From Caldilineaceae bacterium (GTDB lineage Bacteria; Chloroflexota; Anaerolineae; Caldilineales; Caldilineaceae), in the NCBI GenBank assembly GCA_019637645.1, contig JAHBVH010000009.1, positions 1-64,000 of the forward strand: 64,000 bases of DNA, given 5' to 3'. The notes beneath the pieces are model-generated. The model saw only the letters and a program-made list of their open reading frames with translations, was not told where the DNA came from and made no database searches. Shown piece after piece: positions 1-64,000 of this stretch. Both the position numbers and the translations under genes were made by a program. Each line of letters starts with the position of its first letter. Within the stretch, counting starts at the first letter, position 1.

Positions 1-106
1 TAGTGGTGGCTGGGCTTGCCGCTTCACGGCTGGCCAGGACAACATAGGTCGCCACGGCCAGCAGCACGAGGGCAACGCCGATGAATGAATGTTTGAAGGT
101 TGGCAT
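1..106 (-). CDS. Secreted or membrane-anchored protein, N-terminal fragment
   Basis: The start codon is at 106 and the gene runs off the left edge, leaving 35 codons. The visible peptide begins MPTFKHSF, followed by a hydrophobic run of about 18 residues (IGVALVLLAVATYVVLAS) and a polar REAASPATT stretch. This is a classical signal peptide or N-terminal anchor. An AGGA Shine-Dalgarno-like motif lies about 8 nt upstream of the ATG. Nothing of the mature protein is visible, so no function can be given. Confidence 0.6.
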   Translation of the reverse strand, partial: MPTFKHSFIGVALVLLAVATYVVLASREAASPATT

Positions 107-305
107 AAGTTCATCCTTTGCAGTCTATTGGAAAGCCACAGGGCTGATGAAGGGTAAGAAATAATCTAGTGTACCAACACAGCCGGAAGGCCGCATGGGT
201 TAGGTGAAGCTACGCTGAAACGCACTTGCGGTTATAGCCTGCGTTTAGCTGCTTCGCCTCCCAGCGGGCGCTCCTTGGGTGCGGCTTCAGCCTGTGGCGA
301 GGGCA
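107..305. other. Intergenic stretch with a degenerate interspersed repeat
   Basis: No gene is seen between the truncated left-edge gene and the end of the DUF11 gene. The segment near 206-228 closely resembles 63972-63993 at the far end of the window (both carry a core like GCTGAAxCGCACT). It is followed by short GC-rich hairpin-forming runs. It looks like a copy of a non-coding repeat family. Confidence 0.35.
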
Positions 306-3300
306 TTAGCGCGTAATCAACGGTAGCCAGTAGCGAGCTGGCATAACGATAAGGAAGGCCGTCTCACGGCGGTTGTTCGTCTGGTTATTGTCGACCCCGT
401 TATCCTCTAATTGAGTGACATGGGTGGTCACGAGGCCATTAGTGATCAAGGGATCTACCGTCACCGCAAAGTCGAGGGTCTGGGCTTGGCCGCCTGGTGA
501 GGCGACGAGGGCATAGGTACAGCTTGTCCCACTCGGCGCATGATCGGTACAACTCCAACCCGGTGTACTCCCCGCCGCGTGGAAGCGCGTATGCTGGGGC
601 ACCTGTGTCACCAGCTGAGCACAAACGACTGCATCGCGGCTATAGTTGGTGGCCGCCATGGTAAAAGTAACGGTAGCACCTGTCACAACGGTGGGAAGCC
701 CGCCATCCAGCCCACTGCCCTTGGCCTGCACCTGGAGATCCAGATCGACGGTACGCCCTGTGTTGCATTGCACCGCTTGCTGCGCCTGCGCGACATTATC
801 ATTCAGATTCCGTTCCTCATCACTGCTGGACACATCCGCCACGCTGTTGATTTGGCGTGGCTCCGTGGTTATCATCCGGAGGGCAATGAGCCAGCGTCCG
901 GCACCTGCCGTTGGCGCGGCTCCTGCCACCGCTGCCCGCGGGGCCGGGGATTCATCTGCTTGTACAGCAGGCTCCAACGATTGTGTCAAGCGGCATTGTA
1001 CGGTCAAGCGGTTGCCTGTTACCGGCCAGGGATCCAGGCGATCGGCCGCATCAGTCACTGCGGCGGGTGGCAAGGTGCAGTGGGCTGCCCGCTGCGTCGC
1101 ATCAACGCTGGGCTGCACATGCACAATGGTAAAGTCCGCCGCGGCACTGAGCACTGCCTCAAAGACGACATCATGAGCATAGCCTGGGCCGAGATTATCC
1201 ACAATGAAGGTGTGGGTAAAAGGTGTACCAACTGGGAGCGTGGCTGGCCCTGGTGTCAGTGACAGTACACGGAGGTCAACTTGGCAAGTTGGTGCCAAGT
1301 TGACCTGGGTACGATTATTCTGTTGATTGGGATCGTAGGTGGTTGTGTGTACCGCCGCGGTGATGGGGTGTGCCGTGGCACAGCTGATCGAGCGCGCGAC
1401 TGCTACCGTCAGTGTCAGCCTGGCTTGCTGGCCAGCCGCAAGATCCCCTAGCGCACAGCCCCTTATTGGGTGACAAGCCGGATCGGTAGCGACCCAAGTC
1501 AAGCCGGGTGGCAGCGTGGGCGTCACGACAACCGCTTGGGCAAGCGCCGGACCGTGGTTGGTGATCGCTAAGGCTAGGTTTATGGTATCACCAACCACGG
1601 GTGCACGCTGGGAGACCGTCAACACGGTTTGCACATCCGCCAAGTCAGCCAGAGCGGCTGTTAGGTGTTGATGGTTGTTGGCTGGGTTGTTGTCATAGAC
1701 ATCGCTATTGCTTTCAACGGGCAATGATTGTAAGCCCGCTGGTGCGTTTTCACCTACGCCTAGCTCGATAAAAAATCGTTCCACTACCCCCACGGCTAGC
1801 TGGCTAAAACGGCAGGTGATAGTGGCTTCGCCATTGGTAGTGGCGACAGCGCAGAAAGCGGGCAATGCACGCACGCTGAACCCTGTTGGTAAGTATGTGC
1901 GGATCAAGACATTGGTTGCCACCGAAGGTCCGCCATTGGCAATACTGAGCGTGTAGGAGAAGTGATCGGTAGGGTAGAGTGTTGTCCTCAAGGCCGTCGT
2001 GACCCGTAGATCCAAATCGGCCACATTGCCAATTTGGATCACCGTGTCATCTACATTGTTATCTAGATTGGGATCGACGGGGCTTGCACTGCGGACTAGT
2101 GCTCGACTATAGATCTCCATATCAGTCGTCGCCGTGGCAAAGGTCTTTACTGTCCAAAGGGCACCAGCTGCCAATGAACCAGTCAGGGTACAGCGTGTCG
2201 TTAACCCTGGTTGCGGCGCTAGCGGCGGTGCTGTACAGGTGGCTTGGTCGTTATCGTCAATGGCCAGCACCGTGAAGCGCCCTCCGGCTTGGATGGTTTC
2301 GGTCAAGGTGAGCGTCTGAGCTGGGTTGGGGCCGAGGTTATCCACCAGCGTTGTTACGGTAAAGCGTTCACCGGCCCGTACAAAGTTGCTGGGCTCAACA
2401 AAGCGCGTCAACCGCAAGTTGGCACCCTGGTCCACCAGTTGCACCGCCGTACAACTAGGCCCGTTGTTTGCCGTAGCCGGATCGGTTACTCCGTGCAGAG
2501 CGCTCAGCGTGGCACAGCTGGTAAAGGTACTTTGGGTTGGCACCGTTGTCGGGGTTTGTACTGTTACAAAGATGGTGCGCCGATCGCCTGCTGCCAACTG
2601 GAGGTCATCACAGGTAAAGGTCGTTGCGCCGGTGATCGAACAATCGCTACCGCTGACGGCACTGATTGAGATTCCAGCCACGCCGTCGATCTGATTGGTG
2701 ATCCCAAAGGAAGCGCCAGGGGCTACGACATGCGACGGGCCAGCGTTCTCCACTTCAATGCGGATTAGCGCTGGTGTGCCTGGCGCAAGCGAGGGGGTCA
2801 AGGCACTTTGGCGCAGCTGAAGATCGGCACTGCGCAGAATGGGAAGGCGAAACGTTGCACAAGCTTGCGCGGCATTGACCGCGCGTAGGCAGCTCCGTAC
2901 CTCGATCGACGCACTATCCGCTCCGTCACCACCTTGATCCGCATCGACGGCAATGGTGGCTTGCAAGGTGAGGACGCCATCAGGTGGCAACGTGGGTAAC
3001 TGGCAAACGCCGCTATCGGTACATTCCCCACCGGTTGCGACATAGCCAAAGTTGCTGCTGCCTGGCACAATGCTCAGATCAACCACATGTGCCCCACTAG
3101 GAAAAGGGGAAAAAAGATTTTGGGTCACCAGGGGTTGGCGGGCATCCACGGCACCGGTATTGGTGATTTTGACGAGAAAGCTGATTTGTCTGCCCGCAAT
3201 GGCGACCGTGGGTAATGCACTAAAAGGCCCCACCGTAACCGTGGTCATGGCATCCGATTGGGCGAAGAGGGGGGTGGTCCATAGACACCACCAGCAGAGC

Positions 3301-3332
3301 AAGACGCCGAGTATACCGATTGGCTGTTTCAT
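306..3332 (-). CDS. Secreted DUF11 multi-repeat surface protein
   Basis: This encodes about 1008 residues. The chosen ATG at 3332 follows a CGGAG ribosome-binding site and gives a clean signal peptide (MKQPIGILGVLLCWWCLW, cleavage near FAQS). A longer reading from 3383 would only add a charged leader. The mature protein is about seven immunoglobulin-like DUF11/CARDB-type repeats. Each starts with a motif such as DLxL and contains an NxGP turn (NAGPS, NLGPN, NGGPS, NHGPA, NLGPG). Paired cysteines occur within some repeats. The last residues are RYWLPLITR, a C-terminal LPL[IV]-basic pattern that I recall from many secreted Chloroflexota proteins and that may be a sorting or anchoring tag (inference). 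The likely role is structural or adhesive at the cell surface. No enzymatic motif is visible. Confidence 0.85.
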   Translation of the reverse strand: MKQPIGILGVLLCWWCLWTTPLFAQSDAMTTVTVGPFSALPTVAIAGRQISFLVKITNTGAVDARQPLVTQNLFSPFPSGAHVVDLSIVPGSSNFGYVATGGECTDSGVCQLPTLPPDGVLTLQATIAVDADQGGDGADSASIEVRSCLRAVNAAQACATFRLPILRSADLQLRQSALTPSLAPGTPALIRIEVENAGPSHVVAPGASFGITNQIDGVAGISISAVSGSDCSITGATTFTCDDLQLAAGDRRTIFVTVQTPTTVPTQSTFTSCATLSALHGVTDPATANNGPSCTAVQLVDQGANLRLTRFVEPSNFVRAGERFTVTTLVDNLGPNPAQTLTLTETIQAGGRFTVLAIDDNDQATCTAPPLAPQPGLTTRCTLTGSLAAGALWTVKTFATATTDMEIYSRALVRSASPVDPNLDNNVDDTVIQIGNVADLDLRVTTALRTTLYPTDHFSYTLSIANGGPSVATNVLIRTYLPTGFSVRALPAFCAVATTNGEATITCRFSQLAVGVVERFFIELGVGENAPAGLQSLPVESNSDVYDNNPANNHQHLTAALADLADVQTVLTVSQRAPVVGDTINLALAITNHGPALAQAVVVTPTLPPGLTWVATDPACHPIRGCALGDLAAGQQARLTLTVAVARSISCATAHPITAAVHTTTYDPNQQNNRTQVNLAPTCQVDLRVLSLTPGPATLPVGTPFTHTFIVDNLGPGYAHDVVFEAVLSAAADFTIVHVQPSVDATQRAAHCTLPPAAVTDAADRLDPWPVTGNRLTVQCRLTQSLEPAVQADESPAPRAAVAGAAPTAGAGRWLIALRMITTEPRQINSVADVSSSDEERNLNDNVAQAQQAVQCNTGRTVDLDLQVQAKGSGLDGGLPTVVTGATVTFTMAATNYSRDAVVCAQLVTQVPQHTRFHAAGSTPGWSCTDHAPSGTSCTYALVASPGGQAQTLDFAVTVDPLITNGLVTTHVTQLEDNGVDNNQTNNRRETAFLIVMPARYWLPLITR

Positions 3333-3505
3333 CGCTGAACTCCGAAAGTCTAGCATCCAGGCCGGATGCATCCGAACTTGCAAAAGTAAGAGAAATCCTA
3401 CAGTCGTAAGTTGTCATTGTCAATCGGTATTTTGTTCGAGCGAGGATCGGGCGTGTGGCCGTTGGTGGCAAAGCGTGGCAAAAGCCACAGTCGTGGAGAA
3501 GTAGA

Positions 3506-3572
3506 ACAGTAAGACAGTGAGACAGTGAGACAGTTGGGTCAGTCCATGAGGTCTGTCTCACTGTCTTACTGT
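3506..3572. terminator. 20-bp perfect inverted repeat after the Ada-like gene
   Basis: The arms at 3506-3525 and 3553-3572 are perfectly complementary and built from repeated ACAGTRAG units, with a 27-nt loop. The repeat lies just past the stop of the minus-strand Ada-like gene, so it probably acts as its transcript-end hairpin. There is no clear U-tract. Confidence 0.55.
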
Positions 3573-3580
3573 CTCCCTAC

Positions 3581-4492
3581 CTACGCTGCCTGTTCTCTGT
3601 TTTCCTGCTGGGCGGATTCCCAGGCCAAGAGGGCTTTCTTCCGCGTGGTGCCCCAACGATAGCCCTGGACGCTGCCATTTTTGCGGATGACGCGATGGCA
3701 AGGGATCAGGTAGCCAATCGGATTGGCCCCGATGGCGCTACCGACGGCGCGCGCGGCGCTAGGCTGGCCAATCGCCCGGGCCACCGTGTCATAGGACCAA
3801 AGCGCGCCGGATGGGATTTGGAGCAGGGCATGCCAGACTTTGATCTGAAAGTTCGTCCCTTTGAGTAACAGTGAGAGATGGCGTGTTCTTTGTTGGCCGA
3901 CCGCGGGAAAGATCTGATCCAGGATCGGCTGGGTTTGGCTGGGATCTTCCTGCAACGTTGCCGCCTGCCATTGCGTATGTAATTCAGTAACCGCCTGTGT
4001 CCAAGTGCCTTCACGGTTGCCCTCTGAGAGGAAGAGCAGCTGGCAGATGCCCCGATGCGTGACGGCCAGTAGGCAGTCGCCAAAGGGGGTGGCATGGCGG
4101 CCATAGGTGATCGGTAAACCAGCCCCTTGGGTTTTAAACTCTCCTGGCGTCACTGCTTCGGTGGCTAGCAACAGATCGTGGAGGCGGCTGGGGCCGGAGA
4201 GCCCGGTGGCGTAGGCGGTGTCTAACACACTATGGGCGTTGGCGAGCAGCGTTTTGGCATGCTCCGCGGTAAGGTATTGTACAAAGCGTTTAGGGCTCAC
4301 ACCGGCCCACTGGGTAAAAAGCCGTTGAAGGTGAAAGGGGCTCAGCGCTAAGCGCGCGGCTAGCTCGTCCAGCGAGGGTTGTTCTTGATAGTGCTCTTCT
4401 AAAAATTGGATGGCCTGGGCAATCCGTTCGTAATCAGTTGTCATTGTCATATCCATTCGCATGGGTATCTTCAAGGGTGTACTCGTGATCAT
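3581..4492 (-). CDS. Ada-like AraC regulator fused to O6-methylguanine-DNA methyltransferase
   Basis: This is a 303-residue protein. Residues about 20-110 form an AraC-type helix-turn-helix region (DYERIAQAIQFLEEHY, then LSPFHLQRLFTQWAGVSP). Residues about 130-300 are an alkyltransferase. Its active-site IPCHRVI motif, with the acceptor cysteine at residue 265, is intact, as is the downstream GYRWG loop. The N-terminal four-cysteine phosphotriester-repair domain of E. coli Ada is absent. The protein should therefore repair O6-alkylguanine by suicidal methyl transfer and may regulate transcription, but it would not sense methylphosphotriesters. The ATG at 4492 has a GGGAGA site 10-11 nt upstream. 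The gene is divergent from xseB. Confidence 0.9.
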   Translation of the reverse strand: MITSTPLKIPMRMDMTMTTDYERIAQAIQFLEEHYQEQPSLDELAARLALSPFHLQRLFTQWAGVSPKRFVQYLTAEHAKTLLANAHSVLDTAYATGLSGPSRLHDLLLATEAVTPGEFKTQGAGLPITYGRHATPFGDCLLAVTHRGICQLLFLSEGNREGTWTQAVTELHTQWQAATLQEDPSQTQPILDQIFPAVGQQRTRHLSLLLKGTNFQIKVWHALLQIPSGALWSYDTVARAIGQPSAARAVGSAIGANPIGYLIPCHRVIRKNGSVQGYRWGTTRKKALLAWESAQQENREQAA

Positions 4493-4556
4493 AGCGATTT
4501 GTTCTCCCTACGCCTCTTGTTCATCGCTTGCTGCATCTATTCATGTATTATCATGT

Positions 4557-4585
4557 ATTATAAAGAGATTCTATGCGCTATGCCA
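4557..4585 (-). promoter_or_regulatory. Possible promoter of the Ada-like gene
   Basis: Read on the minus strand, a perfect TATAAT (4557-4562) lies 17 bp after a weak TGGCAT -35 (4580-4585), about 65 bp before the ATG. The -35 is poor, which suits an activator-dependent promoter. A duplicated CATGTATTAT overlaps it. Confidence 0.35.
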
Positions 4586-4618
4586 CCCGTTTCTTGCGTA
4601 ACTATTCTTCCTGTAACA

Positions 4619-4648
4619 TTGCTTTTTTTGCCCAAAGACAGGTACAAT
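4619..4648 (+). promoter_or_regulatory. Sigma-70-like promoter for xseB operon
   Basis: TTGCTT (4619-4624), an 18-bp spacer and TACAAT (4643-4648) lie about 100 bp before the xseB start. Confidence 0.5.
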
Positions 4649-4750
4649 AATCAGACTGAAAAGCTTTTCCACACGTGTACCCAGTGCCAACCCTACCCAA
4701 TTCCTTTGGCGAACCAAGCGCTGTGTGCATACGACAAACAAGGAATGGGC

Positions 4751-5008
4751 ATGAGTGCAACAACCGAAAATTCTCCAGCAGCGGTAGTTCAGGCGCTTTC
4801 CTACGAAGAGGCACTTGCCCAGTTGGAAACTATCCTGACCACGCTGGAACAAGATGATCTTCCGCTGGAGACCGCGCTGACGCTCTATGAGCAAGGGGTC
4901 GTTCTCGCCGATTACTGTACGAATCTCTTGGATACAGCGGAATTGCGTGTCCGTAAATGGCAGGCCGACGGCCAAACCGTTCCCTTTGACAACTGGCAGG
5001 AAGGGTAA
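4751..5008 (+). CDS. xseB: Exodeoxyribonuclease VII small subunit
   Basis: This 85-residue protein matches the small subunit of exonuclease VII, which works with XseA to degrade single-stranded DNA from both ends. The family core is clear: LSYEEALAQLETILTTLE, then LPLETALTLYEQGVVLADYCTNLLDTAELRV, two helices of the helical-bundle fold. The ATG at 4751 is chosen because AAGGA sits 6 nt upstream; the open frame extends much further 5' without family similarity. The large-subunit gene xseA is not in the window, so the two subunits are unlinked here or xseA lies elsewhere. The DUF212 gene starts 6 bp downstream and is probably co-transcribed. Confidence 0.92.
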   Translation: MSATTENSPAAVVQALSYEEALAQLETILTTLEQDDLPLETALTLYEQGVVLADYCTNLLDTAELRVRKWQADGQTVPFDNWQEG

Positions 5009-5014
5009 TCGGTC

Positions 5015-5461
5015 ATGGCCGCGCTTTGGTCCAATCATGCGTTGTGGGTGCCCGTCAGCATTGCCTTTTTGGTCCAACTTTTCAAGGTTCTGTGGGAATG
5101 GACGTTGACCGGCAAGCTCGATCTGCGCGTTTTTAGTCGATCGGGGGGGATGCCCAGCAGCCACACGGCGCTGGTCTGTAGCTTGACCACGGTGATGGGC
5201 ATTCAATATGGGCTCGACAGTCCCTATTTTGCCATTGCTGCGGTATTGGCCTTTATTGTGATGTATGATGCGACCGGCGTGCGCCAACAGAGTGGCAAAC
5301 ATGCGCGCATTCTCAACCAAATTCTCCGTGAGCTCTTTAGCGGACAGCCGATCAGTGAGGAAGAGCTGAAAGAGTTGCTTGGTCACACGGGCTTTGAGGT
5401 GCTCATGGGGCTGTTGGTCAGTGTTCTCTACACCATTCTGGTCATGTTTTGGTTGCAGTAG
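5015..5461 (+). CDS. Divergent PAP2 (DUF212) family membrane protein
   Basis: This 148-residue protein belongs to the DUF212, or divergent phosphatidic-acid-phosphatase-like, family. Visible markers are SRSGGMPSSHTALV near residues 45-58 and a YDATGVRQQSGKHA motif about 40 residues later. Three to four hydrophobic segments are present, including one at each end. Family members are predicted membrane proteins related to PAP2/haloperoxidases, and no reaction has been settled. It follows xseB by 6 bp, so the two are co-transcribed, but the pairing suggests no shared pathway that I know of. Confidence 0.85.
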   Translation: MAALWSNHALWVPVSIAFLVQLFKVLWEWTLTGKLDLRVFSRSGGMPSSHTALVCSLTTVMGIQYGLDSPYFAIAAVLAFIVMYDATGVRQQSGKHARILNQILRELFSGQPISEEELKELLGHTGFEVLMGLLVSVLYTILVMFWLQ

Positions 5462-5523
5462 CCCGTTGGCGGAAGGCAGGGAACGCCAGGCTGTTTAATT
5501 TTTATGAAGTTTTTTTGATTAAT

Positions 5524-5552
5524 TTGGCTTGATTGAATAAGTATGGTATAAT
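5524..5552 (+). promoter_or_regulatory. Promoter for the B12-radical SAM gene
   Basis: TTGGCT (5524-5529), a 17-bp spacer and a perfect TATAAT (5547-5552) lie 60 bp before the start codon. A GGAGG ribosome-binding site follows. Confidence 0.6.
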
Positions 5553-5612
5553 GGCTTGCAATTATACCTGTGATTGATCTTCTTTTTCTACTAGATCTTA
5601 GGCGGAGGAATT

Positions 5613-6953
5613 ATGCGACGAGTCGTCCTCATTCAGCCCAAGCGCGATGGTCGTGTGTTGGGCAAGTCTCCCGGTTCACCGTATACGTTGATGCGCTTGG
5701 CCTCTTTGGTGCCCGATGAACTCCCGGTTGAGATCTGGGACGAGAATGTGCGCGATCTCCCGCTTGATACCCTGCGCGAGGGTGATTTAGTGGGGATCAC
5801 ATCCATGACGGTGACGATTGAACGGGCGGAACAGATTGCCCGGCGCGCCATGAAGCAAGGGGCTGGGGTGGTAATGGGCGGTGTGCATGCCACCCTCGTG
5901 CAAGAACATACAAAGACCTTCTCCCATAGTATCATGGTCGGTGAGGGATACTTTACTTGGCAACAATTGTTGAAGGATTTTGCCAACGATGGGATCAAGG
6001 GCATGCAGCCGGTCTATGAAGATGAGCGGTGGGCCAATTTAGATGGGCTGGCGACGATTAGTGACCGTGTTATTAAGATGGTCGATGAGCATAACAACTA
6101 CTGGACGCCTTATCTCGAAATCACGCGTGGTTGTCCACGTAATTGTTCGTTCTGTACGGCGATCCGGGTGAGTGGGCGCAAAATGCGGCTCCGCCCCATT
6201 GATGAAGTGGTGGATGAAATCCAACGGCGGGGGATCAAACGTTTCTTCTTAACCGATGACAATTTTGGGCTCAATTTCACCACAGATCCTGACTACTGTG
6301 CCAATCTCTTTGAGGCACTGAGCAAGCTGGATCTGCAAGGGTGGACCTGTCAATCTGAGATGAGTATCGCCAAATATCCCGAGTTGTTGGAAATGAGTGT
6401 CGCCGCCCATTTGGATAAACACTTTATTGGCTTTGAGAGCGTCAACCCCGATAACCGTGGGTCATTAGGGGGTAAATCTCGCGGGGTTGCTAATCAGGCA
6501 ACCGAAGCGATCCGAACGATTCGCAGCACGGGCGTGGGTGTGGTGGGGCTCTTTGTCATGGGGTTTGATGAAGATACGCCAGCCACCTTCCAAGCCATGT
6601 GGGATTTTGTGCGCAGTAGCGAGCTAGATAGCGTCAGCGCCACCATGTTAACGCCCTACCCTGGCACGCCCTTCCGCGCCCAAGTGGAGGCCGAAAATCG
6701 GTTGCTAGATGTGCCATGGAGCCACTATGACACGGCCCATGTGACCTTTGTGCCCAAGAACTTTACGGTCGATGAATTGCGCTCGGCCTATGATTGGCTC
6801 TGCCGTAAACTCTATAGCCCCAGCCAAATTGCCCAACGTGGATTACGCTCGATGGGGCGCTATCCATTGGCCAAGGCCAGCAAGAAGCTCTTTGGCAGCT
6901 TTAGCACCGATTATGGCTATCGTCGGACCTATGCCTATCGCAATGTCTTATAA
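5613..6953 (+). CDS. B12-binding-domain radical SAM protein
   Basis: This is a 446-residue protein. Residues about 1-140 resemble a cobalamin-binding domain (VVLIQPK at the N-terminus, GVVMGGVHATL), but I do not see the canonical DxHxxG base-off ligand. Residues about 165-370 are the radical SAM barrel, with the iron-sulfur motif C174-x3-C178-x2-C181 in ITRGCPRNCSFC. The family also carries GFES and PGTPF motifs here. Relatives include BchE-, HpnP- and MiaB-like methylases and cyclases, and the substrate cannot be inferred from sequence alone. The gene stands alone, with its own promoter and a terminator at 7083-7112. A GGAGG site precedes the ATG. Confidence 0.85.
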   Translation: MRRVVLIQPKRDGRVLGKSPGSPYTLMRLASLVPDELPVEIWDENVRDLPLDTLREGDLVGITSMTVTIERAEQIARRAMKQGAGVVMGGVHATLVQEHTKTFSHSIMVGEGYFTWQQLLKDFANDGIKGMQPVYEDERWANLDGLATISDRVIKMVDEHNNYWTPYLEITRGCPRNCSFCTAIRVSGRKMRLRPIDEVVDEIQRRGIKRFFLTDDNFGLNFTTDPDYCANLFEALSKLDLQGWTCQSEMSIAKYPELLEMSVAAHLDKHFIGFESVNPDNRGSLGGKSRGVANQATEAIRTIRSTGVGVVGLFVMGFDEDTPATFQAMWDFVRSSELDSVSATMLTPYPGTPFRAQVEAENRLLDVPWSHYDTAHVTFVPKNFTVDELRSAYDWLCRKLYSPSQIAQRGLRSMGRYPLAKASKKLFGSFSTDYGYRRTYAYRNVL

Positions 6954-7082
6954 ACCTTGCTGAGGGCAAAGTCGCTTTCTTGCTGGCCCTGAGCCTTTCC
7001 CCACCACTGAAGGTTTGGGCAAAACAGCGAGATGACTTACACCGTGTTCGTGCTGTGTAAGTTCTATGAAGAATGATGGATG

Positions 7083-7112
7083 AAAACCGGGTTGATCGTG
7101 ACCCGGTTTTTT
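7083..7112 (+). terminator. Intrinsic terminator of the B12-radical SAM gene
   Basis: An AACCGGGT/ACCCGGTT stem is followed by a T-run, a classical rho-independent structure. A separate 8-bp hairpin (7035-7062) precedes it. Confidence 0.8.
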
Positions 7113-7119
7113 CGACGTT

Positions 7120-7536
7120 ATGATTTCTGTTCAGGCGCACAGCGGCATTGGAACACCAATGCCGCGGGCTGATGTCAGGCTGAACACCATATCTCCGGCT
7201 CGCTTCCAGTACGCTGGTGGGATGACCTATTCAGCCAATCCTGTTCACCAGATTTCTCTGGAAAGCTATGTGAGTGTGCATTGCCCAATTTGCGCCTATG
7301 CGTATGATGTAGCCGACTTAATTCGGCGCGATTTTCCAATGATCGATGTGCGCTTGGTGGATATTCATGCGCCCAATCTGGTAGTTCCCGTGGCGGTCTT
7401 TGCGATCCCAACCTATCTGCTGGATGGGCGTCTTTGGTCCTTGGGCAATCCATCCCCGGAAAAGATCCAGGAAACGTTCCATCGCCTGTGCGAGCGGGCG
7501 TCGGGAAATCGGTCTGCCGCCATGAATGATGCGTAA
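7120..7536 (+). CDS. Thioredoxin-like/glutaredoxin-like small protein (start uncertain)
   Basis: The open frame is up to 138 codons. The conserved part starts around [24 protein letters not shown]: a beta strand followed by CPIC, a thioredoxin-like CxxC redox motif, then a helix. Later comes [24 protein letters not shown], where IPT matches the cis-proline of the fold. Possible starts are 7120, 7159 and 7222, and none has a convincing ribosome-binding site; the coordinates given are the outer bound. The stop lies 14 bp before a Crp-family gene, so the two form an operon. A redox link between them is possible but unproven. Confidence 0.7.
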
Positions 7537-7550
7537 GGAGTAAGTGCAAC

Positions 7551-8249
7551 GTGAAAACTGATGAGCGAACCCTATTACAACCCGCCGAGAAAATGCGCTA
7601 TCTGTCCGAATTGACGGTCTTCCGCGATCTGTCGCCCCGCGAGATGGAAGAACTCAATCGGATTACGACCATGAGCACCGTGCCCAAAGGGCGGGTCTTT
7701 TATCGTCCAGAAGAACCGGGTGAGGTCCTCTTTATCCTCAAAGAGGGGCGCGTTCAGCTCTATCGGATTAGCCCTGAAGGGAAGAAATTGGTCATTACCA
7801 CCCTTGGGCCCCATACGCTCTTTGGTGAAATGGCGCTGTTGGGCACCAAGATGCACAATACCTTTGCCGAGGCGATTGAAGATTGTTTGATCTGTGTGAT
7901 GAGCCGCACCGATCTAGAACGGTTGATTCTGAATAAGCCACAAGTGGCATTGCGGATCCTCGAGATCACAGGCAAGCGTCTACGCGAGGCCGAAGAACGG
8001 CTGGAAAATATGGCCTTTAAGGGCATCCCCGCGCGCTTGGCCAGCTTATTGCTCCGTTTGGCCGAAGAACAGGGCACGGAAACGATCACCGGCCTAACCC
8101 ACCAGGATCTAGCCGAAAGCGTCGGTACTTACCGCGAAACCGCCACCCAAGTGCTGAATGATCTCAAGACGGACGGGTACATTGATATTGGCCGCAAGCG
8201 CATTATCATCTTAGATCGAGAAGGGTTAGAAGAAGTGGCCGAGAACTAG
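7551..8249 (+). CDS. Crp/Fnr-family transcriptional regulator
   Basis: This is a 232-residue protein starting at GTG, with AAGGAG about 10 nt upstream. Residues about 18-130 form a cyclic-nucleotide-binding-like beta-roll ([51 protein letters not shown]). Residues about 150-225 are a Crp-type winged helix, with the recognition region [23 protein letters not shown]. The N-terminal cysteines used by Fnr to bind an iron-sulfur cluster are missing, so the signal is unlikely to be oxygen by that route. Ligand and targets are unknown. The upstream thioredoxin-like gene and the downstream ferredoxin make a redox-related role plausible. Confidence 0.9.
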
Positions 8250-8277
8250 ACGCCAGGTTCGCACGGTTGGGAAAGTG

Positions 8278-8345
8278 GCGTTGCCGGGGACGGGCCAGCG
8301 ATAGTCGCCAGCGATAAACGGTCCGTGGCCCGTCCCCGGCAACGC
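8278..8345 (+). terminator. 20-bp perfect inverted repeat after the Crp gene
   Basis: The arms at 8278-8297 and 8326-8345 are perfectly complementary and very GC-rich. A second, separate 10-bp repeat follows (8363-8372 with 8401-8410). Both lie between the regulator and the ferredoxin promoter, where they can end transcription. There is no long T-run. Confidence 0.6.
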
Positions 8346-8452
8346 GGCAGGGGAAGTGCCGAGCAATCGCCGTTTTGGTTGGCGAAACAAGCCGAAAAAG
8401 CGGCGATTGCCCGGGGTAATTTCCCATAAAAATTTATTCTGCTAGGTGACAG

Positions 8453-8481
8453 TTGACATTTCCTCCAAAGCCAAGTACAAT
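8453..8481 (+). promoter_or_regulatory. Strong distal promoter of the ferredoxin gene
   Basis: A consensus TTGACA (8453-8458), a 17-bp spacer and TACAAT (8476-8481) predict a start near 8488. The resulting leader before the ATG is about 200 nt. Confidence 0.7.
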
Positions 8482-8566
8482 CGTCATCAAATAGTGCTTT
8501 GTGCGCTTTGGAACAAATAGAAGCGTTCCCATGTCCCACTAAAAGGCAACTCTAATAAGAATCCGC

Positions 8567-8640
8567 CCTGAAATTCGGTTGTGGCTCCAGCCACTTTGCG
8601 AACTGATGCGCTTGACACAGAGAATTTCAGGCGTGATACT
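8567..8640 (+). promoter_or_regulatory. Proximal ferredoxin promoter inside an inverted repeat
   Basis: TTGACA (8612-8617), a 17-bp spacer and GATACT (8635-8640) form a second promoter. A perfect 10-bp inverted repeat (8567-8576 with 8622-8631) overlaps its spacer, so the site could bind a regulator or fold in the long leader. Confidence 0.5.
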
Positions 8641-8687
8641 AAACCTGAAGCACAGTAGCTGCTCATTACTGAGGAGGTTTTACTCTT

Positions 8688-8960
8688 ATGGCTCACGTAA
8701 TTTTTGATTTGTGCATTCGTGACGGTGCATGCGCAGAAGTTTGCCCAGTGGAATGCATTGTGGCCGGTCATCCCGAAGAGGAATGGCCCTGGTACTATAT
8801 CGACCCGGATGTCTGCATCGACTGTGGCGCTTGTGTCCCTGAATGTCCAGTGGAAGCCATCTTGCCCGCTGAAGATCTGCCGGAAGAATATGCCTACTGT
8901 ACGGAGTTGAACGCGCTCTTCTTCACGGAAGGTCCTGGCTACAATTCAAAACCGGCCTAA
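8688..8960 (+). CDS. Dicluster (7Fe/8Fe-type) ferredoxin
   Basis: This 90-residue electron carrier has eight conserved cysteines: C9, C15, C19 and C23 in the first half and C43, C46, C49 and C53 in CIDCGACVPECP. The arrangement resembles Thermus-type seven-iron ferredoxins, but the first half has one fewer cysteine near the N-terminus and a shorter spacing. It could therefore hold a 3Fe or a 4Fe cluster plus a 4Fe cluster. A strong GAGGAGGT site precedes the ATG. Two tandem promoters, a long leader and its own terminator suggest high, regulated expression as a monocistronic unit. Confidence 0.9.
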   Translation: MAHVIFDLCIRDGACAEVCPVECIVAGHPEEEWPWYYIDPDVCIDCGACVPECPVEAILPAEDLPEEYAYCTELNALFFTEGPGYNSKPA

Positions 8961-8991
8961 GGTTGTGGACCTGCCTGTCTAGTTGAACGAA

Positions 8992-9018
8992 AACCTCTGT
9001 TGCGACAGGGGTTTTTTT
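8992..9018 (+). terminator. Intrinsic terminator of the ferredoxin gene
   Basis: An AACCTCTG/CAGGGGTT stem (one G-U pair) with a 6-nt loop is followed directly by seven T residues. Confidence 0.85.
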
Positions 9019-9044
9019 GTTATTTTTAGTCCTTATGCAGGGCC

Positions 9045-9077
9045 AGCGCTCTCCGGTCTTCAAAACCGGACAGCGCT
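9045..9077. repeat. Hairpin resembling a tRNA-Sec anticodon arm
   Basis: The segment TCCGGT-CTTCAAA-ACCGGA (9052-9070) forms a stem with a 7-nt loop containing TCA, flanked by AGCGCT on each side (9045-9050 and 9072-9077). No acceptor stem, T-arm or CCA is found around it, so it is not a complete tRNA. Confidence 0.4.
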
Positions 9078-9118
9078 CACGGCTTGTCCTCCGCCAAATC
9101 ACTAGAAACGAATGAATC

Positions 9119-9853
9119 ATGACTGAACAGAAGCAATGGTTGCAGCCAGATTGGAGCAACGTCAAACGTGTGCTTGTGATTATGGCTCACCCCGATGATC
9201 CCGATTTTATTTGTGCGGGTACTGCGCTGCAAATGGCACACGCGGGGATCGAAGTCACCTATATGATTTTAACGAATGGTGACAAGGGTAACCATAATCC
9301 TGAAATTACGCGCAATCAGTTGATCGCATTGCGTAAGATCGAGCAACGCAATGCCGCGGCAGTCTGTGGGGTCAAAGATGTGCTCTTCATGGGGGTAGAA
9401 GATGGCTTCCTCCGTCCTACGCGCCGGATTCGCGAGCGAGTGACGCGGGAGATTCGGCGGTTAAAGCCAGAGCTGGTTATCTGCACCGATCCCGACCGCT
9501 ATCTGGTGGGCGACGCGTATATCAATCACCCAGATCATCGCAATGCGGGGCTCATCGCCCTGGAGGCCATTTTCCCCGCCGCCGATAACCCAATGTTCTA
9601 TCCCGAAATGGCAGATGAGGGCTATCACCCGCACAAGGTTACGCAGCTCTATGTCTTTGGTCATGGCCAGCCGAATATTCGCTTTGATATTACCGAAGAG
9701 ATCCACACCAAAATCGAGGCCATTCTTGCCCACAAGACGCAGATCGATGATCCGGAGGCCGCGCCACAGCGCTGGTTGGATAACTGGGGTGAGGCGCAAT
9801 TAGATGGCAGCAAGCGCTATTTTGAATATTATAAAGCCATGCGCTTTGAATAG
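9119..9853 (+). CDS. PIG-L family deacetylase (LmbE-like)
   Basis: This 244-residue protein is of the PIG-L/LmbE zinc-dependent N-acetyl deacetylase family. The metal and catalytic motif AHPDDPDF lies near residue 23 and the second metal ligand is in NHPDHRNAG at about residue 140; both are intact. The family removes acetyl groups from N-acetylglucosaminyl conjugates (for example in mycothiol, bacillithiol or antibiotic precursors), and the sequence does not decide the substrate. The ribosome-binding site is weak. The gene is flanked by terminators on both sides, so it is monocistronic. Confidence 0.88.
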
Positions 9854-9862
9854 CCCTTTAGA

Positions 9863-9897
9863 GACCTGGCAGGTTTTCCAAAGCTGCCGGGTCTTTT
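9863..9897 (+). terminator. Intrinsic terminator of the PIG-L gene
   Basis: A 10-bp stem (GACCTGGCAG with CTGCCGGGTC, one G-U) is followed by TTTT. Confidence 0.75.
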
Positions 9898-10063
9898 CCA
9901 AACTACTCCTCTCACCTGCCTTCTTCTGCCGCGTAGCCTCTACTTAGCAAACATTTATCAGCTGTTAACCTATCGTCAATGTGTCCGTGTATACTGACAA
10001 GGTGACTCTTCCTTCGGGGACTCATTCGCTGTCAGTTATCGATGAAAGCAACTGGTGAGAACG

Positions 10064-10591
10064 ATGAGCGCCATTTTGCTCTTGAATGCAAGCTACGAAC
10101 CCCTCGCTGTGATCCCGGCGCGGCGCGCCCTCTCGTTGCTCTTGCGGGAACGGGTTGACGCCGTAACCGAAGAATTGATCAACATTTCGACCACTGCCCA
10201 CGACCTGTCGATCCCGACGGTATTGCGCCTACGGCGCTATGTGCGCGCGCCCAAGCGCGGCGTCCGCTGGAGCCGCCGTGGCATCTTTCAGCGCGATAAC
10301 TACGGTTGTATCTACTGTGGGATCCGTGCTGGCGAGGCCCAAGGGGAGCTGTTGCTGACCAAACGCGATTTTACGTTGGATCACATCCTGCCCAAAAGCC
10401 GGGGCGGACGCAATACGTGGAGCAACACTGCGTGCGCTTGCCCCAAGTGTAACCAGCGCAAAGGGAATCGTACCCCCCACGAAGCGGGCATGGCGCTCCT
10501 GTGGGAACCCAAAACGCCGCGGGTGGACTATTGGGTTGCTTCGGGCGAAGTGCCGACGGCGTGGAAGTTTTATCTAGAGTCATCGGGCTGA
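10064..10591 (+). CDS. HNH endonuclease family protein
   Basis: This 175-residue protein starts at the ATG at 10064, which has GGTGAG 3-8 nt upstream; a GTG nine bases earlier is less likely. Residues 1-75 are the conserved lead domain (ILLLNASYEPLAVIPARRAL, then IPTVLRLRRYV) found in a widespread bacterial HNH group. Residues about 85-150 hold the HNH core: IYCG, then LDHILPKSRGG and CPKCNQRKG, giving a zinc-binding CxxC pair set around the DH catalytic site. The family is common in Chloroflexota, Actinobacteria and cyanobacteria. Its biological role is unknown, and no restriction partner gene lies nearby. Confidence 0.88.
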   Translation: MSAILLLNASYEPLAVIPARRALSLLLRERVDAVTEELINISTTAHDLSIPTVLRLRRYVRAPKRGVRWSRRGIFQRDNYGCIYCGIRAGEAQGELLLTKRDFTLDHILPKSRGGRNTWSNTACACPKCNQRKGNRTPHEAGMALLWEPKTPRVDYWVASGEVPTAWKFYLESSG

Positions 10592-10615
10592 CAGGCCGCC
10601 TTGGGGGCCCTTCGC

Positions 10616-12643
10616 TTATGGAATCTGGACCTCGCCAAGGGTTACTTCAATGCCAGCAGGATTGCCTGCTGCATCGAGGATCGTCAGCGGCTCTAGGCTC
10701 TCGGCATCATAGACCAAAAGGCGGATGGTATAGGTGCCGCTGGGAAGAGCCTCATCGGTGAGCAATGAATAGACATTGAGGGGTTGGTCTGTGGCTTGCC
10801 ACTCGGCAGGCAGGAGATGACGGTCATTGAGTAGGCGCTCGTCGCTTTGGAGCAGCCGGTTGTCCCGACTATCATAAAGCGCTACGCGTGCCTTGTAGGG
10901 TCGATCTGCTTGTCCATTTGGCACCCGTTGCCACTGAAGCACAACCGGGAGTTTGGTGCCAGGCGTGCGCGCCGCGATGGGGAGCGAAACGGCCACGGTT
11001 TGCACGGCGGTGCCAAATTGCACGGCATGGGGCGTCAGTGCTGGGGCTAAGGCAAAGTGTGTGGGCGGGGTGAGTTGCCACCAGTCGATCGAATAGCCGC
11101 GAAAATCTTTGCCGTCGATCCGTTCACCATACTTATCGAGCAAAAAGCGCACCGCATGGCGGGGATCCGTGTCGCTCTCAAACCACTGGACCCAAAAGAC
11201 CTTTTCCGCCGTTCCTGCCCACGTTGTGAGTTGTTGATCCAACGTATTGATATCCACAAACAGATAGCGGGCCGGTGCGGCTTCAGGCCCGGTCAGTGGC
11301 TGGCTGGGATCGATCCCATAGCGTTGGTAGTAAAAACCAAAGGGGTATTTTTGGTCAATCAGAATGAGATCGGCTGGCCCAGCGTTGGCTTTAAGCCAAG
11401 CTGTAACGCTGGCGATGTCCTCGCGGGCAAAGCGTGGATCAGTCAGATCGGCTTGGATCAGGGGGATAAAGCCGATCACGATGCCGATCACACCCACCAG
11501 GCTCAACCACTGTTGCCCCCGTTTAGCGCGATCTGGCATCGTGATGCCACCACCAAGCGCAAGGCCCAGCCATAGGTAGAGCGCTGGGGTAATAAAGCTG
11601 CTATAGCGGACATTAAATGCCCCGCGATCCAAGACGGCCAGATAGTAGAGGGCCAAACCGCCCACCAGCCACGCCCAGAGGAAGGTGGCTTGGCGCAGGT
11701 AGCTACCAAGGCGGCGCAGCGATAGCAGGGTGCTTAGGCCAAGGATGGCTAAGCTTACCCAGAGCCAGACCGTGCCAGCGCCTGCTATGATCGTGGGGGT
11801 AAAGGCATAACCACCCAAGTATGCCTGCCAATTTTGCCAGAGATAATCCCCCAGCGCGGGAATGCCCAAGTTGGGGTTAGCATAGTCGGGAATCTGGCGC
11901 AAAGCAATCGGCAAGACGGGCGCGACCAACAGCGACATGGCAAGCCCACAGCCGACCACGGTACGCAGTGCTGACCACCGTTGCGGACCGCTCAGGGCGA
12001 CAATGCCCCACCAGCCATACCACGCCACCAGAATAAAAACCGCATTATAGTGGGTTAATAGCGCTAATGCTGAACAGATCACAAAGGCTACATAGGAACG
12101 GTGATTGCTCTTTTGCGTTGTTGTGTCAGTAATACGCAGCAGAAAGTAGGCCGCGGCGGTTAGCAAGGCAAAGCCGACCGTGTACATGCGTGCTTCTTGG
12201 CTTTCGGCCAACCAGAAGGGGGCAAAGCCCGCCGCTGCCACGGTTGCAAGGCCGATCCAGCGGGTGCCAAAACGGCGGCTCAGTGGGTAGAGCAGTACAG
12301 TTGCTACCATGGCCGCGACGACGCTCAAGAGGCGCGCCCCAAAAGCCAGGATGGCTGGATCGGTTTTTGCCTGAAAACCTAGACTATATAGCCAGCCATG
12401 TAAGAGCCAGAAGTAGACTGGCGGGTGGATGTCTAGCTCTGGTGCGGTGGCTATCTGTCCAAAGGGACGGAGGGCAACATCCAGGTTGCGCGCTTCATCC
12501 CACCAAATGTTTTGGCGCGTCAGGTCATGGAGGCGGAGGGCAAAGCTGGCTAGCAGTAGGCTAATCAGCAGTAGCCGAGCCAGCGCGGCCCGTTGGCCGC
12601 TAGCGTGCGGTGGCGTTACGATGGATGCTTGGGATGGCGACAT
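10616..12643 (-). CDS. PMT-type (GT39-like) membrane glycosyltransferase
   Basis: This encodes about 675 residues. The ATG at 12643 is preferred over a TTG at 12658 that would overlap the upstream gene. After one N-terminal membrane segment comes an extracytoplasmic loop with the catalytic acidic pair in NIWWDEARNLDV, then DIHPPVYFWLLHGW, both signatures of the dolichyl-phosphate-mannose-type glycosyltransferase superfamily. Eight or more further hydrophobic segments fill residues about 90-400. A soluble C-terminal beta-rich domain follows (residues about 420-675). The enzyme probably moves a sugar from a polyprenyl-phosphate donor to a protein or lipid outside the membrane. It is 4 bp downstream of the GNAT gene and co-directional. 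Confidence 0.85.
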   Translation of the reverse strand: MSPSQASIVTPPHASGQRAALARLLLISLLLASFALRLHDLTRQNIWWDEARNLDVALRPFGQIATAPELDIHPPVYFWLLHGWLYSLGFQAKTDPAILAFGARLLSVVAAMVATVLLYPLSRRFGTRWIGLATVAAAGFAPFWLAESQEARMYTVGFALLTAAAYFLLRITDTTTQKSNHRSYVAFVICSALALLTHYNAVFILVAWYGWWGIVALSGPQRWSALRTVVGCGLAMSLLVAPVLPIALRQIPDYANPNLGIPALGDYLWQNWQAYLGGYAFTPTIIAGAGTVWLWVSLAILGLSTLLSLRRLGSYLRQATFLWAWLVGGLALYYLAVLDRGAFNVRYSSFITPALYLWLGLALGGGITMPDRAKRGQQWLSLVGVIGIVIGFIPLIQADLTDPRFAREDIASVTAWLKANAGPADLILIDQKYPFGFYYQRYGIDPSQPLTGPEAAPARYLFVDINTLDQQLTTWAGTAEKVFWVQWFESDTDPRHAVRFLLDKYGERIDGKDFRGYSIDWWQLTPPTHFALAPALTPHAVQFGTAVQTVAVSLPIAARTPGTKLPVVLQWQRVPNGQADRPYKARVALYDSRDNRLLQSDERLLNDRHLLPAEWQATDQPLNVYSLLTDEALPSGTYTIRLLVYDAESLEPLTILDAAGNPAGIEVTLGEVQIP

Positions 12644-12647
12644 AGAG

Positions 12648-13283
12648 TTAGGCTTCAACGGGCTGGTAAGCGGGGTTCACCCATTCAATGAGGGTTGACC
12701 AGTTGTCAGAGGCAGAATCCTCAATATAATTTTCGATCAGCCCGCGTACTTGAAATCCATTACGGAGTTGGAAAGAGAGGGTTGGATCGTGGAGCAGACC
12801 GGCTACTACTTGTTCAACATACGCCTGTACCGATAAGCGTCCCTTATAGGCTGCATAGCCAGGGATGAGCCCGCCCGCCACAATCCCGCGCCGCTGGTAG
12901 CGACGGACAAGGGCTTGGCGGGCGGCATAGATCTGTTTCCCAATGCCTTGCCCACGATAGGCCGGATGGACGCTAATATCCGCGCCATAATAGTAGGCCC
13001 CGGCGGGGTTGTGACGCGTAAAATAAAAGCCGTCACAGATCTCTTTGAAGCGATGATTGGGATGCGCAAGGTCAAAGTCGATAAAAAAGCCGGAACCTTG
13101 CCCAACCACCTTGTCGTCGGCAAGCACTACAATCTGACCTTCGGGAAAGATGCGATATTGGCTAGCAAAGTGGTCAACGCCCATCAATTCATGCGCGGCC
13201 AAGGTGGGATAGCAGGTGCGCTGTAATTGTTCCAACTGGGCAAAGTGTTCGGGTTGAATGGTCGTCAGGATAATCGTAGTCAT
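12648..13283 (-). CDS. GNAT-family N-acetyltransferase
   Basis: This is about 211 residues from the ATG at 13283. A start further upstream would lie inside the hairpin 13297-13364 that ends the previous gene. The acetyl-CoA-binding motif A is clear in ISVHPAYRGQGIGKQIYAARQALV (R-x-x-G-x-G pattern). The start of the fold, ILTTIQPEHFAQLEQLQRTCYP, is also typical. The substrate cannot be assigned. It sits between the GlgC-like gene and a glycosyltransferase and nearly abuts the latter, so it may modify a carbohydrate or envelope component (inference). Confidence 0.82.
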   Translation of the reverse strand: MTTIILTTIQPEHFAQLEQLQRTCYPTLAAHELMGVDHFASQYRIFPEGQIVVLADDKVVGQGSGFFIDFDLAHPNHRFKEICDGFYFTRHNPAGAYYYGADISVHPAYRGQGIGKQIYAARQALVRRYQRRGIVAGGLIPGYAAYKGRLSVQAYVEQVVAGLLHDPTLSFQLRNGFQVRGLIENYIEDSASDNWSTLIEWVNPAYQPVEA

Positions 13284-13296
13284 ACGCTTGATCGAC

Positions 13297-13364
13297 GGCA
13301 TAGGAAGAAGAGGTGCGCTTGGATGACAAGAGCCGCCGTCGGTCGCACCTCTTCTTCCCATGCC
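13297..13364 (-). terminator. Near-perfect 21-bp hairpin after the GlgC-like gene
   Basis: The arms at 13297-13317 and 13344-13364 match over 21 bp with one mismatch. The hairpin lies just after the stop of the GlgC-like gene (13371) and before the GNAT start. Confidence 0.6.
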
Positions 13365-13370
13365 GCTAGG

Positions 13371-14630
13371 CTACCGCATGCTTTTTCCAAAGTTTGTGCC
13401 GCTCGCAATATTTTTACGGCGGCCAAACGCTTTTTCATCCGTATAGGGGTAAATCACCACATTGTGGCCAATGGTCAGATTCTCGGGCAGGCTGCTGCCT
13501 TTGCCAATCAAGGTCAAGCCAGTGTTGATCTGCTCGGGCATCTCCTTGTTGGGCGTATTGTCATCACCAGCCCCAATGTGGACGCCCTTGCGGATGGTCA
13601 CATTTTTATCCACCACCGCGCGTTCCACCACCGCACCACTCTCAATGATTGTGTCACTCAAGATGACACTGTCGCGCACGGTCGCCCCTTCGGCCACATA
13701 GACCCCTGGCGAAAGCACACTACGTTCGACAATTCCATGTACTTGGCAACCATTGGAAAGCAAATTTCCGCCCACCTGCGCTTGTGGGCCTACCTTGGCC
13801 GGTGCCCGTTCTTCGCTGCGCGTATGGACGACCCAATCAGGGTTGTAGAGATCGAGCGCCGGTTCTTCGGCCAGTAACCCCATATTGGCTTCCCAATAGG
13901 CTTGGACCGTGCCAACATCAGCCCAATAGCCTGGGAACGTATAGCCATAGAGCGCCAGATTGCTACCGACCATGGCCGGCAGTACATGGCGACCAAAGTC
14001 AACATGGCTGGGATCTTGGAGTAACTCGCTGAGCACGGCTTTTCGGAAGATGTAGATGCCCATGGACGCCAGCGTTTCGCGCGCGCGGCGCGGTTTCTCT
14101 TGAAAGTCGACAATTCGATCATCAGTGCCGAGAGAAACAATGCCGTAGCGGTGGGTTTCATAGATGTTGACCCGCCGCACGCCGACGGTAGCATCGGCAC
14201 CACTCTGGATATGTTGGCGCAACATAGGCCGATAATCCATCAGGTAGATATGATCCCCGGCCAAAATCAAGACATGTTCTTCGGATTGGCGTTCGACAAA
14301 GTCGAGGTTCCGGCGTACCGCGTCGGCATTGCCTTCTTGCCAATCGCCCAAGGGGCCACCGCGATAGGGTTGGAGCAGACGCACGCCACCGCTGGCGCGG
14401 TCGAGATCCCATGGTTTGCCAATGCCAATGTGGTTATTGAGACTTTGGGGGCGATATTGGGTCAGGATCGCAACCTTGTAAATTTCGCTGTTGACACAGT
14501 TGCTCAGGGGAAAATCAATCAAACGGAACTTACCGCCAAAAGGCACCGCTGGCTCAGAACGCACTTCGGTCAGCACGCTAAGACTCTCGCTGGCGCCACC
14601 GCCCATGATGATTGCAAACGCTTGTGTCAT
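13371..14630 (-). CDS. GlgC-like paralogue lacking the catalytic signature
   Basis: This is a 419-residue homologue of glucose-1-phosphate adenylyltransferase. The nucleotidyltransferase fold is preserved ([64 protein letters not shown]), as is the left-handed beta-helix C-terminus. However, the usual GGxGTRLxPLTxxRAKPA region reads [19 protein letters not shown]: the GTRL arginine and the RAKPA lysine are replaced. The protein is therefore probably inactive, or a regulatory partner of the intact GlgC encoded 87 bp upstream, much as GlgD pairs with GlgC in Firmicutes. The ATG at 14630 has GAGGG about 6 nt upstream. The pair is co-directional. Confidence 0.85.
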
Positions 14631-14656
14631 GGTTTCCCTCTTGGTAAAGAGATTGA

Positions 14657-14682
14657 GAGCTTGGTGCCTTGTCTCCAAGCTC
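14657..14682 (-). other. Intercistronic hairpin between glgC and its paralogue
   Basis: GAGCTTGG (14657-14664) pairs with CCAAGCTC (14675-14682) around a 10-nt loop. It could tune the ratio of the two products; there is no T-run. Confidence 0.4.
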
Positions 14683-14717
14683 GGAGAAAGATCGATACCA
14701 TTCCCTTGTCAACAGTC

Positions 14718-15983
14718 CTAGACTGTTTTGCCGTCGGCGATCACTTTATCCGCCGGATAATCCTGTTCGGTGCGGCCACTATTGATGAGGACGTTACGCC
14801 CAATTTGGGTGCGATCCGGAATGAACGCATTTTTGCCCACCACGGTGATCCCGGCAAAGAGTCGATCGGGCATTTGCGCATTGACCACCGTCTCGTCGCC
14901 GGTGCCCACCACCGCGCCAGCCCCAATGACCACCTGTTTGTCGATCACAACTTTGTCCAACACTGCGCCGGGGCCAATCCAAGTGTCGTTCATGACGACA
15001 CTGTCTTTGACGACGGCACCGGGGCTCACATAGACGCCTGGGCTGAGAATACTGTTTACGACCAGCCCTCGGACAATACACCCGTTGGAGATCATGCTGC
15101 TCACCACTTTGGCTTGTGGGCCAATCTTGGCAGCCGGGCGTTCTTCGGATTTGGTGTGGAGCGGCCAGTCGGCCGCATAGAGATCCAGGGCCGGGTCGGG
15201 TTGCAACAGGGCAAGGTTCGTCGACCAATAGGAGTCGATTGTCCCCACATCAACCCAGTAGCCTTCGTATTTATAAGCGAAGACGTTATCGCCCGCATTG
15301 ATCATGGCTGGAATGACGTGTTGTCCAAAATCGACGCGGGGCGTTTCTGGCCCATGTTCGTTTAGGCGTTTGGCTAGGCTGTGGGTGTTAAAAATATAGA
15401 TCCCCATCGAGGCTAGGTTGCCCTTGTCGCGTTCTTTGGGTTTTTCATAGAATTGCGTAATGCGTTGGTTTTCATCCACCTGCATAATCCCAAAGCGGTG
15501 GGTCTCTTCCAGCGGTACTGGCATGACCGCAATGGTGAGATCGGCCCCTTTTTCGCGATGGTAGTCGATCATCAAGCGATAATCCATTTTGTAGATATGA
15601 TCGCCTGCCAAGATGAGTACCGTGTCGGCGCGATTGTCATCGACAAAATTCATGTTTTGGGCAATGGCATCCGCCGTGCCAGCATACCATTGTTGGCCCA
15701 TCCGTCCTTGGTAGGGGTGCAGCAAGCGCACGCCACCGCGGCTGCGGTCTAAGTCCCATGGTTTGCCAATGCCAATGTGTTCGTTCAAACTGTGGGGACG
15801 ATATTGGGTCAGCACGCCAACGGTATAGATGCCGCTGTTGACGCAGTTACTCAAAGGGAAATCGATGATACGGAACTTCCCGGCAAAGGGAACAGCCGGT
15901 TTGGCCCGCTCTTCAGACAACACGGTCAAGCGAGTACCGGCACCGCCGGCAAGAAGCATTGCAATTGTCTTTTGTGAGGACAT
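14718..15983 (-). CDS. glgC: Glucose-1-phosphate adenylyltransferase
   Basis: This 421-residue enzyme makes ADP-glucose from ATP and glucose-1-phosphate, the committed step of bacterial glycogen synthesis. The catalytic signature [24 protein letters not shown] is intact, with the GTRL arginine and RAKPA lysine both present. [26 protein letters not shown] and the GDHIYKMDY substrate motif follow, then a beta-helix domain from about residue 290. The ATG at 15983 is chosen because similarity starts there and GAAGAG lies about 6-9 nt upstream; the longer frame to 16112 is unsupported. It is followed by the degenerate paralogue, and the two are likely co-transcribed and may form mixed tetramers. 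Confidence 0.93.
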
Positions 15984-16028
15984 AGGCACTCTTCGTTTCG
16001 GTAGGCAGGTTAGGCAGGAAATAACTAT

Positions 16029-16057
16029 ATAGTAACGCAAAGCCGGAAAATCTTCAA
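16029..16057 (-). promoter_or_regulatory. Promoter of the glgC pair
   Basis: On the minus strand, TTGAAG (16052-16057), a 17-bp spacer and TACTAT (16029-16034) lie about 45 bp before the chosen glgC start. Confidence 0.55.
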
Positions 16058-16167
16058 CTGCCTTCATCGGTGATAAAAGATATCGCCAGCAAAAGAGATA
16101 CCCTACCGGCAAAACGTATAGATTGCATACTGGAAAAATTGAATAAAAATCGACTGTACGTATAGTT

Positions 16168-16195
16168 TTGCGAAATACCTAGCTCTTGTTATAAT
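16168..16195 (+). promoter_or_regulatory. Promoter of the two-gene unknown operon
   Basis: TTGCGA (16168-16173), a 16-bp spacer and a perfect TATAAT (16190-16195) lie about 90 bp before the GTG start. Confidence 0.55.
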
Positions 16196-16283
16196 CTCTG
16201 TTTGCGAATGCGAGTACGCTCGGGGAACGGAACCGAGATCATCATAAAAGAAATTCCTGTTGGTTCATCATTAGGAGGGAAGC

Positions 16284-17867
16284 GTGCTACAACGCCAAAC
16301 CCAAACTGCCACTTTTTGGCGTGACCAGTTTGAAGTAACGTCAGAAGATACTGAATTTTTGCATAGTTTACTTTTAGATACCCAAGCGCCCCAAACGCTG
16401 GATCAATTAGCAACCGCATTGATTGAAGAGTATCTACGGCGGGAAGAGGCTAAAATTCGTTCAGAGCTAGCCAAAGGCGCGGTCTATGTACCCAAGGCCC
16501 GCTACACGGTTGGTCAGAAAGTCGTCTTTCCGGCGCTCGATTTCACCGTTGGCGAAGTCATCGGCCTGCGGGAAGGGCAAAACCCCGAGTTTGGCAATTT
16601 TGAGGTGATCAAAGTTCAGTTTGCTGATAGCCTACGCGAATTTGCGGCCAACCTGCCCCGTCATCGGCTCAATCAAGGGAATGGCAATAGTCCCTTGGAC
16701 CAAGAGTCGCTCCTCTCTGCTATTGAAATCTATTCCCTGTATCAAGAAGAGATCAATGACAGCATCCTCTACGCCCTCGAAGAAGGCGAACGGAGCAATG
16801 CCTTTGTTGAAGTTGATAATACATGGCTTCTGGCGGATATGTTGGCCGAAGTGCATGTGGGCTATCTCAACATTGCCGAAGCCATGATCGAGGTTCAGAG
16901 CAAGCCACTGAAAACCAGCCAACTCTTGACCGAAATTGATTTGGGCAGCAATATGAGCCCGGTCATGCGCACCATCAGCCTGGACTATGCACTGGGCCAA
17001 GATCCGCGCTTTGATCGGATTACGAGTAACGGTGACAGCCTGTGGTATCTACGCCGCCTAGAGCCCGAGCCAGTGCTCAATATACCAGCCTTGCTCAGAT
17101 ATGCACCGCTCCCCTACAACCGCGCGCTGTTGAGCGTTGAATTGTTGCAAATTGAATGGGAGCTAGATGATGAATGGGGCGAAAGTGGGCTAAGCAGCGA
17201 AATTCCCCGGATTGTGCCCACGATCACCATCACGCTCACCTATCCCCACTGGCGCTATGGCACCTTGCCCCTCAATGGGCGGACGGTGAATTTCTTCCCC
17301 ACCGGCGCGCGTGGCAAGTCCATGGTTACGTTGGTCGATGGTCGTTGGGGCACGCGCTACACGGGTTGGGTGATGCACGAAGGGCGCTATGTCTATGGGT
17401 TGACCAAATGGATCGATGATCATGCGTTACCCGTCGGGGCGTATATTACCTTGGAGCGCACCAACAATGCCAATGAAATTATCGTCGACTATCGCACCCG
17501 CCGGGCGAAGCGCGAATGGGCACGGATTGGGATGGCGGATCTAGAACACCAAGCCCTACGCTTTGAAATGAACAAGATCCAGGTCGCCTGCGAATACGAC
17601 GAATACATGATCGTTGCTGAGCAGGAGCGCCCACCGATTGACCGTCTCCGGAATCAGTTACAAAATAGCGAACTCAGCTTGAGCTTGGTGGTTGAACAAG
17701 TGGTGTTGGAATTGATCAAGCTGAACCCGCAGGGAACGGTTCACGCCAAGAGCATCTATAGTGCTGTCAACATGTTGCGGCGCTGCCCGCCCGGCCCGGT
17801 CTTCTATGCGCTGATCAGCAATCGCAAATTCCGCGATGTCGGTAACGGGTTCTTTGCCTTAGCGTAA
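16284..17867 (+). CDS. Unrecognised protein with possible HARE-HTH-like C-terminus
   Basis: This is a 527-residue cytoplasmic protein with no signal peptide or membrane segment. The GTG start has AGGAGG 5-7 nt upstream. I do not recognise the family. Residues about 1-55 look helical ([20 protein letters not shown]). A small beta-barrel-like stretch follows ([25 protein letters not shown]). The centre is acidic and mixed alpha/beta, with repeated aromatic motifs ([31 protein letters not shown]). The last 45 residues ([24 protein letters not shown], then [11 protein letters not shown]) resemble the end of HARE-HTH winged-helix domains; this is inference. The next gene starts 18 bp downstream. 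A DNA- or RNA-linked role is only a suggestion. Confidence 0.8.
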
Positions 17868-17885
17868 GACTTTAGGAGCTTCTCC

Positions 17886-18326
17886 ATGACTCAAACATTA
17901 CTGCGCCACAAACTGGCCCGTTTCCGTCCATCGGTTGACACCAAATTTCATATTGATTATGAATGGTGGGAAACCAACAATCGCAATTTTCGGCTCTACT
18001 TACGCGATCAACTCTGTGATGAATGCCGGAAACGCTTTAGCAATCATGCCAACACGGAGAATGTCGATTGGGTCGATCCGGATACGGGGGAGGTGCGCCA
18101 AACCGATGCCTTGCGCGAATGTCTGCGCACTAGGTGTGCCAATGATCCCGAATATATTAATGAGCGGCTGCCCCTCGTTGCTGCCTGTTTTCGGATCTTT
18201 CTGGCGAACAACAACACACCACTCTCTTCCAATGAGTTGAATCAACTCCTGCCTTGGAAGTCGCCGGACACCATTCTCAAGGTGTTGAGTAGCAATCAAA
18301 ACTACTTAGGGATTCGTCCGGCCTAA
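17886..18326 (+). CDS. Small unrecognised partner protein with Cys motifs
   Basis: This 146-residue protein is encoded 18 bp after the 527-residue gene, with AGGAG 8 nt before the ATG. The first 80 residues hold basic and aromatic segments (LLRHKLARFRPS, FHIDYEWWETNNRNFRLYL), then CDECRKRF and a later CLRTRC, four cysteines that could bind a metal. The last 45 residues (PLSSNELNQLLPWKSPDTILKVL, ending YLGIRPA) look like a winged-helix or HTH module and echo the layout of the upstream protein. Function is unknown. The tight spacing and shared design suggest the two act together. Confidence 0.78.
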   Translation: MTQTLLRHKLARFRPSVDTKFHIDYEWWETNNRNFRLYLRDQLCDECRKRFSNHANTENVDWVDPDTGEVRQTDALRECLRTRCANDPEYINERLPLVAACFRIFLANNNTPLSSNELNQLLPWKSPDTILKVLSSNQNYLGIRPA

Positions 18327-18343
18327 GTTATTTCCAAAAACTA

Positions 18344-18412
18344 GGACGCGGATAAACGCGGAAGGACGCGGATTAGAGGCTAATCCGCGTCCTTCCGCGT
18401 TTATCCGCGTCC
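18344..18412. terminator. 32-bp perfect inverted repeat between convergent genes
   Basis: The arms at 18344-18375 and 18381-18412 are perfectly complementary with a 5-nt loop. The arms contain repeated GGACGCGGAT units. It lies between two convergent stops and can terminate both transcripts. A related phrase recurs near 48831. Confidence 0.7.
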
Positions 18413-18418
18413 ACTTGC

Positions 18419-21133
18419 TTATGGATTGGGCTGCGAAGCGCATGTCGCGGGGATCAACGCACACGCTTGATCGGGCACAGCGGGCGAGACAATTGACAAG
18501 CCCGCAAGGTGTAATTCATTGGGGCCAACAGCAGCGCTGCGCGAGGTGAACGGGATACGCGCTCCACTCGACGGATCGTAGAGACCAACTGCCACGGTCA
18601 CAGTCGCGCCGGGGCGCACGGTGGCTGGGAGTTGGATCTGCCGCCATTCCGCTAACCAGAAGCCACTGACCGCTGTATCTGATCCGCCACCCCACTGGAA
18701 GAAACGCGGCGGGCCATCGGCCTGGGCAATGGTAGTTTCGCCTTGCCGGACATGGACAAAAGCCGCTAGGTTGGCCGGCCAATCGGGCAATGGTCCTCCT
18801 TGCCATTCAAAGCGCAGGGTCAGTGGCGTAGCTGGGGCAACTTGGGCAGGCGCCCAGAGGGTTAGCTGCAAAGGCCCTTCCGTCAGCAGAAAATTGCCCT
18901 CGCTGCGCCGCGACTGTGTCGGCTCTGCCAACTGGTTGGGCATAAGTCGGTCGGCTGGCGCTGATTGCAGGATCCCTTCCTCATTGCGTTCAAAGATCTG
19001 CACCAACGTGGCGCCGTTCTCGCCTTGGCGCAGAGATTGGGTACTCGCCGCGATGGTAGTAGCTGGCGGCGCTGGTGCAACGCGGACACCCCACAGCTTG
19101 GGCAGGGTTAGCGCCAATGTTTGGGGACAGATGACTTCGCCCGCCTGCCATTGTGGGGGCGGATACCAGAGCAGCGCCGGTGGTACACTGGCCGAAAAAG
19201 CATAGAGCACTTCTTGGGCTGGGGTTATAATTTCTAGTTGCGGTATAAAGGGTGCTCCCGTGAAGGTTTCCCCCACCTGCCAACAAGCACGCACATGCGT
19301 TTGCCGCCACCGGGGCCAATCCGTGGCCGTTACCCCGCGGAAAGTTAATGGCGCGGTCGCAAGTGCCGCCGTTGTTGCGCTCCTCTCTCCCCGAGCAAAA
19401 TCGTAAAACGCGTTGGGGATCTGTTTGTCCGGTGCCCCACGCCGGAGGAGCAGAAAGCCATCCGCCCCATCGACCACGCCCCACTCGCCTTGCAATAACG
19501 CATCAACCGCGCTTTTGAGATCACCCGGTGCCATATCTGTATTGGTAGTTACGTCGAGCAGGGCCCAATCCGCTTGCCCTGGTTGGCTCAGTTCGGGTAG
19601 CCCCAGGGGGAATTGATAGAGATAGCGGCGATGACTCACATGCGGATGGACCGCGGCCGTCGCCGTAACCGCTGCATCGGGCGGAATTTGCGCTACAAAG
19701 CGCGGTAGCAGGCGATGGTGCGCTGTGATCGGGGTGGGATCATAGCGTGCTCCCCACGGCCCACGTCCCAGTTCTCGATAAGTTAAGGTGGCCCAGCCCA
19801 ATAGCCAGAGCACACAGAGCAGCGCTACGATGGGGCGCAACGCCGTCCGCGCATTGGTGAAAAGGGAGGCTAAGGCCATGGTTCCCAGGCTGGCCGCGGC
19901 CATGTGTTGATAGCTGGCCGAACTCCGCGCCGTCAAGCGCCCTAGCCAACGCCAAAGGCGACCAAGACCCACGGTAGCACTGACGGCAACATAGGGTACC
20001 AACGGCGCGCTATAGTGAAACTCGCCATAATACTGGGCTGGGTACGCGCTGAGCAGATTCGCCAACAACAGGGGCAGCGCGAGCAAAAGTACTTCGGGAG
20101 CCAACAAGCTCAATAGGCCAAAGGGCGCAAGCAGATCCCAAAAATAGGCGGCACGCGCTGGCTCGCTGGCAATCTGCCAAACCAATCCTGGTTGGGTAAA
20201 GAAGCTCTTGAGAATATCCAGGGGCGAGTTGCCCAAGGCCCCATAGCGGCCAAAGTAGACACTTTCGGCGGTATCATAGATCTGGGGCGCGTTCGCCGGG
20301 ACAATGACAAAGGTGGCGAGATAGAACCAGCAGAGCGCGGCCAGAAGGACAAGAAGGGTAATGGCACGTGAGAAAAAAGTTGTACGCCGACCCTCATCGG
20401 CGTGGCGCAGGCGGGCCGGTGTAAGCCAACCCCGGAGGTCATCGACCCAGAAGCGCCACGCTGCCAAGCCTGCGGCTAGGAGGGCCATCTCTTCCTTCAC
20501 CATTGCCACTAAAATTGTCGCGACGACAAAGGGCCAGAGCCGTTGGGTTTCAATCGCCCAAAAGGCCCACAAGAGCAAAGGAACGGCCACTGGCGCGGCA
20601 TGAAACTCCGTTAGAAGGGCCGATTGCAACTGGGGGGCTAAGAGATAGGCGATGGCTAGCGCCAAGGCGATGGGGCGCGTCAATTGGCGCAGCGGTTCGA
20701 TCTGCCAGATCTGGGCGCGTGCACGCGGGGAGAGGATTTTGTCCAACTGGATGAGGGCAAGTTCGTATAGCGGCCACGCGCCAAGCGCAACCAGGAAAAC
20801 TTGGAGGAACAGCAGCGCACGGACATCGTTCCAGAGCCAAAAGATGGGACTAATCAGGGCTAAGATCGGCTCGACATGATCGGTCAAGCGCGTGGCGATG
20901 ATGCCGGTGTCTGTGGACTCGACAAAGCGGCCACGGCTACTGTTCCAGACGGCTTGATCGATCTGGCCCAGATCGGCCTTGTGGGTGCGCATTCCCAAGT
21001 GTTGGGCAAAAGCCAGTTGCGTAAAGAGAAGCGTATAGCCCAGGATCGCCAGCCCCAGGAGGAGGCGATACCCATCAAAAAGCACAAGGCGCGGCCCCGT
21101 GTTTGGATTAGGCGTGTTAGGGTGCGTGACCAT
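18419..21133 (-). CDS. DUF2079 large membrane protein
   Basis: This is about 904 residues from the ATG at 21133; the TTG at 21145 is less likely. The first 480 residues contain about ten hydrophobic segments, with the DUF2079 hallmark AFAQHLGMRTHKADLGQIDQAVWNSSRGRFVESTDTG spread over residues about 40-75. An extracytoplasmic, proline- and tryptophan-rich beta domain fills the C-terminal half. DUF2079 proteins are distant relatives of membrane glycosyltransferases of the GT-C type; no substrate is known. The gene lies 21 bp after a DegT aminotransferase and ends a minus-strand block of sugar-related genes, so a role in surface glycan assembly is likely (inference). Confidence 0.82.
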   Translation of the reverse strand: MVTHPNTPNPNTGPRLVLFDGYRLLLGLAILGYTLLFTQLAFAQHLGMRTHKADLGQIDQAVWNSSRGRFVESTDTGIIATRLTDHVEPILALISPIFWLWNDVRALLFLQVFLVALGAWPLYELALIQLDKILSPRARAQIWQIEPLRQLTRPIALALAIAYLLAPQLQSALLTEFHAAPVAVPLLLWAFWAIETQRLWPFVVATILVAMVKEEMALLAAGLAAWRFWVDDLRGWLTPARLRHADEGRRTTFFSRAITLLVLLAALCWFYLATFVIVPANAPQIYDTAESVYFGRYGALGNSPLDILKSFFTQPGLVWQIASEPARAAYFWDLLAPFGLLSLLAPEVLLLALPLLLANLLSAYPAQYYGEFHYSAPLVPYVAVSATVGLGRLWRWLGRLTARSSASYQHMAAASLGTMALASLFTNARTALRPIVALLCVLWLLGWATLTYRELGRGPWGARYDPTPITAHHRLLPRFVAQIPPDAAVTATAAVHPHVSHRRYLYQFPLGLPELSQPGQADWALLDVTTNTDMAPGDLKSAVDALLQGEWGVVDGADGFLLLRRGAPDKQIPNAFYDFARGERSATTAALATAPLTFRGVTATDWPRWRQTHVRACWQVGETFTGAPFIPQLEIITPAQEVLYAFSASVPPALLWYPPPQWQAGEVICPQTLALTLPKLWGVRVAPAPPATTIAASTQSLRQGENGATLVQIFERNEEGILQSAPADRLMPNQLAEPTQSRRSEGNFLLTEGPLQLTLWAPAQVAPATPLTLRFEWQGGPLPDWPANLAAFVHVRQGETTIAQADGPPRFFQWGGGSDTAVSGFWLAEWRQIQLPATVRPGATVTVAVGLYDPSSGARIPFTSRSAAVGPNELHLAGLSIVSPAVPDQACALIPATCASQPNP

Positions 21134-21154
21134 GCTGTGTATCAATGTCGGTTG

Positions 21155-22303
21155 TTAGGCGGCCAGGACCTTGGTGGCTGCCCTACAAACAGCCTGGGCC
21201 TGATCGTCGGTGAGTTGGGGGTACAAGGGCAGGGTAACAAGATGGGGTAAAAGTTTCTCGGTCGTTGTCAGAGCGTGACAACGAATAGTCTCCTGCTGAT
21301 AGGCTGGCTGCTGATGCACGGCGGCGGGGTAATGGATCGCCGTGGCGATACCATGGGCCTGCATCTGTTGGCGAAAATGGTCCCGTTTGGCCACCCGCAC
21401 CACATAGAGATGATAGACATGATGGCAAGCGGGAAGTTCAACCGGCATGATGATGCCACGCGGCAACTGTTCCGTATAGAGGGCCGCCAAGCGCCGCCGT
21501 GCCTCATTCCATTCGTCGAGAAAACGTAATTTGACCCGCAATAAGGCCGCCTGCATTTCATCCAGCCGACTGTTGAGCCCTTCGCGCTGCGAAATGTAGC
21601 GTGCTGCGGGTGTCCACCCATACTCACGCAAACTGCGGACCTTTTCCAGCAATGCCGGATCGCGCCCCACCACGGCCCCGCCATCGCCGAGAGCCCCTAA
21701 ATTTTTGGTGGGGTAAAAAGAAAAGCAGGCAAGGTCACCCCACGTGCCGACCTTGCGCCCTTGGTAGCGCGCACCATGGGCTTGGGCACAATCTTCGATC
21801 ACGGGAATATGGTGGGCACGGCCCAGCGCCAAGATCGCCGCCAGTGGCGCTGGATGACCATAGAGATGGACAGGGATGATCGCCTTGGTGCGTGGGGTCA
21901 GCGCCGCGGCAACGGCTTCGGCGGTCATGGTATAGGTCTCTGCATCAATATCGACCAGCACTGGCGTCGCCCCCGTCAGGCGGATCGCCGCCACCGTTGC
22001 CACGGCGGTATGGGAAACCGTAATCACTTCATCCCCCGGTCCCACCGCACAAGCGCGCAACGCCAGTTGTAATGCGTCCGTCCCCGAATTCACCGTAATA
22101 CACGCAAGCTTCTCTTGCCCAGCCTCCAGCCGCCAGTCGCCAGTCTCCAGATAGGTGGCAAACTCTGCCTCAAAGGCGGCCACCTCTTTGCCTAGAATAT
22201 ACCAGCCACTGGCTAGGACACGCGCCGCGGCCTCATCCAAGGCGGGTTTGAGGGCGTTATATTGGGCATAAAGGTCAATTACAGGGATGGGTTGGCTAGC
22301 CAT
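21155..22303 (-). CDS. DegT/DnrJ/EryC1/StrS family aminotransferase
   Basis: This 382-residue PLP enzyme typically transaminates keto-sugar nucleotides during amino-sugar or O-antigen synthesis. Visible motifs are VNSGTDALQLAL (phosphate binding), PVIEDCAQAHGA (Asp that binds the pyridine nitrogen), FSFYPTKNLGALGDGG with the Schiff-base lysine at residue 200, and the C-terminal HVYHLYVVR and HYPAAVHQQPAY segments. Residues about 52-62 (LETGDWRLEAG) form a short insertion coded by a repeat also found inside ileS. It sits between a strand and the SGTDAL loop and probably loops out. The gene is flanked by DUF2079 and Uma2 genes on the same strand. Confidence 0.92.
   Translation of the reverse strand: MASQPIPVIDLYAQYNALKPALDEAAARVLASGWYILGKEVAAFEAEFATYLETGDWRLEAGQEKLACITVNSGTDALQLALRACAVGPGDEVITVSHTAVATVAAIRLTGATPVLVDIDAETYTMTAEAVAAALTPRTKAIIPVHLYGHPAPLAAILALGRAHHIPVIEDCAQAHGARYQGRKVGTWGDLACFSFYPTKNLGALGDGGAVVGRDPALLEKVRSLREYGWTPAARYISQREGLNSRLDEMQAALLRVKLRFLDEWNEARRRLAALYTEQLPRGIIMPVELPACHHVYHLYVVRVAKRDHFRQQMQAHGIATAIHYPAAVHQQPAYQQETIRCHALTTTEKLLPHLVTLPLYPQLTDDQAQAVCRAATKVLAA
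22121..22150 (-). repeat. GDWRL-coding repeat inside the DegT gene
   Basis: This 30-bp block of CTGG-type units is in frame (read on the minus strand) and codes LETGDWRLEA. It shares a 15-bp core (GACTGGCGACTGGCG) with 55911-55940 in ileS, read in the same codon phase. Confidence 0.7.
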
Positions 22304-22345
22304 AAATAACTTTCTACAGCGCGATTAGCTGGTCGGTGAACCGGC

Positions 22346-23002
22346 TTAAAAACCAGGGTCCCAAAGCTCGGCCAAGGTAATGACAAGCCCTGGCAAGAAC
22401 GGCTCACCGCTGATTTGTGCCGGGTCTTGTAAATAGAGTGGTTCAGTCTGGGGTCGATAGATGTAGACATCCCGTGTTTCTGGGATCAACAGCCACCCTA
22501 ATTGCGCCCCATTGGCGAGATACTCTTGCATCTTCTCTTGTAGCTCCGCGATCTGATCCGTCGCAGAGCGTAGTTCAACGACAAAATCAGGACAAAGGGG
22601 GAGAAATTTACGCTTCTGCTGCGGCGATAAGACCGTTAGCCGCTCCCGCTGTACCCAAGCGGCATCGGGAGAACGAATCGCACCATTCGGCAAAATAAAA
22701 CCGGTCGAAGAATCAAAGGCGACACCGCGTTGATCGCGCTTGGCCCATTGACGGAGTGCCAGGGTAAGCTCGGCATTGCGGCTACCCGTTTCGCCACCTG
22801 CGGGGGACATAATAAGTACCTTTCCAGTTGCCGTGCGTTCAATGCGTAGATCACGGTTAAGCTGGCAAAATTCAAAAAATTGATCATCATCCATCTGGAT
22901 AACTGGATCAAACTGAACTTCGAGCCGTGGCAGCTCTGCCATGAATTCGGGCCGTGCTGTACTCTTTTCTCGGGTTACATTGGGTTTAGTCAAAAGACTC
23001 AT
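22346..23002 (-). CDS. Uma2 family (DUF820) endonuclease-like protein
   Basis: This is a 218-residue PD-(D/E)xK-fold protein of the Uma2/DUF820 family, abundant in cyanobacteria and Chloroflexota. The family sequence is evident: MDDDQFFEFCQLNRDLRIERTATG near residue 40, SPAGGETGSRNAELTLAL, FILPNGAIRSPDAAWV (candidate catalytic Asp), and PDFVVELRSATDQ with its Glu, followed by EYLANGAQLGWLLIPE. Members are predicted nucleases, usually of unknown biological role, and often lie among mobile DNA. An AGGA site precedes the ATG by 8 nt. Confidence 0.88.
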   Translation of the reverse strand: MSLLTKPNVTREKSTARPEFMAELPRLEVQFDPVIQMDDDQFFEFCQLNRDLRIERTATGKVLIMSPAGGETGSRNAELTLALRQWAKRDQRGVAFDSSTGFILPNGAIRSPDAAWVQRERLTVLSPQQKRKFLPLCPDFVVELRSATDQIAELQEKMQEYLANGAQLGWLLIPETRDVYIYRPQTEPLYLQDPAQISGEPFLPGLVITLAELWDPGF

Positions 23003-23077
23003 CTTATTATCCTATCCCGCAGACGCCGCGAACCGTGCTCAAGAATCACGCTCCACCAATCACACTCTACACATCAC

Positions 23078-24070
23078 CTACCAATAGTGTTGCCCATATT
23101 CCTGATAGTAGGCAATCATCTGGGCAAGACCTTGGCGGAGGTCGGTTTGTGGTTGCCAACCGAGCGCAGCTTCTATTTTAGCATAGCTTGAATAAACATC
23201 CCCGATATCAATCTTCTTGCGCTCTTCGGGCCAGGGAATGGTGGTGACATGGCCGCGCCCCGCGATCTCCACAATGAGGTGAGCGAGGTCATAGAGGCTG
23301 ATGGGATGTTGCCCACCTAGGTTATAGACTTGACCATTGCTGGCTTCGGTGGCCCCGACCCGTAGGAAGGCATCGACCACGTCATCGACAAAGGTCAAAT
23401 CACGTTGTTGTTGGCCGTCGCCATAGAGCTGGATCGCTTTGCCCTCGATGGCCAGCCGGATAAACCAGCCAATAAAGCCTTGGCGGTTATGCTTGAGCAA
23501 TTGGCGGGGGCCATAGGTGTTGGTTAGGCGCAGCGAGCTGGTGCGAAGCCCATAGGCATTGTAATAGACAATATGATACCATTCGCCTGCCAGCTTATTG
23601 ACGCCATTGACATCGGTGGGATGTTGCAGATGTTGTTCGTCGAGAGGCAAATAGTGCGGCTTCCCATATTGTTGCCGTGTGCCAGCGTAGATGACCTTGA
23701 TCTGGGGATTTTCGTGGCGACATGCCTCTAGAATGGAAAGCTGCGCACGTGCATTAATCTCCAAATCCGCTAATGGATCGGTCATCGAATCGATGTGGCT
23801 CACTTGGCCGGCTAAGTTAAAGAGCAGATCCTGCCCCTGTACCAAGGCTTGCATGGCATATGGATCGCGGACATCGGCAATATTGACCCGCAGCTGCTCT
23901 TCGTAGCCAGCAAGGTTAAAGTGGTTGCCACCATAATCGGGGATTAACGAATCGACCAATGTGACACGCGCCCCCAAGTCCACCAAGCGGCGGGCCAGAT
24001 TGGAGCCAATAAAGCCAAGACCGCCTGTAATGAGGGCGTGACGATTACGATAAAAAGGTAGATAACTCAT
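23078..24070 (-). CDS. NAD-dependent epimerase/dehydratase with atypical active site
   Basis: This is a 330-residue extended short-chain dehydrogenase/reductase of the sugar-nucleotide epimerase type. The NAD-binding GGLGFIGSNLARRL motif starts near residue 17. LFNLAGQVSH and DPLADLEINARAQLSILEA follow. Where most relatives have YxxxK, this one reads DVNGVNKLAGEWY, so the catalytic tyrosine position appears to be asparagine while the lysine is kept. The substrate-binding part is present (SLRLTNTYGPRQ, VDDVVDAFLRVG). It probably acts on an NDP-sugar, but the substitution makes the reaction uncertain. It begins the minus-strand glycan block. Confidence 0.85.
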   Translation of the reverse strand: MSYLPFYRNRHALITGGLGFIGSNLARRLVDLGARVTLVDSLIPDYGGNHFNLAGYEEQLRVNIADVRDPYAMQALVQGQDLLFNLAGQVSHIDSMTDPLADLEINARAQLSILEACRHENPQIKVIYAGTRQQYGKPHYLPLDEQHLQHPTDVNGVNKLAGEWYHIVYYNAYGLRTSSLRLTNTYGPRQLLKHNRQGFIGWFIRLAIEGKAIQLYGDGQQQRDLTFVDDVVDAFLRVGATEASNGQVYNLGGQHPISLYDLAHLIVEIAGRGHVTTIPWPEERKKIDIGDVYSSYAKIEAALGWQPQTDLRQGLAQMIAYYQEYGQHYW

Positions 24071-24585
24071 AGTCCGTCAGATGATGTGATTTCCATTGAC
24101 TTACAGCAAATTTGGCAAAAACGTCAATAACCATTACAGTTGATACTTGGCCTTGGTTCAGGAGTGTGCCCAGGTAGGTTTGTCTGCTCAATGTATCCAG
24201 CTAACCATAGCCCGCTGTGAGTATACACTACGTACTTTGGCTGGGACAAAAGGACACGGATGGCTAAGGCACAAAGCAAAACAGTGTTTCAATCTATCCA
24301 AGAGATCAACTTCGCCGGGCGGCTCTGTTCATAGGAGCACGCTCTCTGGGCGCGGGGTTGGCGTGCCAATTGCGCACACCAGCTACGTAAAAGGATATTT
24401 GCTCACTGTTTTTGCGTTTGTTTTATTCTAAACAAAGGGTTGCGTTATGGCATTTCTGTTGCAGGCTGGGAACTGGCAACGCCAATGCGGCTCCATTCTA
24501 GGGGTGAATCAAGTAGATCCAACCCGGGCATGGCCGAAGCTGCCGGTGAAGACGCAACATTACTGAATGATAGATCCAAGTAATT
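24071..24585. other. Divergent intergenic region, no gene recognised
   Basis: These 515 bp separate the divergent epimerase and topA genes. I find no tRNA, known riboswitch or convincing coding frame; the 94-codon frame at 24147-24431 has no family-like features. Promoters of both flanking genes must lie here, but no strong consensus stands out. Confidence 0.5.
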
Positions 24586-27354
24586 ATGACAAAATTAGTA
24601 ATTGTAGAATCGCCTACCAAAGCGCGGACGATTCGTAACTATTTGCCGAAAGAATACCATGTCGAAGCAAGCATGGGGCACGTCCGTGATCTCCCCGCCT
24701 CGGCGGCTGAGGTACCTTCGGCGTACAAGGGAGAGCCTTGGTCACGCCTCGGTGTAAATGTGGAGCGTGACTTTGATCCGCTCTATGTGATTCCGTCCGC
24801 TAAGAAAAAAGTGGTCACCGACTTGCGTAAACAGTTGCAGGAAGCCGATGAACTCATCTTAGCCACCGACGAAGACCGCGAAGGTGAGAGCATTGGTTGG
24901 CATTTGCACGAAGTGCTCAAGCCCAAAGTGCCTGTGCGGCGGATGGTCTTCCACGAAATTACCCGCGAAGCCATTCAGCAGGCGTTGCGCGAAACCCGCA
25001 CGATTGATCAAGACCTTGTGCGCGCTCAAGAGACACGCCGCATTCTGGATCGCCTGGTGGGGTATACGGTTTCGCCTTTGCTCTGGAAGAAGATCGCCCC
25101 TCGTCTCTCGGCGGGGCGGGTCCAAAGTGTGGCTGTCCGCCTGTTGGTGATGCGCGAGCGCGAACGCCGCGCGTTTCGCTCGGGGCAATTTTGGGATTTG
25201 AAAGCCTTTTTGAACAAACGCCCTGATCGTCCCGACCATCGTTTTGAGGCCGACTTGATCTCTGTTGGCGGCGTTCGCGTAGCCAGCGGTCGTGATTTTG
25301 ACGAGAACACGGGGCAAGTGGCCGATAAGAAGAACGTGCTCTTGCTCAATCAGCAAGAGGCCGAAGCACTCAAAGCGCGCCTGTTGACAGGCCGTTGGCG
25401 GGTGGCCGAATTGGAAGAACGCGAAGCGACCCGTTCGCCCGCGCCACCCTTTACGACCAGCACCTTGCAGCAGGAAGCCAATCGCAAGTTGGGTATGAGT
25501 GCCAAAGAGACCATGCGGGTGGCCCAATCGCTCTATGAAAATGGCTACATCACCTATATGCGTACCGATTCGGTCAACCTGAGCGATCAAGCCCTTAACG
25601 CGGCACGCCGCCGGGTTACCGAACTCTACGGGGAGCAATATCTCAGCGAGCGACCGCGGCGCTACGCCAGCAAGACCAAAAATGCCCAGGAAGCCCACGA
25701 AGCGATTCGCCCCGCTGGTGAACGAATGTTACCAGTGGATGAGCTGCCCCTAAGCGGCGAAGAGCGGCGTCTCTATGACCTGATCTGGAAGCGAACCGTC
25801 GCGACGCAGATGGCCAACGCCCGCTTACGCTTTACCACCGCGACCATGGCTGTCGAAGACGCGTTCTTCCGCGCCTCTGGGCGCACGGTTCTCTTTGCCG
25901 GTTTCTTTCGGGCCTATGTGGAAGGTTCCGACGATCCCGAGGCCGCGCTAGAAAGCCAGGAATCGCCCTTGCCACCGCTCACCATTGACGAAGAGGTCGA
26001 TTGCCGTCAGCTAGACGCTGTGGGCCACGAAACCAAACCGCCAGCGCGCTATACGGAAGCGACCTTGGTCAAGGCGTTAGAAGCAGAGGGGATTGGCCGC
26101 CCTAGCACCTATGCCACGATTATCGATACCATTCAGCAGCGCGGCTATGCCTTTAAGGTACGCCGTGAATTGGTGCCGACCTTTACCGCTTTTGCCGTGA
26201 CTAAGCTACTCGAAGATCATTTCTTTGACTTAGTTGATCTCAATTTTACGGCCACCATGGAGCAGAAGCTGGATGATATTGCCAATGGGGGGACTGATTG
26301 GTTGGCCTACCTGCGGCAATTCTATCTCGGCCAGCAGGGGCTGGAAACCCAGGTGAAGGAAAAAGAAGCGGGGATCGATCCCCGCCTTGCCAGTGGGGTC
26401 GCGTTGGATGATTTCCCGGCTGAGGTGCGTATCGGCCAATTTGGTCCTTTCTTGGCGAAGGAACTGAATGGAGAACGGGTCACGGCAGGCATTCCTGCCG
26501 ATCTGCCGCCCGCCGATCTGTCGGCGGAATTGGCGGAACAGCTCTTTAACCAGAAGACCGATGGTCCAGCCACCTTGGGCATCGATCCCGCGACGGAGCT
26601 GCCTGTATTACTCAAGATTGGGCCCTATGGTCCCTATGTGCAGTTGGGTGAAGAAGATCAGAACGGCAACAAGAAGCCCAAGCGGGTCAGTCTGCTCAAG
26701 AACATGGATGCAGCAGAAATCAACCTAGAGGTGGCTTTGCAATTGCTCGGCCTGCCGCGCTACCTGGGCGAACATCCCGAGACGGAGAAGCCGGTTCGCG
26801 CGGGCGTTGGCCGCTTTGGTCCCTATATCGTTCATGACGGTGTCTATGCCAGCTTGCGCAAAGATGACAATGTCTTGGAGGTTGAACTAGACCGGGCCTT
26901 GGAACTGTTGGCCGCCGCTGCAACGCGTAAGGGCAAGCGCAGCGGTGACCGTAGCAGCGCTAAGAATGTACTCAAGGAACTAGGCGAACATCCAGACGGC
27001 GGCCTGGTGCAGGTCTTGGCCGGGCGTTATGGTCCCTATGTCAGCCACCAGAAGATCAACGCAACCTTGCCCAAAGAAGTCGCGCCAGAGACGGTCACCA
27101 TGGAGCAGGCGCTGGTGTGGCTAGCCGAGAAAGCGGGCAAGCCAGGGAGTGGCACCAAAGCGCGCCGCGCGAGTAGCACTCCGGCGAAAGCAACGACTCC
27201 TAAGGCTGCTGCCACTAAGGCTGCTGCCACTAAGGCTGCTGCCACTAAGGCTGCAACCACTAAGCGTGCTGCAACGGCCAAAGGAAGCAACGCCAAGAAC
27301 ACTGGAACCAAAAAGGTCGCCCCTAAAAAGAGCAGTAGCAAGAAAAAAGCGTAG
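24586..27354 (+). CDS. topA: DNA topoisomerase I with basic repeat tail
   Basis: This 922-residue type IA topoisomerase relaxes negative supercoils. The N-terminal toprim domain begins [13 protein letters not shown] and carries the DxD motif in [12 protein letters not shown]. The active-site tyrosine is Y324 in [10 protein letters not shown], and [14 protein letters not shown] and [13 protein letters not shown] are conserved. The C-terminus has no zinc-ribbon cysteines. Instead, residues about 590-850 are toprim-associated repeats with motifs such as [31 protein letters not shown] and AGRYGPYVS. The last 70 residues are a Lys/Ala tail like histone H1, partly coded by 15-bp tandem repeats (27201-27275). 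The ribosome-binding site is weak. A small membrane-protein gene starts 8 bp downstream. Confidence 0.95.
27201..27275 (+). repeat. 15-bp tandem repeat coding KAAAT in topA tail
   Basis: Five consecutive 15-bp units (three identical, two diverged) code for repeated K-A-A-A-T pentapeptides. The reading frame is preserved whatever the copy number. Confidence 0.85.
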
Positions 27355-27362
27355 GCTTTGTC

Positions 27363-27551
27363 ATGTCTTCTACGGTCAAACAACGGCTAGCCGCACTGGT
27401 TACAACGATTATCTTTGGGTATATTCTTTTGCGCGTCATAGATCGCCTTTTTCTGGTGGTTTGGGTGCAGATGCCCTGGTGGGGCTTGCTCATTGCTGCC
27501 GTTGTGCTCTATCTTTTGATCGATCACCTTGTGCATCGTCTGCTGCGCTAA
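27363..27551 (+). CDS. Small two-helix membrane protein
   Basis: This 62-residue protein has two strongly hydrophobic segments (LAALVTTIIFGYILL and WWGLLIAAVVLYLLIDHLV) joined by a short loop with basic residues at both ends. It starts 8 bp after the topA stop and ends before a good terminator, so it shares topA's transcript. No family is recognised, and function is unknown. Confidence 0.6.
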   Translation: MSSTVKQRLAALVTTIIFGYILLRVIDRLFLVVWVQMPWWGLLIAAVVLYLLIDHLVHRLLR

Positions 27552-27591
27552 CCGGCGATATCGAACAGGTGTTTCAACAAACCTTGCCGGG

Positions 27592-27650
27592 CGCGGCTTT
27601 GCTCAACCAAGTTGTTCGCACGACTTTGGTTGGTCAAAGCCGCGTTTTTT
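27592..27650 (+). terminator. Intrinsic terminator of the topA operon
   Basis: CGCGGCTTTG (27592-27601) pairs with CAAAGCCGCG (27635-27644), with an inner ACCAA/TTGGT stem, and is followed by six T residues. Confidence 0.85.
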
Positions 27651-28088
27651 ATAGCTCCATTCTATGGGTAGAAAGTGCCCCGAAAACTTGCAAAAAAGAA
27701 TCTTCCTTTGTTAAGATTTTGTTGTCTATGTTGAATTGAAGTACCAGCAGAGCGTAGGTCCCCTAGCTGTTGTCTTGCCACAAGAAGCCCAATCTGCTGG
27801 CCTATTTTAGAAACGGTTGGAAAAGATATCCTGTCCAGCTGACCGGTTTTCATGAAGATGAAGAGCATAAATCGGCAAAGCGCCCGCACCCAACAGGCCC
27901 CGAAAAGCCATTGGACTAGGGAACAGCGCCGTCTAAAGCCCGCTTCAGCGGGCGTTGTTCCCTAGCCCGGTGCTTCAGCGCCGGGCAATCAGCATATACC
28001 GCAACATTTGCTTACCCTTTATAAAAACCGGTGTGGACTGGTCCTGGCCCCTTTTCAAACCATCTCGTAGGGATTCCCCGGGTTAGTC
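27651..28088. other. Intergenic region before the histidine kinase
   Basis: About 440 bp without a supported gene. It holds the interspersed repeat at 27916-27986; nothing else is recognised. Confidence 0.5.
27916..27986. repeat. Interspersed palindromic repeat, copy A
   Basis: CTAGGGAACA (27916-27925) and TGTTCCCTAG (27956-27965) are perfect terminal inverted repeats of a 50-bp element with an inner CCCGC-TTCA-GCGGG hairpin. A second hairpin with a TTCA loop follows (27965-27986). A diverged copy in the opposite orientation lies at 63805-63853. Confidence 0.6.
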
Positions 28089-30155
28089 ATGCATACACCA
28101 GATGTACCTGCGGCCTCAGTTGGCGCGGCCGCGACACAACCTTCCGCTGATCATTTGCTGCCTCGCCTGGCCGCGTTGAGCAAATTGGCTGCGCGCCTAA
28201 CGCGTAGTACAAATTGGGATGAATTATGCCGCAATGCCATTATCCTGGGGCGGCAGGAGTTGGGCTTTGATCGGCTCGGCCTCTGGTTTATCGGCACTAC
28301 ACCGAATACGATTACCGGCTCCTACGGCATCGACGAAATGGGTATGCTACGCGATGAGCGGCAGTGGCAGCGCAATCTCTCCGACGACTTTCCGCTCGAT
28401 GATGCAATGTACCGCAAAGAGCGCTATGCCTACGAAACGGATGTGCTGCTCTACCCCCTGAATGGCGTACCTGCTCAACTCGGTTGGAAGGCCACTGCTG
28501 CGCTTTGGAATGGTGAACAGATCATTGGCTATCTCTTCACCGACAACCTATTGACAAAGAAGCCCTATTCCGAGCAAGAAGGTGAGTTACTGGCGCTTTA
28601 TGCGCTGTTGTTAGGTCATCTCTGCACGCGCCAACGGATCGAAGAAGAACTGCGCCAACAGGCCGCTACCTATCGTGCCCTCGTCGATGCCATCCCGGAT
28701 CATCTTCTTGTGGCGACGCGCGCAGGGACATTGCTCGATTATCACGCGGCCCAGCCGACCTCCTTGTTGTTCCCCGTGAACCCCCTTGCCCAACAATCGG
28801 TTTATGATCTGCTGTCGCCAGCCCTAGCCGCCCAATATGTCCAAGCGATTGAAAAGGTGATCCAGACGGGCGAAGTGCTGACGCTGGAACATCCGCTCCA
28901 GCTCCATGATCAACTCCATTATGTGGAAACCCGGCTCAGTGCATCGGGGCCGGATAAGATCGTTGCTTTGGTGCGGGATGTAACGGCTCGTAAAGCGCTC
29001 GAAGAACAACTATATGCTGCGCAAAAGGTAGAGAGTTTGGGGCGGATGGCAGGTGGCATTGCCCACGATTTTAATAATCTGCTGACCGTGATCCAAGGCT
29101 TTGCGAGCTTGGCCGAAAGGCAAGCCGGTAGCAGCAATGCAAAGCTACAGCATGCGCTGACAAATATTCAGGCGGCTAGCGAAAAAGGGGCACAACTGAC
29201 CCATCAACTGCTCCTCTTTGCCAGAAAACAGGTTGTACAGCCCCGCATTGTGGATCTCAATGAATTAGTAAGTGGGTTGACCGCGATTCTGACTTCCCTA
29301 TTAGGTGAAGCCATTCCTCTGGATACCGTTTTCGATCCTACTTTAGGCCAAGTGCAGATCGATCCGGGCCAATTTGAGCAAGTGATTATTAACCTAGCTG
29401 TGAATGCGCGCGATGCCATGCCACAAGGGGGGCAGCTGACCATTCGCACCTACAATCAGGAACTGAAGGAACCGGAGGCTCGGTTGCGTTTTTCCCTGCC
29501 TGCCGGTCTCTATAGTGTGATCGAAATGAGTGATACCGGCGTGGGGATTGCGCCGGAATTGCAAAAACAGATCTTCGATCCCTTTTTCACAACCAAGGAA
29601 CAAGGGAAAGGAACCGGGTTGGGGCTAGCCATTTGCCATAGCATCGTGCAGCAGAATGGTGGACAGATTTGTCTCCAAAGCACACTCCAACAGGGGACTA
29701 CCTTCCAAATTATGTTGCCACAAACGCTGACGCCCATGGCAATAAGGGCAAATGCTCCTGCTAATGTTTCGGCACCGGGAGCCGAAACCATTCTTTTGGT
29801 CGAAGATGATGAGCCTGTGCGCGCGGTGGCCGTCGAAATGTTGACCAGTTATGGCTATCGCGTATTGGAATATGCCGCTGGAGCGGATGCGCTGCGGACT
29901 GCCCAAGAACAGACGCAACCGATTAATCTCCTGATGACCGATATGATGATGCCGGAGATGAACGGGCGCGAAGTCGCGGAACAGTTTATGCGACTCCGGC
30001 CAGGGGTTCCGGTGTTGCTGGTCTCGGGGCACATGGCCGAGGTGCCGGAAGCGCTGGTGCGCCGCACCGATGTGACTTTTCTGCCCAAGCCCTACTCACT
30101 CCCAGTGCTTACCAAGACCATTCGCCAGCTTTTGGATCAACCGACGCTGCGCTAA
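28089..30155 (+). CDS. Hybrid sensor histidine kinase (GAF-PAS-HisKA-HATPase-REC)
   Basis: This 688-residue soluble sensor kinase has no transmembrane segment. Residues about 35-190 are a GAF-like sensory domain. Residues about 195-305 are PAS-like (ATYRALVDAIPDHLLVATRAG). The dimerisation and phosphoacceptor site is H326 in AGGIAHDFNNLLT. The ATP-binding motifs are INLAVNARDAM (N-box), SDTGVGIA (G1), FFTTKEQGKGTGLGLAI (F/G2). A C-terminal receiver (residues about 565-685) has D618 as phosphoacceptor in LMTDMMMPEMNG and KP near the end. It may control a partner elsewhere; no response regulator with an output domain is adjacent. The signal is unknown. Confidence 0.92.
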   Translation: MHTPDVPAASVGAAATQPSADHLLPRLAALSKLAARLTRSTNWDELCRNAIILGRQELGFDRLGLWFIGTTPNTITGSYGIDEMGMLRDERQWQRNLSDDFPLDDAMYRKERYAYETDVLLYPLNGVPAQLGWKATAALWNGEQIIGYLFTDNLLTKKPYSEQEGELLALYALLLGHLCTRQRIEEELRQQAATYRALVDAIPDHLLVATRAGTLLDYHAAQPTSLLFPVNPLAQQSVYDLLSPALAAQYVQAIEKVIQTGEVLTLEHPLQLHDQLHYVETRLSASGPDKIVALVRDVTARKALEEQLYAAQKVESLGRMAGGIAHDFNNLLTVIQGFASLAERQAGSSNAKLQHALTNIQAASEKGAQLTHQLLLFARKQVVQPRIVDLNELVSGLTAILTSLLGEAIPLDTVFDPTLGQVQIDPGQFEQVIINLAVNARDAMPQGGQLTIRTYNQELKEPEARLRFSLPAGLYSVIEMSDTGVGIAPELQKQIFDPFFTTKEQGKGTGLGLAICHSIVQQNGGQICLQSTLQQGTTFQIMLPQTLTPMAIRANAPANVSAPGAETILLVEDDEPVRAVAVEMLTSYGYRVLEYAAGADALRTAQEQTQPINLLMTDMMMPEMNGREVAEQFMRLRPGVPVLLVSGHMAEVPEALVRRTDVTFLPKPYSLPVLTKTIRQLLDQPTLR

Positions 30156-30165
30156 ATAGCGCATG

Positions 30166-32727
30166 TTAGGGCAAAAGCGGAATCTCCTGATAGTTGGCTG
30201 CAATAAAGAGACTCCCTTCGGTGGTGCCCTGCGGCGTCACCGCTTGTAAGCGCTGGCTCAATTCACGCCAGCTCTGTTGCTTTGCCCCATCGTCCGCAAA
30301 ATAGGCTGCAAACGCCTCGCCAATTTGCCTCACCTGTTCGCCACTTTCATGGACAAATTCGAGCCGGAAGTGACGGATGCCCGCCGCCTGCCATGCATCG
30401 AGATGGCGACTCGCTTCTTGCGCTTCTGCCCCAAATACGGTATTGCGACAGCCAACGTCCGCCATCACCGGGTGGGCGCGCCCAGCCTGATCGCGCAAGG
30501 CCACGCGGTGTTTTTCACAGGGATGGCCGCAATCTTGATAGCTGGTCCCTTGGGAGAGAAAGCGGCAAAAGACACAATGCTCGGTATGAAAAACCGGTAG
30601 GTGTTGGTAGACAACCGCTTCAATATGGTGTGGCCCCAACGCACGCGCCAAGGCAGCCACCTGCGCCGCATTGAGATCATAGGTGGGGGTAAGGCGCGAA
30701 AGGCCCAACGTGAGAAAAGTTTCGGCGGTCAGCACGTTGGCCGCGTTGAGGCTAAAGTCGCCAAAGAGGCGCGGTTGCGTGGCTGGTTGCCCCACGTGGT
30801 CGGTGGCTGCTGCGCTCTGGAGTGCTTGGAGCAGGCCGGTGGAGCGCACCAAGATCTGGCACTGGAGACGGAGCAAAAAGTTGACGATCCGCTGCTCATT
30901 CGGCTTGAGCACCCGTGGGCTTGCCACGCGGGCCGGGATGCCCGCCGCCTGTACACGTTCCACGGCTGGGCGCAGACCATAGAGATCGAGATAGTCGAGC
31001 GTAATGCTGGCGGGCTGGAGGGCCAACGCCGCTTCTAATTGTTCCGGCGTGCGAACCAAGAGATGCAAAGCGGGCGGTCCAACCGGCGCTAGCGATGCCA
31101 GGGGCGGTTGGGGTTCCCGTTGGGCTGGCGGGGTGTGGATGGTCACGGCGCGCGGACGGGTCTGTTGTGCGGCCAACTGTTCAACGGCTTGGCGGCGTAA
31201 GGTGTTGAGGAGCGAACTGGGGGCAAAAGGATTTCCCTGTTGTTCCAGTTGCAGCGCAGCCAACGTATATGGCGTGTTGCCCAAGCGCCCTAGTTGTTCC
31301 TGGAGATAGGCTGCGGTCAGTCCATGTTTGGTTGCTGGCGCGAGGCTATCCTCTGCCGTCACTGTCACCTGGATCTGGGGCTGTTCTACCAGTGACCAAT
31401 GCAACTGGAGGGGTTGCCCTGCGTGCGCGACCACACGCACCTGTAGCGGCTGTTTGTGCACCGGTGCCGTGGCTTCGTTGTAGAGCCGGGCAACTTTGTC
31501 CAGCTCTGGATCGTGGGTGCGCCAAATCAGATCACCAGGACGAATCCGGCTGAAGTTGATCGAACCGTTGCCAAATTCCAGCGCGATTTGGCCTTTGGCG
31601 CGTGGCTTCACATGGTAGATACGCCCCCCTTCTTCCCGTTCTTCGGGGCTACGCCACGCCGCGGCATCAAAGACAACGCCATCACCCGCTTTGAGCGGTG
31701 CCACTTGCGCGGTCTGGTTTGGCTTGATCACCAGCTGATCCTCAAAGACCTGGGTCACCTGCCCCATGAGCACGCCACGGTGGCGGGGAGAACGCCCCTG
31801 TACTACCTTTTGATGATTGGTGCCGGTGATAAAATAGGGCCCCAGCCCCCGCGAATAGACCTGCTCTACCTGAATGGCTTCGGCGGCAGTCAGGCTAAGC
31901 GGTAACCCCGCCCACGCCTCATCGACCGCCCTGCGATAGGCGGCAGTGGTCAGCGCGACATAGTTGGCATCTTTATAGCGCCCCTCGATTTTGAGCGCGG
32001 AGACGCCGAGCTGCACAATGTCGGGCATCTGCTGAAGGGCATAGAGATCGCCCGGCGAGAGGAGGTAGCGCGCCTCGCCCAAAGGCTTGACCACGTCATC
32101 TACCAGCAGTTCATAGGGCAGACGGCAGGCTTGTGCACATTGCCCGCGGTTGGCGCTGCGTCCGCCCCAGGCTTCCGAAGAGAAACATTGGCCCGAATAG
32201 GAGACACAGAGCGCACCGTGGACAAACATCTCTAATTCGCAAGTGGTCTGCTGGCGAATGGCGCGAATCTCTGCTAGGGCCAATTCACGCGCCAGCACCA
32301 CCCGGCTGACGCCAAACTGTTGCGCCAAGGCGACCCCTTCGGCGCTGGTAATGCTCATCTGCGTGCTGCCATGGACGGCCAGCTCTGGCGCGATCTGTTG
32401 GGCAAGCTGGGCAATGCCGACATCTTGCACGATAATCGAATCTGCCCCAGCGGTGGCTATGGCCGCCAATGCCTTGGTCGCTTCTGGCAGCTCATGATCA
32501 AAGACCAAGGTGTTAAAGGTCACATAGCCTTTGACTCCGCGGGCATGCAGCGTGCGCATCACCTCTGGTAGCTCGGCCATGCTAAAGCCAACCTTCGCAC
32601 GTGCGGTAAAATGGGTGAGCCCAAAATAGACGGCGTCTGCGCCCGCCTCAATGGCTGCATGGAGCTGGGGCCAGTAGCCAGCCGGGCTCATAATTTCGGG
32701 TTTGTGAAGTGCGGTAGTTGGGATCAT
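30166..32727 (-). CDS. U32 family peptidase / RlhA-like protein
   Basis: This 853-residue protein is of the U32/RlhA type. The N-terminal TIM-barrel-like domain opens KPEIMSPAGYWPQLHAAIEAGADAVYFG. It holds the U32 signature ELEMFVHGALCVSYSGQCFSS with the conserved cysteines of NRGQCAQACRLPY. Long C-terminal DUF3656-like domains follow. E. coli RlhA, with the same layout, is needed for 23S rRNA C2501 hydroxylation, so an RNA-modifying role is more likely than proteolysis. Four C-terminal cysteines (TEHCVFCRFL, DCGHPCEKH) could hold an iron-sulfur cluster. It lies 120 bp after a radical SAM gene on the same strand, and its stop converges with the kinase gene 10 bp away. Confidence 0.88.
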   Translation of the reverse strand: MIPTTALHKPEIMSPAGYWPQLHAAIEAGADAVYFGLTHFTARAKVGFSMAELPEVMRTLHARGVKGYVTFNTLVFDHELPEATKALAAIATAGADSIIVQDVGIAQLAQQIAPELAVHGSTQMSITSAEGVALAQQFGVSRVVLARELALAEIRAIRQQTTCELEMFVHGALCVSYSGQCFSSEAWGGRSANRGQCAQACRLPYELLVDDVVKPLGEARYLLSPGDLYALQQMPDIVQLGVSALKIEGRYKDANYVALTTAAYRRAVDEAWAGLPLSLTAAEAIQVEQVYSRGLGPYFITGTNHQKVVQGRSPRHRGVLMGQVTQVFEDQLVIKPNQTAQVAPLKAGDGVVFDAAAWRSPEEREEGGRIYHVKPRAKGQIALEFGNGSINFSRIRPGDLIWRTHDPELDKVARLYNEATAPVHKQPLQVRVVAHAGQPLQLHWSLVEQPQIQVTVTAEDSLAPATKHGLTAAYLQEQLGRLGNTPYTLAALQLEQQGNPFAPSSLLNTLRRQAVEQLAAQQTRPRAVTIHTPPAQREPQPPLASLAPVGPPALHLLVRTPEQLEAALALQPASITLDYLDLYGLRPAVERVQAAGIPARVASPRVLKPNEQRIVNFLLRLQCQILVRSTGLLQALQSAAATDHVGQPATQPRLFGDFSLNAANVLTAETFLTLGLSRLTPTYDLNAAQVAALARALGPHHIEAVVYQHLPVFHTEHCVFCRFLSQGTSYQDCGHPCEKHRVALRDQAGRAHPVMADVGCRNTVFGAEAQEASRHLDAWQAAGIRHFRLEFVHESGEQVRQIGEAFAAYFADDGAKQQSWRELSQRLQAVTPQGTTEGSLFIAANYQEIPLLP

Positions 32728-32847
32728 AAACTTGTGTAACTATCCATTCTTTCAAGAGATGCGCTGCGTCTGGCACCAGTATGTAGCTGACCGAGCTTAG
32801 CGCAAAACCGTTTTCTGCCAAAACGTGGTTAGGCGTAATTTTTCGCG

Positions 32848-33699
32848 CTACTCCACTAAACGAAGCCCTAGCTGATGGGCTAAGGTTGTCGCAGTCTGAA
32901 TCTCTGCGGTTGTCAACGAAGCGGCTAATCTACCTTTGGCATGGGCCGGCGCGAGATATTGGGTGAGCAGACTGACGGTCATGCCCGGTCGCGCGGCGAG
33001 CCAGTGCAAAATCGGTTCGGTGCAGCAGGCAAAATGACCAGGCATGAGCAGATGGCGCACCAACAACTGGCGTCCCTGTTGATAGAGCTGGTCCAACACG
33101 TTGGTCACAATCGGCCAGTAGTTAGGCATGCCCCCAATGCGTTCACCACAGCTTTGCGGCCCAACTGCAGGCCCAAACTTGAGATCCGGCAAATAGAGGT
33201 CAATGGCATCGGCCAAGAGGATCAGCGCGGCATCGGTCAAGTAAAAATTGCTATTAAAGACCACGGGTACCCGCTTCCGGTTACCCAAGCTCTCGAGCGT
33301 CGCCAGCATGAACGGAATGTGCGGTGTTGGATCACCCCCGATCCAACAGATCGAGCGCGCGCCTTGTTGTTGCCGTTCAACCATGCGGGCCGCTAACTGC
33401 TGGGGGCTGACCGCCACGCCATAGGTGGGGTGAAAGGCGAACTTGGCCGCGGTGCAAAAGCGGCAAGTTGCTGTGCAGCCACTAAAGAAGATCGCATGGG
33501 CCGGGCGCAAGCGGCTTTCTTCCCCCAAGTGGAGCATCTCGCTGGCAATATAACTGACGGCCCCTACGCGGCAGACCCCCTGGGCCGTTGCCCGCTGCCC
33601 ACCACAATGGTGGGGACAGAGGTGACAATCAGACAGATGGGCCTGCGCGGCGTGGGTTACGGGCAAGCCAAGTTGCAAGTTGGGTTGTTTAGCGTCCAC
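32848..33699 (-). CDS. PflX-like radical SAM protein
   Basis: This 283-residue protein has two cysteine systems. N-terminal [12 protein letters not shown] with a later GVC resembles the extra Fe-S or zinc motif of PflX/AmmeMemo-type activases. The radical SAM cluster motif is [12 protein letters not shown] (C-x3-C-x2-C). [12 protein letters not shown] matches the SAM-binding GGE-like region. PflX proteins are orphan relatives of pyruvate-formate-lyase activase, with unknown targets. The GTG start has GGAGG 7 nt upstream and overlaps the end of the cysteine-array gene by 11 bp, a sign of translational coupling. That makes the array protein its likely partner or substrate (inference). Confidence 0.87.
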
Positions 33700-35938
33700 G
33701 GCTATTCCTCCGAATCCGCCGTAGCCATTCCTGGAATTCGTGTAGCCATTCGTGGGCGTCTTTTACTTGGGGTGCTTCGGTGGTCGCCGTGGCTGAACCT
33801 GCCCGTGCGCCTTGCCCTTCTATGAACACGACCTGATCTTCGGCTTCGGCGACCACAATGAGGGCTGGCCGCCGTTGTTCTGCTTGGCCCCGATAGAGGA
33901 TATAGCGCAGATTATGCGCGCGTTGCCAAGTATAGTAGGGGGCAAGATTGGCTACGCTAGGGTCGGCAAAGCAGGCTTCCTGGGTGAGATCCACCGCGAT
34001 CCCATCGCTGGCTAGCGTTTGGCAGGTCACACAAAGCCCGCTCTTCCCAACACACCGTTGGCAATAGGCTTGGCTACATTGGCTACAAGTAACCGTGTGT
34101 TGCTCACAATGATAGCGTTCACAGATAGCACAGACGGTGTGGCAGAGTGGGCAAAGGCTCTCGGCACAGTGCAGACAATGGGCGGCATGGCTGTTGCAGA
34201 CCACATGCTCGCAAGTGGCATAGCGCTGGCTATGTTCGGCGCAATAGTCACGACCGCAAAGGTCACACATTGCGCCACACTGGGGACAGTAATTGTGGGC
34301 TATGGCTAGCGGCGTTGATGGGACTGCGCAGGGCTGTAAGGTTGTGGCTAAGGCCCATTGTTGGCAGCTCGGACATTCGACTAAACAGCGATGACAGTAG
34401 GGTGCTTGGTCAATCCGTTCATAAAAACCGACCCCCACTGTGCGTTGGCACGCGGTACAGCTGACCAGACAATTCTGGCAAAAGCGTTGTCCGCTGGCGC
34501 TACAACGTCCAATTTCCGCGCTATATTGGGCACAGCCGGGGCAGCGCAAGGCGCACGCTTCGCAAATATAGGCCGTTTCGCCAGCCTGTACCTTGACCTG
34601 ATCCAGACGCAAATGGCTACGACATTGGCGGACGCCACAGTGGCTGCACAATTCCTGGCAAGCATGACAAACTTCGTCCTTGCAGACGGGGCAAGGGCTG
34701 TTGTGTTCGGCACAAGCGCGTTCACCACAGGCCCAACAGAGCCGTCCACAAGTGTCACAATTTTGTTGTTGGCAGACGGGGCAAGGGGCCACCCCACAAG
34801 TCGTACAGAGAAGTTCTTGACAGGTGCCACATTGATGCAGACAGCGATCACAGATCAGATGGCCGTTGCGGTCGAGCACAACCTGTGTCATTTCCTGGTG
34901 ACAGACGCTACAGCGCGGTCGTTGAAGGGTGCCGTCATACCGATTCCGCATGACTTGAACCGCGACTTCACGCTTGCCGTCGCTGAGGGTGAGGTCTGCC
35001 GCGGCTATGGGAACTTGCAGGACGGCATAGCTGAAGAGTTGGACGCCAACGCGCAGCCGATGATTTTCGACTTCTTCGGCCAATTTACGTTCGAGATCAC
35101 TTTCCAGGGCGCGGCGTTTTTCGCCGGTGGGGTCATGGGCGTCGTAGACTTCCTCGATCTGCTGTTGGTAGTAGGTTATCAGGCGGTTGAGCGTTTTGTA
35201 CAGCCGTGGCAAAATCTCCGCTTCATGGCTGACACAGCGGACATCGGCGTGGTAGATGGCATATTTACGGGCAATCTCGGCCAGGCGCCCAAGATGGGTC
35301 ATGGGGGGTAATCGGCCACTGGTATTGCCCAGGGTCCCTTCTGCTGCGCTCTCGCTGGGAAACGCCTCGGCATCCGCCAATAGCTGGGTGAGTGCGCTTG
35401 GGGCGTCTGGATCTGTCGCGGCGGCGGGTAGATCCATGCGCTCGCCAGCTTCATTGAGCAACACCGAATAAAGTTCCTCGTGCTTGTCATCCGCGCGGTA
35501 GGTAATATGCCAGTGAAAGGCATAGAGATGCTGGGTCTGCTCACTGAGGCGGAGTCCCACGATGCCCGTATTGATGGGGCGCACGGCCCGCATGAGCTCT
35601 TCCCCTGCTTGATGGCGCACCGGTAGCCGTTGATGAGTCACGGCACTGCGGTTGTCAAGATAGGCCAACATTTTGTCAAAGAGGGGACTGCCATGGGCGA
35701 CTAACTGTTGTCCTGTGGGCAGCAGTTCACTAGTGGGTTGTTGAAAATAAAGGGTCAAGGTAGGCTGCCCAAAATAGGTCGCCAACTCGGTGGGCAAATC
35801 GACTTGGAGTGCACCGGTTTTACGGCGGTCCACCGTTTTGACGGTAGCCCCTAGATGGGTAAAAAATTCGCTGGTAAAGGTACGCAGATCCAGCGTACGC
35901 GTTTGTGGTTTAGATAGTTTGGCTGATTTTTTTGCCAT
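33689..35938 (-). CDS. Giant cysteine-array (zinc-ribbon-like) protein
   Basis: This is a 749-residue cytoplasmic protein. The first 340 residues are mixed alpha/beta with a charged helix near 255-300 ([30 protein letters not shown]). Residues about 343-639 hold roughly 56 cysteines in under 300 residues. Most are in CxxC pairs (CSVC, CDRC, CGTC, CPVC, CHAC, CPGC, CHRC, CPQC, CDLC, CLHC, CPLC, CAIC, CSQC) with interspersed histidines. This pattern is like a chain of treble-clef or zinc-ribbon knuckles. The last 110 residues are a separate mixed domain ([17 protein letters not shown]) ending in a basic [12 protein letters not shown] tail. I do not recognise the family. The protein could store metal, scaffold RNA or protein, or be modified by the coupled radical SAM enzyme. 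There is no clear ribosome-binding site at the ATG. Confidence 0.8.
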
Positions 35939-36154
35939 AGCGTTGTTGGAGGGTAAAAGTGCCCCCTTGATTTCCTTTATGATTTGTCAATCTCGCCTGA
36001 GAGAACTTGGCGCTACTGAAACCTGTGTCTTATTATATGTTAAGTAAAATAGAAAAACGAATTTTATGGATGATAGGGCTATCTAGTTGGCTTGAAAGCC
36101 TTGCCCTACTTTTGACCAGCGTGTAGCTGTTTGATGGAAAATAAGGAGTACGCA
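35939..36154. other. Divergent promoter region, no gene
   Basis: These 216 bp separate the cysteine-array gene and the phosphatase gene. It is AT-rich near 36035-36075. Promoters for both directions are expected, but none is clear enough to place. Confidence 0.4.
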
Positions 36155-36772
36155 ATGTCTACCACACTGACTAGCACCGCGCGTCCATTTCCCAACTGCT
36201 ACTGGGTAAAACCAGGTCGTTTATTGGCTGGTGAGTATCCCGGTGCCCGCACCCAACTAGAGGCGCAAGAAAAGCTAGCACTCTTATTGAAGCTCGGCAT
36301 CACCTACTACCTGGATCTAACCGACCCTGCGGACGGTCTAGAACCGTATCGGCACCTGCTGCCGACGGCCTATCCTGGCTATGCCCGTCCGGTCATCTAT
36401 TTGCGTATGGCTATTTGTGACCTGAGTGTGCCGACGCCGCTCCAGATGACCCAAATTTTGGATGAGATCGATATTGCGTTGCGGATTGGTCATAATGTCT
36501 ATGTACATTGTTGGGGGGGCGTCGGGCGGACTGGCACAGTGGTGGGCTGCCACTTTGTTCGGCATGGTATGGGGGGCGACGAAGCCTTGAACGAGGTTGC
36601 GCGCCTTTGGCAAGATGTGGCTAAACGCGACCGCCACCCGCACTCGCCAGAGACGCCTGAGCAGATAGAGATGGTGCGGAGTTGGCGGGAAGACCCCGAG
36701 GGCTTCCGCAAAGCTGCCGAACCCGTGGCACCCCCGTTATCTTTTGTACGCCAATACATGTCTGTACAGTAA
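36155..36772 (+). CDS. Dual-specificity/tyrosine phosphatase-like protein
   Basis: This is about 205 residues from the ATG at 36155, which has AGGAG 7 nt upstream; the in-frame ATG at 36131 lacks one. The P-loop YVHCWGGVGRTGTVVGC carries the HCx5R catalytic signature of cysteine phosphatases. The N-terminal segment NCYWVKPGRLLAGEYPGA is the usual lead-in of bacterial dual-specificity phosphatase-like proteins, and LGITYYLDLTDPADG supplies the general acid Asp region. It probably dephosphorylates a protein or a small phosphomonoester. It lies 80 bp upstream of the purine nucleoside phosphorylase gene on the same strand and may share its transcript. Confidence 0.87.
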   Translation: MSTTLTSTARPFPNCYWVKPGRLLAGEYPGARTQLEAQEKLALLLKLGITYYLDLTDPADGLEPYRHLLPTAYPGYARPVIYLRMAICDLSVPTPLQMTQILDEIDIALRIGHNVYVHCWGGVGRTGTVVGCHFVRHGMGGDEALNEVARLWQDVAKRDRHPHSPETPEQIEMVRSWREDPEGFRKAAEPVAPPLSFVRQYMSVQ

Positions 36773-36853
36773 CACCGATTTGTGGCGCTTGTGCCTTGTT
36801 TGCCTAAACCCCATTTGGTATGAAGCTGGCCTGCACTCACCCAGTAGGAACCG

Positions 36854-37705
36854 ATGATGACCACCTTTACGCTTGCACAATATGACGAAGCCGCTGCCTA
36901 TATTCGCAGCCAGACGCAGCATGCACCGACGATCGGCTTGGTCTTGGGCAGCGGTCTTGGGCCTCTGGCTGAACAAATTGAGACCGCGGACTTCCTGCCC
37001 TATGCCGAGATTCCATACTTTCCCCTGAGCACGGTGGCAAGCCATGTGGGGCGGCTCGTCATTGGCAAGCTAGCTGGCGCAACCGTCTGTGCCATGCAGG
37101 GCCGCTTTCATTTTTATGAAGGCTATTCCTTACAACAAGTGACCTTGCCGGTCCGTGTCATGCAGCGGTTGGGCATTAACACATTGATCCTGACCAATGC
37201 GGCAGGGGGTGTCAATCCTAATTTTGCCGTTGGCGATATCATGGTCATGGAAGATCACCTCAACTTAGTCGGCATGACCGGTCATAACCCGTTGATGGGT
37301 CCCAATCTCGAGGAATTTGGCACGCGTTTTCCACCGCTGAATCGCGCCTATACGCGTCGTCTGCGCCAGCTCGCCAATACCGTGGCGGCGGAACAGGGTT
37401 TGACTTTGCAGCGCGGGGTCTATACTTGGCTCTCTGGCCCTAATTTTGAAACACCCGCTGAGATCCGTATGTTGCGTCTGCTCGGTACCGACGCCGTTGG
37501 CATGAGCACCGTGCCCGAAGCGATTGTCGCCCACCATGCCGGTATGGAAGTGCTTGCTTTGAGCACGATCACCAATGTCTGTATTGATCAACTCGATGCG
37601 GATAGTGAACCCACGCATGAAGAAGTCGCCGCGGCGGGTAAGATCATTGTACCCCGCCTGACGCAATTAGTGACCGGCATCTTGAAGAAACTGGCTGCTG
37701 AATGA
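36854..37705 (+). CDS. Purine-nucleoside phosphorylase (trimeric type)
   Basis: This 283-residue enzyme cleaves inosine and guanosine with phosphate to base and ribose-1-phosphate. The class I (PNP/MTAP) fold is clear: GLVLGSGLGPLAEQ near residue 28, the phosphate-binding GRFHFYEGY, LTNAAGGVNPNFAVGD, the purine-site FETPAEIRMLRLLGTDAVGMSTVPEAI and the asparagine in STITNVCID. The length fits the trimeric mammalian-type enzymes (about 280 residues) and not hexameric DeoD. An AGGA motif precedes the ATG by 5 nt. It likely works in purine salvage. Confidence 0.92.
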   Translation: MMTTFTLAQYDEAAAYIRSQTQHAPTIGLVLGSGLGPLAEQIETADFLPYAEIPYFPLSTVASHVGRLVIGKLAGATVCAMQGRFHFYEGYSLQQVTLPVRVMQRLGINTLILTNAAGGVNPNFAVGDIMVMEDHLNLVGMTGHNPLMGPNLEEFGTRFPPLNRAYTRRLRQLANTVAAEQGLTLQRGVYTWLSGPNFETPAEIRMLRLLGTDAVGMSTVPEAIVAHHAGMEVLALSTITNVCIDQLDADSEPTHEEVAAAGKIIVPRLTQLVTGILKKLAAE

Positions 37706-37711
37706 TATAAT
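37682..37711 (+). promoter_or_regulatory. Promoter candidate for the ATP-grasp gene
   Basis: TTGAAG (37682-37687), an 18-bp spacer and a perfect TATAAT (37706-37711) overlap the 3' end of the phosphorylase gene, about 135 bp before the next start. Confidence 0.5.
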
Positions 37712-37844
37712 CGACCGATGCTCTTTCTGTGCGAACCCTTAAAAACGGCTCGAAAAGGGATAGGACTCGTCTGCACTGGGCAGGTTTTGGGAAACCGCTC
37801 CGGTGTAAAGGCGGCTTTTCAAACAGCCTGCGATCTGACCACCT

Positions 37845-39218
37845 ATGACCAATCTACACACTGCGATCAACCACTACCATGAGCTCTGCAACACAGGAAC
37901 ACTGGCCCAACAAAGTTGGGAAGTGCTCTATCCTGGTTTGGCGGCGCGTGATCTGATCTTTGGGCAACGACCGCTTTGTACGGTGCTACGCCCCATGTTT
38001 CACACCGCAGCTAGCTATGGCTACCTGACCGAACGTACGGTGCTGACGTTGCAGGTTTTTCGCAAAGCGACCGCGGCGCTGCTGGCCGATGACAAGTTGC
38101 GAGCCCAACTCTTTTTAGATGAGACCGAGGAAGAATTGGTGCGCTTGCCCACCGGCTACACCACCAATATACCGACGGCGCGCCTGGACAGCTTCTTTAC
38201 CCGCCATCCCGATGGCAACTATACCCTGAATTTTATTGAATTTAACGGGGAAAGTCCGGCGGGTATGGCCTACAATGACGTGATGGCCGAGCTTTTTCTA
38301 GAACTACCGCTTATGCAGCGTTTCCAAGCGCGTTACGGGGTGCAATCGTTGGAAGCGCGTCCACACGCTGTCGCTGCCCTGCTGCGGATCTACTACCAAT
38401 GGCGCGGCAACCGCCATAAATTGCCGGACATTGCTATTGTCGATTTTCGCGGCGTCCCCACCACCACTGAATTTAAGCTCTTTGTCGAGTACTTTGCCCG
38501 TCATGGCATCACGGCGACCATTTGTGATCCCGACGAGATGGAGTTCCGCCAAGGGCAGATGTATGCCGCAGGTCGTCCGGTGGATTTTGTCTACAAACGG
38601 GTGTTGGGCAGTGAGTTGGTCCAAAAATATGGGCTGAATCATCCGATTATTGCGGCGGTACGGGCTGGCGCGATCTGTATGGCTAATCCCTTTGCCTGTA
38701 AATTGCTCCATAAGAAGGCCAGTTTTGCCGTGGTCTCGGACGAACGCAATGCCCATCTCTTTACTGCCGACGAGCTGGCCGCTGTCCGGCAGCACATCCC
38801 GTGGACGCGCCTGGTCGAAGAGCGAACGACGATGGGCCCTCAAGGCGAGCCGTTGGATTTGGTGCCTTGGATTAGCGCCAATAAAGATCAACTGGTGCTG
38901 AAACCCAATGATGAATATGGGGGGAAAGGCGTTCTCATCGGTTGGGAGACGGAACAAGCGATATGGGACACCGCTTTGCAGACCGCTTTGCGCGAACCTA
39001 GTATTGTCCAAGCGCGCGCCACGATTGCCTATGAAGATTTTCCGCGCATCGATGATCAGGGGCGCGTTGAGATCAGCCAACGCTTGGTGGATTGTGATCC
39101 CTTTCTCTTTCATGGCGATAGCGTGGGCGGCTGTTTAACGCGCTTGAGCACGGTCACGCTGCTCAATGTGACTGCTGGTGGTGGCTCCGTGGTGCCCGCG
39201 TTTTTGTTGAGAGAATAA
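37845..39218 (+). CDS. Circularly permuted ATP-grasp-like protein
   Basis: This 457-residue soluble protein resembles the circularly permuted ATP-grasp group. Visible pieces are [24 protein letters not shown] (residues about 125-150), [36 protein letters not shown], then [18 protein letters not shown], the glycine-rich ATP-binding loop, near residue 350. Such proteins ligate an amine to a carboxylate in an ATP-dependent way, as in glutathionylspermidine synthase or peptide ligases. No alpha-E or transglutaminase partner gene sits nearby, so the substrate is unknown. No convincing ribosome-binding site precedes the ATG. Confidence 0.75.
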
Positions 39219-39329
39219 GCTGGTATTGCGCGCCGCGACTAGCAGTGGCTGTCGCTCGTATCGGTCGAAAAATGTCGTGAGGACGGCTCACTTTTTGCCC
39301 AAATGACCTTTGTTGATTTAGGAAATGCT

Positions 39330-41216
39330 ATGTGTCCTCTGTGGCGAACCCCTCTGTGGCGAATCTCTCTGTGGCGAATCTCTCTGTGGCGAACCCCTCT
39401 GTGGCGAACCCCGCTTTGTCTGCTCCTTGGGCTGTTATTATGGAGTAGTGGCTGTCGTGCTACAACCCCAACCCCGCTGCCATCCCCTTCACCGACGGCC
39501 ACGCTTAGTGCAACCGCGACCGCTGCCGTCCGCACCCTGCGCGCACCTACTGTCGTCACGCCGACGCCAGCAGCAGGCGAATTAGCCGAGCGTACGGCTG
39601 CGACTTTGCCGGTCTGGCAGCAATATCAAGCACGCGTTACCGACGCCATGCAGCAGGCGATCCCGGTGTTGCGCTTGGAAGAGGGTATGAGCGATGAGCA
39701 AAGCTTGGCCCAAGCGATCGCCCTCCGCGATCCGCGTGTTCAGCGCGATCTGTGGGGGGCTGAAACCGGCGTGCCACTGCGCAATGAGATCTTTGGTGTC
39801 TATCCAGTACGCCCGACCGATCTGACACCCGCGACGGCGAGTTGCGCCTCTTCTAGCTGTTATCGCGTTGAACTGTTTAACTTTGCCTATAACCTGACCA
39901 TCTTGGCCTTCGTCGATCTGCAACAGCAACAGGTTCTTGAGGTGTTGCGCAGCACCGAAAGCCAGCCCGATATTCCACCGGCCTTGACCCAGTTGGCCGT
40001 AGAAATCGCCATCAACGCCCCCGCAGTGATCGACGCGTTGGGCGGGCAACCAGAAGCGGCCGCGGCGCTGATGGCTAGCACCAAAACCGCGCTTAGCCAA
40101 ACGCGCTGTGAACGGTCACGTCATCTGTGCGTCGCCCCCACCTTTGTGAGCGGTGAGCGCGCTCTGTGGGCCATTGTGGATTTGACCGATGGGGTGCTGG
40201 TCGGCATTCGTTGGACGGAGGTGGGCAATGTGGCGGCTCCCGTCATTTCCGAAAAGCAGCTTCAGGATGAAGTGGTCACACGCCAATTTTGCGATACGGT
40301 CAACACGCTGACGCGGGATGGCTGGTCCTTTGACTATCTCATCACCACATCGGACGGACTCCGGCTAGACCGCGTCCACTTTAATAACAAACCGCGTTTT
40401 GACAGCGTCTCGGTCGTCGATTGGCATGTGAGCTATTCAACGCGAGAAGGGTTTGGCTATAGCGACGCCATCGGTTGCCCGACCTTTAGCCAAGCCGCGG
40501 TGGTGGCCTTTAATGGGCCTATGGTAGAAGAGATTACCCAGGCGGATGAAGTGGTGGGCTTTGCCCTGGTACAAGATTTCCGCAGCGACCTATGGCCATT
40601 GCCCTGTAACTATCATTACCAGAATCGCTATGAATTTTACAAGGATGGTCGCTTTCGTCCCGTGATGATCAACCTAGGACGTGGCTGTGGCAACGATGGC
40701 TGGTATCGACCGGTGTTGCGTATTGCTTTTAGTGGTGATTTGACCTTTTCTGGTTGGACTGGTGATAGCTGGCAAGCGTGGACAACGGAACATTGGCAAG
40801 GGCCGAGCAACCTAGTCGATCCTAATGGGCATGATTTTCGGGTCACTGACGCGGCTGGCACCGGTTTTTACATTGCGGCCGGGCGCGGTCAATTTGATGA
40901 CGGTGGCCGGGGTGATAATCCCTATAGCTATGTAACGCGGCGCCACGTGGATCGTAATGAGGGGGATGTCGATCTGATCACCATCGGCTCCTGCTGTGAG
41001 ATCCATCATGAACAGGGGCCAGAAAAGTTTATCGACAGCCCCCCCGAAGCGATTGCCGCGACCGAAATTGTCTTTTGGTATGTGGCGCAAATGAAAAATG
41101 ATGATCAAGCTGGGCAACAATATTGCTGGGCTGAAAGCATTATCCAAGACGGGGTCTATGTGCCCGAAGTTTACCCTTGCGCGGCTGGCCCCCTGTTTAC
41201 CCCCGTAACAGAATAG
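39330..41216 (+). CDS. Lipoprotein with copper-amine-oxidase-like motif and repeat-built signal peptide
   Basis: This is about 628 residues from the ATG at 39330, chosen because TTAGGA lies 6 nt upstream. The n-region of the signal peptide is made of 15-bp tandem repeats coding PLWRT/SLWRI units, so it is rich in Trp and Arg. A hydrophobic core (LCLLLGLLLW) and SSGC lipobox-like site follow. A low-complexity TPTPLPSPSPTAT linker comes next. The mature protein carries VDWHVSY, GYSDAIGCPTFSQA and CNYHYQNRYEFYKDG. The last recalls the N-Y-[DE]-Y topaquinone motif of copper amine oxidases, with His in the acidic position (weak inference). It is followed 2 bp later by a membrane-anchored propeller gene, and the two likely work together at the cell surface. 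Confidence 0.7.
   Translation: MCPLWRTPLWRISLWRISLWRTPLWRTPLCLLLGLLLWSSGCRATTPTPLPSPSPTATLSATATAAVRTLRAPTVVTPTPAAGELAERTAATLPVWQQYQARVTDAMQQAIPVLRLEEGMSDEQSLAQAIALRDPRVQRDLWGAETGVPLRNEIFGVYPVRPTDLTPATASCASSSCYRVELFNFAYNLTILAFVDLQQQQVLEVLRSTESQPDIPPALTQLAVEIAINAPAVIDALGGQPEAAAALMASTKTALSQTRCERSRHLCVAPTFVSGERALWAIVDLTDGVLVGIRWTEVGNVAAPVISEKQLQDEVVTRQFCDTVNTLTRDGWSFDYLITTSDGLRLDRVHFNNKPRFDSVSVVDWHVSYSTREGFGYSDAIGCPTFSQAAVVAFNGPMVEEITQADEVVGFALVQDFRSDLWPLPCNYHYQNRYEFYKDGRFRPVMINLGRGCGNDGWYRPVLRIAFSGDLTFSGWTGDSWQAWTTEHWQGPSNLVDPNGHDFRVTDAAGTGFYIAAGRGQFDDGGRGDNPYSYVTRRHVDRNEGDVDLITIGSCCEIHHEQGPEKFIDSPPEAIAATEIVFWYVAQMKNDDQAGQQYCWAESIIQDGVYVPEVYPCAAGPLFTPVTE
39336..39410 (+). repeat. 15-bp tandem repeat in a signal-peptide region
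   Basis: Five 15-bp units of the type CCTCTGTGGCGAACC code for PLWRT, PLWRI, SLWRI, SLWRT and PLWRT, beginning two codons after the start. Confidence 0.9.
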
Positions 41217-41218
41217 AG

Positions 41219-42424
41219 ATGAAACCAATGGCAAAACGCAAACCATCCCCCAAAACACAACCCGCCGCCAAGCCTTCACCGCCATCATCACCGGCACCAG
41301 CGTTGCCCCCTGTGGTGGCTAGCACCCAATGGGGCTGGATGATCGGTGGCTTGATCGCTGCCATCGTCCTAATGGCTGGGGTCATCTGGGGCTTGCAGCA
41401 ATGGACGCCTCCTTCTGGCAATGCCGTCGCACAACTTCTCAGCGCAACACCAACCGTCGTGCCAACGCCGACGACACACACCCGGCCAGCGACCGCACCG
41501 CCAGGGCTGGTTGACTATTGTAAGCGCTCACCCCAATTTCGGGATACCGAAGGGTTTAGTACGCGCGCTGTGTTAAGTACGGCGGAGCGCGGTGTGATGG
41601 GAGCCCGCATGATCGACTTGGATCCAACTGGCCAAGTCATCAATCAATACCAACATCCCTCGTGGGATGACGCGGGCTACCTCGGCCATGTGTTGCTCGA
41701 CCGGATGGGGAATGTCTATACCTTCCCCGCACCCTATGTCAGCTTGCTGGATAATCCGCCGGAACTCCAAAACATTGTCTATCGGATTGACAGCTTCACC
41801 GCGGCGATGACGCGCTTCTATACCTTGACTGCGCCAGCACCCCCCACCAGTGAAAATCCCTTTGGGCTCATGGGGCTCGCGTATGACTGTGATACCGAGA
41901 GTCTCTATGCCGCTTCGGTCGCGGGCTCGACGCGTGCCGAAACCGTTGGCGAGATTGTGCGGATCGATCTGGCTAGCCGCGAGGTGCGCTTTCGCTATGA
42001 AGGGGTTGATGCCTTTGGTCTGGGTATCTATATTACCCCTCCGTTTAGTGGGACAGTGAGCAGTGGGACAATAAGCAGTGGGACAGTGGCGGTGGGGGTG
42101 ACAACACCCGTCAGCACGGTGGTCTCAAGTGGGGCTGTGAATGGTGGCAAACGCCTCTACTATGGGTTGGCGCGCAGCTCAGAAATCTATTCGATTGGGA
42201 TAGATGAAAAGGGTGATCTGCTCGATGATGTCCGCCAGGAAATTACCTTGCCCGATCCGACGCTCAAAGCGCGCCGCATCGTCTTTGCCCAGGATGGGAC
42301 GATGGAAGTGCGGAGTCGCCCTTTTGAGTTTACCCTGATTGTGACGAGTGAACGGCCCGAGGTCCTGTTTTACTATCGCTTCGATCCAGCAACAAACCGC
42401 TGGCAATTGAGCACGGCTAACTAG
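41219..42424 (+). CDS. Membrane-anchored beta-propeller-like protein
   Basis: This is a 401-residue protein whose start lies 2 bp after the previous stop; an alternative ATG is at 41228. The N-terminus is basic and proline-rich, followed by one transmembrane helix (WMIGGLIAAIVLMAGVIWGL, residues about 40-60) and a Thr/Pro linker. The exported part has repeated blade-like strands (VYTFPAPYVSLLD, LMGLAYDCDTESLYAAS, GEIVRIDLASREV, LYYGLARSSEIYSIGIDEKGDL, RIVFAQDGTMEV) as in six-bladed NHL/SMP-30-type propellers. No catalytic motif is clear. A 15-bp repeat (42047-42091) inserts SGTVS/SGTIS/SGTVA into one blade loop. Tight coupling to the lipoprotein gene suggests a shared surface complex. Confidence 0.75.
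   Translation: MKPMAKRKPSPKTQPAAKPSPPSSPAPALPPVVASTQWGWMIGGLIAAIVLMAGVIWGLQQWTPPSGNAVAQLLSATPTVVPTPTTHTRPATAPPGLVDYCKRSPQFRDTEGFSTRAVLSTAERGVMGARMIDLDPTGQVINQYQHPSWDDAGYLGHVLLDRMGNVYTFPAPYVSLLDNPPELQNIVYRIDSFTAAMTRFYTLTAPAPPTSENPFGLMGLAYDCDTESLYAASVAGSTRAETVGEIVRIDLASREVRFRYEGVDAFGLGIYITPPFSGTVSSGTISSGTVAVGVTTPVSTVVSSGAVNGGKRLYYGLARSSEIYSIGIDEKGDLLDDVRQEITLPDPTLKARRIVFAQDGTMEVRSRPFEFTLIVTSERPEVLFYYRFDPATNRWQLSTAN
42047..42091 (+). repeat. 15-bp tandem repeat in the propeller gene
   Basis: Three units of AGTGGGACARTRAGC type code SGTVS, SGTIS and SGTVA in frame. Confidence 0.8.
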
Positions 42425-42439
42425 CCGGGTTGAAACCCG

Positions 42440-42470
42440 CGGCTGACAGCGAAAAGCTGCCTCAGCCGCT
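42440..42470 (+). terminator. Hairpin after the propeller gene
   Basis: GCGGCTGA pairs with TCAGCCGC around an inner AGC-GAAA-GCT tetraloop hairpin, just past the stop codon. A second imperfect stem followed by a T-rich stretch lies at about 42508-42538. Confidence 0.5.
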
Positions 42471-42573
42471 AGTCCGTATAAGGCAACTCAAAAAGTATCA
42501 CCGTCAGCCGGGCTTAGGCCTGGCTTTCTTTTGTAAAATTTTATCGCTTGTTTGTCACGAAAGAGCAACATGC

Positions 42574-43860
42574 ATGACAGAGGTAACGATCGAGTCTGTA
42601 CCCGCTGCAGCGGCAGACGCCAATGCACGCTGGAATTTTTCCGTTAATTTGTGGGATGTGATCTTTATTATGTTTGGGATCAGCCTAGTCTCGCGCGAGA
42701 CGGTGATGCCCGTATTAGTGACGCACCTAACCGATTCTAAGTTGGCGATTGGCTTGATTCCGGCCATTTATAGCCTGGGGTCTAGTTTACCGCAATTATT
42801 GATTGCCAACTTTTCGGAACGGTTGCGCTACAAGAAACCCTTTGTCATGTGGGTGGGGGGGGCAGGCGAGCGCGGGGGCTATTTATTGATCGCGCTGGTG
42901 ATCTGGCTTTTTGCCGATACCGCGCCGACATTGGCCTTGACCCTCTTTTTTGTTTTTCTGGCCACATCTGCTTTCTCCACCGGCATTGGTACACCCCCTT
43001 GGTATGACATGATCGCCAAAGTCATTCCTACCCACCGCCGCGGTCTTTGGTCCGGGGCTGGGCACGGGCTCGGCGCGTTGATGGGCGTTGCCGGTGCCTA
43101 TTTTGTTGGTTATATTTTGGGTGGGTTTCCCTATCCCCAAAGCTTTGTGATTCTCTTTCTCACTGGCTTTGCGATCATGATGGTTTCGTGGATTGGTTTG
43201 GCGCTAAACCGGGAACCGCCCAGCACAACGGTCAAGGCGCGGGTGCCGATGGTTTCCTATTTGCAGCAGTTGCCAGCGTTGCTGCGCCGGGATCATAACT
43301 ATGCTCGCTTTCTCATGAGCCGAACAGTCGCTGTGCTAGGCACCATGGCTAGTGGCTTTTACATGGTCTATGGGATTGAGCGCTTTCAGGTGGCTGGTAC
43401 AACCATCGGTTGGCTCACCGCCATTTTGGTCGCCAGCCAAGCCCTGCTGGGTGTGATCTGGGGGATAGTGGCTGATCGTTGGGGGCATAAAGTGGTTTTG
43501 GCGAGCGCTGCGCTGCTGCTGATGGCCGCGGCCATGACTGCTTGGTTTGCCACTGGTGCTCCTTGGTTGACCGCTATCTTTTTCCTCTTGGGCGCGGCCA
43601 TTTCGGCGGAATTAACCTCGAGCTTGAATATCACGCTTGAATTTTGTACACCGGCCGATCGGCCAACCTATATTGGCCTAACCAACACCCTCTTGGCCCC
43701 GACTTTGGCCTTGGCCCCACTCCTCGGTGGCTGGCTAGCCACATGGACCGGCGGCTACCATATTCTCTTTCTCACAACGGCCATTTGTGCCGCTGCCGGT
43801 GCCCTCTTGCTGCTCTTCTGGGTGCGTGAGCCGCGCTACGTTGGCCCAGTGCGCCAATAA
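42574..43860 (+). CDS. MFS transporter
   Basis: This 428-residue integral membrane protein has about 12 hydrophobic segments. The start at 42574 has AAGAG 8-9 nt upstream; the frame is open further 5' but gives a non-homologous leader. It has the opening helix of the superfamily (NLWDVIFIMFGISLVSRETVMPVL) and an MFS motif-A-like loop between helices 8 and 9 (GVIWGIVADRWGHKVVL). The substrate is unknown. The protein shows two symmetrical halves separated near residue 215 by a short charged loop. It has no co-transcribed neighbour. Confidence 0.85.
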   Translation: MTEVTIESVPAAAADANARWNFSVNLWDVIFIMFGISLVSRETVMPVLVTHLTDSKLAIGLIPAIYSLGSSLPQLLIANFSERLRYKKPFVMWVGGAGERGGYLLIALVIWLFADTAPTLALTLFFVFLATSAFSTGIGTPPWYDMIAKVIPTHRRGLWSGAGHGLGALMGVAGAYFVGYILGGFPYPQSFVILFLTGFAIMMVSWIGLALNREPPSTTVKARVPMVSYLQQLPALLRRDHNYARFLMSRTVAVLGTMASGFYMVYGIERFQVAGTTIGWLTAILVASQALLGVIWGIVADRWGHKVVLASAALLLMAAAMTAWFATGAPWLTAIFFLLGAAISAELTSSLNITLEFCTPADRPTYIGLTNTLLAPTLALAPLLGGWLATWTGGYHILFLTTAICAAAGALLLLFWVREPRYVGPVRQ

Positions 43861-43947
43861 TCATGAACGGCATTGGTTGTATGATACAATACCATTATTC
43901 TTCATTCGTATCCCTGACTGATGAACGCTTATCTCATAATCATGCTC

Positions 43948-43980
43948 CAATGAGCAACGATGAATAATCATTGCTCATTG
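43948..43980. terminator. 10-bp hairpin after the MFS gene
   Basis: CAATGAGCAA (43948-43957) pairs perfectly with TTGCTCATTG (43971-43980). Further direct copies of GCTCATTG follow. Confidence 0.45.
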
Positions 43981-44015
43981 CTCATTGACCAATGACTAAC
44001 AATTGAGAGGTATCT

Positions 44016-45038
44016 ATGAAAGCCTTAGTATGGGAAGGCCCGCGCCAAATGAATGTGCGTGAGGTTGCCAAGCCAGAGCCAGCCGCCGATGAAGTCTTGA
44101 TCCAGGTTGCCTTTTCGGGCATCTGTGGTTCCGAGTTAGGCGGCTACTTGGGCCATAACTCGTTGCGCGTGCCGCCGCTGATCATGGGCCATGAATTTTC
44201 TGGCGAAATTGTGGCGCTCGGTGAACAAGCCCAAGCCGCCAAGCCTGGGCTGGCCATCGGCCAAAAGGTCACCGTCAACCCATTGATCAGCCCGCCTTGG
44301 TCCAAGGCCGCGCTGAAAGGGCGGCATAACCTAACCCTGCCGCGCAACATCCTGGGGATTCACCGACCGGGCAGCTATGCCGAATATGTAACGGCCCCGG
44401 CGGTCAACGTCTACCCACTGCCAGCAGGGATGAGCCTCGAACACGCGGCACTGGCCGAGCCGCTGGCCTGCGCCCTGCGGGCTGCCAAACTCTCTGGCTG
44501 TACGGCTACTGATCGGGTGCTCATCACTGGGTTAGGCCCCATTGGTTTATTGACCCTGCAATGTGTCAAGGCCATGGGCGTACAGACGATTTTTGCCACC
44601 GACACCGATCCCGATCGCATTGCGATTGGGAAACATTTTGGGGTGCAGATCTTTAACCCGCGGGAAGATCAGGTGGTCAAGCTGATCAAGGAGGCCACCA
44701 ATGGCGAAGGCGTGGACATGGCGATTGACGCCGTGGGCGCAACTGCCACGCGGCGGGAATGTCTCGAAGCGGTGATCCCCGGTGGCAAGGTGATCTTCAC
44801 GGGGCTACATGACGAAGAGAGCAACATTCAAGCCAATCTCTTGATCCGCAGTGAACTCAATATTCAGGGCAGCTTCGCCTATACCCCGCTGGATTTTGAG
44901 CATGCCTTTGCGTGGTTAGCTGAAGGCCGCATTGAGATCGACCCGTGGCTCCAGAAGTCTCCGCTGGCCGAAGGGGGCGCTTGTTTCGAGCAATTGCTGG
45001 GTAAACCGGGGCCGGTTGCCAAGATTTTGCTGTATTAG
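44016..45038 (+). CDS. Zinc-type alcohol dehydrogenase (MDR) lacking structural-zinc cysteines
   Basis: This is a 340-residue medium-chain dehydrogenase/reductase. The catalytic zinc site is present: Cys in SGICGSELGG near residue 37, GHE in IMGHEFSGE, and a later Glu in LAEPLACAL. The NAD-binding motif is GLGPIGLLTLQ (residue about 172). The lobe that normally carries four structural-zinc cysteines (GxCxxCxxGxxxxC) instead reads VNPLISPPWSKAALKGRHNL and has none. The substrate is probably a polyol or sugar alcohol, judging from the sorbitol/threonine dehydrogenase-like layout (inference). GAGAGG lies 5 nt before the ATG. A strong hairpin follows the gene. Confidence 0.88.
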   Translation: MKALVWEGPRQMNVREVAKPEPAADEVLIQVAFSGICGSELGGYLGHNSLRVPPLIMGHEFSGEIVALGEQAQAAKPGLAIGQKVTVNPLISPPWSKAALKGRHNLTLPRNILGIHRPGSYAEYVTAPAVNVYPLPAGMSLEHAALAEPLACALRAAKLSGCTATDRVLITGLGPIGLLTLQCVKAMGVQTIFATDTDPDRIAIGKHFGVQIFNPREDQVVKLIKEATNGEGVDMAIDAVGATATRRECLEAVIPGGKVIFTGLHDEESNIQANLLIRSELNIQGSFAYTPLDFEHAFAWLAEGRIEIDPWLQKSPLAEGGACFEQLLGKPGPVAKILLY

Positions 45039-45111
45039 AACCTATCGCCGCGCTGCTGGTCAGCTCTCTGACCAGCCTCGAACTGCGTAACCCATAGCAG
45101 GCAATGTGTTG

Positions 45112-45157
45112 CCACGAAAAAGCCGCCATGCTGGAAAAGCTGGCGGCTTTTTCGTGG
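45112..45157 (+). terminator. 17-bp perfect hairpin terminator
   Basis: The arms at 45112-45128 and 45141-45157 are perfectly complementary, with an A-run in the left arm and a T-run in the right arm, so it could work in both directions. Confidence 0.8.
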
Positions 45158-45194
45158 CCTAGGAGAGGGGCCATCCTTGGTTCAATTTTGCCGT

Positions 45195-45223
45195 TTGAGT
45201 GTATGGCCGATTCGCTCTATAAT
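45195..45223 (+). promoter_or_regulatory. Promoter of the LLM oxidoreductase gene
   Basis: TTGAGT (45195-45200), a 17-bp spacer and TATAAT (45218-45223) lie about 85 bp before the start. Confidence 0.6.
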
Positions 45224-45307
45224 AACAAGATAATCCCACGGCTTTTTACAGGCACTAACTTTTCGCATTCAACAACAAATTCCCGTTTACAGGCAAAGGA
45301 GGAAGCG

Positions 45308-46201
45308 ATGGCTGTCTCGGTTGGATTAAATATTTGGTCTGGTTTGGTGGGGGACACCATACCCTATTTGGATGCTGTGGCGGCTCCCTTTGCCTCGCTT
45401 TGGTTTCCTGATCATGTCCAGTATGATAGCAAACCGGTGGCCGAGGGGTGGAGTTTGTTGTCCTTTGCCCTGGCACGCTACCCAGATAAAGTTTGTGGTC
45501 ATCAGGTGTTGTGTAACAGCTTTCGCAATCCGGCCCATCTGGCTAAGATGGTCGCGACTTGCCAGATTCTCTCTGGTGGCCGGGTGGTGTTAGGTATTGG
45601 CGCGGGCTGGAACGAAGAGGAATATCTCGCCTATGATTGGCCCTTTCCCAAGGTATCGGTGCGGGCCGGGCAACTTGCCGAAGCAATCCAGATCTGTCGG
45701 GCGATGTGGAGCCAAAGTCCGGCGAGCTTTCAGGGCAAGCACTACCAGATTGCCAATGCCTATTGCCACCCGCACCCCGATCCGCTACCACCGGTGATGG
45801 TAGGCGGAGCTGGCGAAAAGTTCATCTTGCGGGTGGTGGCGCAACATGCCGATTGGTGGAACTACATCTATCAGGATCAGGCAACCTATGCCCAAAAGCA
45901 AGACGTGTTGAAGGAACATTGCCGGGTGATTGGCCGCGATTATGAGACGATTGTGCAGGTAACCGCGTCGAATCTTTTGGTGGCAGAGACGGAGGCGGCT
46001 GTCAAAAAATTGGTCGAAGCTCCCCATGTCCGGCCTGTGGGTGGCAATGGCTTTGCCGGTACCCCAGCGCAAGTGACCGAGCGGCTCCTCACGGCAGTGG
46101 CGCAAGGGGCAAAGCAGATCAATGTGAGCTTTTCGGATACGCCACGGCTGGACAGCACCCAACTCTTTATCGAAGAGGTGCTGCCCCATTTGGCGAGGTA
46201 A
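45308..46201 (+). CDS. LLM-class flavin/F420-dependent oxidoreductase
   Basis: This is a 297-residue TIM-barrel oxidoreductase of the luciferase-like monooxygenase family. The start at 45308 has AAAGGAGG 5-8 nt upstream. Motifs include SLWFPDHVQ near residue 33, the GRVVLGIGAGWNEEEYLAYDWPFP region typical of the family, and PVMVGGAGEKFILRVVAQHADWWN near residue 165. The family uses F420 or FMN. The cofactor cannot be fixed from sequence, but the layout suggests the F420 subgroup. Substrate unknown. The gene is monocistronic, with its own promoter, and converges with a DUF983 gene. Confidence 0.88.
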   Translation: MAVSVGLNIWSGLVGDTIPYLDAVAAPFASLWFPDHVQYDSKPVAEGWSLLSFALARYPDKVCGHQVLCNSFRNPAHLAKMVATCQILSGGRVVLGIGAGWNEEEYLAYDWPFPKVSVRAGQLAEAIQICRAMWSQSPASFQGKHYQIANAYCHPHPDPLPPVMVGGAGEKFILRVVAQHADWWNYIYQDQATYAQKQDVLKEHCRVIGRDYETIVQVTASNLLVAETEAAVKKLVEAPHVRPVGGNGFAGTPAQVTERLLTAVAQGAKQINVSFSDTPRLDSTQLFIEEVLPHLAR

Positions 46202-46218
46202 GGTACTAGCCCTGTTGG

Positions 46219-46590
46219 CTATTGTGGTTTTGCTGGCAGGGCAGTTGTATCTTCTGCGGAGCGTGGATCTAACACCTGATCAAGATGCATCCAAAGCACG
46301 CGTGAATAGCGAAAGATCAGCGGCCAAATGAGGATGGTTTCGAGGATAATCGCTACCGAAAAGAAGGGGATGCTGGCATTGATCCAAAACAGGTAGAAGG
46401 CCGAGGGGATGAGAAGCAGAAACCCTGCGGTGTAGCCAATAAACATGGAATTGAGGAAGTAGCCATGTTCGCGCTCATAGAGCACGCCACAGTGGGGACA
46501 GTTTTTGTGCATGGCAAGGAGCGAATAGAAGACCGGCCCTTGTAGACAGACGGGGCACCGTTGGGCGAGAATGGCAAAAAATCGTTTCAT
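46219..46590 (-). CDS. DUF983 family membrane protein
   Basis: This is about 123 residues from the ATG at 46590; a GTG four codons upstream (46602) is also possible. It has an N-terminal zinc-ribbon (RCPVCLQGPVFYS, then NCPHCGVLYEREHGYFLNSMF) followed by two transmembrane helices (FIGYTAGFLLLIPSAFYLFW and FFSVAIILETILIWPLIF). This is the DUF983 pattern. Its function is not known, although some members sit near cytochrome oxidase genes; none is here. It converges with the LLM gene and lies 28 bp after the prolyl oligopeptidase start side on the same strand. Confidence 0.85.
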   Translation of the reverse strand: MKRFFAILAQRCPVCLQGPVFYSLLAMHKNCPHCGVLYEREHGYFLNSMFIGYTAGFLLLIPSAFYLFWINASIPFFSVAIILETILIWPLIFRYSRVLWMHLDQVLDPRSAEDTTALPAKPQ

Positions 46591-46618
46591 GGGTTTCTTC
46601 ACTTTGCTAACAGCAATG

Positions 46619-48685
46619 TTATTGACTGTGGGTATCAGGCGTCATCTCTAAAACGTCGATCAGAAAGGCCCAACGGTCGGCCACCTCGGCAATCAGCTTG
46701 GCAATGGGCTTCCCGGCCCCATGCCCGGCTTTGGTCTCGATCCGAATGAGAACCGGCGCGGAGCCGCCTTGGGCTGCTTGGAGCGCAGCAGCAAATTTAA
46801 AACTATGGGCGGGAAAGACCCGATCATCATGATCGCCCGTGGTGATCAAGGTGGCTGGGTAGGCGGTGTCAGGGTGCGTGTTGTGATAGGGTGAATAGGC
46901 CAACAGTGTTTGAAAGGCGGCCGCGTCTTCAGGATCACCATAATCCGAGACCCAAGCCCAGCCGATGGTAAATTTATGAAAGCGCAGCATATCCAAAACG
47001 CCAACCGCAGCTAAGCAAGCGCCAAAGAGATCGGGCCGCTGCGTTAGGCAAGCGCCGACTAACAGACCGCCATTACTGCCCCCACCAATGGCGAGCTTGG
47101 GGGTGCTGGTGTAGCCTTGGGCAATTAACCATTCTGCCGCAGCAATAAAGTCATCGAAGACATTCTGCTTCTGTGCCAAGGTGCCTGCTTGGTACCACGC
47201 CTTGCCATATTCACCACCGCCCCGCAAGTTGGCTAGGGCAAAAACGCCGCCCATTTCCAGCCAAACCAGAATGCTGGACGAAAAAGAGGGCGTTTGGGGA
47301 ATGTTAAAGCCGCCATAGCCATAGAGATAGGTTGGATGCGTCCCGTCGAGGGTGATGCCCTTTTTGTAGCAGAGAAACATGGGCACCTGGGTACCATCTT
47401 TGCTGGTATAGAAGATCTGCTTGGTTTCGTAAGCCGCGGGGTCAAAATCTAATTCGGGCTGATGAAAGCTTTGGCTTTTCCCGGTGGCAATGTCATAGTG
47501 ATAGATGGCGCCAGGTGAAGTAAAGCTAGTAAAGGCATAGAAGGTTTCATGGTCGGTTTGATGACCACCAAAGCCCGCGACTGAACCAATGCCGGGTAAA
47601 GCTACCTCATCAATCAACGCACCATCTTTGCGAAACCTTTTGACAAGACTATGGGCGTTGTGTAAGTAGGTGGCAATTAATTGGTCGCCGAAGAGGCTGA
47701 CACTGCGCAAAGAATCGTTACTCTCCGGTAATACCGCTTGCCACTGATCCGGCTGTTGAATGTCCACGGCGACCACACGCGAGCGCGGTGCACCCCGATC
47801 CGTCTGGAAATAGAAGCGGGTATCATCGTTCCCAATAAAGTCATAGGCCGCGTCAAAGTCGTTACAGAGTTCGATGATAGGGCTAGCCGGGTCCTGGAGA
47901 TCTTGGTAGAAGATGCCATTCTGGCGAAAGGTACCCCGCGTGACGTAGATGATCAGATAGCGGCCATCGTCACTGACGACGGGGCCAAAGCTCCACTCTT
48001 TCTGCTCTGGGCGCGCGTAGACTAGGCGATCCGCACTTTGGGGTGTCCCAAGTTGGTGGTAGTAGAGCTTCTGAAAATAGTTGACATCTTTATAGGTCTC
48101 GCCAGCCGTTGGCGCATCATAACGGCCATAAAAGAAGCCCTGGTGATCGTGGGTCCAGGCCGCGCTAGAGAATTTGATCCATTGCAACCGATCTGCCCGA
48201 TCACTGCCGGTTGCCACCTCGCGCACGCGCCATTCTGCCCAATCCGACCCCGCCGTAGAAAGCCCATAGGCTAATAGCTGACCATCCTCGCTAATGGCGT
48301 AGCCGTTCAGCGCAACAGTGCCATCTGCTGAAAGTTGATTGGGATCGAGTAGCACTTGGGGCTCGGCGGTCAGCGCCGCTGTCCAGTAGAGGACAGCCTG
48401 ATTTTGCAGACCATTGTTACGGGTGAAAAAGTAGCGATTGCCACGGCGAAAGGGGATCCCATAGCGCTCATAGTTCCAGAGGGCCGTTAATCGTTGTCGA
48501 ATCGCCTCTCGTTGGGGCACTTGGGCGAGATAGGTGGCGGTCAGCGCATTCTGGGCGTCGATCCACGCCTTGGTTTCATCAGCATCGATTGCTTCTAACC
48601 AACGATAGGGATCAGGCACAGCAACGCCATGCAATACATCGACAGTGTCGGCACGTCGGCTGGACGGATAGGAGAGTTCTTGCAT
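46619..48685 (-). CDS. S9 family prolyl oligopeptidase
   Basis: This is a 688-residue serine peptidase that cleaves after proline in short peptides. The first 400 residues are a beta-propeller opening PDPYRWLEAIDADETKAWIDAQN. The alpha/beta-hydrolase domain holds S537 in GGGSNGGLLVGA, an Asp in GDHDDRVFPAHSFKF and a His in AGHGAG, a complete catalytic triad. GYGGFN and LRGGGEYG oxyanion regions are intact. There is no signal peptide, so it is cytoplasmic. The ATG at 48685 is preferred; a GTG lies 9 bp upstream. An eight-unit 9-bp repeat begins 13 bp before the ATG (48698-48769), where the promoter or leader should be. Confidence 0.9.
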   Translation of the reverse strand: MQELSYPSSRRADTVDVLHGVAVPDPYRWLEAIDADETKAWIDAQNALTATYLAQVPQREAIRQRLTALWNYERYGIPFRRGNRYFFTRNNGLQNQAVLYWTAALTAEPQVLLDPNQLSADGTVALNGYAISEDGQLLAYGLSTAGSDWAEWRVREVATGSDRADRLQWIKFSSAAWTHDHQGFFYGRYDAPTAGETYKDVNYFQKLYYHQLGTPQSADRLVYARPEQKEWSFGPVVSDDGRYLIIYVTRGTFRQNGIFYQDLQDPASPIIELCNDFDAAYDFIGNDDTRFYFQTDRGAPRSRVVAVDIQQPDQWQAVLPESNDSLRSVSLFGDQLIATYLHNAHSLVKRFRKDGALIDEVALPGIGSVAGFGGHQTDHETFYAFTSFTSPGAIYHYDIATGKSQSFHQPELDFDPAAYETKQIFYTSKDGTQVPMFLCYKKGITLDGTHPTYLYGYGGFNIPQTPSFSSSILVWLEMGGVFALANLRGGGEYGKAWYQAGTLAQKQNVFDDFIAAAEWLIAQGYTSTPKLAIGGGSNGGLLVGACLTQRPDLFGACLAAVGVLDMLRFHKFTIGWAWVSDYGDPEDAAAFQTLLAYSPYHNTHPDTAYPATLITTGDHDDRVFPAHSFKFAAALQAAQGGSAPVLIRIETKAGHGAGKPIAKLIAEVADRWAFLIDVLEMTPDTHSQ

Positions 48686-48697
48686 GTTTCTCACGAT

Positions 48698-48769
48698 CTT
48701 ATCTGGCTTATCTGGCTTATCTGGCTTATCTGGCTTATCTGGCTTATCTGGCTTATCTGGCTTATCTGA
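48698..48769. repeat. 9-bp tandem repeat upstream of the prolyl oligopeptidase gene
   Basis: Seven perfect copies of CTTATCTGG and one variant lie in a row. The array starts 13 bp before the gene's ATG (4 bp before the GTG), a likely slip-prone leader or promoter element. Confidence 0.95.
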
Positions 48770-49249
48770 ATACGAGCGATGCCGTGATTGAGCATTGCCT
48801 GCGCCCTGTGCTGAAAATAGGACGCGGATTTACGCAGCGGAACGCGGATAAACCCCATCCAAGCAGCATCAATCTGCCGCATCAGCTCATCCCATGCGCT
48901 GCACATCACGCTGATTAAGTGCGCTGATAGTTTGTATCTTACCAGAGCAACCCATTCGCGGCCAAACCATACCTTTGCCTGCATACTGGACAGCTTTCGG
49001 GTAGAAGAGTTGAGGGATTTTGCACCAAGGTTGCTCTATCAGCGAAGCGCTAACCGATTTTCAGAACCTGTTAGCGCTAGGTTGGCGTATGTCCCAAAGC
49101 CGCCAAATTTGCCTATTTCGCGAAATGGCTAGCGGTGGGGTACAATAGGGGTACATCTAGCATACTATGCAAATCTAATCACCCCTTCACTCATGCCAAC
49201 GGCTGCGCTTACGTGTGCCGTTATGAACATTGGAAAGTAGGAGAACCGC
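48770..49249. other. Intergenic region before malate synthase
   Basis: About 480 bp with no supported gene. It has a short GGACGCGGAT-containing phrase (about 48831) related to the hairpin at 18344, and a TACAAT-like -10 near 49141. The rest is unrecognised. Confidence 0.45.
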
Positions 49250-50833
49250 ATGTCTATTACACCGCCGCAGGGTGTCCAGGTGTTGGGCCCTAGCACACCG
49301 CAAGTGCAAGCCGTGTTGACACCCGAAGCGCTTGCCTTTGTTGCCGACTTACACCGCCGGTTTAACCCAACCCGTACGGCCTTGTTAGCGCGGCGTGCCG
49401 AGCGGCAACTGGCGATTGATGCCGGTCAGCTTCCCGCTTTCCTGCCCGAAACGGCAGAGATACGGCGCAGTGAATGGCGTGTAGCTTCGGCTCCTGCCGA
49501 TCTCAATGACCGCCGCGTGGAGATCACCGGCCCGACCGAGCGCAAGATGCTGATCAACGCGCTGAACTCTGGGGCCAAGGTCTTTATGGCCGACTTTGAA
49601 GATGCGCTGTCGCCGACGTGGGAAAATGTGATTGCCGGCCAGATCAATTGTAGCGACGCCATCCGCCGGACGATCGCGTTTCATAATCCCGATGGCCGCG
49701 TCTACAAGCTCAATGCGACCACGGCGACGTTGCTCATTCGTCCGCGTGGCTGGCATCTGACGGAAAAGCATGTCCTGGTTGATGGGGAACCGATCTCCGC
49801 AAGCCTCTTCGACTTGGGGCTTTATATGTTCCGCAATGCCAAGGAACTCTTGGCGCGTGGCAGTGGCCCCTATTTTTATTTGCCCAAGCTAGAAAGCCAT
49901 CTCGAAGCGCGGCTGTGGAACGATGTCTTTGTCGCGATCCAGGATAAACTGGGGATTCCTCAAGGCTCGGTCCGCGCCACAGTCTTGATCGAAACCATCC
50001 TGGCGGCCTTTGAGATGGAAGAGATTCTCTACGAATTGCGCGACCACGCGGCGGGGCTGAATGCTGGGCGGTGGGATTACATCTTTAGCACGATCAAGAA
50101 GCTGCGCAACCGTAGTGATATGATCCTGCCTGACCGTAGCCAGGTGACGATGACCGTGCCATTTATGCGGGCGTATACCGAACTTTTGATCCGCACTTGT
50201 CATAAGCATGGTGCCCATGCCATTGGCGGGATGGCGGCCTTTATTCCCAATCGCCGTGACCCCGTGGTGACTGAAAATGCGTTAGCCAAGGTGAGGGAGG
50301 ATAAGACGCGCGAGTCCAATGATGGCTGTGACGGCACTTGGGTGGCGCATCCCGATCTTGTGCCAGTGGCGATGGCCTGTTTTGACCAAGTGTTGGGCGA
50401 CCGGCCCAATCAGAAGGACCGTCTGCGCGACGATGTCCAGGTCGAAGGCGCCGAATTGATCAACGTCGGCGCGAGCGGGGGCGCGATCACCGAAAATGGG
50501 GTGCGGCTCAATGTCAGTGTCGCGCTCCAGTATATCAATGCTTGGCTCAACGGCAATGGGGCTGCGGCGATCAATAATCTGATGGAAGATGCCGCCACCG
50601 CGGAAATTTCCCGCTCGCAGATCTGGCAATGGATTCGGCACGGGGCAAAGCTCGCCGATGGCCGCTCGGTGACGCGTGAACTGTATATGCAGATCCGCGA
50701 TGAAGAGCTGCACAAGTTGGGTGGCCCGAGCCTCGAACGCTATGAAGAAGCCGCCGAATTGCTCGATAAATTGATCCTCACTGACCAATTTATCGAATTC
50801 TTAACGCTGATCGCCTACGACTATCTAGATTAA
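49250..50833 (+). CDS. aceB: Malate synthase A
   Basis: This 527-residue enzyme condenses glyoxylate with acetyl-CoA to malate, the second step of the glyoxylate bypass. The isoform A signature and order are clear: [18 protein letters not shown] near residue 110, [53 protein letters not shown] (metal-binding Glu) and [13 protein letters not shown] [16 protein letters not shown]. The length matches type A (about 530 residues). AGGAG precedes the ATG by about 7 nt. Isocitrate lyase is not nearby. Together with acs it points to growth on C2 compounds, or to a glyoxylate-consuming step. Confidence 0.95.
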
Positions 50834-50850
50834 GCAGATAAGTTCGGTGA

Positions 50851-50896
50851 GACGCTGATTTGCGGGTGGGCGCGGCGAAAATCGCAAATCTGCGTC
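50851..50896 (+). terminator. 14-bp hairpin after malate synthase
   Basis: The arms at 50851-50864 and 50883-50896 match with one mismatch, just past the malate synthase stop. Confidence 0.5.
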
Positions 50897-50935
50897 CACC
50901 TCTGTTGATGCCTGAACGCGCGGGAGGGACTGTCT

Positions 50936-51403
50936 ATGGCGCGCTTTGAATATGGTGAGCGGATCGGGCAGACCGCGCCGCTCCGGATTGGTTGTACGGC
51001 CATTATCTTGGATGAGCAGGGGGAAAAGGTCCTCTTGACCCGCCGTGCCGACAATGGGGATTGGTGCCTGCCCGGCGGTGGTATGGAAGCTGGCGAAAGC
51101 GTCGAAGAAGCCTGTCGGCGCGAAGTTTGCGAAGAGACCGGCCTCACCGTCGAAGTCGTTCGGCTCACCGGTGTCTACAGTTCACCCCATCGCATTACGG
51201 TCTATAACGACGGCAATCGCTTTCAATTTGTCTCCTTTGCCTTTCTTGCCCAGATTGTCCACGGGACACCGGGCCTCAGCGATGAAGTGACCGAAGTCGG
51301 GTACTTCACCAGGGCGGAGCTGGCATCGCTCAAGATGAGTGAACCGCACCGCGAACGGATCGCCGATGCCTTTGCCCAGCAAGCTGCCGCGTTTATTCGG
51401 TAG
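50936..51403 (+). CDS. Nudix hydrolase
   Basis: This 155-residue protein has a complete Nudix box: GGGMEAGESVEEACRREVCEETGLTV (residues about 45-70), which binds the divalent metal and hydrolyses a nucleoside diphosphate linked to X. The preceding RIGCTAIILDEQGEKVLLTRRADNGDWCLPG is typical. The substrate is not clear. GGGAGGG lies 8 nt before the start. It follows malate synthase but is separated by a hairpin, so it may be its own unit. Confidence 0.9.
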   Translation: MARFEYGERIGQTAPLRIGCTAIILDEQGEKVLLTRRADNGDWCLPGGGMEAGESVEEACRREVCEETGLTVEVVRLTGVYSSPHRITVYNDGNRFQFVSFAFLAQIVHGTPGLSDEVTEVGYFTRAELASLKMSEPHRERIADAFAQQAAAFIR

Positions 51404-51406
51404 CCG

Positions 51407-51539
51407 TCAAATTGGCAGGGCAAGCGCGAATTGTAAAAAACAGAGTTAAAACTGCTACTGACAGGGCAAAGCGGGTAGCCACCGGCTTGATCAGGCCGCT
51501 ATTACGGACGAAGGGCGCGTTTGCCCTGGTCAAATTTGA
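51407..51539. repeat. Imperfect 130-bp palindromic element
   Basis: Arms at 51407-51428 and 51516-51539 match over about 20 positions with small gaps, and an inner CCGGC/GGCCG stem sits between them. It lies just before the T-box promoter. It may be a terminator or a small inactive mobile element. Confidence 0.45.
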
Positions 51540-51547
51540 ACTGACTC

Positions 51548-51576
51548 TTGACAGTCCTTCTGACCCATGCTACACT
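51548..51576 (+). promoter_or_regulatory. Promoter of the T-box leader
   Basis: TTGACA (51548-51553), a 17-bp spacer and TACACT (51571-51576) predict transcription starting near 51583. Confidence 0.75.
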
Positions 51577-51594
51577 TTGCTTAATTGAAAGAAA

Positions 51595-51905
51595 AAGCGT
51601 TGATGGAGTAGAGTAATCGTTGGAACGTTCTTGCAGCGAGCTTGGGGTGGTGGAAGCCAAGTGAACCCTCTAGCGATGAAAATCCCTCCGGAGCAGTGGT
51701 CTGAACAGGCTTGGCCTCAGTAAGCGCCGCCGGTTTCACAAACCGTTATCCTTGTGGCGAACTCATGCAACAGCGGGCGTAATTCTATATTACGTTGGTT
51801 AGCATGGCTTGGCAGTGAGGTGCTTGTCAATCTTTGATTGGCAGGAACCGGGGTGGTATCGCGGACTTCTGAAGCCCGTCCCCGTTAGGGGGATGGGTTT
51901 TTTTA
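51595..51905 (+). ncRNA. T-box riboswitch, apparent Ile (AUC) specifier
   Basis: The leader shows the parts of a T-box that senses uncharged tRNA. Stem I has an AGTA motif (51612-51615), paired ATCGTT/AGCGAT arms (51616-51621 with 51672-51677) and a GGTGGTGGAAGCC distal region (about 51647-51658). By alignment with the B. subtilis glyQS leader (GAAA-specifier), GAAA (51678-51681) precedes the triplet ATC (51682-51684), which suggests tRNA-Ile. The T-box core GGGGTGGTATCGCGG (51850-51864) holds UGGU for pairing with the tRNA ACCA end. A terminator, CCCGTCCCC/GGGGATGGG (51875-51897) plus seven T residues, follows. It should control alaX and possibly ileS. Confidence 0.88.
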
Positions 51906-51968
51906 TTGGCTTTTGTTTGCGGCTAGCTGTTTCGGCTAGCTATTTTGGCAACAAAGGGGTGAAAGCAA

Positions 51969-52703
51969 ATGACAAGACTTCTTTACTATGAAGATGCCTA
52001 TTGGCGTGAATTTGGGGCCACCGTAACGGCAACCAAAGAGGCCGCCGATCACTGGCAGGCCCTTTTGGATCGCACGGCCTTTTATCCTGGCGGCGGTGGG
52101 CAACCGAATGATGAAGGCTGGTTGGAGATAGGCGGGACACGCTATTGGGTTAGTGCTGTGAAAAAAGAAGGTGACCAGATCTGGCATACGCTACAGACCG
52201 ATGGCGAACCCATTGCCGTCTCTGTTGGTACCCATGTCATTGGCACCGTCGATTGGGCGCGCCGCTATCAACTTATGCGGACTCATACGGCGATGCATAT
52301 TCTCTGTGGCGTGGTCTGGCGTGACTATGGCGCCAGTGTCACCGGCGGCAATATGGACCCTGGCAAAGGGCGCATGGATTTCGAGTTTGAATCGCTCACG
52401 CGCGAGCTGATCAGCGAAATCGCAGCCAAGTGTAATGCCGAAATTGCGGCAGCCCGTGAGGTGCGTACCCGAAGCTTGCCCCGCGAACAGGCTTTTGAAA
52501 TTCCCGACCTGATCCGCACTAAAATTAATCTGCTGCCTGCCGGGATCAGCACGGTGCGGACGGTTGAAATTGTGGGCCTGGATCTCCAGGCTGATGGCGG
52601 TACTCATGTCAACAATACCCGCGAAGTGGGTGCCATGCAGGTCGTCGATTACAAGAGCAAAGGCGCGATCAACAAGCGGGTCTATATTGAGCTGACCGAT
52701 TGA
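51969..52703 (+). CDS. Alanyl-tRNA editing (AlaX-like) protein
   Basis: This 244-residue free-standing editing domain is related to the AlaRS second additional domain and hydrolyses mischarged Ser- or Gly-tRNA-Ala. TAFYPGGGGQPNDEGWL is the usual start of the family. The zinc ligands HxxxH appear in MRTHTAMHIL. The second pair, normally CGGTHV, reads DGGTHVNNTREVG, so the cysteine ligand is replaced by aspartate while the histidine stays. Binding with Asp is plausible but should be tested. AAGGGG lies 8 nt before the ATG. It is the first gene after the T-box leader, whose specifier looks like Ile and not Ala. Confidence 0.85.
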   Translation: MTRLLYYEDAYWREFGATVTATKEAADHWQALLDRTAFYPGGGGQPNDEGWLEIGGTRYWVSAVKKEGDQIWHTLQTDGEPIAVSVGTHVIGTVDWARRYQLMRTHTAMHILCGVVWRDYGASVTGGNMDPGKGRMDFEFESLTRELISEIAAKCNAEIAAAREVRTRSLPREQAFEIPDLIRTKINLLPAGISTVRTVEIVGLDLQADGGTHVNNTREVGAMQVVDYKSKGAINKRVYIELTD

Positions 52704-52742
52704 ATTACGTTACCCGTATTACTTGCTTACGCACCCCCAACC

Positions 52743-53255
52743 ATGGTTACTTACACAGATCTCTTCACCCCCGATCTCTTTTGGGTCGCTAGCCATACGG
52801 CGGGCCATGAGGCGGTGTTGACCAACGAACTGTGGATGCGTGTGTTGCAGAGGGCGCTACACCGTGAGCAGAAGCGGCGGCCCTTTCGGTTGGTGGGATA
52901 TGTCTTTCTACCGGAACAGGTCCATCTGTTGCTAGAACCGATAGGCAGCACTAGCATAACCACCATGGTCAGGGCAATCTACCAGCAGTTTCAAACCGAG
53001 TACCAACAACTCGTTGGAATTCCCGGTGAACTTTTGCTCTGGGAAAGTCACCATCAAGTGCAGCGGGTGATCGACGTGGCTGATCTGGCATCCCGGCTCG
53101 ACTCGATGCATTATCTGCCGGTTCAGCAGCACCTCGTCGCCAAGCCAGAGCAGTGGCCCTATAGCAGTTATGGCGGCTGGCTCGCCCAAGGGCTATATGC
53201 AAACGGTTGGGGCGGGACACCCCCTACACGACGAAGTAGAAAACCGGGAATATGA
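52743..53255 (+). CDS. Degenerate RAYT-like (REP-associated tyrosine) protein
   Basis: This is a 170-residue protein with the layout of the Y1/TnpA-REP family: FRLVGYVFLPEQVHLLLEP, then a long helical stretch with tyrosines and a terminal EQWPYSSYGGWL segment. The family's HUH motif (NHVHLLL) reads EQVHLLL, so the first histidine is gone. An intact single-strand transposase activity is therefore unlikely; it may be a domesticated relative. The start is uncertain, and no ribosome-binding site is clear. It sits between alaX and a GNAT gene in the T-box unit. Confidence 0.7.
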   Translation: MVTYTDLFTPDLFWVASHTAGHEAVLTNELWMRVLQRALHREQKRRPFRLVGYVFLPEQVHLLLEPIGSTSITTMVRAIYQQFQTEYQQLVGIPGELLLWESHHQVQRVIDVADLASRLDSMHYLPVQQHLVAKPEQWPYSSYGGWLAQGLYANGWGGTPPTRRSRKPGI

Positions 53256-53292
53256 GCCGCAAGCATGCCATATAATAAGGATCGTAGTGGGC

Positions 53293-53805
53293 ATGAACAC
53301 TGAGATTAGAGTACTGACAGAGGCCGACGCCGCGCCCTACCAAGCGCTGCGGCTGCGTTCGTTGCAGGAGCACCCGGAAGCCTTTGGCTCGGCCTATGCA
53401 GACGAAGTAGGCCGGAGCATTGCAATGATCCAGGAACGGCTGCAGGCGAGTGAGCATCGCTTTACACTAGGGGCTTGCCAGGACAACCGGCTGGTCGGAA
53501 TTGTCTCTTTTGGCCGTTCTTTGGGGGTCAAAGTGTGCCACCGGGGCGGGGTTGGCGGGATGTATGTTGCGCCAGAAGCACAAGGCCAGGGCCTGGGCAA
53601 GCAGCTCTTAACCGAATTGATTAGAAGAGCGCACCTGATGGCTGGTTTGGAGGAGATTATCCTGGCCGTCACCGTGGGCAACGGCGCTGCCCGGTCAATC
53701 TATCTCGCCGCTGGCTTTGCACCCGCGTATGTGGAAGAACGGTACATCAAGGTGGCCGACCGCTATTATGATATTGAATGGATGACGTTACGTTTAGGAA
53801 AATAA
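53293..53805 (+). CDS. GNAT-family N-acetyltransferase
   Basis: This is a 170-residue protein from the ATG at 53293, preceded by AAGGAT about 10 nt upstream. Residues 1-25 (EIRVLTEADAAPYQALRLRSL) open the fold; the acetyl-CoA motif A is GMYVAPEAQGQGLGKQLLTEL; AVTVGNGAARSIYLAAGFAP is motif B. The family varies widely in substrate. It is 37 bp after the RAYT-like gene and 101 bp before ileS; a hairpin (53811-53875) lies in the gap to ileS. Confidence 0.88.
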   Translation: MNTEIRVLTEADAAPYQALRLRSLQEHPEAFGSAYADEVGRSIAMIQERLQASEHRFTLGACQDNRLVGIVSFGRSLGVKVCHRGGVGGMYVAPEAQGQGLGKQLLTELIRRAHLMAGLEEIILAVTVGNGAARSIYLAAGFAPAYVEERYIKVADRYYDIEWMTLRLGK

Positions 53806-53810
53806 CAGAC

Positions 53811-53875
53811 TCAGAAGACAGAGGCCAGAGGCCGGGCATAGCGTTGCTCTCTGACTACTGACTTCTGTCTTCTGA
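53811..53875. terminator. 12-bp perfect hairpin before ileS
   Basis: TCAGAAGACAGA (53811-53822) pairs with TCTGTCTTCTGA (53864-53875); GGCCAGAG/CTCTGGCC nearby adds a further pairing option. It may terminate or attenuate transcription entering ileS. Confidence 0.5.
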
Positions 53876-53906
53876 CTACTGATCTCTGGCCGATGAGGGA
53901 GAAACT

Positions 53907-56900
53907 ATGACAACCGAGACAAAAACAAAATTTACACCCGTCCCTTCTTCCGTCAACTATCCGGCGATGGAAGAGCGCGTAATGGCGATGTGGGCCGCCA
54001 ATAACATCTTTGAGCGTACCCTGAGTGAGCGCGCGGAAGGCCCCCGCTATGTCTTCTTTGAAGGGCCGCCCACCGCGAATGGCCGTCCGGGGATTCACCA
54101 TGTATTGGCGCGTGCCTTCAAAGATATGTTCCCCCGCTACAAGATCATGCAGGGTCACTATGTCCTGCGCAAGGGTGGTTGGGATACTCATGGCCTACCT
54201 GTTGAGATCGAGGTAGAAAAACAGCTTGGGCTGAGTGGCAAACAGCAGATCGAAGCCTATGGCGTGGAAGATTTTAACCGTCGCTGTCGCGCTTCGGCCA
54301 TGGAATATATCAAAGATTGGGAACGGCTGACCGAGCGCATGGGCTTCTGGGTCGATAAGGAAGAAGCCTATGTCACCTTCCGCCCCGATTATGTCGAGTC
54401 CGTCTGGTGGATCTTGCGGCAGTTCTGGGATAAAGCGTTGCTCTATCAAGGGTACAAAGTGGTCCCCTATTGCCCACGTTGTGGCACGCCGCTGAGCAGC
54501 CACGAACTTTCGCTTGGGTATAAAGATGATGCCGTCGATCCCAGTGTCTATGTGAAATTTAAGCTCAAAGGGCGCGAGAACGAGTATCTTCTGGCCTGGA
54601 CCACCACGCCGTGGACCCTGCCAGGTAATGTGGCCTTGGCGGTAGGCCCCAAGGTAGAATATGCTAAAGTGCGCGATGTTAGCGGCGATATCATCTACCT
54701 CGCTACCGCACGCGTGGAGGCGGCGCTCCGCCCCGGCTACGAAGTGTTGGAGAAACTCAGTGCCAAGGATCTGGCGGGGTGGCATTACGAGCCGCTCTAT
54801 CAATTCTTTCCGGTGGAGCAAGATTATGCCTACGTCGTTACCGCTGACTATGTCAGCACCGACGATGGCACCGGCATCGTGCATATCGCCCCCGCGTTTG
54901 GTGCCGAGGATATGGCCGTGGGGCGGGCCAACAAACTCCCCTTGATCATGACCATTGACTTGGCGGGCAAGTTCAAGCCAGAAATGACCTGGGCGGGGAT
55001 CTTTGTGAAAGACGCCGATCCGCTGATCGAAGAAGAGCTGGCAAGCCGTGGCCTACTCTATCGGAGCGGCACCATCGAACATACCTATCCTTTCTGTTGG
55101 CGCTGTGGCACCCCCCTGCTCTATCTCGCCAAGCAGACGTGGTACATCCGCACGAGTGAGCATAAGGATCAACTCGTGGCGCTCAACCAGGAGATCAACT
55201 GGGTGCCAGAGCACATCAAGGATGGCCGCTTTGGGGCCTGGCTAGAGAACAACATCGATTGGGCCTTAGGCCGCGACCGCTATTGGGGCACGCCGCTGCC
55301 CGTCTGGAAGAGCGATGCGCCGGGTAGCACCTACTTTGAATGCATTGGCAGTCGGGAAGAACTTTCACAGAAGACCGGGCGCGATCTGAGTGAACTGGAT
55401 CTCCATCGGCCCTATGTGGATGAGGTTACCTGGCCCGCGCCCGATGGTGGCACCATGCGGCGGGTGCCAGAAGTCATCGATGTTTGGTTTGATAGTGGTG
55501 CCATGCCGGTGGCGCAATATCACTATCCCTTTGAAAATCAGGCGCTTTGGGCAGAGCAACAGCAGGCTGACTATATCTGCGAAGCCGTGGATCAAACGCG
55601 TGGTTGGTTCTATTCGCTGCATGCCATCAGCACGCTGCTCTTTGACCGGCCCGCCTATAAGAATGTCATCTGTCTTGGGCATATCTTGGCCGAAGATGGC
55701 AGCAAGATGAGTAAATCCAAGGGTAATGTCGTCAATCCGTGGGAAGTCTTTACTATTCACGGCGCCGACGCCACCCGCTGGAATATGTACACCGCCAGCC
55801 CGCCCGGCAACAGCCGCCGCTTTAGCGTCAACCTGGTCGGTGAGACGGTCCGCAAGTTCTTGAACACCTTGTGGAATACCTATAGTTTCTTTGTGACCTA
55901 TGCTAATTTGGGTGACTGGCGACTGGCGACTGGCGACTCGGCGATCGGTAACCAATCGCTAAATCTGCTCGATCGCTGGGTCTTGTCGGAGCTGAACACA
56001 TTGGTGCGCGATGTGACCGAAGCCTACGAGCGCTATGATGTGTTGGGCGCGACGCGACCGGTGGCAGACTTTATCGATAGTGTGAGCAACTGGTATGTGC
56101 GGCTGAGTCGCCGCCGTTTCTGGGAAGGCGACCCGGCTGCCTTGGGCGTGCTTTATGAGGTGTTGGTCAAGGTGAGTCAATTGATCGCCCCGGCGACTCC
56201 CTTTATCGCGGAGGAGATCTATCAAAATCTGGTCACTAGGGGCAACCCCGCCGCGGCTAGTGTGCATCTGAGCCGGTGGCCGCTGGCGAACCTGGCGCTC
56301 ATTGACAAACAGTTGAGCACCGATATGGCCTTGGCGCAAAAGGTGACCAGCTTGGGCCATGCCGCCCGGCAGAATGCCAATCTCAAAGTGCGCCAGCCCT
56401 TGGCCCAAGTGGTGGTCCGCACCCGCAGCAGCGAAGAACAGGCCAGCTTGGTGCGCTTGTCCGACCTGATCTTGGATGAGTTGAATGTCAAGGCGTTGGC
56501 CTTTGCCGACGCTGCCGGGGATCTGGTGGATGTGGTCGTCTTCCCCTTCCCCAAGCAGTTGGGGCAGAAGTATGGCAAGGGCTACCCGGTGATCCGCAAA
56601 CTCTTAGGCGAGTTGGATCAACTGGATCTGGCGGGTAAGTTCCAAGGTGGCGAGACGGTGACGGTCGCGGCTGATGGGACAAGCTATGCCATCGCGCCGG
56701 AAGATGTGGAAGTACGGAGCACCCCCCGCGCTGGCTTTAGTGTGGCCCAAGATGGTGGCTATCTCGTGGCGATCACCACCACCTTGACGCCCGAACTGGA
56801 GCAGGAAGGCAATGCCCGTGAACTCGTGCGGCGCATTCAACAACTGCGCAAGGATGCGGGCCTGGAGATCAGCGATCGGATCACCCTCTACGTCTCGGCT

Positions 56901-57059
56901 TCTCCGCTGACCGCTGGGATTTTAGCGGCTTACGGTGACTACGTCAAAGACGAGACGCTGACGGTTGACTTGGTGCGCAATGGCGTGCCCAGCGAACTGC
57001 CCCAAGCCAGCTTTGAGTTGGGCGACGATCAAGTAACGGTGGCGCTGCAGAAAAGTTGA
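53907..57059 (+). CDS. ileS: Isoleucyl-tRNA synthetase, type 2
   Basis: This 1050-residue class Ia synthetase charges tRNA-Ile. The HIGH-like motif reads [12 protein letters not shown] near residue 50, a form typical of the type 2 (eukaryote-like) enzymes, which are usually mupirocin-tolerant. The editing (CP1) domain spans about residues 190-400, with [22 protein letters not shown] is exact at residues 600-604 in [14 protein letters not shown]. The C-terminus is long and lacks the zinc-ribbon of type 1. [10 protein letters not shown] insertion (from residue 669) is coded by a repeat shared with the DegT gene. GAGGGAG lies 6 nt before the ATG. It may be the main target of the upstream T-box. 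Confidence 0.94.
55911..55940 (+). repeat. GDWRL-coding repeat inside ileS
   Basis: A short array of GACTGGC units inserts [10 protein letters not shown] into the region after the catalytic domain, in frame. It shares a 15-bp core with the DegT gene (22121-22150). Confidence 0.75.
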
Positions 57060-57063
57060 TAGG

Positions 57064-57106
57064 GCTGTTGGCAACAGGGCGCGATTCGCGCCCTGTTGCC
57101 AACAGC
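57064..57106. terminator. 20-bp perfect hairpin after ileS
   Basis: The arms at 57064-57083 and 57087-57106 are perfectly complementary with a 3-nt loop. It lies between the convergent ileS and LysM genes and can serve both. Confidence 0.8.
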
Positions 57107-57144
57107 GTAGAGCTTGCACAACTGTTGGCTTCGGCCCGTGATCC

Positions 57145-58713
57145 TTATTGATAAATCACCAAATTCGGTGTTACCTCAATGTACCCCTGCTCCCCATAGC
57201 CGTCGATGCCCAACGCTTCGCGTGGTGTCATGAGCGGTTCATCCCAGCGATAGAAGAGTTTGAAGGCGCTAAAATGGGTGGCTTCGTCGATGAAGCCATT
57301 GTATTTGCTGATCTTGCCCCATGGGCCTCCCCAACCGTCTGCCGAGATGGTGAGGGCAATGCGGTCGTAATCCCAAGCAAGGTCGGCTTTATTGACGATC
57401 ATCTGGTCCAGAAATTGGTGCAGGAGCAAGATGCGTTCGCCTGCTAACTTATTCTCGATCAAGTAGGCTTGCATGGCGGCCTGGGCTTCATTGACCTGGG
57501 CAGCGGTGACAAAGCCAATCGGATCGCCCGGCCAAGGCTGACCGACGTGGGCCATGGCAAATTCGGGATCAAGCGCCAAGTGGACATTCTCATATTTGAG
57601 CCAAGGGAAGCCATAGGCCAGTGCAGCGGTCGGTGTCAACGCGCCGATCTGGATATCGAGGATGACGGCTAGCCCCGCTGCCGCGGCCTGGGTGATGTAT
57701 GCTTCGACCAACTCATCGGTTAAAAAGGCCAGGTGGCTGTTATCTGCCCCAGGAGCCTTGGTTGCCATGCCATAGACCAGATGAAACGCGCCTTTGACGC
57801 CTAGCTCTTCCCCATTAGCCAGATCATAGGCCGCCACTTGTTCTTTTAGCAGTGTTGTCAGTGGTTCCAACTCGTGTTCCCCTAAAATTCCCATGACCGG
57901 CACCGCGGGTCGCCCATAGTAGGTCAGCCAAGTGGTTTGGTAGTAGGGCGATGTCGGCGCGAGGGCGCGAGCCGTGGGGGTTAGGCGTTCCACGATTGAG
58001 CCGCGTATGGGCAGTGTTGCCGTTGCGCCAGTAGTGGTGGTCAGCACCGGCGCTTGGGCTGGATCGGGCAAGGTGCCGTCGCTGCCGGGGATGATCAGGC
58101 GTGTGCCAGCAAAGATACGGTTAGGGTCGGTAAGCTGGTTTGCTTGGGTTAATTGTTCTAGCGTAAGGCCGTGGGAATCGGCAATGACGGCCAGGGTATC
58201 ACCTGGTTGGATCACATAGTAGCTAGCCCTCCGCGTCACAGTGGTCGTCTGCGTCACAGTGGTCGTCTGCGTCACGGTGGTCGTCTGCGTCACGGTGGTC
58301 GTCTGCGTCACGGTGGTTGTGAGCGGCGCGGTGGTTGTGGGCGGCGTGAGGGTTGTGGCTGTTGCGGGGGCAGTCGTTGGTTCGGGCCAGTGGAGGGTGG
58401 TGCTTTGGCGTGTCCGGTCCAGCAGAACATGTTGACTTGCCCCGTCAAAGGTGACAATCACATCTTCGGCACTGGCAATATGGAGGGTGATCGTCGCGCC
58501 CTGCCACTCACGCCAATCGCCCGGTTGCAGAAAGCCATTGAGGACAAGCTGCTGATCGACAACCACCTGCACCCAGCTAAAGCCTTGGACCTCGATCCGC
58601 AGGGTGTGGGAAGCCGGGGCTGTCTGCGCGCGGATGCGCGAACTGTTGCTGATCGTCAGGCCGAGCGCCAGTAGCAAACCGACGAGCATTGGGGGAAAAA
58701 GCGCGCGTTGCAT
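57145..58713 (-). CDS. Exported LysM protein with RodZ-like and unrecognised C-terminal domains
   Basis: This is 522 residues from the ATG at 58713, with AGGAG 6 nt upstream. A signal peptide (LFPPMLVGLLLALGLTI) is followed by a RodZ C-terminal (DUF4115-like) beta domain (LRIEVQGFSWVQVVVDQQLV, FLQPGDWREWQG). A Thr-rich linker is built from an 18-bp repeat coding TVTQTT (58233-58322). One LysM peptidoglycan-binding motif follows (YYVIQPGDTLAVIADSHGLTLEQL). The last 260 residues form a TIM-barrel-like or glycosidase-like domain (LTYYGRPAVPVMGILGEHE, ILLLHQFLDQMI, DGWGGPWGKISKYNGFIDEATH) that I cannot name. It probably acts on or at the cell wall. The flippase-like gene ends 43 bp upstream on the same strand. 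Confidence 0.82.
   Translation of the reverse strand: MQRALFPPMLVGLLLALGLTISNSSRIRAQTAPASHTLRIEVQGFSWVQVVVDQQLVLNGFLQPGDWREWQGATITLHIASAEDVIVTFDGASQHVLLDRTRQSTTLHWPEPTTAPATATTLTPPTTTAPLTTTVTQTTTVTQTTTVTQTTTVTQTTTVTRRASYYVIQPGDTLAVIADSHGLTLEQLTQANQLTDPNRIFAGTRLIIPGSDGTLPDPAQAPVLTTTTGATATLPIRGSIVERLTPTARALAPTSPYYQTTWLTYYGRPAVPVMGILGEHELEPLTTLLKEQVAAYDLANGEELGVKGAFHLVYGMATKAPGADNSHLAFLTDELVEAYITQAAAAGLAVILDIQIGALTPTAALAYGFPWLKYENVHLALDPEFAMAHVGQPWPGDPIGFVTAAQVNEAQAAMQAYLIENKLAGERILLLHQFLDQMIVNKADLAWDYDRIALTISADGWGGPWGKISKYNGFIDEATHFSAFKLFYRWDEPLMTPREALGIDGYGEQGYIEVTPNLVIYQ
58233..58322 (-). repeat. 18-bp tandem repeat coding a Thr-rich linker
   Basis: Five 18-bp units with only single-base differences are in frame and code TVTQTT-type hexapeptides. 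Confidence 0.9.
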
Positions 58714-58756
58714 AAGATCTCCTAATCTGTTTGAACAGTGACTCATCCATGGCTGG

Positions 58757-59794
58757 TTAGGCACGTTTACGCTGGAACAACGCAAAGCCCCCTAGCCATA
58801 ATCCGACTAGACCCAATGTAACATCGCGCAGGCGAATCAACAAACTCATGCTCATACCGGCAAGGGGGTTCAGCCCAACGGCCAAGGTGGCTAGCGCGAG
58901 GCTTGCTTCCAGTGCTCCCAGTCCGGCAGGCATGGGGAGGAGGATAGCAAAACGCAGGGCGAGAAGCAAGGTCATGGCCTGGGCAAAGGAAAGGCCAAAG
59001 CCCAGGATGTATGTCATATACCAAAATTCACCGATCAAGGCGATCCAACTCAGCACCGAGATGAACAGGGCCAAGATCAAGGTGAGATGTGCTTGTTGCC
59101 AGAGTGCCAGTAGATGGGTTTCGCTTTGTTGTAGCGTCTGCTCCCAACGTGTCCATTGCAAAACAACGGTGGTGGGTGCGACACGCCGGAGGTGGCCGGT
59201 TATCCCGGCGACCAACCAATGGCGTCTGACCAAGATTAGCCCGATCACCGCAAAGGGGAGGAGGGCGAGGCTCAGGCCAAGGTAGAGCACACTGGGCGGA
59301 AAGTGGGCAAGCAGCGTTTGTTGCTGAATCAACAAGGCCAACCCGACAAGCATGACCAGGAGGTTCATCCCCATATCGAGTAATTTGTCAATCGTTACAG
59401 CGGCAATGGCGACTGGCGCGGGCACTTGGTGCTGTTTGGTGAGAAAGTAGACTTGGAGCGGCTCTCCGCCCAAATGGGGGCCGGGCATAAAGTAGCTCAC
59501 GGCAAACGCGGCGACCCGATAGCCCAACAAGCGCCAGAAAGGGAGGCGCTGGCCCTGGACGGCCAGGAATACCCACCATCGGCTGGTGAGAATCATGAGG
59601 ATCGCGAGGTTTGCCAAAGTGAGCAAAGTTAGGTCAAGGAAGGTGACTTGCTCCACGCCAAGCCAGATCTGTCGGAATGCATCGGTAACTGCTTGGGGGG
59701 TGGTGAGAAGGCGAGTTAAGAGCCACCAGCCGAGTAGGAGCGCTAACAACCACAAGCTAACTTTGGGCAGCGAACGTAATGCAGCAGCCTTCAT
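58757..59794 (-). CDS. Lysylphosphatidylglycerol-synthase-TM/UPF0104 membrane protein
   Basis: This is a 345-residue integral membrane protein with about eight hydrophobic segments. It starts at the ATG at 59794, whose ATGA overlaps the stop of the CDP-alcohol phosphotransferase gene. Residues about 90-110 carry SYFMPGPHLGGEPLQVYFL, the hallmark of the family (MprF-like flippase domain, also called UPF0104/AglD-type). Only the membrane half is present; the soluble aminoacyl transferase of MprF is missing, so lipid flipping or glycan export is more likely than lysine addition. The overlap implies translational coupling to the lipid enzyme. Confidence 0.87.
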   Translation of the reverse strand: MKAAALRSLPKVSLWLLALLLGWWLLTRLLTTPQAVTDAFRQIWLGVEQVTFLDLTLLTLANLAILMILTSRWWVFLAVQGQRLPFWRLLGYRVAAFAVSYFMPGPHLGGEPLQVYFLTKQHQVPAPVAIAAVTIDKLLDMGMNLLVMLVGLALLIQQQTLLAHFPPSVLYLGLSLALLPFAVIGLILVRRHWLVAGITGHLRRVAPTTVVLQWTRWEQTLQQSETHLLALWQQAHLTLILALFISVLSWIALIGEFWYMTYILGFGLSFAQAMTLLLALRFAILLPMPAGLGALEASLALATLAVGLNPLAGMSMSLLIRLRDVTLGLVGLWLGGFALFQRKRA

Positions 59795-60993
59795 GGCGCG
59801 GGATCTTCCCGTTTGCCAAAGTGAGTGCGTAGGATCGGCTCTTCGGGCCGCCAGCGGGTAAACCACCAACTGCCCATATGCGTGGCAATGCTGGCCGTGA
59901 CAAAGAGCAGGGCATTTTCATACCAAAGAAAGCCAGTGGCCCAAATATCCAAACAGGCCAGATAGATCAGCACGAGCGCTGCGAGCCGCCCAGCAATGCC
60001 AAGGATCACACAGAGGGTCGCTACTCCAAAGAGGGTCACTAATCCCCAGCGCACGAGCGGGTGGGCAAGGCCCAGTTGGGCCAAATAGGGCTGCCAATGG
60101 GGAAAGGTCGGCAACTCACGCCAGAGAATTAGCAGGGTTAGCATGACGGCAATCCCACGCGCAAAGAGGGGAAGCCAGCCTTCGAGGAAACGCTTGAGGG
60201 CCGCCCGTCCGCGTTGGTAGCTGGGTGAATCGGGGTCGATGACATAGCTGACGACCAACCAATCGCGGCCAAAGCTGTAGATGAGGGGCAGGGCAAAAAG
60301 AACGCTGGCTAGTGTACTGAGCGGCGGGGCAAAGACCGGCCAGAGCATTACGCTGATAAAGCCAGTTTGGTAGGCGGCAACGACTCGGCGGTTGTCGCTG
60401 GGGGGGAGATCGCGGTTGGGTTTGCCAGCCCATTTACGTAGCCAGAGCCCCAAGACAAAGAGCTGACGACTGACCGCCAAGAGCAAATACCAGACCGGTA
60501 GGACGCCATATTGTACCCCCAAAAGAACTGCCACCAGGAGATCCAAGCCATCAAACTCAATATCGAGAATCGCACCTAGTTTGGTATCATGGCGGGTGAC
60601 GCGTGCCACATAGCCGTCAAAGCAATCAATGATCCGCGAGGCTGTAAAGAGAATAGCTGGTAACCAAATCAATGGCGCGGCGGGCCGGGGGGAAAAGAGA
60701 AAGCCCGCCAGCAGCAGCAGCAACAGCCCACGCGCCAAAGTCATGCCGTTGCCATAGCCTAGCGTTAGCAGCAGAGGACCATTGTCGGTGCGCCGATTAT
60801 GCTGGAGATTGCTTCCCAAGATCGCCAGCGCTACAATGAGCATCAGACCGGCCAGGGCGAGCCAGCGATTCGGGTAGGGGTAGTCCCATGCTGCCAGAGT
60901 CCAATAGCCGAGGAGCCAGCCACCAATATAGAGCAGAGCAGCCAACCCCCAGCGGCGGAGTAGGCTAGTTGGTTGATTAAGGAGCAGCGACAT
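59791..60993 (-). CDS. CDP-alcohol phosphatidyltransferase family protein
   Basis: This is a 400-residue membrane enzyme joining an alcohol to a CDP-activated lipid or polyol. The family signature DGx2ARx8Gx3Dx3D is exact: DGYVARVTRHDTKLGAILD with the last Asp in IEFDGLD (residues about 125-147). It is longer than most phosphatidyl- or inositol-phosphate synthases (about 200-250 residues), with an extra C-terminal membrane region of several helices. Hence the product is not clear. It starts the three-gene lipid/envelope operon. There is no clear ribosome-binding site. Confidence 0.88.
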   Translation of the reverse strand: MSLLLNQPTSLLRRWGLAALLYIGGWLLGYWTLAAWDYPYPNRWLALAGLMLIVALAILGSNLQHNRRTDNGPLLLTLGYGNGMTLARGLLLLLLAGFLFSPRPAAPLIWLPAILFTASRIIDCFDGYVARVTRHDTKLGAILDIEFDGLDLLVAVLLGVQYGVLPVWYLLLAVSRQLFVLGLWLRKWAGKPNRDLPPSDNRRVVAAYQTGFISVMLWPVFAPPLSTLASVLFALPLIYSFGRDWLVVSYVIDPDSPSYQRGRAALKRFLEGWLPLFARGIAVMLTLLILWRELPTFPHWQPYLAQLGLAHPLVRWGLVTLFGVATLCVILGIAGRLAALVLIYLACLDIWATGFLWYENALLFVTASIATHMGSWWFTRWRPEEPILRTHFGKREDPAP

Positions 60994-61327
60994 AAGCGTA
61001 TTTGGGTATGGGTTGGCTGGTGCTGCCTAGATGAGGCCAGGCACCAATGGGTTTCGCGCCTCTCTTGCCCTTTCGCCATGCCTGAATAAGCTGGCATTGC
61101 CAATCGGGCTTGTTAAAAGAACGTATGCTTTCCAAGATTTAGATGTGTGCGGGTGAGCTGCGCGCTGATTTGTGTAACTATTTGTTCATTGTAGCATAAA
61201 TGAGCAGCTTGTTCGTGAGGATCAATACGGGTGTGCTGAATTGCCGGGGTTTTCTGACCAAAGGGAAGCGACAGGAGGAAGATAGACACAGGGGCCAGAG
61301 CTTGTCAACTGGTTGGCTTTGTGGTTC
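60994..61327. other. Intergenic region, no gene seen
   Basis: About 335 bp upstream of the lipid operon. The short frames here have no family features. The operon's promoter should lie here (an ATTGTA near 61191 could be its -10 on the minus strand). Confidence 0.4.
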
Positions 61328-61392
61328 CCATTCGTGCAACCAGAGAGCTGTCAGGTTTGTAAAACTTGACAGCTCTCTGGTTGCACGAATGG
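61328..61392 (-). terminator. 26-bp perfect inverted repeat after acs
   Basis: The arms at 61328-61353 and 61367-61392 match perfectly with a 13-nt loop, just past the acs stop. Confidence 0.75.
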
Positions 61393-61399
61393 CTTCGCG

Positions 61400-63307
<1,908 letters not shown>

Positions 63308-63451
63308 CGTAGATTCCTCCTCTTCACAGCAAAATAATTGAAATCATCATTGGCACAGCTGCGCTACTATTTTATAAAATAAAAATTGCCCACAATCCGA
63401 AATTGGCAAGCGAGTCAAGCTACAGCGCGGTTATTGGTAGATATGTCGCCA

Positions 63452-63495
63452 AGTAAGTAGACAGGTGCTGCTCTCTATGAACCTGTCTACTTACT
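63452..63495. terminator. 15-bp perfect hairpin at the right end
   Basis: AGTAAGTAGACAGGT pairs with ACCTGTCTACTTACT around a 14-nt loop. It is not directly after a recognised stop, so the gene it serves is unclear. Confidence 0.45.
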
Positions 63496-63804
63496 GATTT
63501 ACGCAGACCTCAATAAGTTTACTTAGTTCTAGGGAACAGTCAAGCAGACTTCTTCCCCTGTGAACCTATTCATCAATGAGCCCGTCGCCGCCGGCTATTT
63601 CCTACCATTCCCCACTGGGCCTAGCTTGGTTGGAATGGGCCGCCTGCTGCACTCACCGGCGACAAGCAAGGGGAGTCACTTCGCGAGTGCAGCACGGGGC
63701 GATCAGACCTAGTATAAACGGAAACAGGTTCATTGTAAATAATCTTCCAACAAAACAACAGGGCAATCGCAGACTTCGTCATAGCGCACCGCTAAAGGGT
63801 GGTG

Positions 63805-63853
63805 CTAGGGAGCAACGCCCCTTGAGCGGGCTTGAGCCGGCGTCGTTCGGTAG
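63805..63853. repeat. Interspersed palindromic repeat, copy B
   Basis: A diverged copy of the 27916-27965 element in the opposite orientation: CTAGGGAGCAACGCC, an inner GAGCGGGCTTGAGCCG-like part and a GTTCGGTAG end that matches the reverse complement of copy A with several changes. Confidence 0.45.
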
Positions 63854-64000
63854 TCCAACGGCTTCAGCCTTGGGTGGTCTACCCAAAAAATTGTGCACAA
63901 TGTCTTGAAGAAGGTTCAGGGAATCAATGGGTAAACCGGTGGCCGTAGTTGAAACCACCGCCTGCTAACGGCAAGCTGCGCTGAAGCGCACTGGGGCGGT

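What the first reader, a model, noticed from the sequence alone, without database searches (positions are those of the whole stretch)
33689..35938. Protein with about 56 cysteines in under 300 residues coupled to a PflX-type radical SAM gene
Residues about 343-639 form an unusually dense CxxC array flanked by two ordinary domains. The stop overlaps the start of the PflX-like radical SAM gene by 11 bp, and a U32/RlhA-like gene follows on the same strand. PflX targets are unknown, and U32 proteins often modify RNA. I suggest a cysteine-array scaffold or metal/iron-sulfur carrier that serves, or is modified by, the two enzymes. I do not recognise the array family.
Basis: partly seen in the sequence, partly recalled or inferred. 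Interest (0 to 1): 0.75.

Follow-up and report, generated by a model that had tools for sequence, protein, structure and literature searches.

The report
Zinc-array subunit of split SNF2 motor
A bacterial protein packed with 56 cysteines appears to be the detached second half of a DNA-translocating motor related to E. coli RapA, carrying an unusually long string of probable zinc fingers, rather than a partner of the two enzymes encoded next to it.

Summary
In detail: P0001 (minus strand, 33689-35938, 749 aa) has exactly 56 Cys in residues 343-639; 55 lie in columns that are Cys in at least 90% of 99 family sequences. The array is not a stand-alone scaffold. The first ~330 residues fold like the C-terminal part of the SNF2 ATPase RapA: Foldseek's only significant PDB hit (E 2.3e-6), in the register of a weak profile match of distant relatives. 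Distant relatives in other Chloroflexota usually lie directly behind a SNF2 gene that stops after the motor lobes; a single-chain form also exists. In Caldilineales the 56-Cys gene and an unlinked, truncated SNF2 gene occur in the same 23 of 46 genomes, and the gene trees agree. Best reading: the zinc-array-bearing C-terminal subunit of a split RapA/HepA-class SNF2 translocase, acting in trans. The PflX-like neighbour is real but optional: 14 or 15 of 23 genomes, none detected in 7. The U32 neighbour was found in none of the relatives' loci. Metal content and biochemical role are inferred.

The parts
33689..35938 (-). Whole CDS, 749 aa (P0001): split-SNF2 C-terminal subunit with cysteine array
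34913..35938 (-). Residues 1-342: RapA-C-terminal-like beta domain plus long helical hairpin (helices about 213-263 and 273-292)
34022..34912 (-). Residues 343-639: 56-Cys array of CxxC/CxxH knuckles, predicted chain of cross-braced zinc-finger-like modules
33692..34021 (-). Residues 640-749: C-terminal small beta domain and tail
   Evidence: secondary structure and conservation only
32848..33699 (-). PflX-like radical SAM gene (CX3CX2C, PF04055), 11-bp overlap with the array gene; clade-specific accessory

Best explanation
P0001 is the C-terminal half of a SNF2-family translocase of the RapA/HepA class, made as a separate polypeptide. Its residues ~15-332 are the counterpart of the RapA C-terminal region (RapA ~711-968) and should dock on a separately encoded SNF2 motor protein (open frames of 654-729 aa in most Caldilineaceae, two RecA lobes, ending shortly after Helicase_C). 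The array of about 15 probable zinc sites projects from it as an arm that gives the motor its target, most likely nucleic acid, RNA polymerase or another protein on DNA. The complex would then use ATP to shift or strip nucleoprotein, in the way RapA recycles RNA polymerase. SHOWN: conserved array, RapA-like predicted fold, operonic and single-chain relatives, co-occurrence and tree agreement. INFERRED: physical complex, zinc, substrate, and the optional modification by the adjacent radical SAM enzyme.
Confidence: 0.78

Rival explanations
1. One reading: the array is a scaffold or metal/Fe-S carrier for, or a substrate of, the PflX-type radical SAM enzyme (and U32).
For: The radical SAM gene directly follows the array gene in 14 of the 23 array genomes, plus G008 cut by a contig end; it keeps the CX3CX2C motif; in the 46-genome order it was not found without the array at E<=1e-30.
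Against: 7 of 23 array genomes lack the radical SAM gene at that threshold yet keep the cysteine columns in at least 5 of 7; none of the distant relatives' loci L029-L037 shows it; U32 in none of L001-L039. Top structural neighbours of the array are LIM, FYVE and RING-type zinc fingers, none significant in Foldseek.
Confidence: 0.12
2. Dispensable defence-type accessory: the SNF2 partner is a DrmD/BrxHI-like anti-phage helicase and the array is a sensor of foreign nucleic acid.
For: The motor half scores best against DISARM DrmD and BREX BrxHI models.
Against: Scores are below the curated cut-offs (286.7 against 610 for NF038317), and RapA follows not far behind (205.5); none of the three accessory proteins and P0001 hits PADLOC at E<=0.01; the helicase is in 23 of 23 array genomes of the order at 71-87% identity, often with the same neighbour, by eye an M20-type peptidase gene (name recalled), which looks like vertical inheritance. 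Defence genes around the loci were not searched for.
Confidence: 0.1
3. Zinc storage or metal-buffering protein (metallothionein-like) that merely borrowed a RapA-like domain.
For: Very high Cys density.
Against: The array is predicted as ordered structure (10-residue pLDDT means 83-98 except 64 at 541-550), cysteine columns are fixed across 99 sequences, and minimal relatives keep a single ribbon beside the same kind of SNF2 partner.
Confidence: 0.04

Closest known systems
RapA/HepA (RNA polymerase recycling SNF2 ATPase, E. coli; PF12137 RapA_C)
   Same: Predicted fold and register of residues ~14-312 with RapA 711-968; the partner motor half is a SNF2 ATPase that also scores against the RapA model, below its cut-off.
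   Different: Two polypeptides instead of one; no RapA Tudor N-terminal domains found in the partner tested (L054); no PF12137 match in P0001; large cysteine array added.
DISARM DrmD / BREX BrxHI SNF2 helicases
   Same: Closest curated models for the motor half.
   Different: Below equivalog cut-offs; the best-scoring models have 868-1040 positions against about 600-730 aa of the split motor; accessory proteins tested have no PADLOC match.
LIM / FYVE / RING (RBR) cross-braced zinc fingers
   Different: No family HMM match; about 15 sites in a row in a bacterium (my estimate).
PflX-type radical SAM proteins (PflA relatives)
   Same: PF04055 and CX3CX2C.
   Different: Below the cut-offs of every NCBIfam model listed; target unknown.

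Membership tests
RapA (RNAP recycling ATPase) | PF12137 RapA_C in the C-terminal half | tested here: not met
   No hit in P0001 at E<=1; 0 of 46 order genomes at E<=1e-3; E. coli RapA and single-chain L167 do hit
RapA (RNAP recycling ATPase) | Fold of RapA C-terminal region 711-968 | tested here: met
RapA (RNAP recycling ATPase) | Single chain with Tudor-like N-terminal domains before the SNF2 core | tested here: not met
   Partner L054 shows SNF2/helicase/AAA-type domains only, no PF18337/PF18339 at E<=0.01; the array protein is separate
RapA (RNAP recycling ATPase) | Binds RNA polymerase | not testable with these tools
   Needs biochemistry
SNF2 superfamily (partner gene) | PF00176 plus PF00271 | tested here: met
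   L030, L031, L034, L037, L054, L169, L170, the seven split motors tested
DISARM DrmD (partner gene) | NF038317 score above cut-off | tested here: not met
   286.7 bits (L054) against 610
DISARM DrmD (partner gene) | Other DISARM genes alongside | not tested
   No search for DISARM neighbours was run
LIM/FYVE/RING zinc fingers (array) | Family profile match | tested here: not met
   0 Pfam families at E<=1
LIM/FYVE/RING zinc fingers (array) | Cross-braced treble-clef-like fold | tested here: inconclusive
Radical SAM, PflX-type (neighbour) | PF04055 and CX3CX2C cluster motif | tested here: met
Radical SAM, PflX-type (neighbour) | Equivalog match to a known glycyl-radical activase | tested here: not met
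   All NCBIfam hits far below cut-off

The most novel reading that the evidence does not exclude
Bacteria have two-subunit SNF2 remodelers in which targeting is delegated to a detachable, expandable zinc-finger arm: from one ribbon (4 Cys) to 72 Cys, grown in several lineages, and in Caldilineaceae the arm (perhaps a conserved Tyr such as Y472) is modified by a dedicated radical SAM enzyme to tune the motor.
Probability: 0.2. Interest if true: 0.85.

Novelty: new variant of a known kind. Interest (0 to 1): 0.6.

Why it matters
The RapA structures met here are single chains. A split form whose second subunit ranges from one zinc ribbon to an array of about 15 sites or more would show how a bacterial SNF2 motor can acquire a modular targeting arm, as eukaryotic remodelers do with separate subunits (established knowledge). 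It gives a defined, testable partner and a likely function class to a protein family named 'hypothetical protein' wherever a source named it and whose member here matches no Pfam, NCBIfam or PADLOC model, and it offers a concrete candidate substrate for an orphan radical SAM enzyme.

Tried and rejected
Rejected: U32 as a functional partner (no hit in relatives' loci; several of those contigs end early). Radical SAM as obligate partner (not found in 7 of 23 array genomes; of these, G436, G439 and G441 have downstream sequence without it; G435 and G437 have the array near a contig edge, so absence is weaker there). Direct PDB sequence match of P0001: only four hits, E>=0.034, LIM-type and Mdm2. 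PADLOC gave nothing for the array, radical SAM or accessory proteins tested. Radical SAM protein against PDB sequences: none at 1e-3. hhalign of the 56-Cys profile with RapA, and of all three profiles with fused helicase L095, gave nothing; the RapA match appears only through the distant relatives.

Mends made on checking: the first tree set had a wrong ORF for G185 and cut seven accessory rows (G105, G113, G169, G201, G217, G271, G320) at an early CxxC inside the N-domain; one search repeats it with corrected rows (r 0.922 for 42 pairs, 0.826 for 12 clade representatives, 0.849 for the 13 56-Cys pairs, each 0 of 2000 permutations). G404 and G308 were not in the tree set. G037, at first counted as adjacent, is one open frame that joins motor and the last part of an accessory with the middle missing (deletion or assembly); it is set aside, so the count is 29, not 30. 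Neither change alters the odds.

Short relatives P0025, P0121, P0123, P0132 and P0136 look frameshifted by eye and got no weight; P0121, P0123, P0134 and P0136 were rows of A2. Literature, from listings only (titles and abstract starts): no paper with PflX + radical SAM, COG1313, Litorilinea + SNF2 or Snf2 + Chloroflexus + RNA polymerase + RapA; others (15 of 36 listed; 3; 1; 9) listed nothing that reads like a split SNF2 with a zinc array. For PMC8501970 and PMC8666675 passages were seen, not the whole text.

Full report
1. What is there. The protein is encoded on the minus strand, 33689-35938. Residues 343-639 hold exactly 56 cysteines, arranged as CxxC or CxxH knuckles, about every 7-8 residues in much of the stretch. 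Against the other 47 ORFs of the window the expected number is 3.6. A protein search gave 243 proteins at E<=1e-3 (itself included; only the 7997 best candidates were scored, the best 120 listed); those listed are mostly full length, none has a precomputed Pfam domain, and the organism names given are Caldilineaceae, Litorilinea or Chloroflexi. In 99 sequences of at least 650 aa, 57 columns are Cys in at least 90%, and in at least 80% of them His occurs at 412, 442, 569, 578, 584 and 614, among other places. With four ligands per site that suggests about 15 metal sites; this number is my estimate. The window protein lacks one conserved cysteine (position 546, Ile) where it has an insertion.

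3. Relatives sit next to SNF2 motors. In a draw of 400 Chloroflexota genomes the 56-Cys alignment hit 9, eight of them distant relatives in open frames of 602-678 aa. In 8 of the 9 loci L029-L037 the gene directly upstream on the same strand is a ~600-640 aa protein; in L036 a longer reverse frame hid it and the helicase search found it. The four of these tested are SNF2 proteins (SNF2-rel_dom plus Helicase_C) with no further domain. Searching the same 400 with the Caldilineaceae helicase gave 27 genomes (E<=1e-60); searching with a wide accessory alignment (A4, 14 rows) gave 29 (E<=1e-5); 25 are shared. The four accessory-only cases: G105 and G185 have a SNF2 gene directly upstream, G393 is the single-chain form, G308 ends at a contig edge. 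The two helicase-only cases, G169 and G299, have an accessory-like ORF directly behind the helicase, recognised by eye. G037 is one open frame with the motor and only the last part of an accessory and is set aside with G393. So I count 29 genomes with a split accessory: 21 adjacent, 7 unlinked (G047, G056, G083, G091, G115, G123, G294), 1 undecidable. The unlinked ones turned up when I searched the helicase genomes for an accessory elsewhere: proteins of about 330-360 aa with a single CxxC-CxxC ribbon at the end. Cysteines per open frame range from 4 (L113) through 18 (L037) and 45-48 (L018, L034, L154, L157) to 58 here and 72 in G097.

4. The partner of the 56-Cys protein. All 13 genomes first found carry a stand-alone SNF2 gene in an open frame of 654-729 aa (1000 in G005) at 43-48% identity to the distant-type helicase. 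In the order of G001 (46 genomes held) the array gene is in 23 at E<=1e-8 and this helicase in 23 at E<=1e-60, and the sets are identical. This is one clade against its relatives, so common descent inflates it; completeness of these genomes is not given. Eight of the 23 also hold a second helicase at 44-46% identity; in the loci examined for four of them (G001, G002, G004, G436) it lies beside an 18-Cys-type accessory. Trees of helicase and accessory agree: Mantel r 0.92 for 42 pairs, 0.83 for 12 clade representatives, 0.85 for the 13 56-Cys pairs, each 0 of 2000 permutations; exchanging partners in the three genomes with two pairs in the set gives 0.70 (which corrects). Permutation does not remove the species tree. 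Controlling with TopA in 13 genomes leaves a partial r of 0.55 (1 of 2000 permutations; one control gene). Of the 20 genomes asked for TopA, G004, G009 and G435 had no match at 1e-100, and G437, G439, G441 and G442 were left out of the script. The window has no SNF2 gene and its own genome is not held.

5. The neighbours. The radical SAM gene follows the array gene in all 13 loci L001-L013, L001 being cut after 51 aa; these loci were picked by similarity to the query and are therefore biased. In the 46-genome order it is in 14, each time adjacent, plus the cut copy in G008. Seven array genomes lack it at E<=1e-30; in G436, G439 and G441 downstream sequence is present and holds other genes; G445 cannot be judged. 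The 57 cysteine columns conserved with it are each kept in at least 5 of the 7 sequences without it. Eleven other columns separate the groups, Y472 among them (13 of 15 against 0 of 7), but this too is clade-confounded. The U32 gene gave no tblastn hit in any of L001-L039, though contigs end early in several. On the other side a purine nucleoside phosphorylase and an Xer-type recombinase recur near the array gene in many loci, transcribed away from it (Pfam for the recombinase of L003 only).

6. How it most likely works. RapA consists of N-terminal domain, ATPase core, spacer and C-terminal domain, and acts on RNA polymerase (PMC8501970, PMC8666675, passages). Here the motor and the C-terminal part are separate proteins. 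I propose that the N-domain docks on the motor as in RapA and that the array is the targeting arm. The motor half matches curated DrmD and RapA models below cut-off, so the substrate cannot be read from family names. The radical SAM enzyme would be a clade-specific modifier. These last steps are inference.

7. Verdict. Observation confirmed; the enzyme-coupling idea is partly right (radical SAM optional, U32 not). New variant of a known kind: a split RapA/HepA-class SNF2 translocase with an expanded array subunit. No description turned up in the searches named, of which I saw listings only.

Noticed in passing
51591-51886 (+): T-box leader above Rfam's gathering score; downstream genes were not analysed.
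   Followed up: no
P0077, P0098, P0118 (relatives): Relatives of 776-777 aa carry an extra module inserted in the array (alignment A1), apparently an internal duplication: the array grows by modules.
   Followed up: no
P0134 (relative, 535 aa, longest contig 249 kb): Seems to have a naturally shortened array, unlike other short relatives that look frameshifted.
   Followed up: partly
L001-L007, L010, L011 upstream of the array gene: A divergent Xer-type recombinase gene sits beside the array gene (by eye; PF00589 shown for L003 only); in the window a DSP-phosphatase-like gene (36131-36772) is there instead.
   Followed up: partly
L044, L049, L050, L052, L055, L102, L103, L106: Stand-alone helicases show by eye an N-terminal CxxC...CxxC ribbon (GKRCPxC...; CFRCGHR where that part was printed), a possible second zinc element of the motor.
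   Followed up: no
G097 accessory (L143): 72 Cys and 34 knuckles beside its own SNF2 gene: an even larger array, apparently grown independently.
   Followed up: partly
G037 (L121, L159): One open frame runs from the SNF2 motor straight into the last ~60 residues of an accessory with its single ribbon, the middle missing: deletion or assembly.
   Followed up: partly
G442: Probably the species Litorilinea aerophila, inferred from equal contig length (217833) and the name of P0056; that it is a cultured isolate is recalled; a possible laboratory system.
   Followed up: partly
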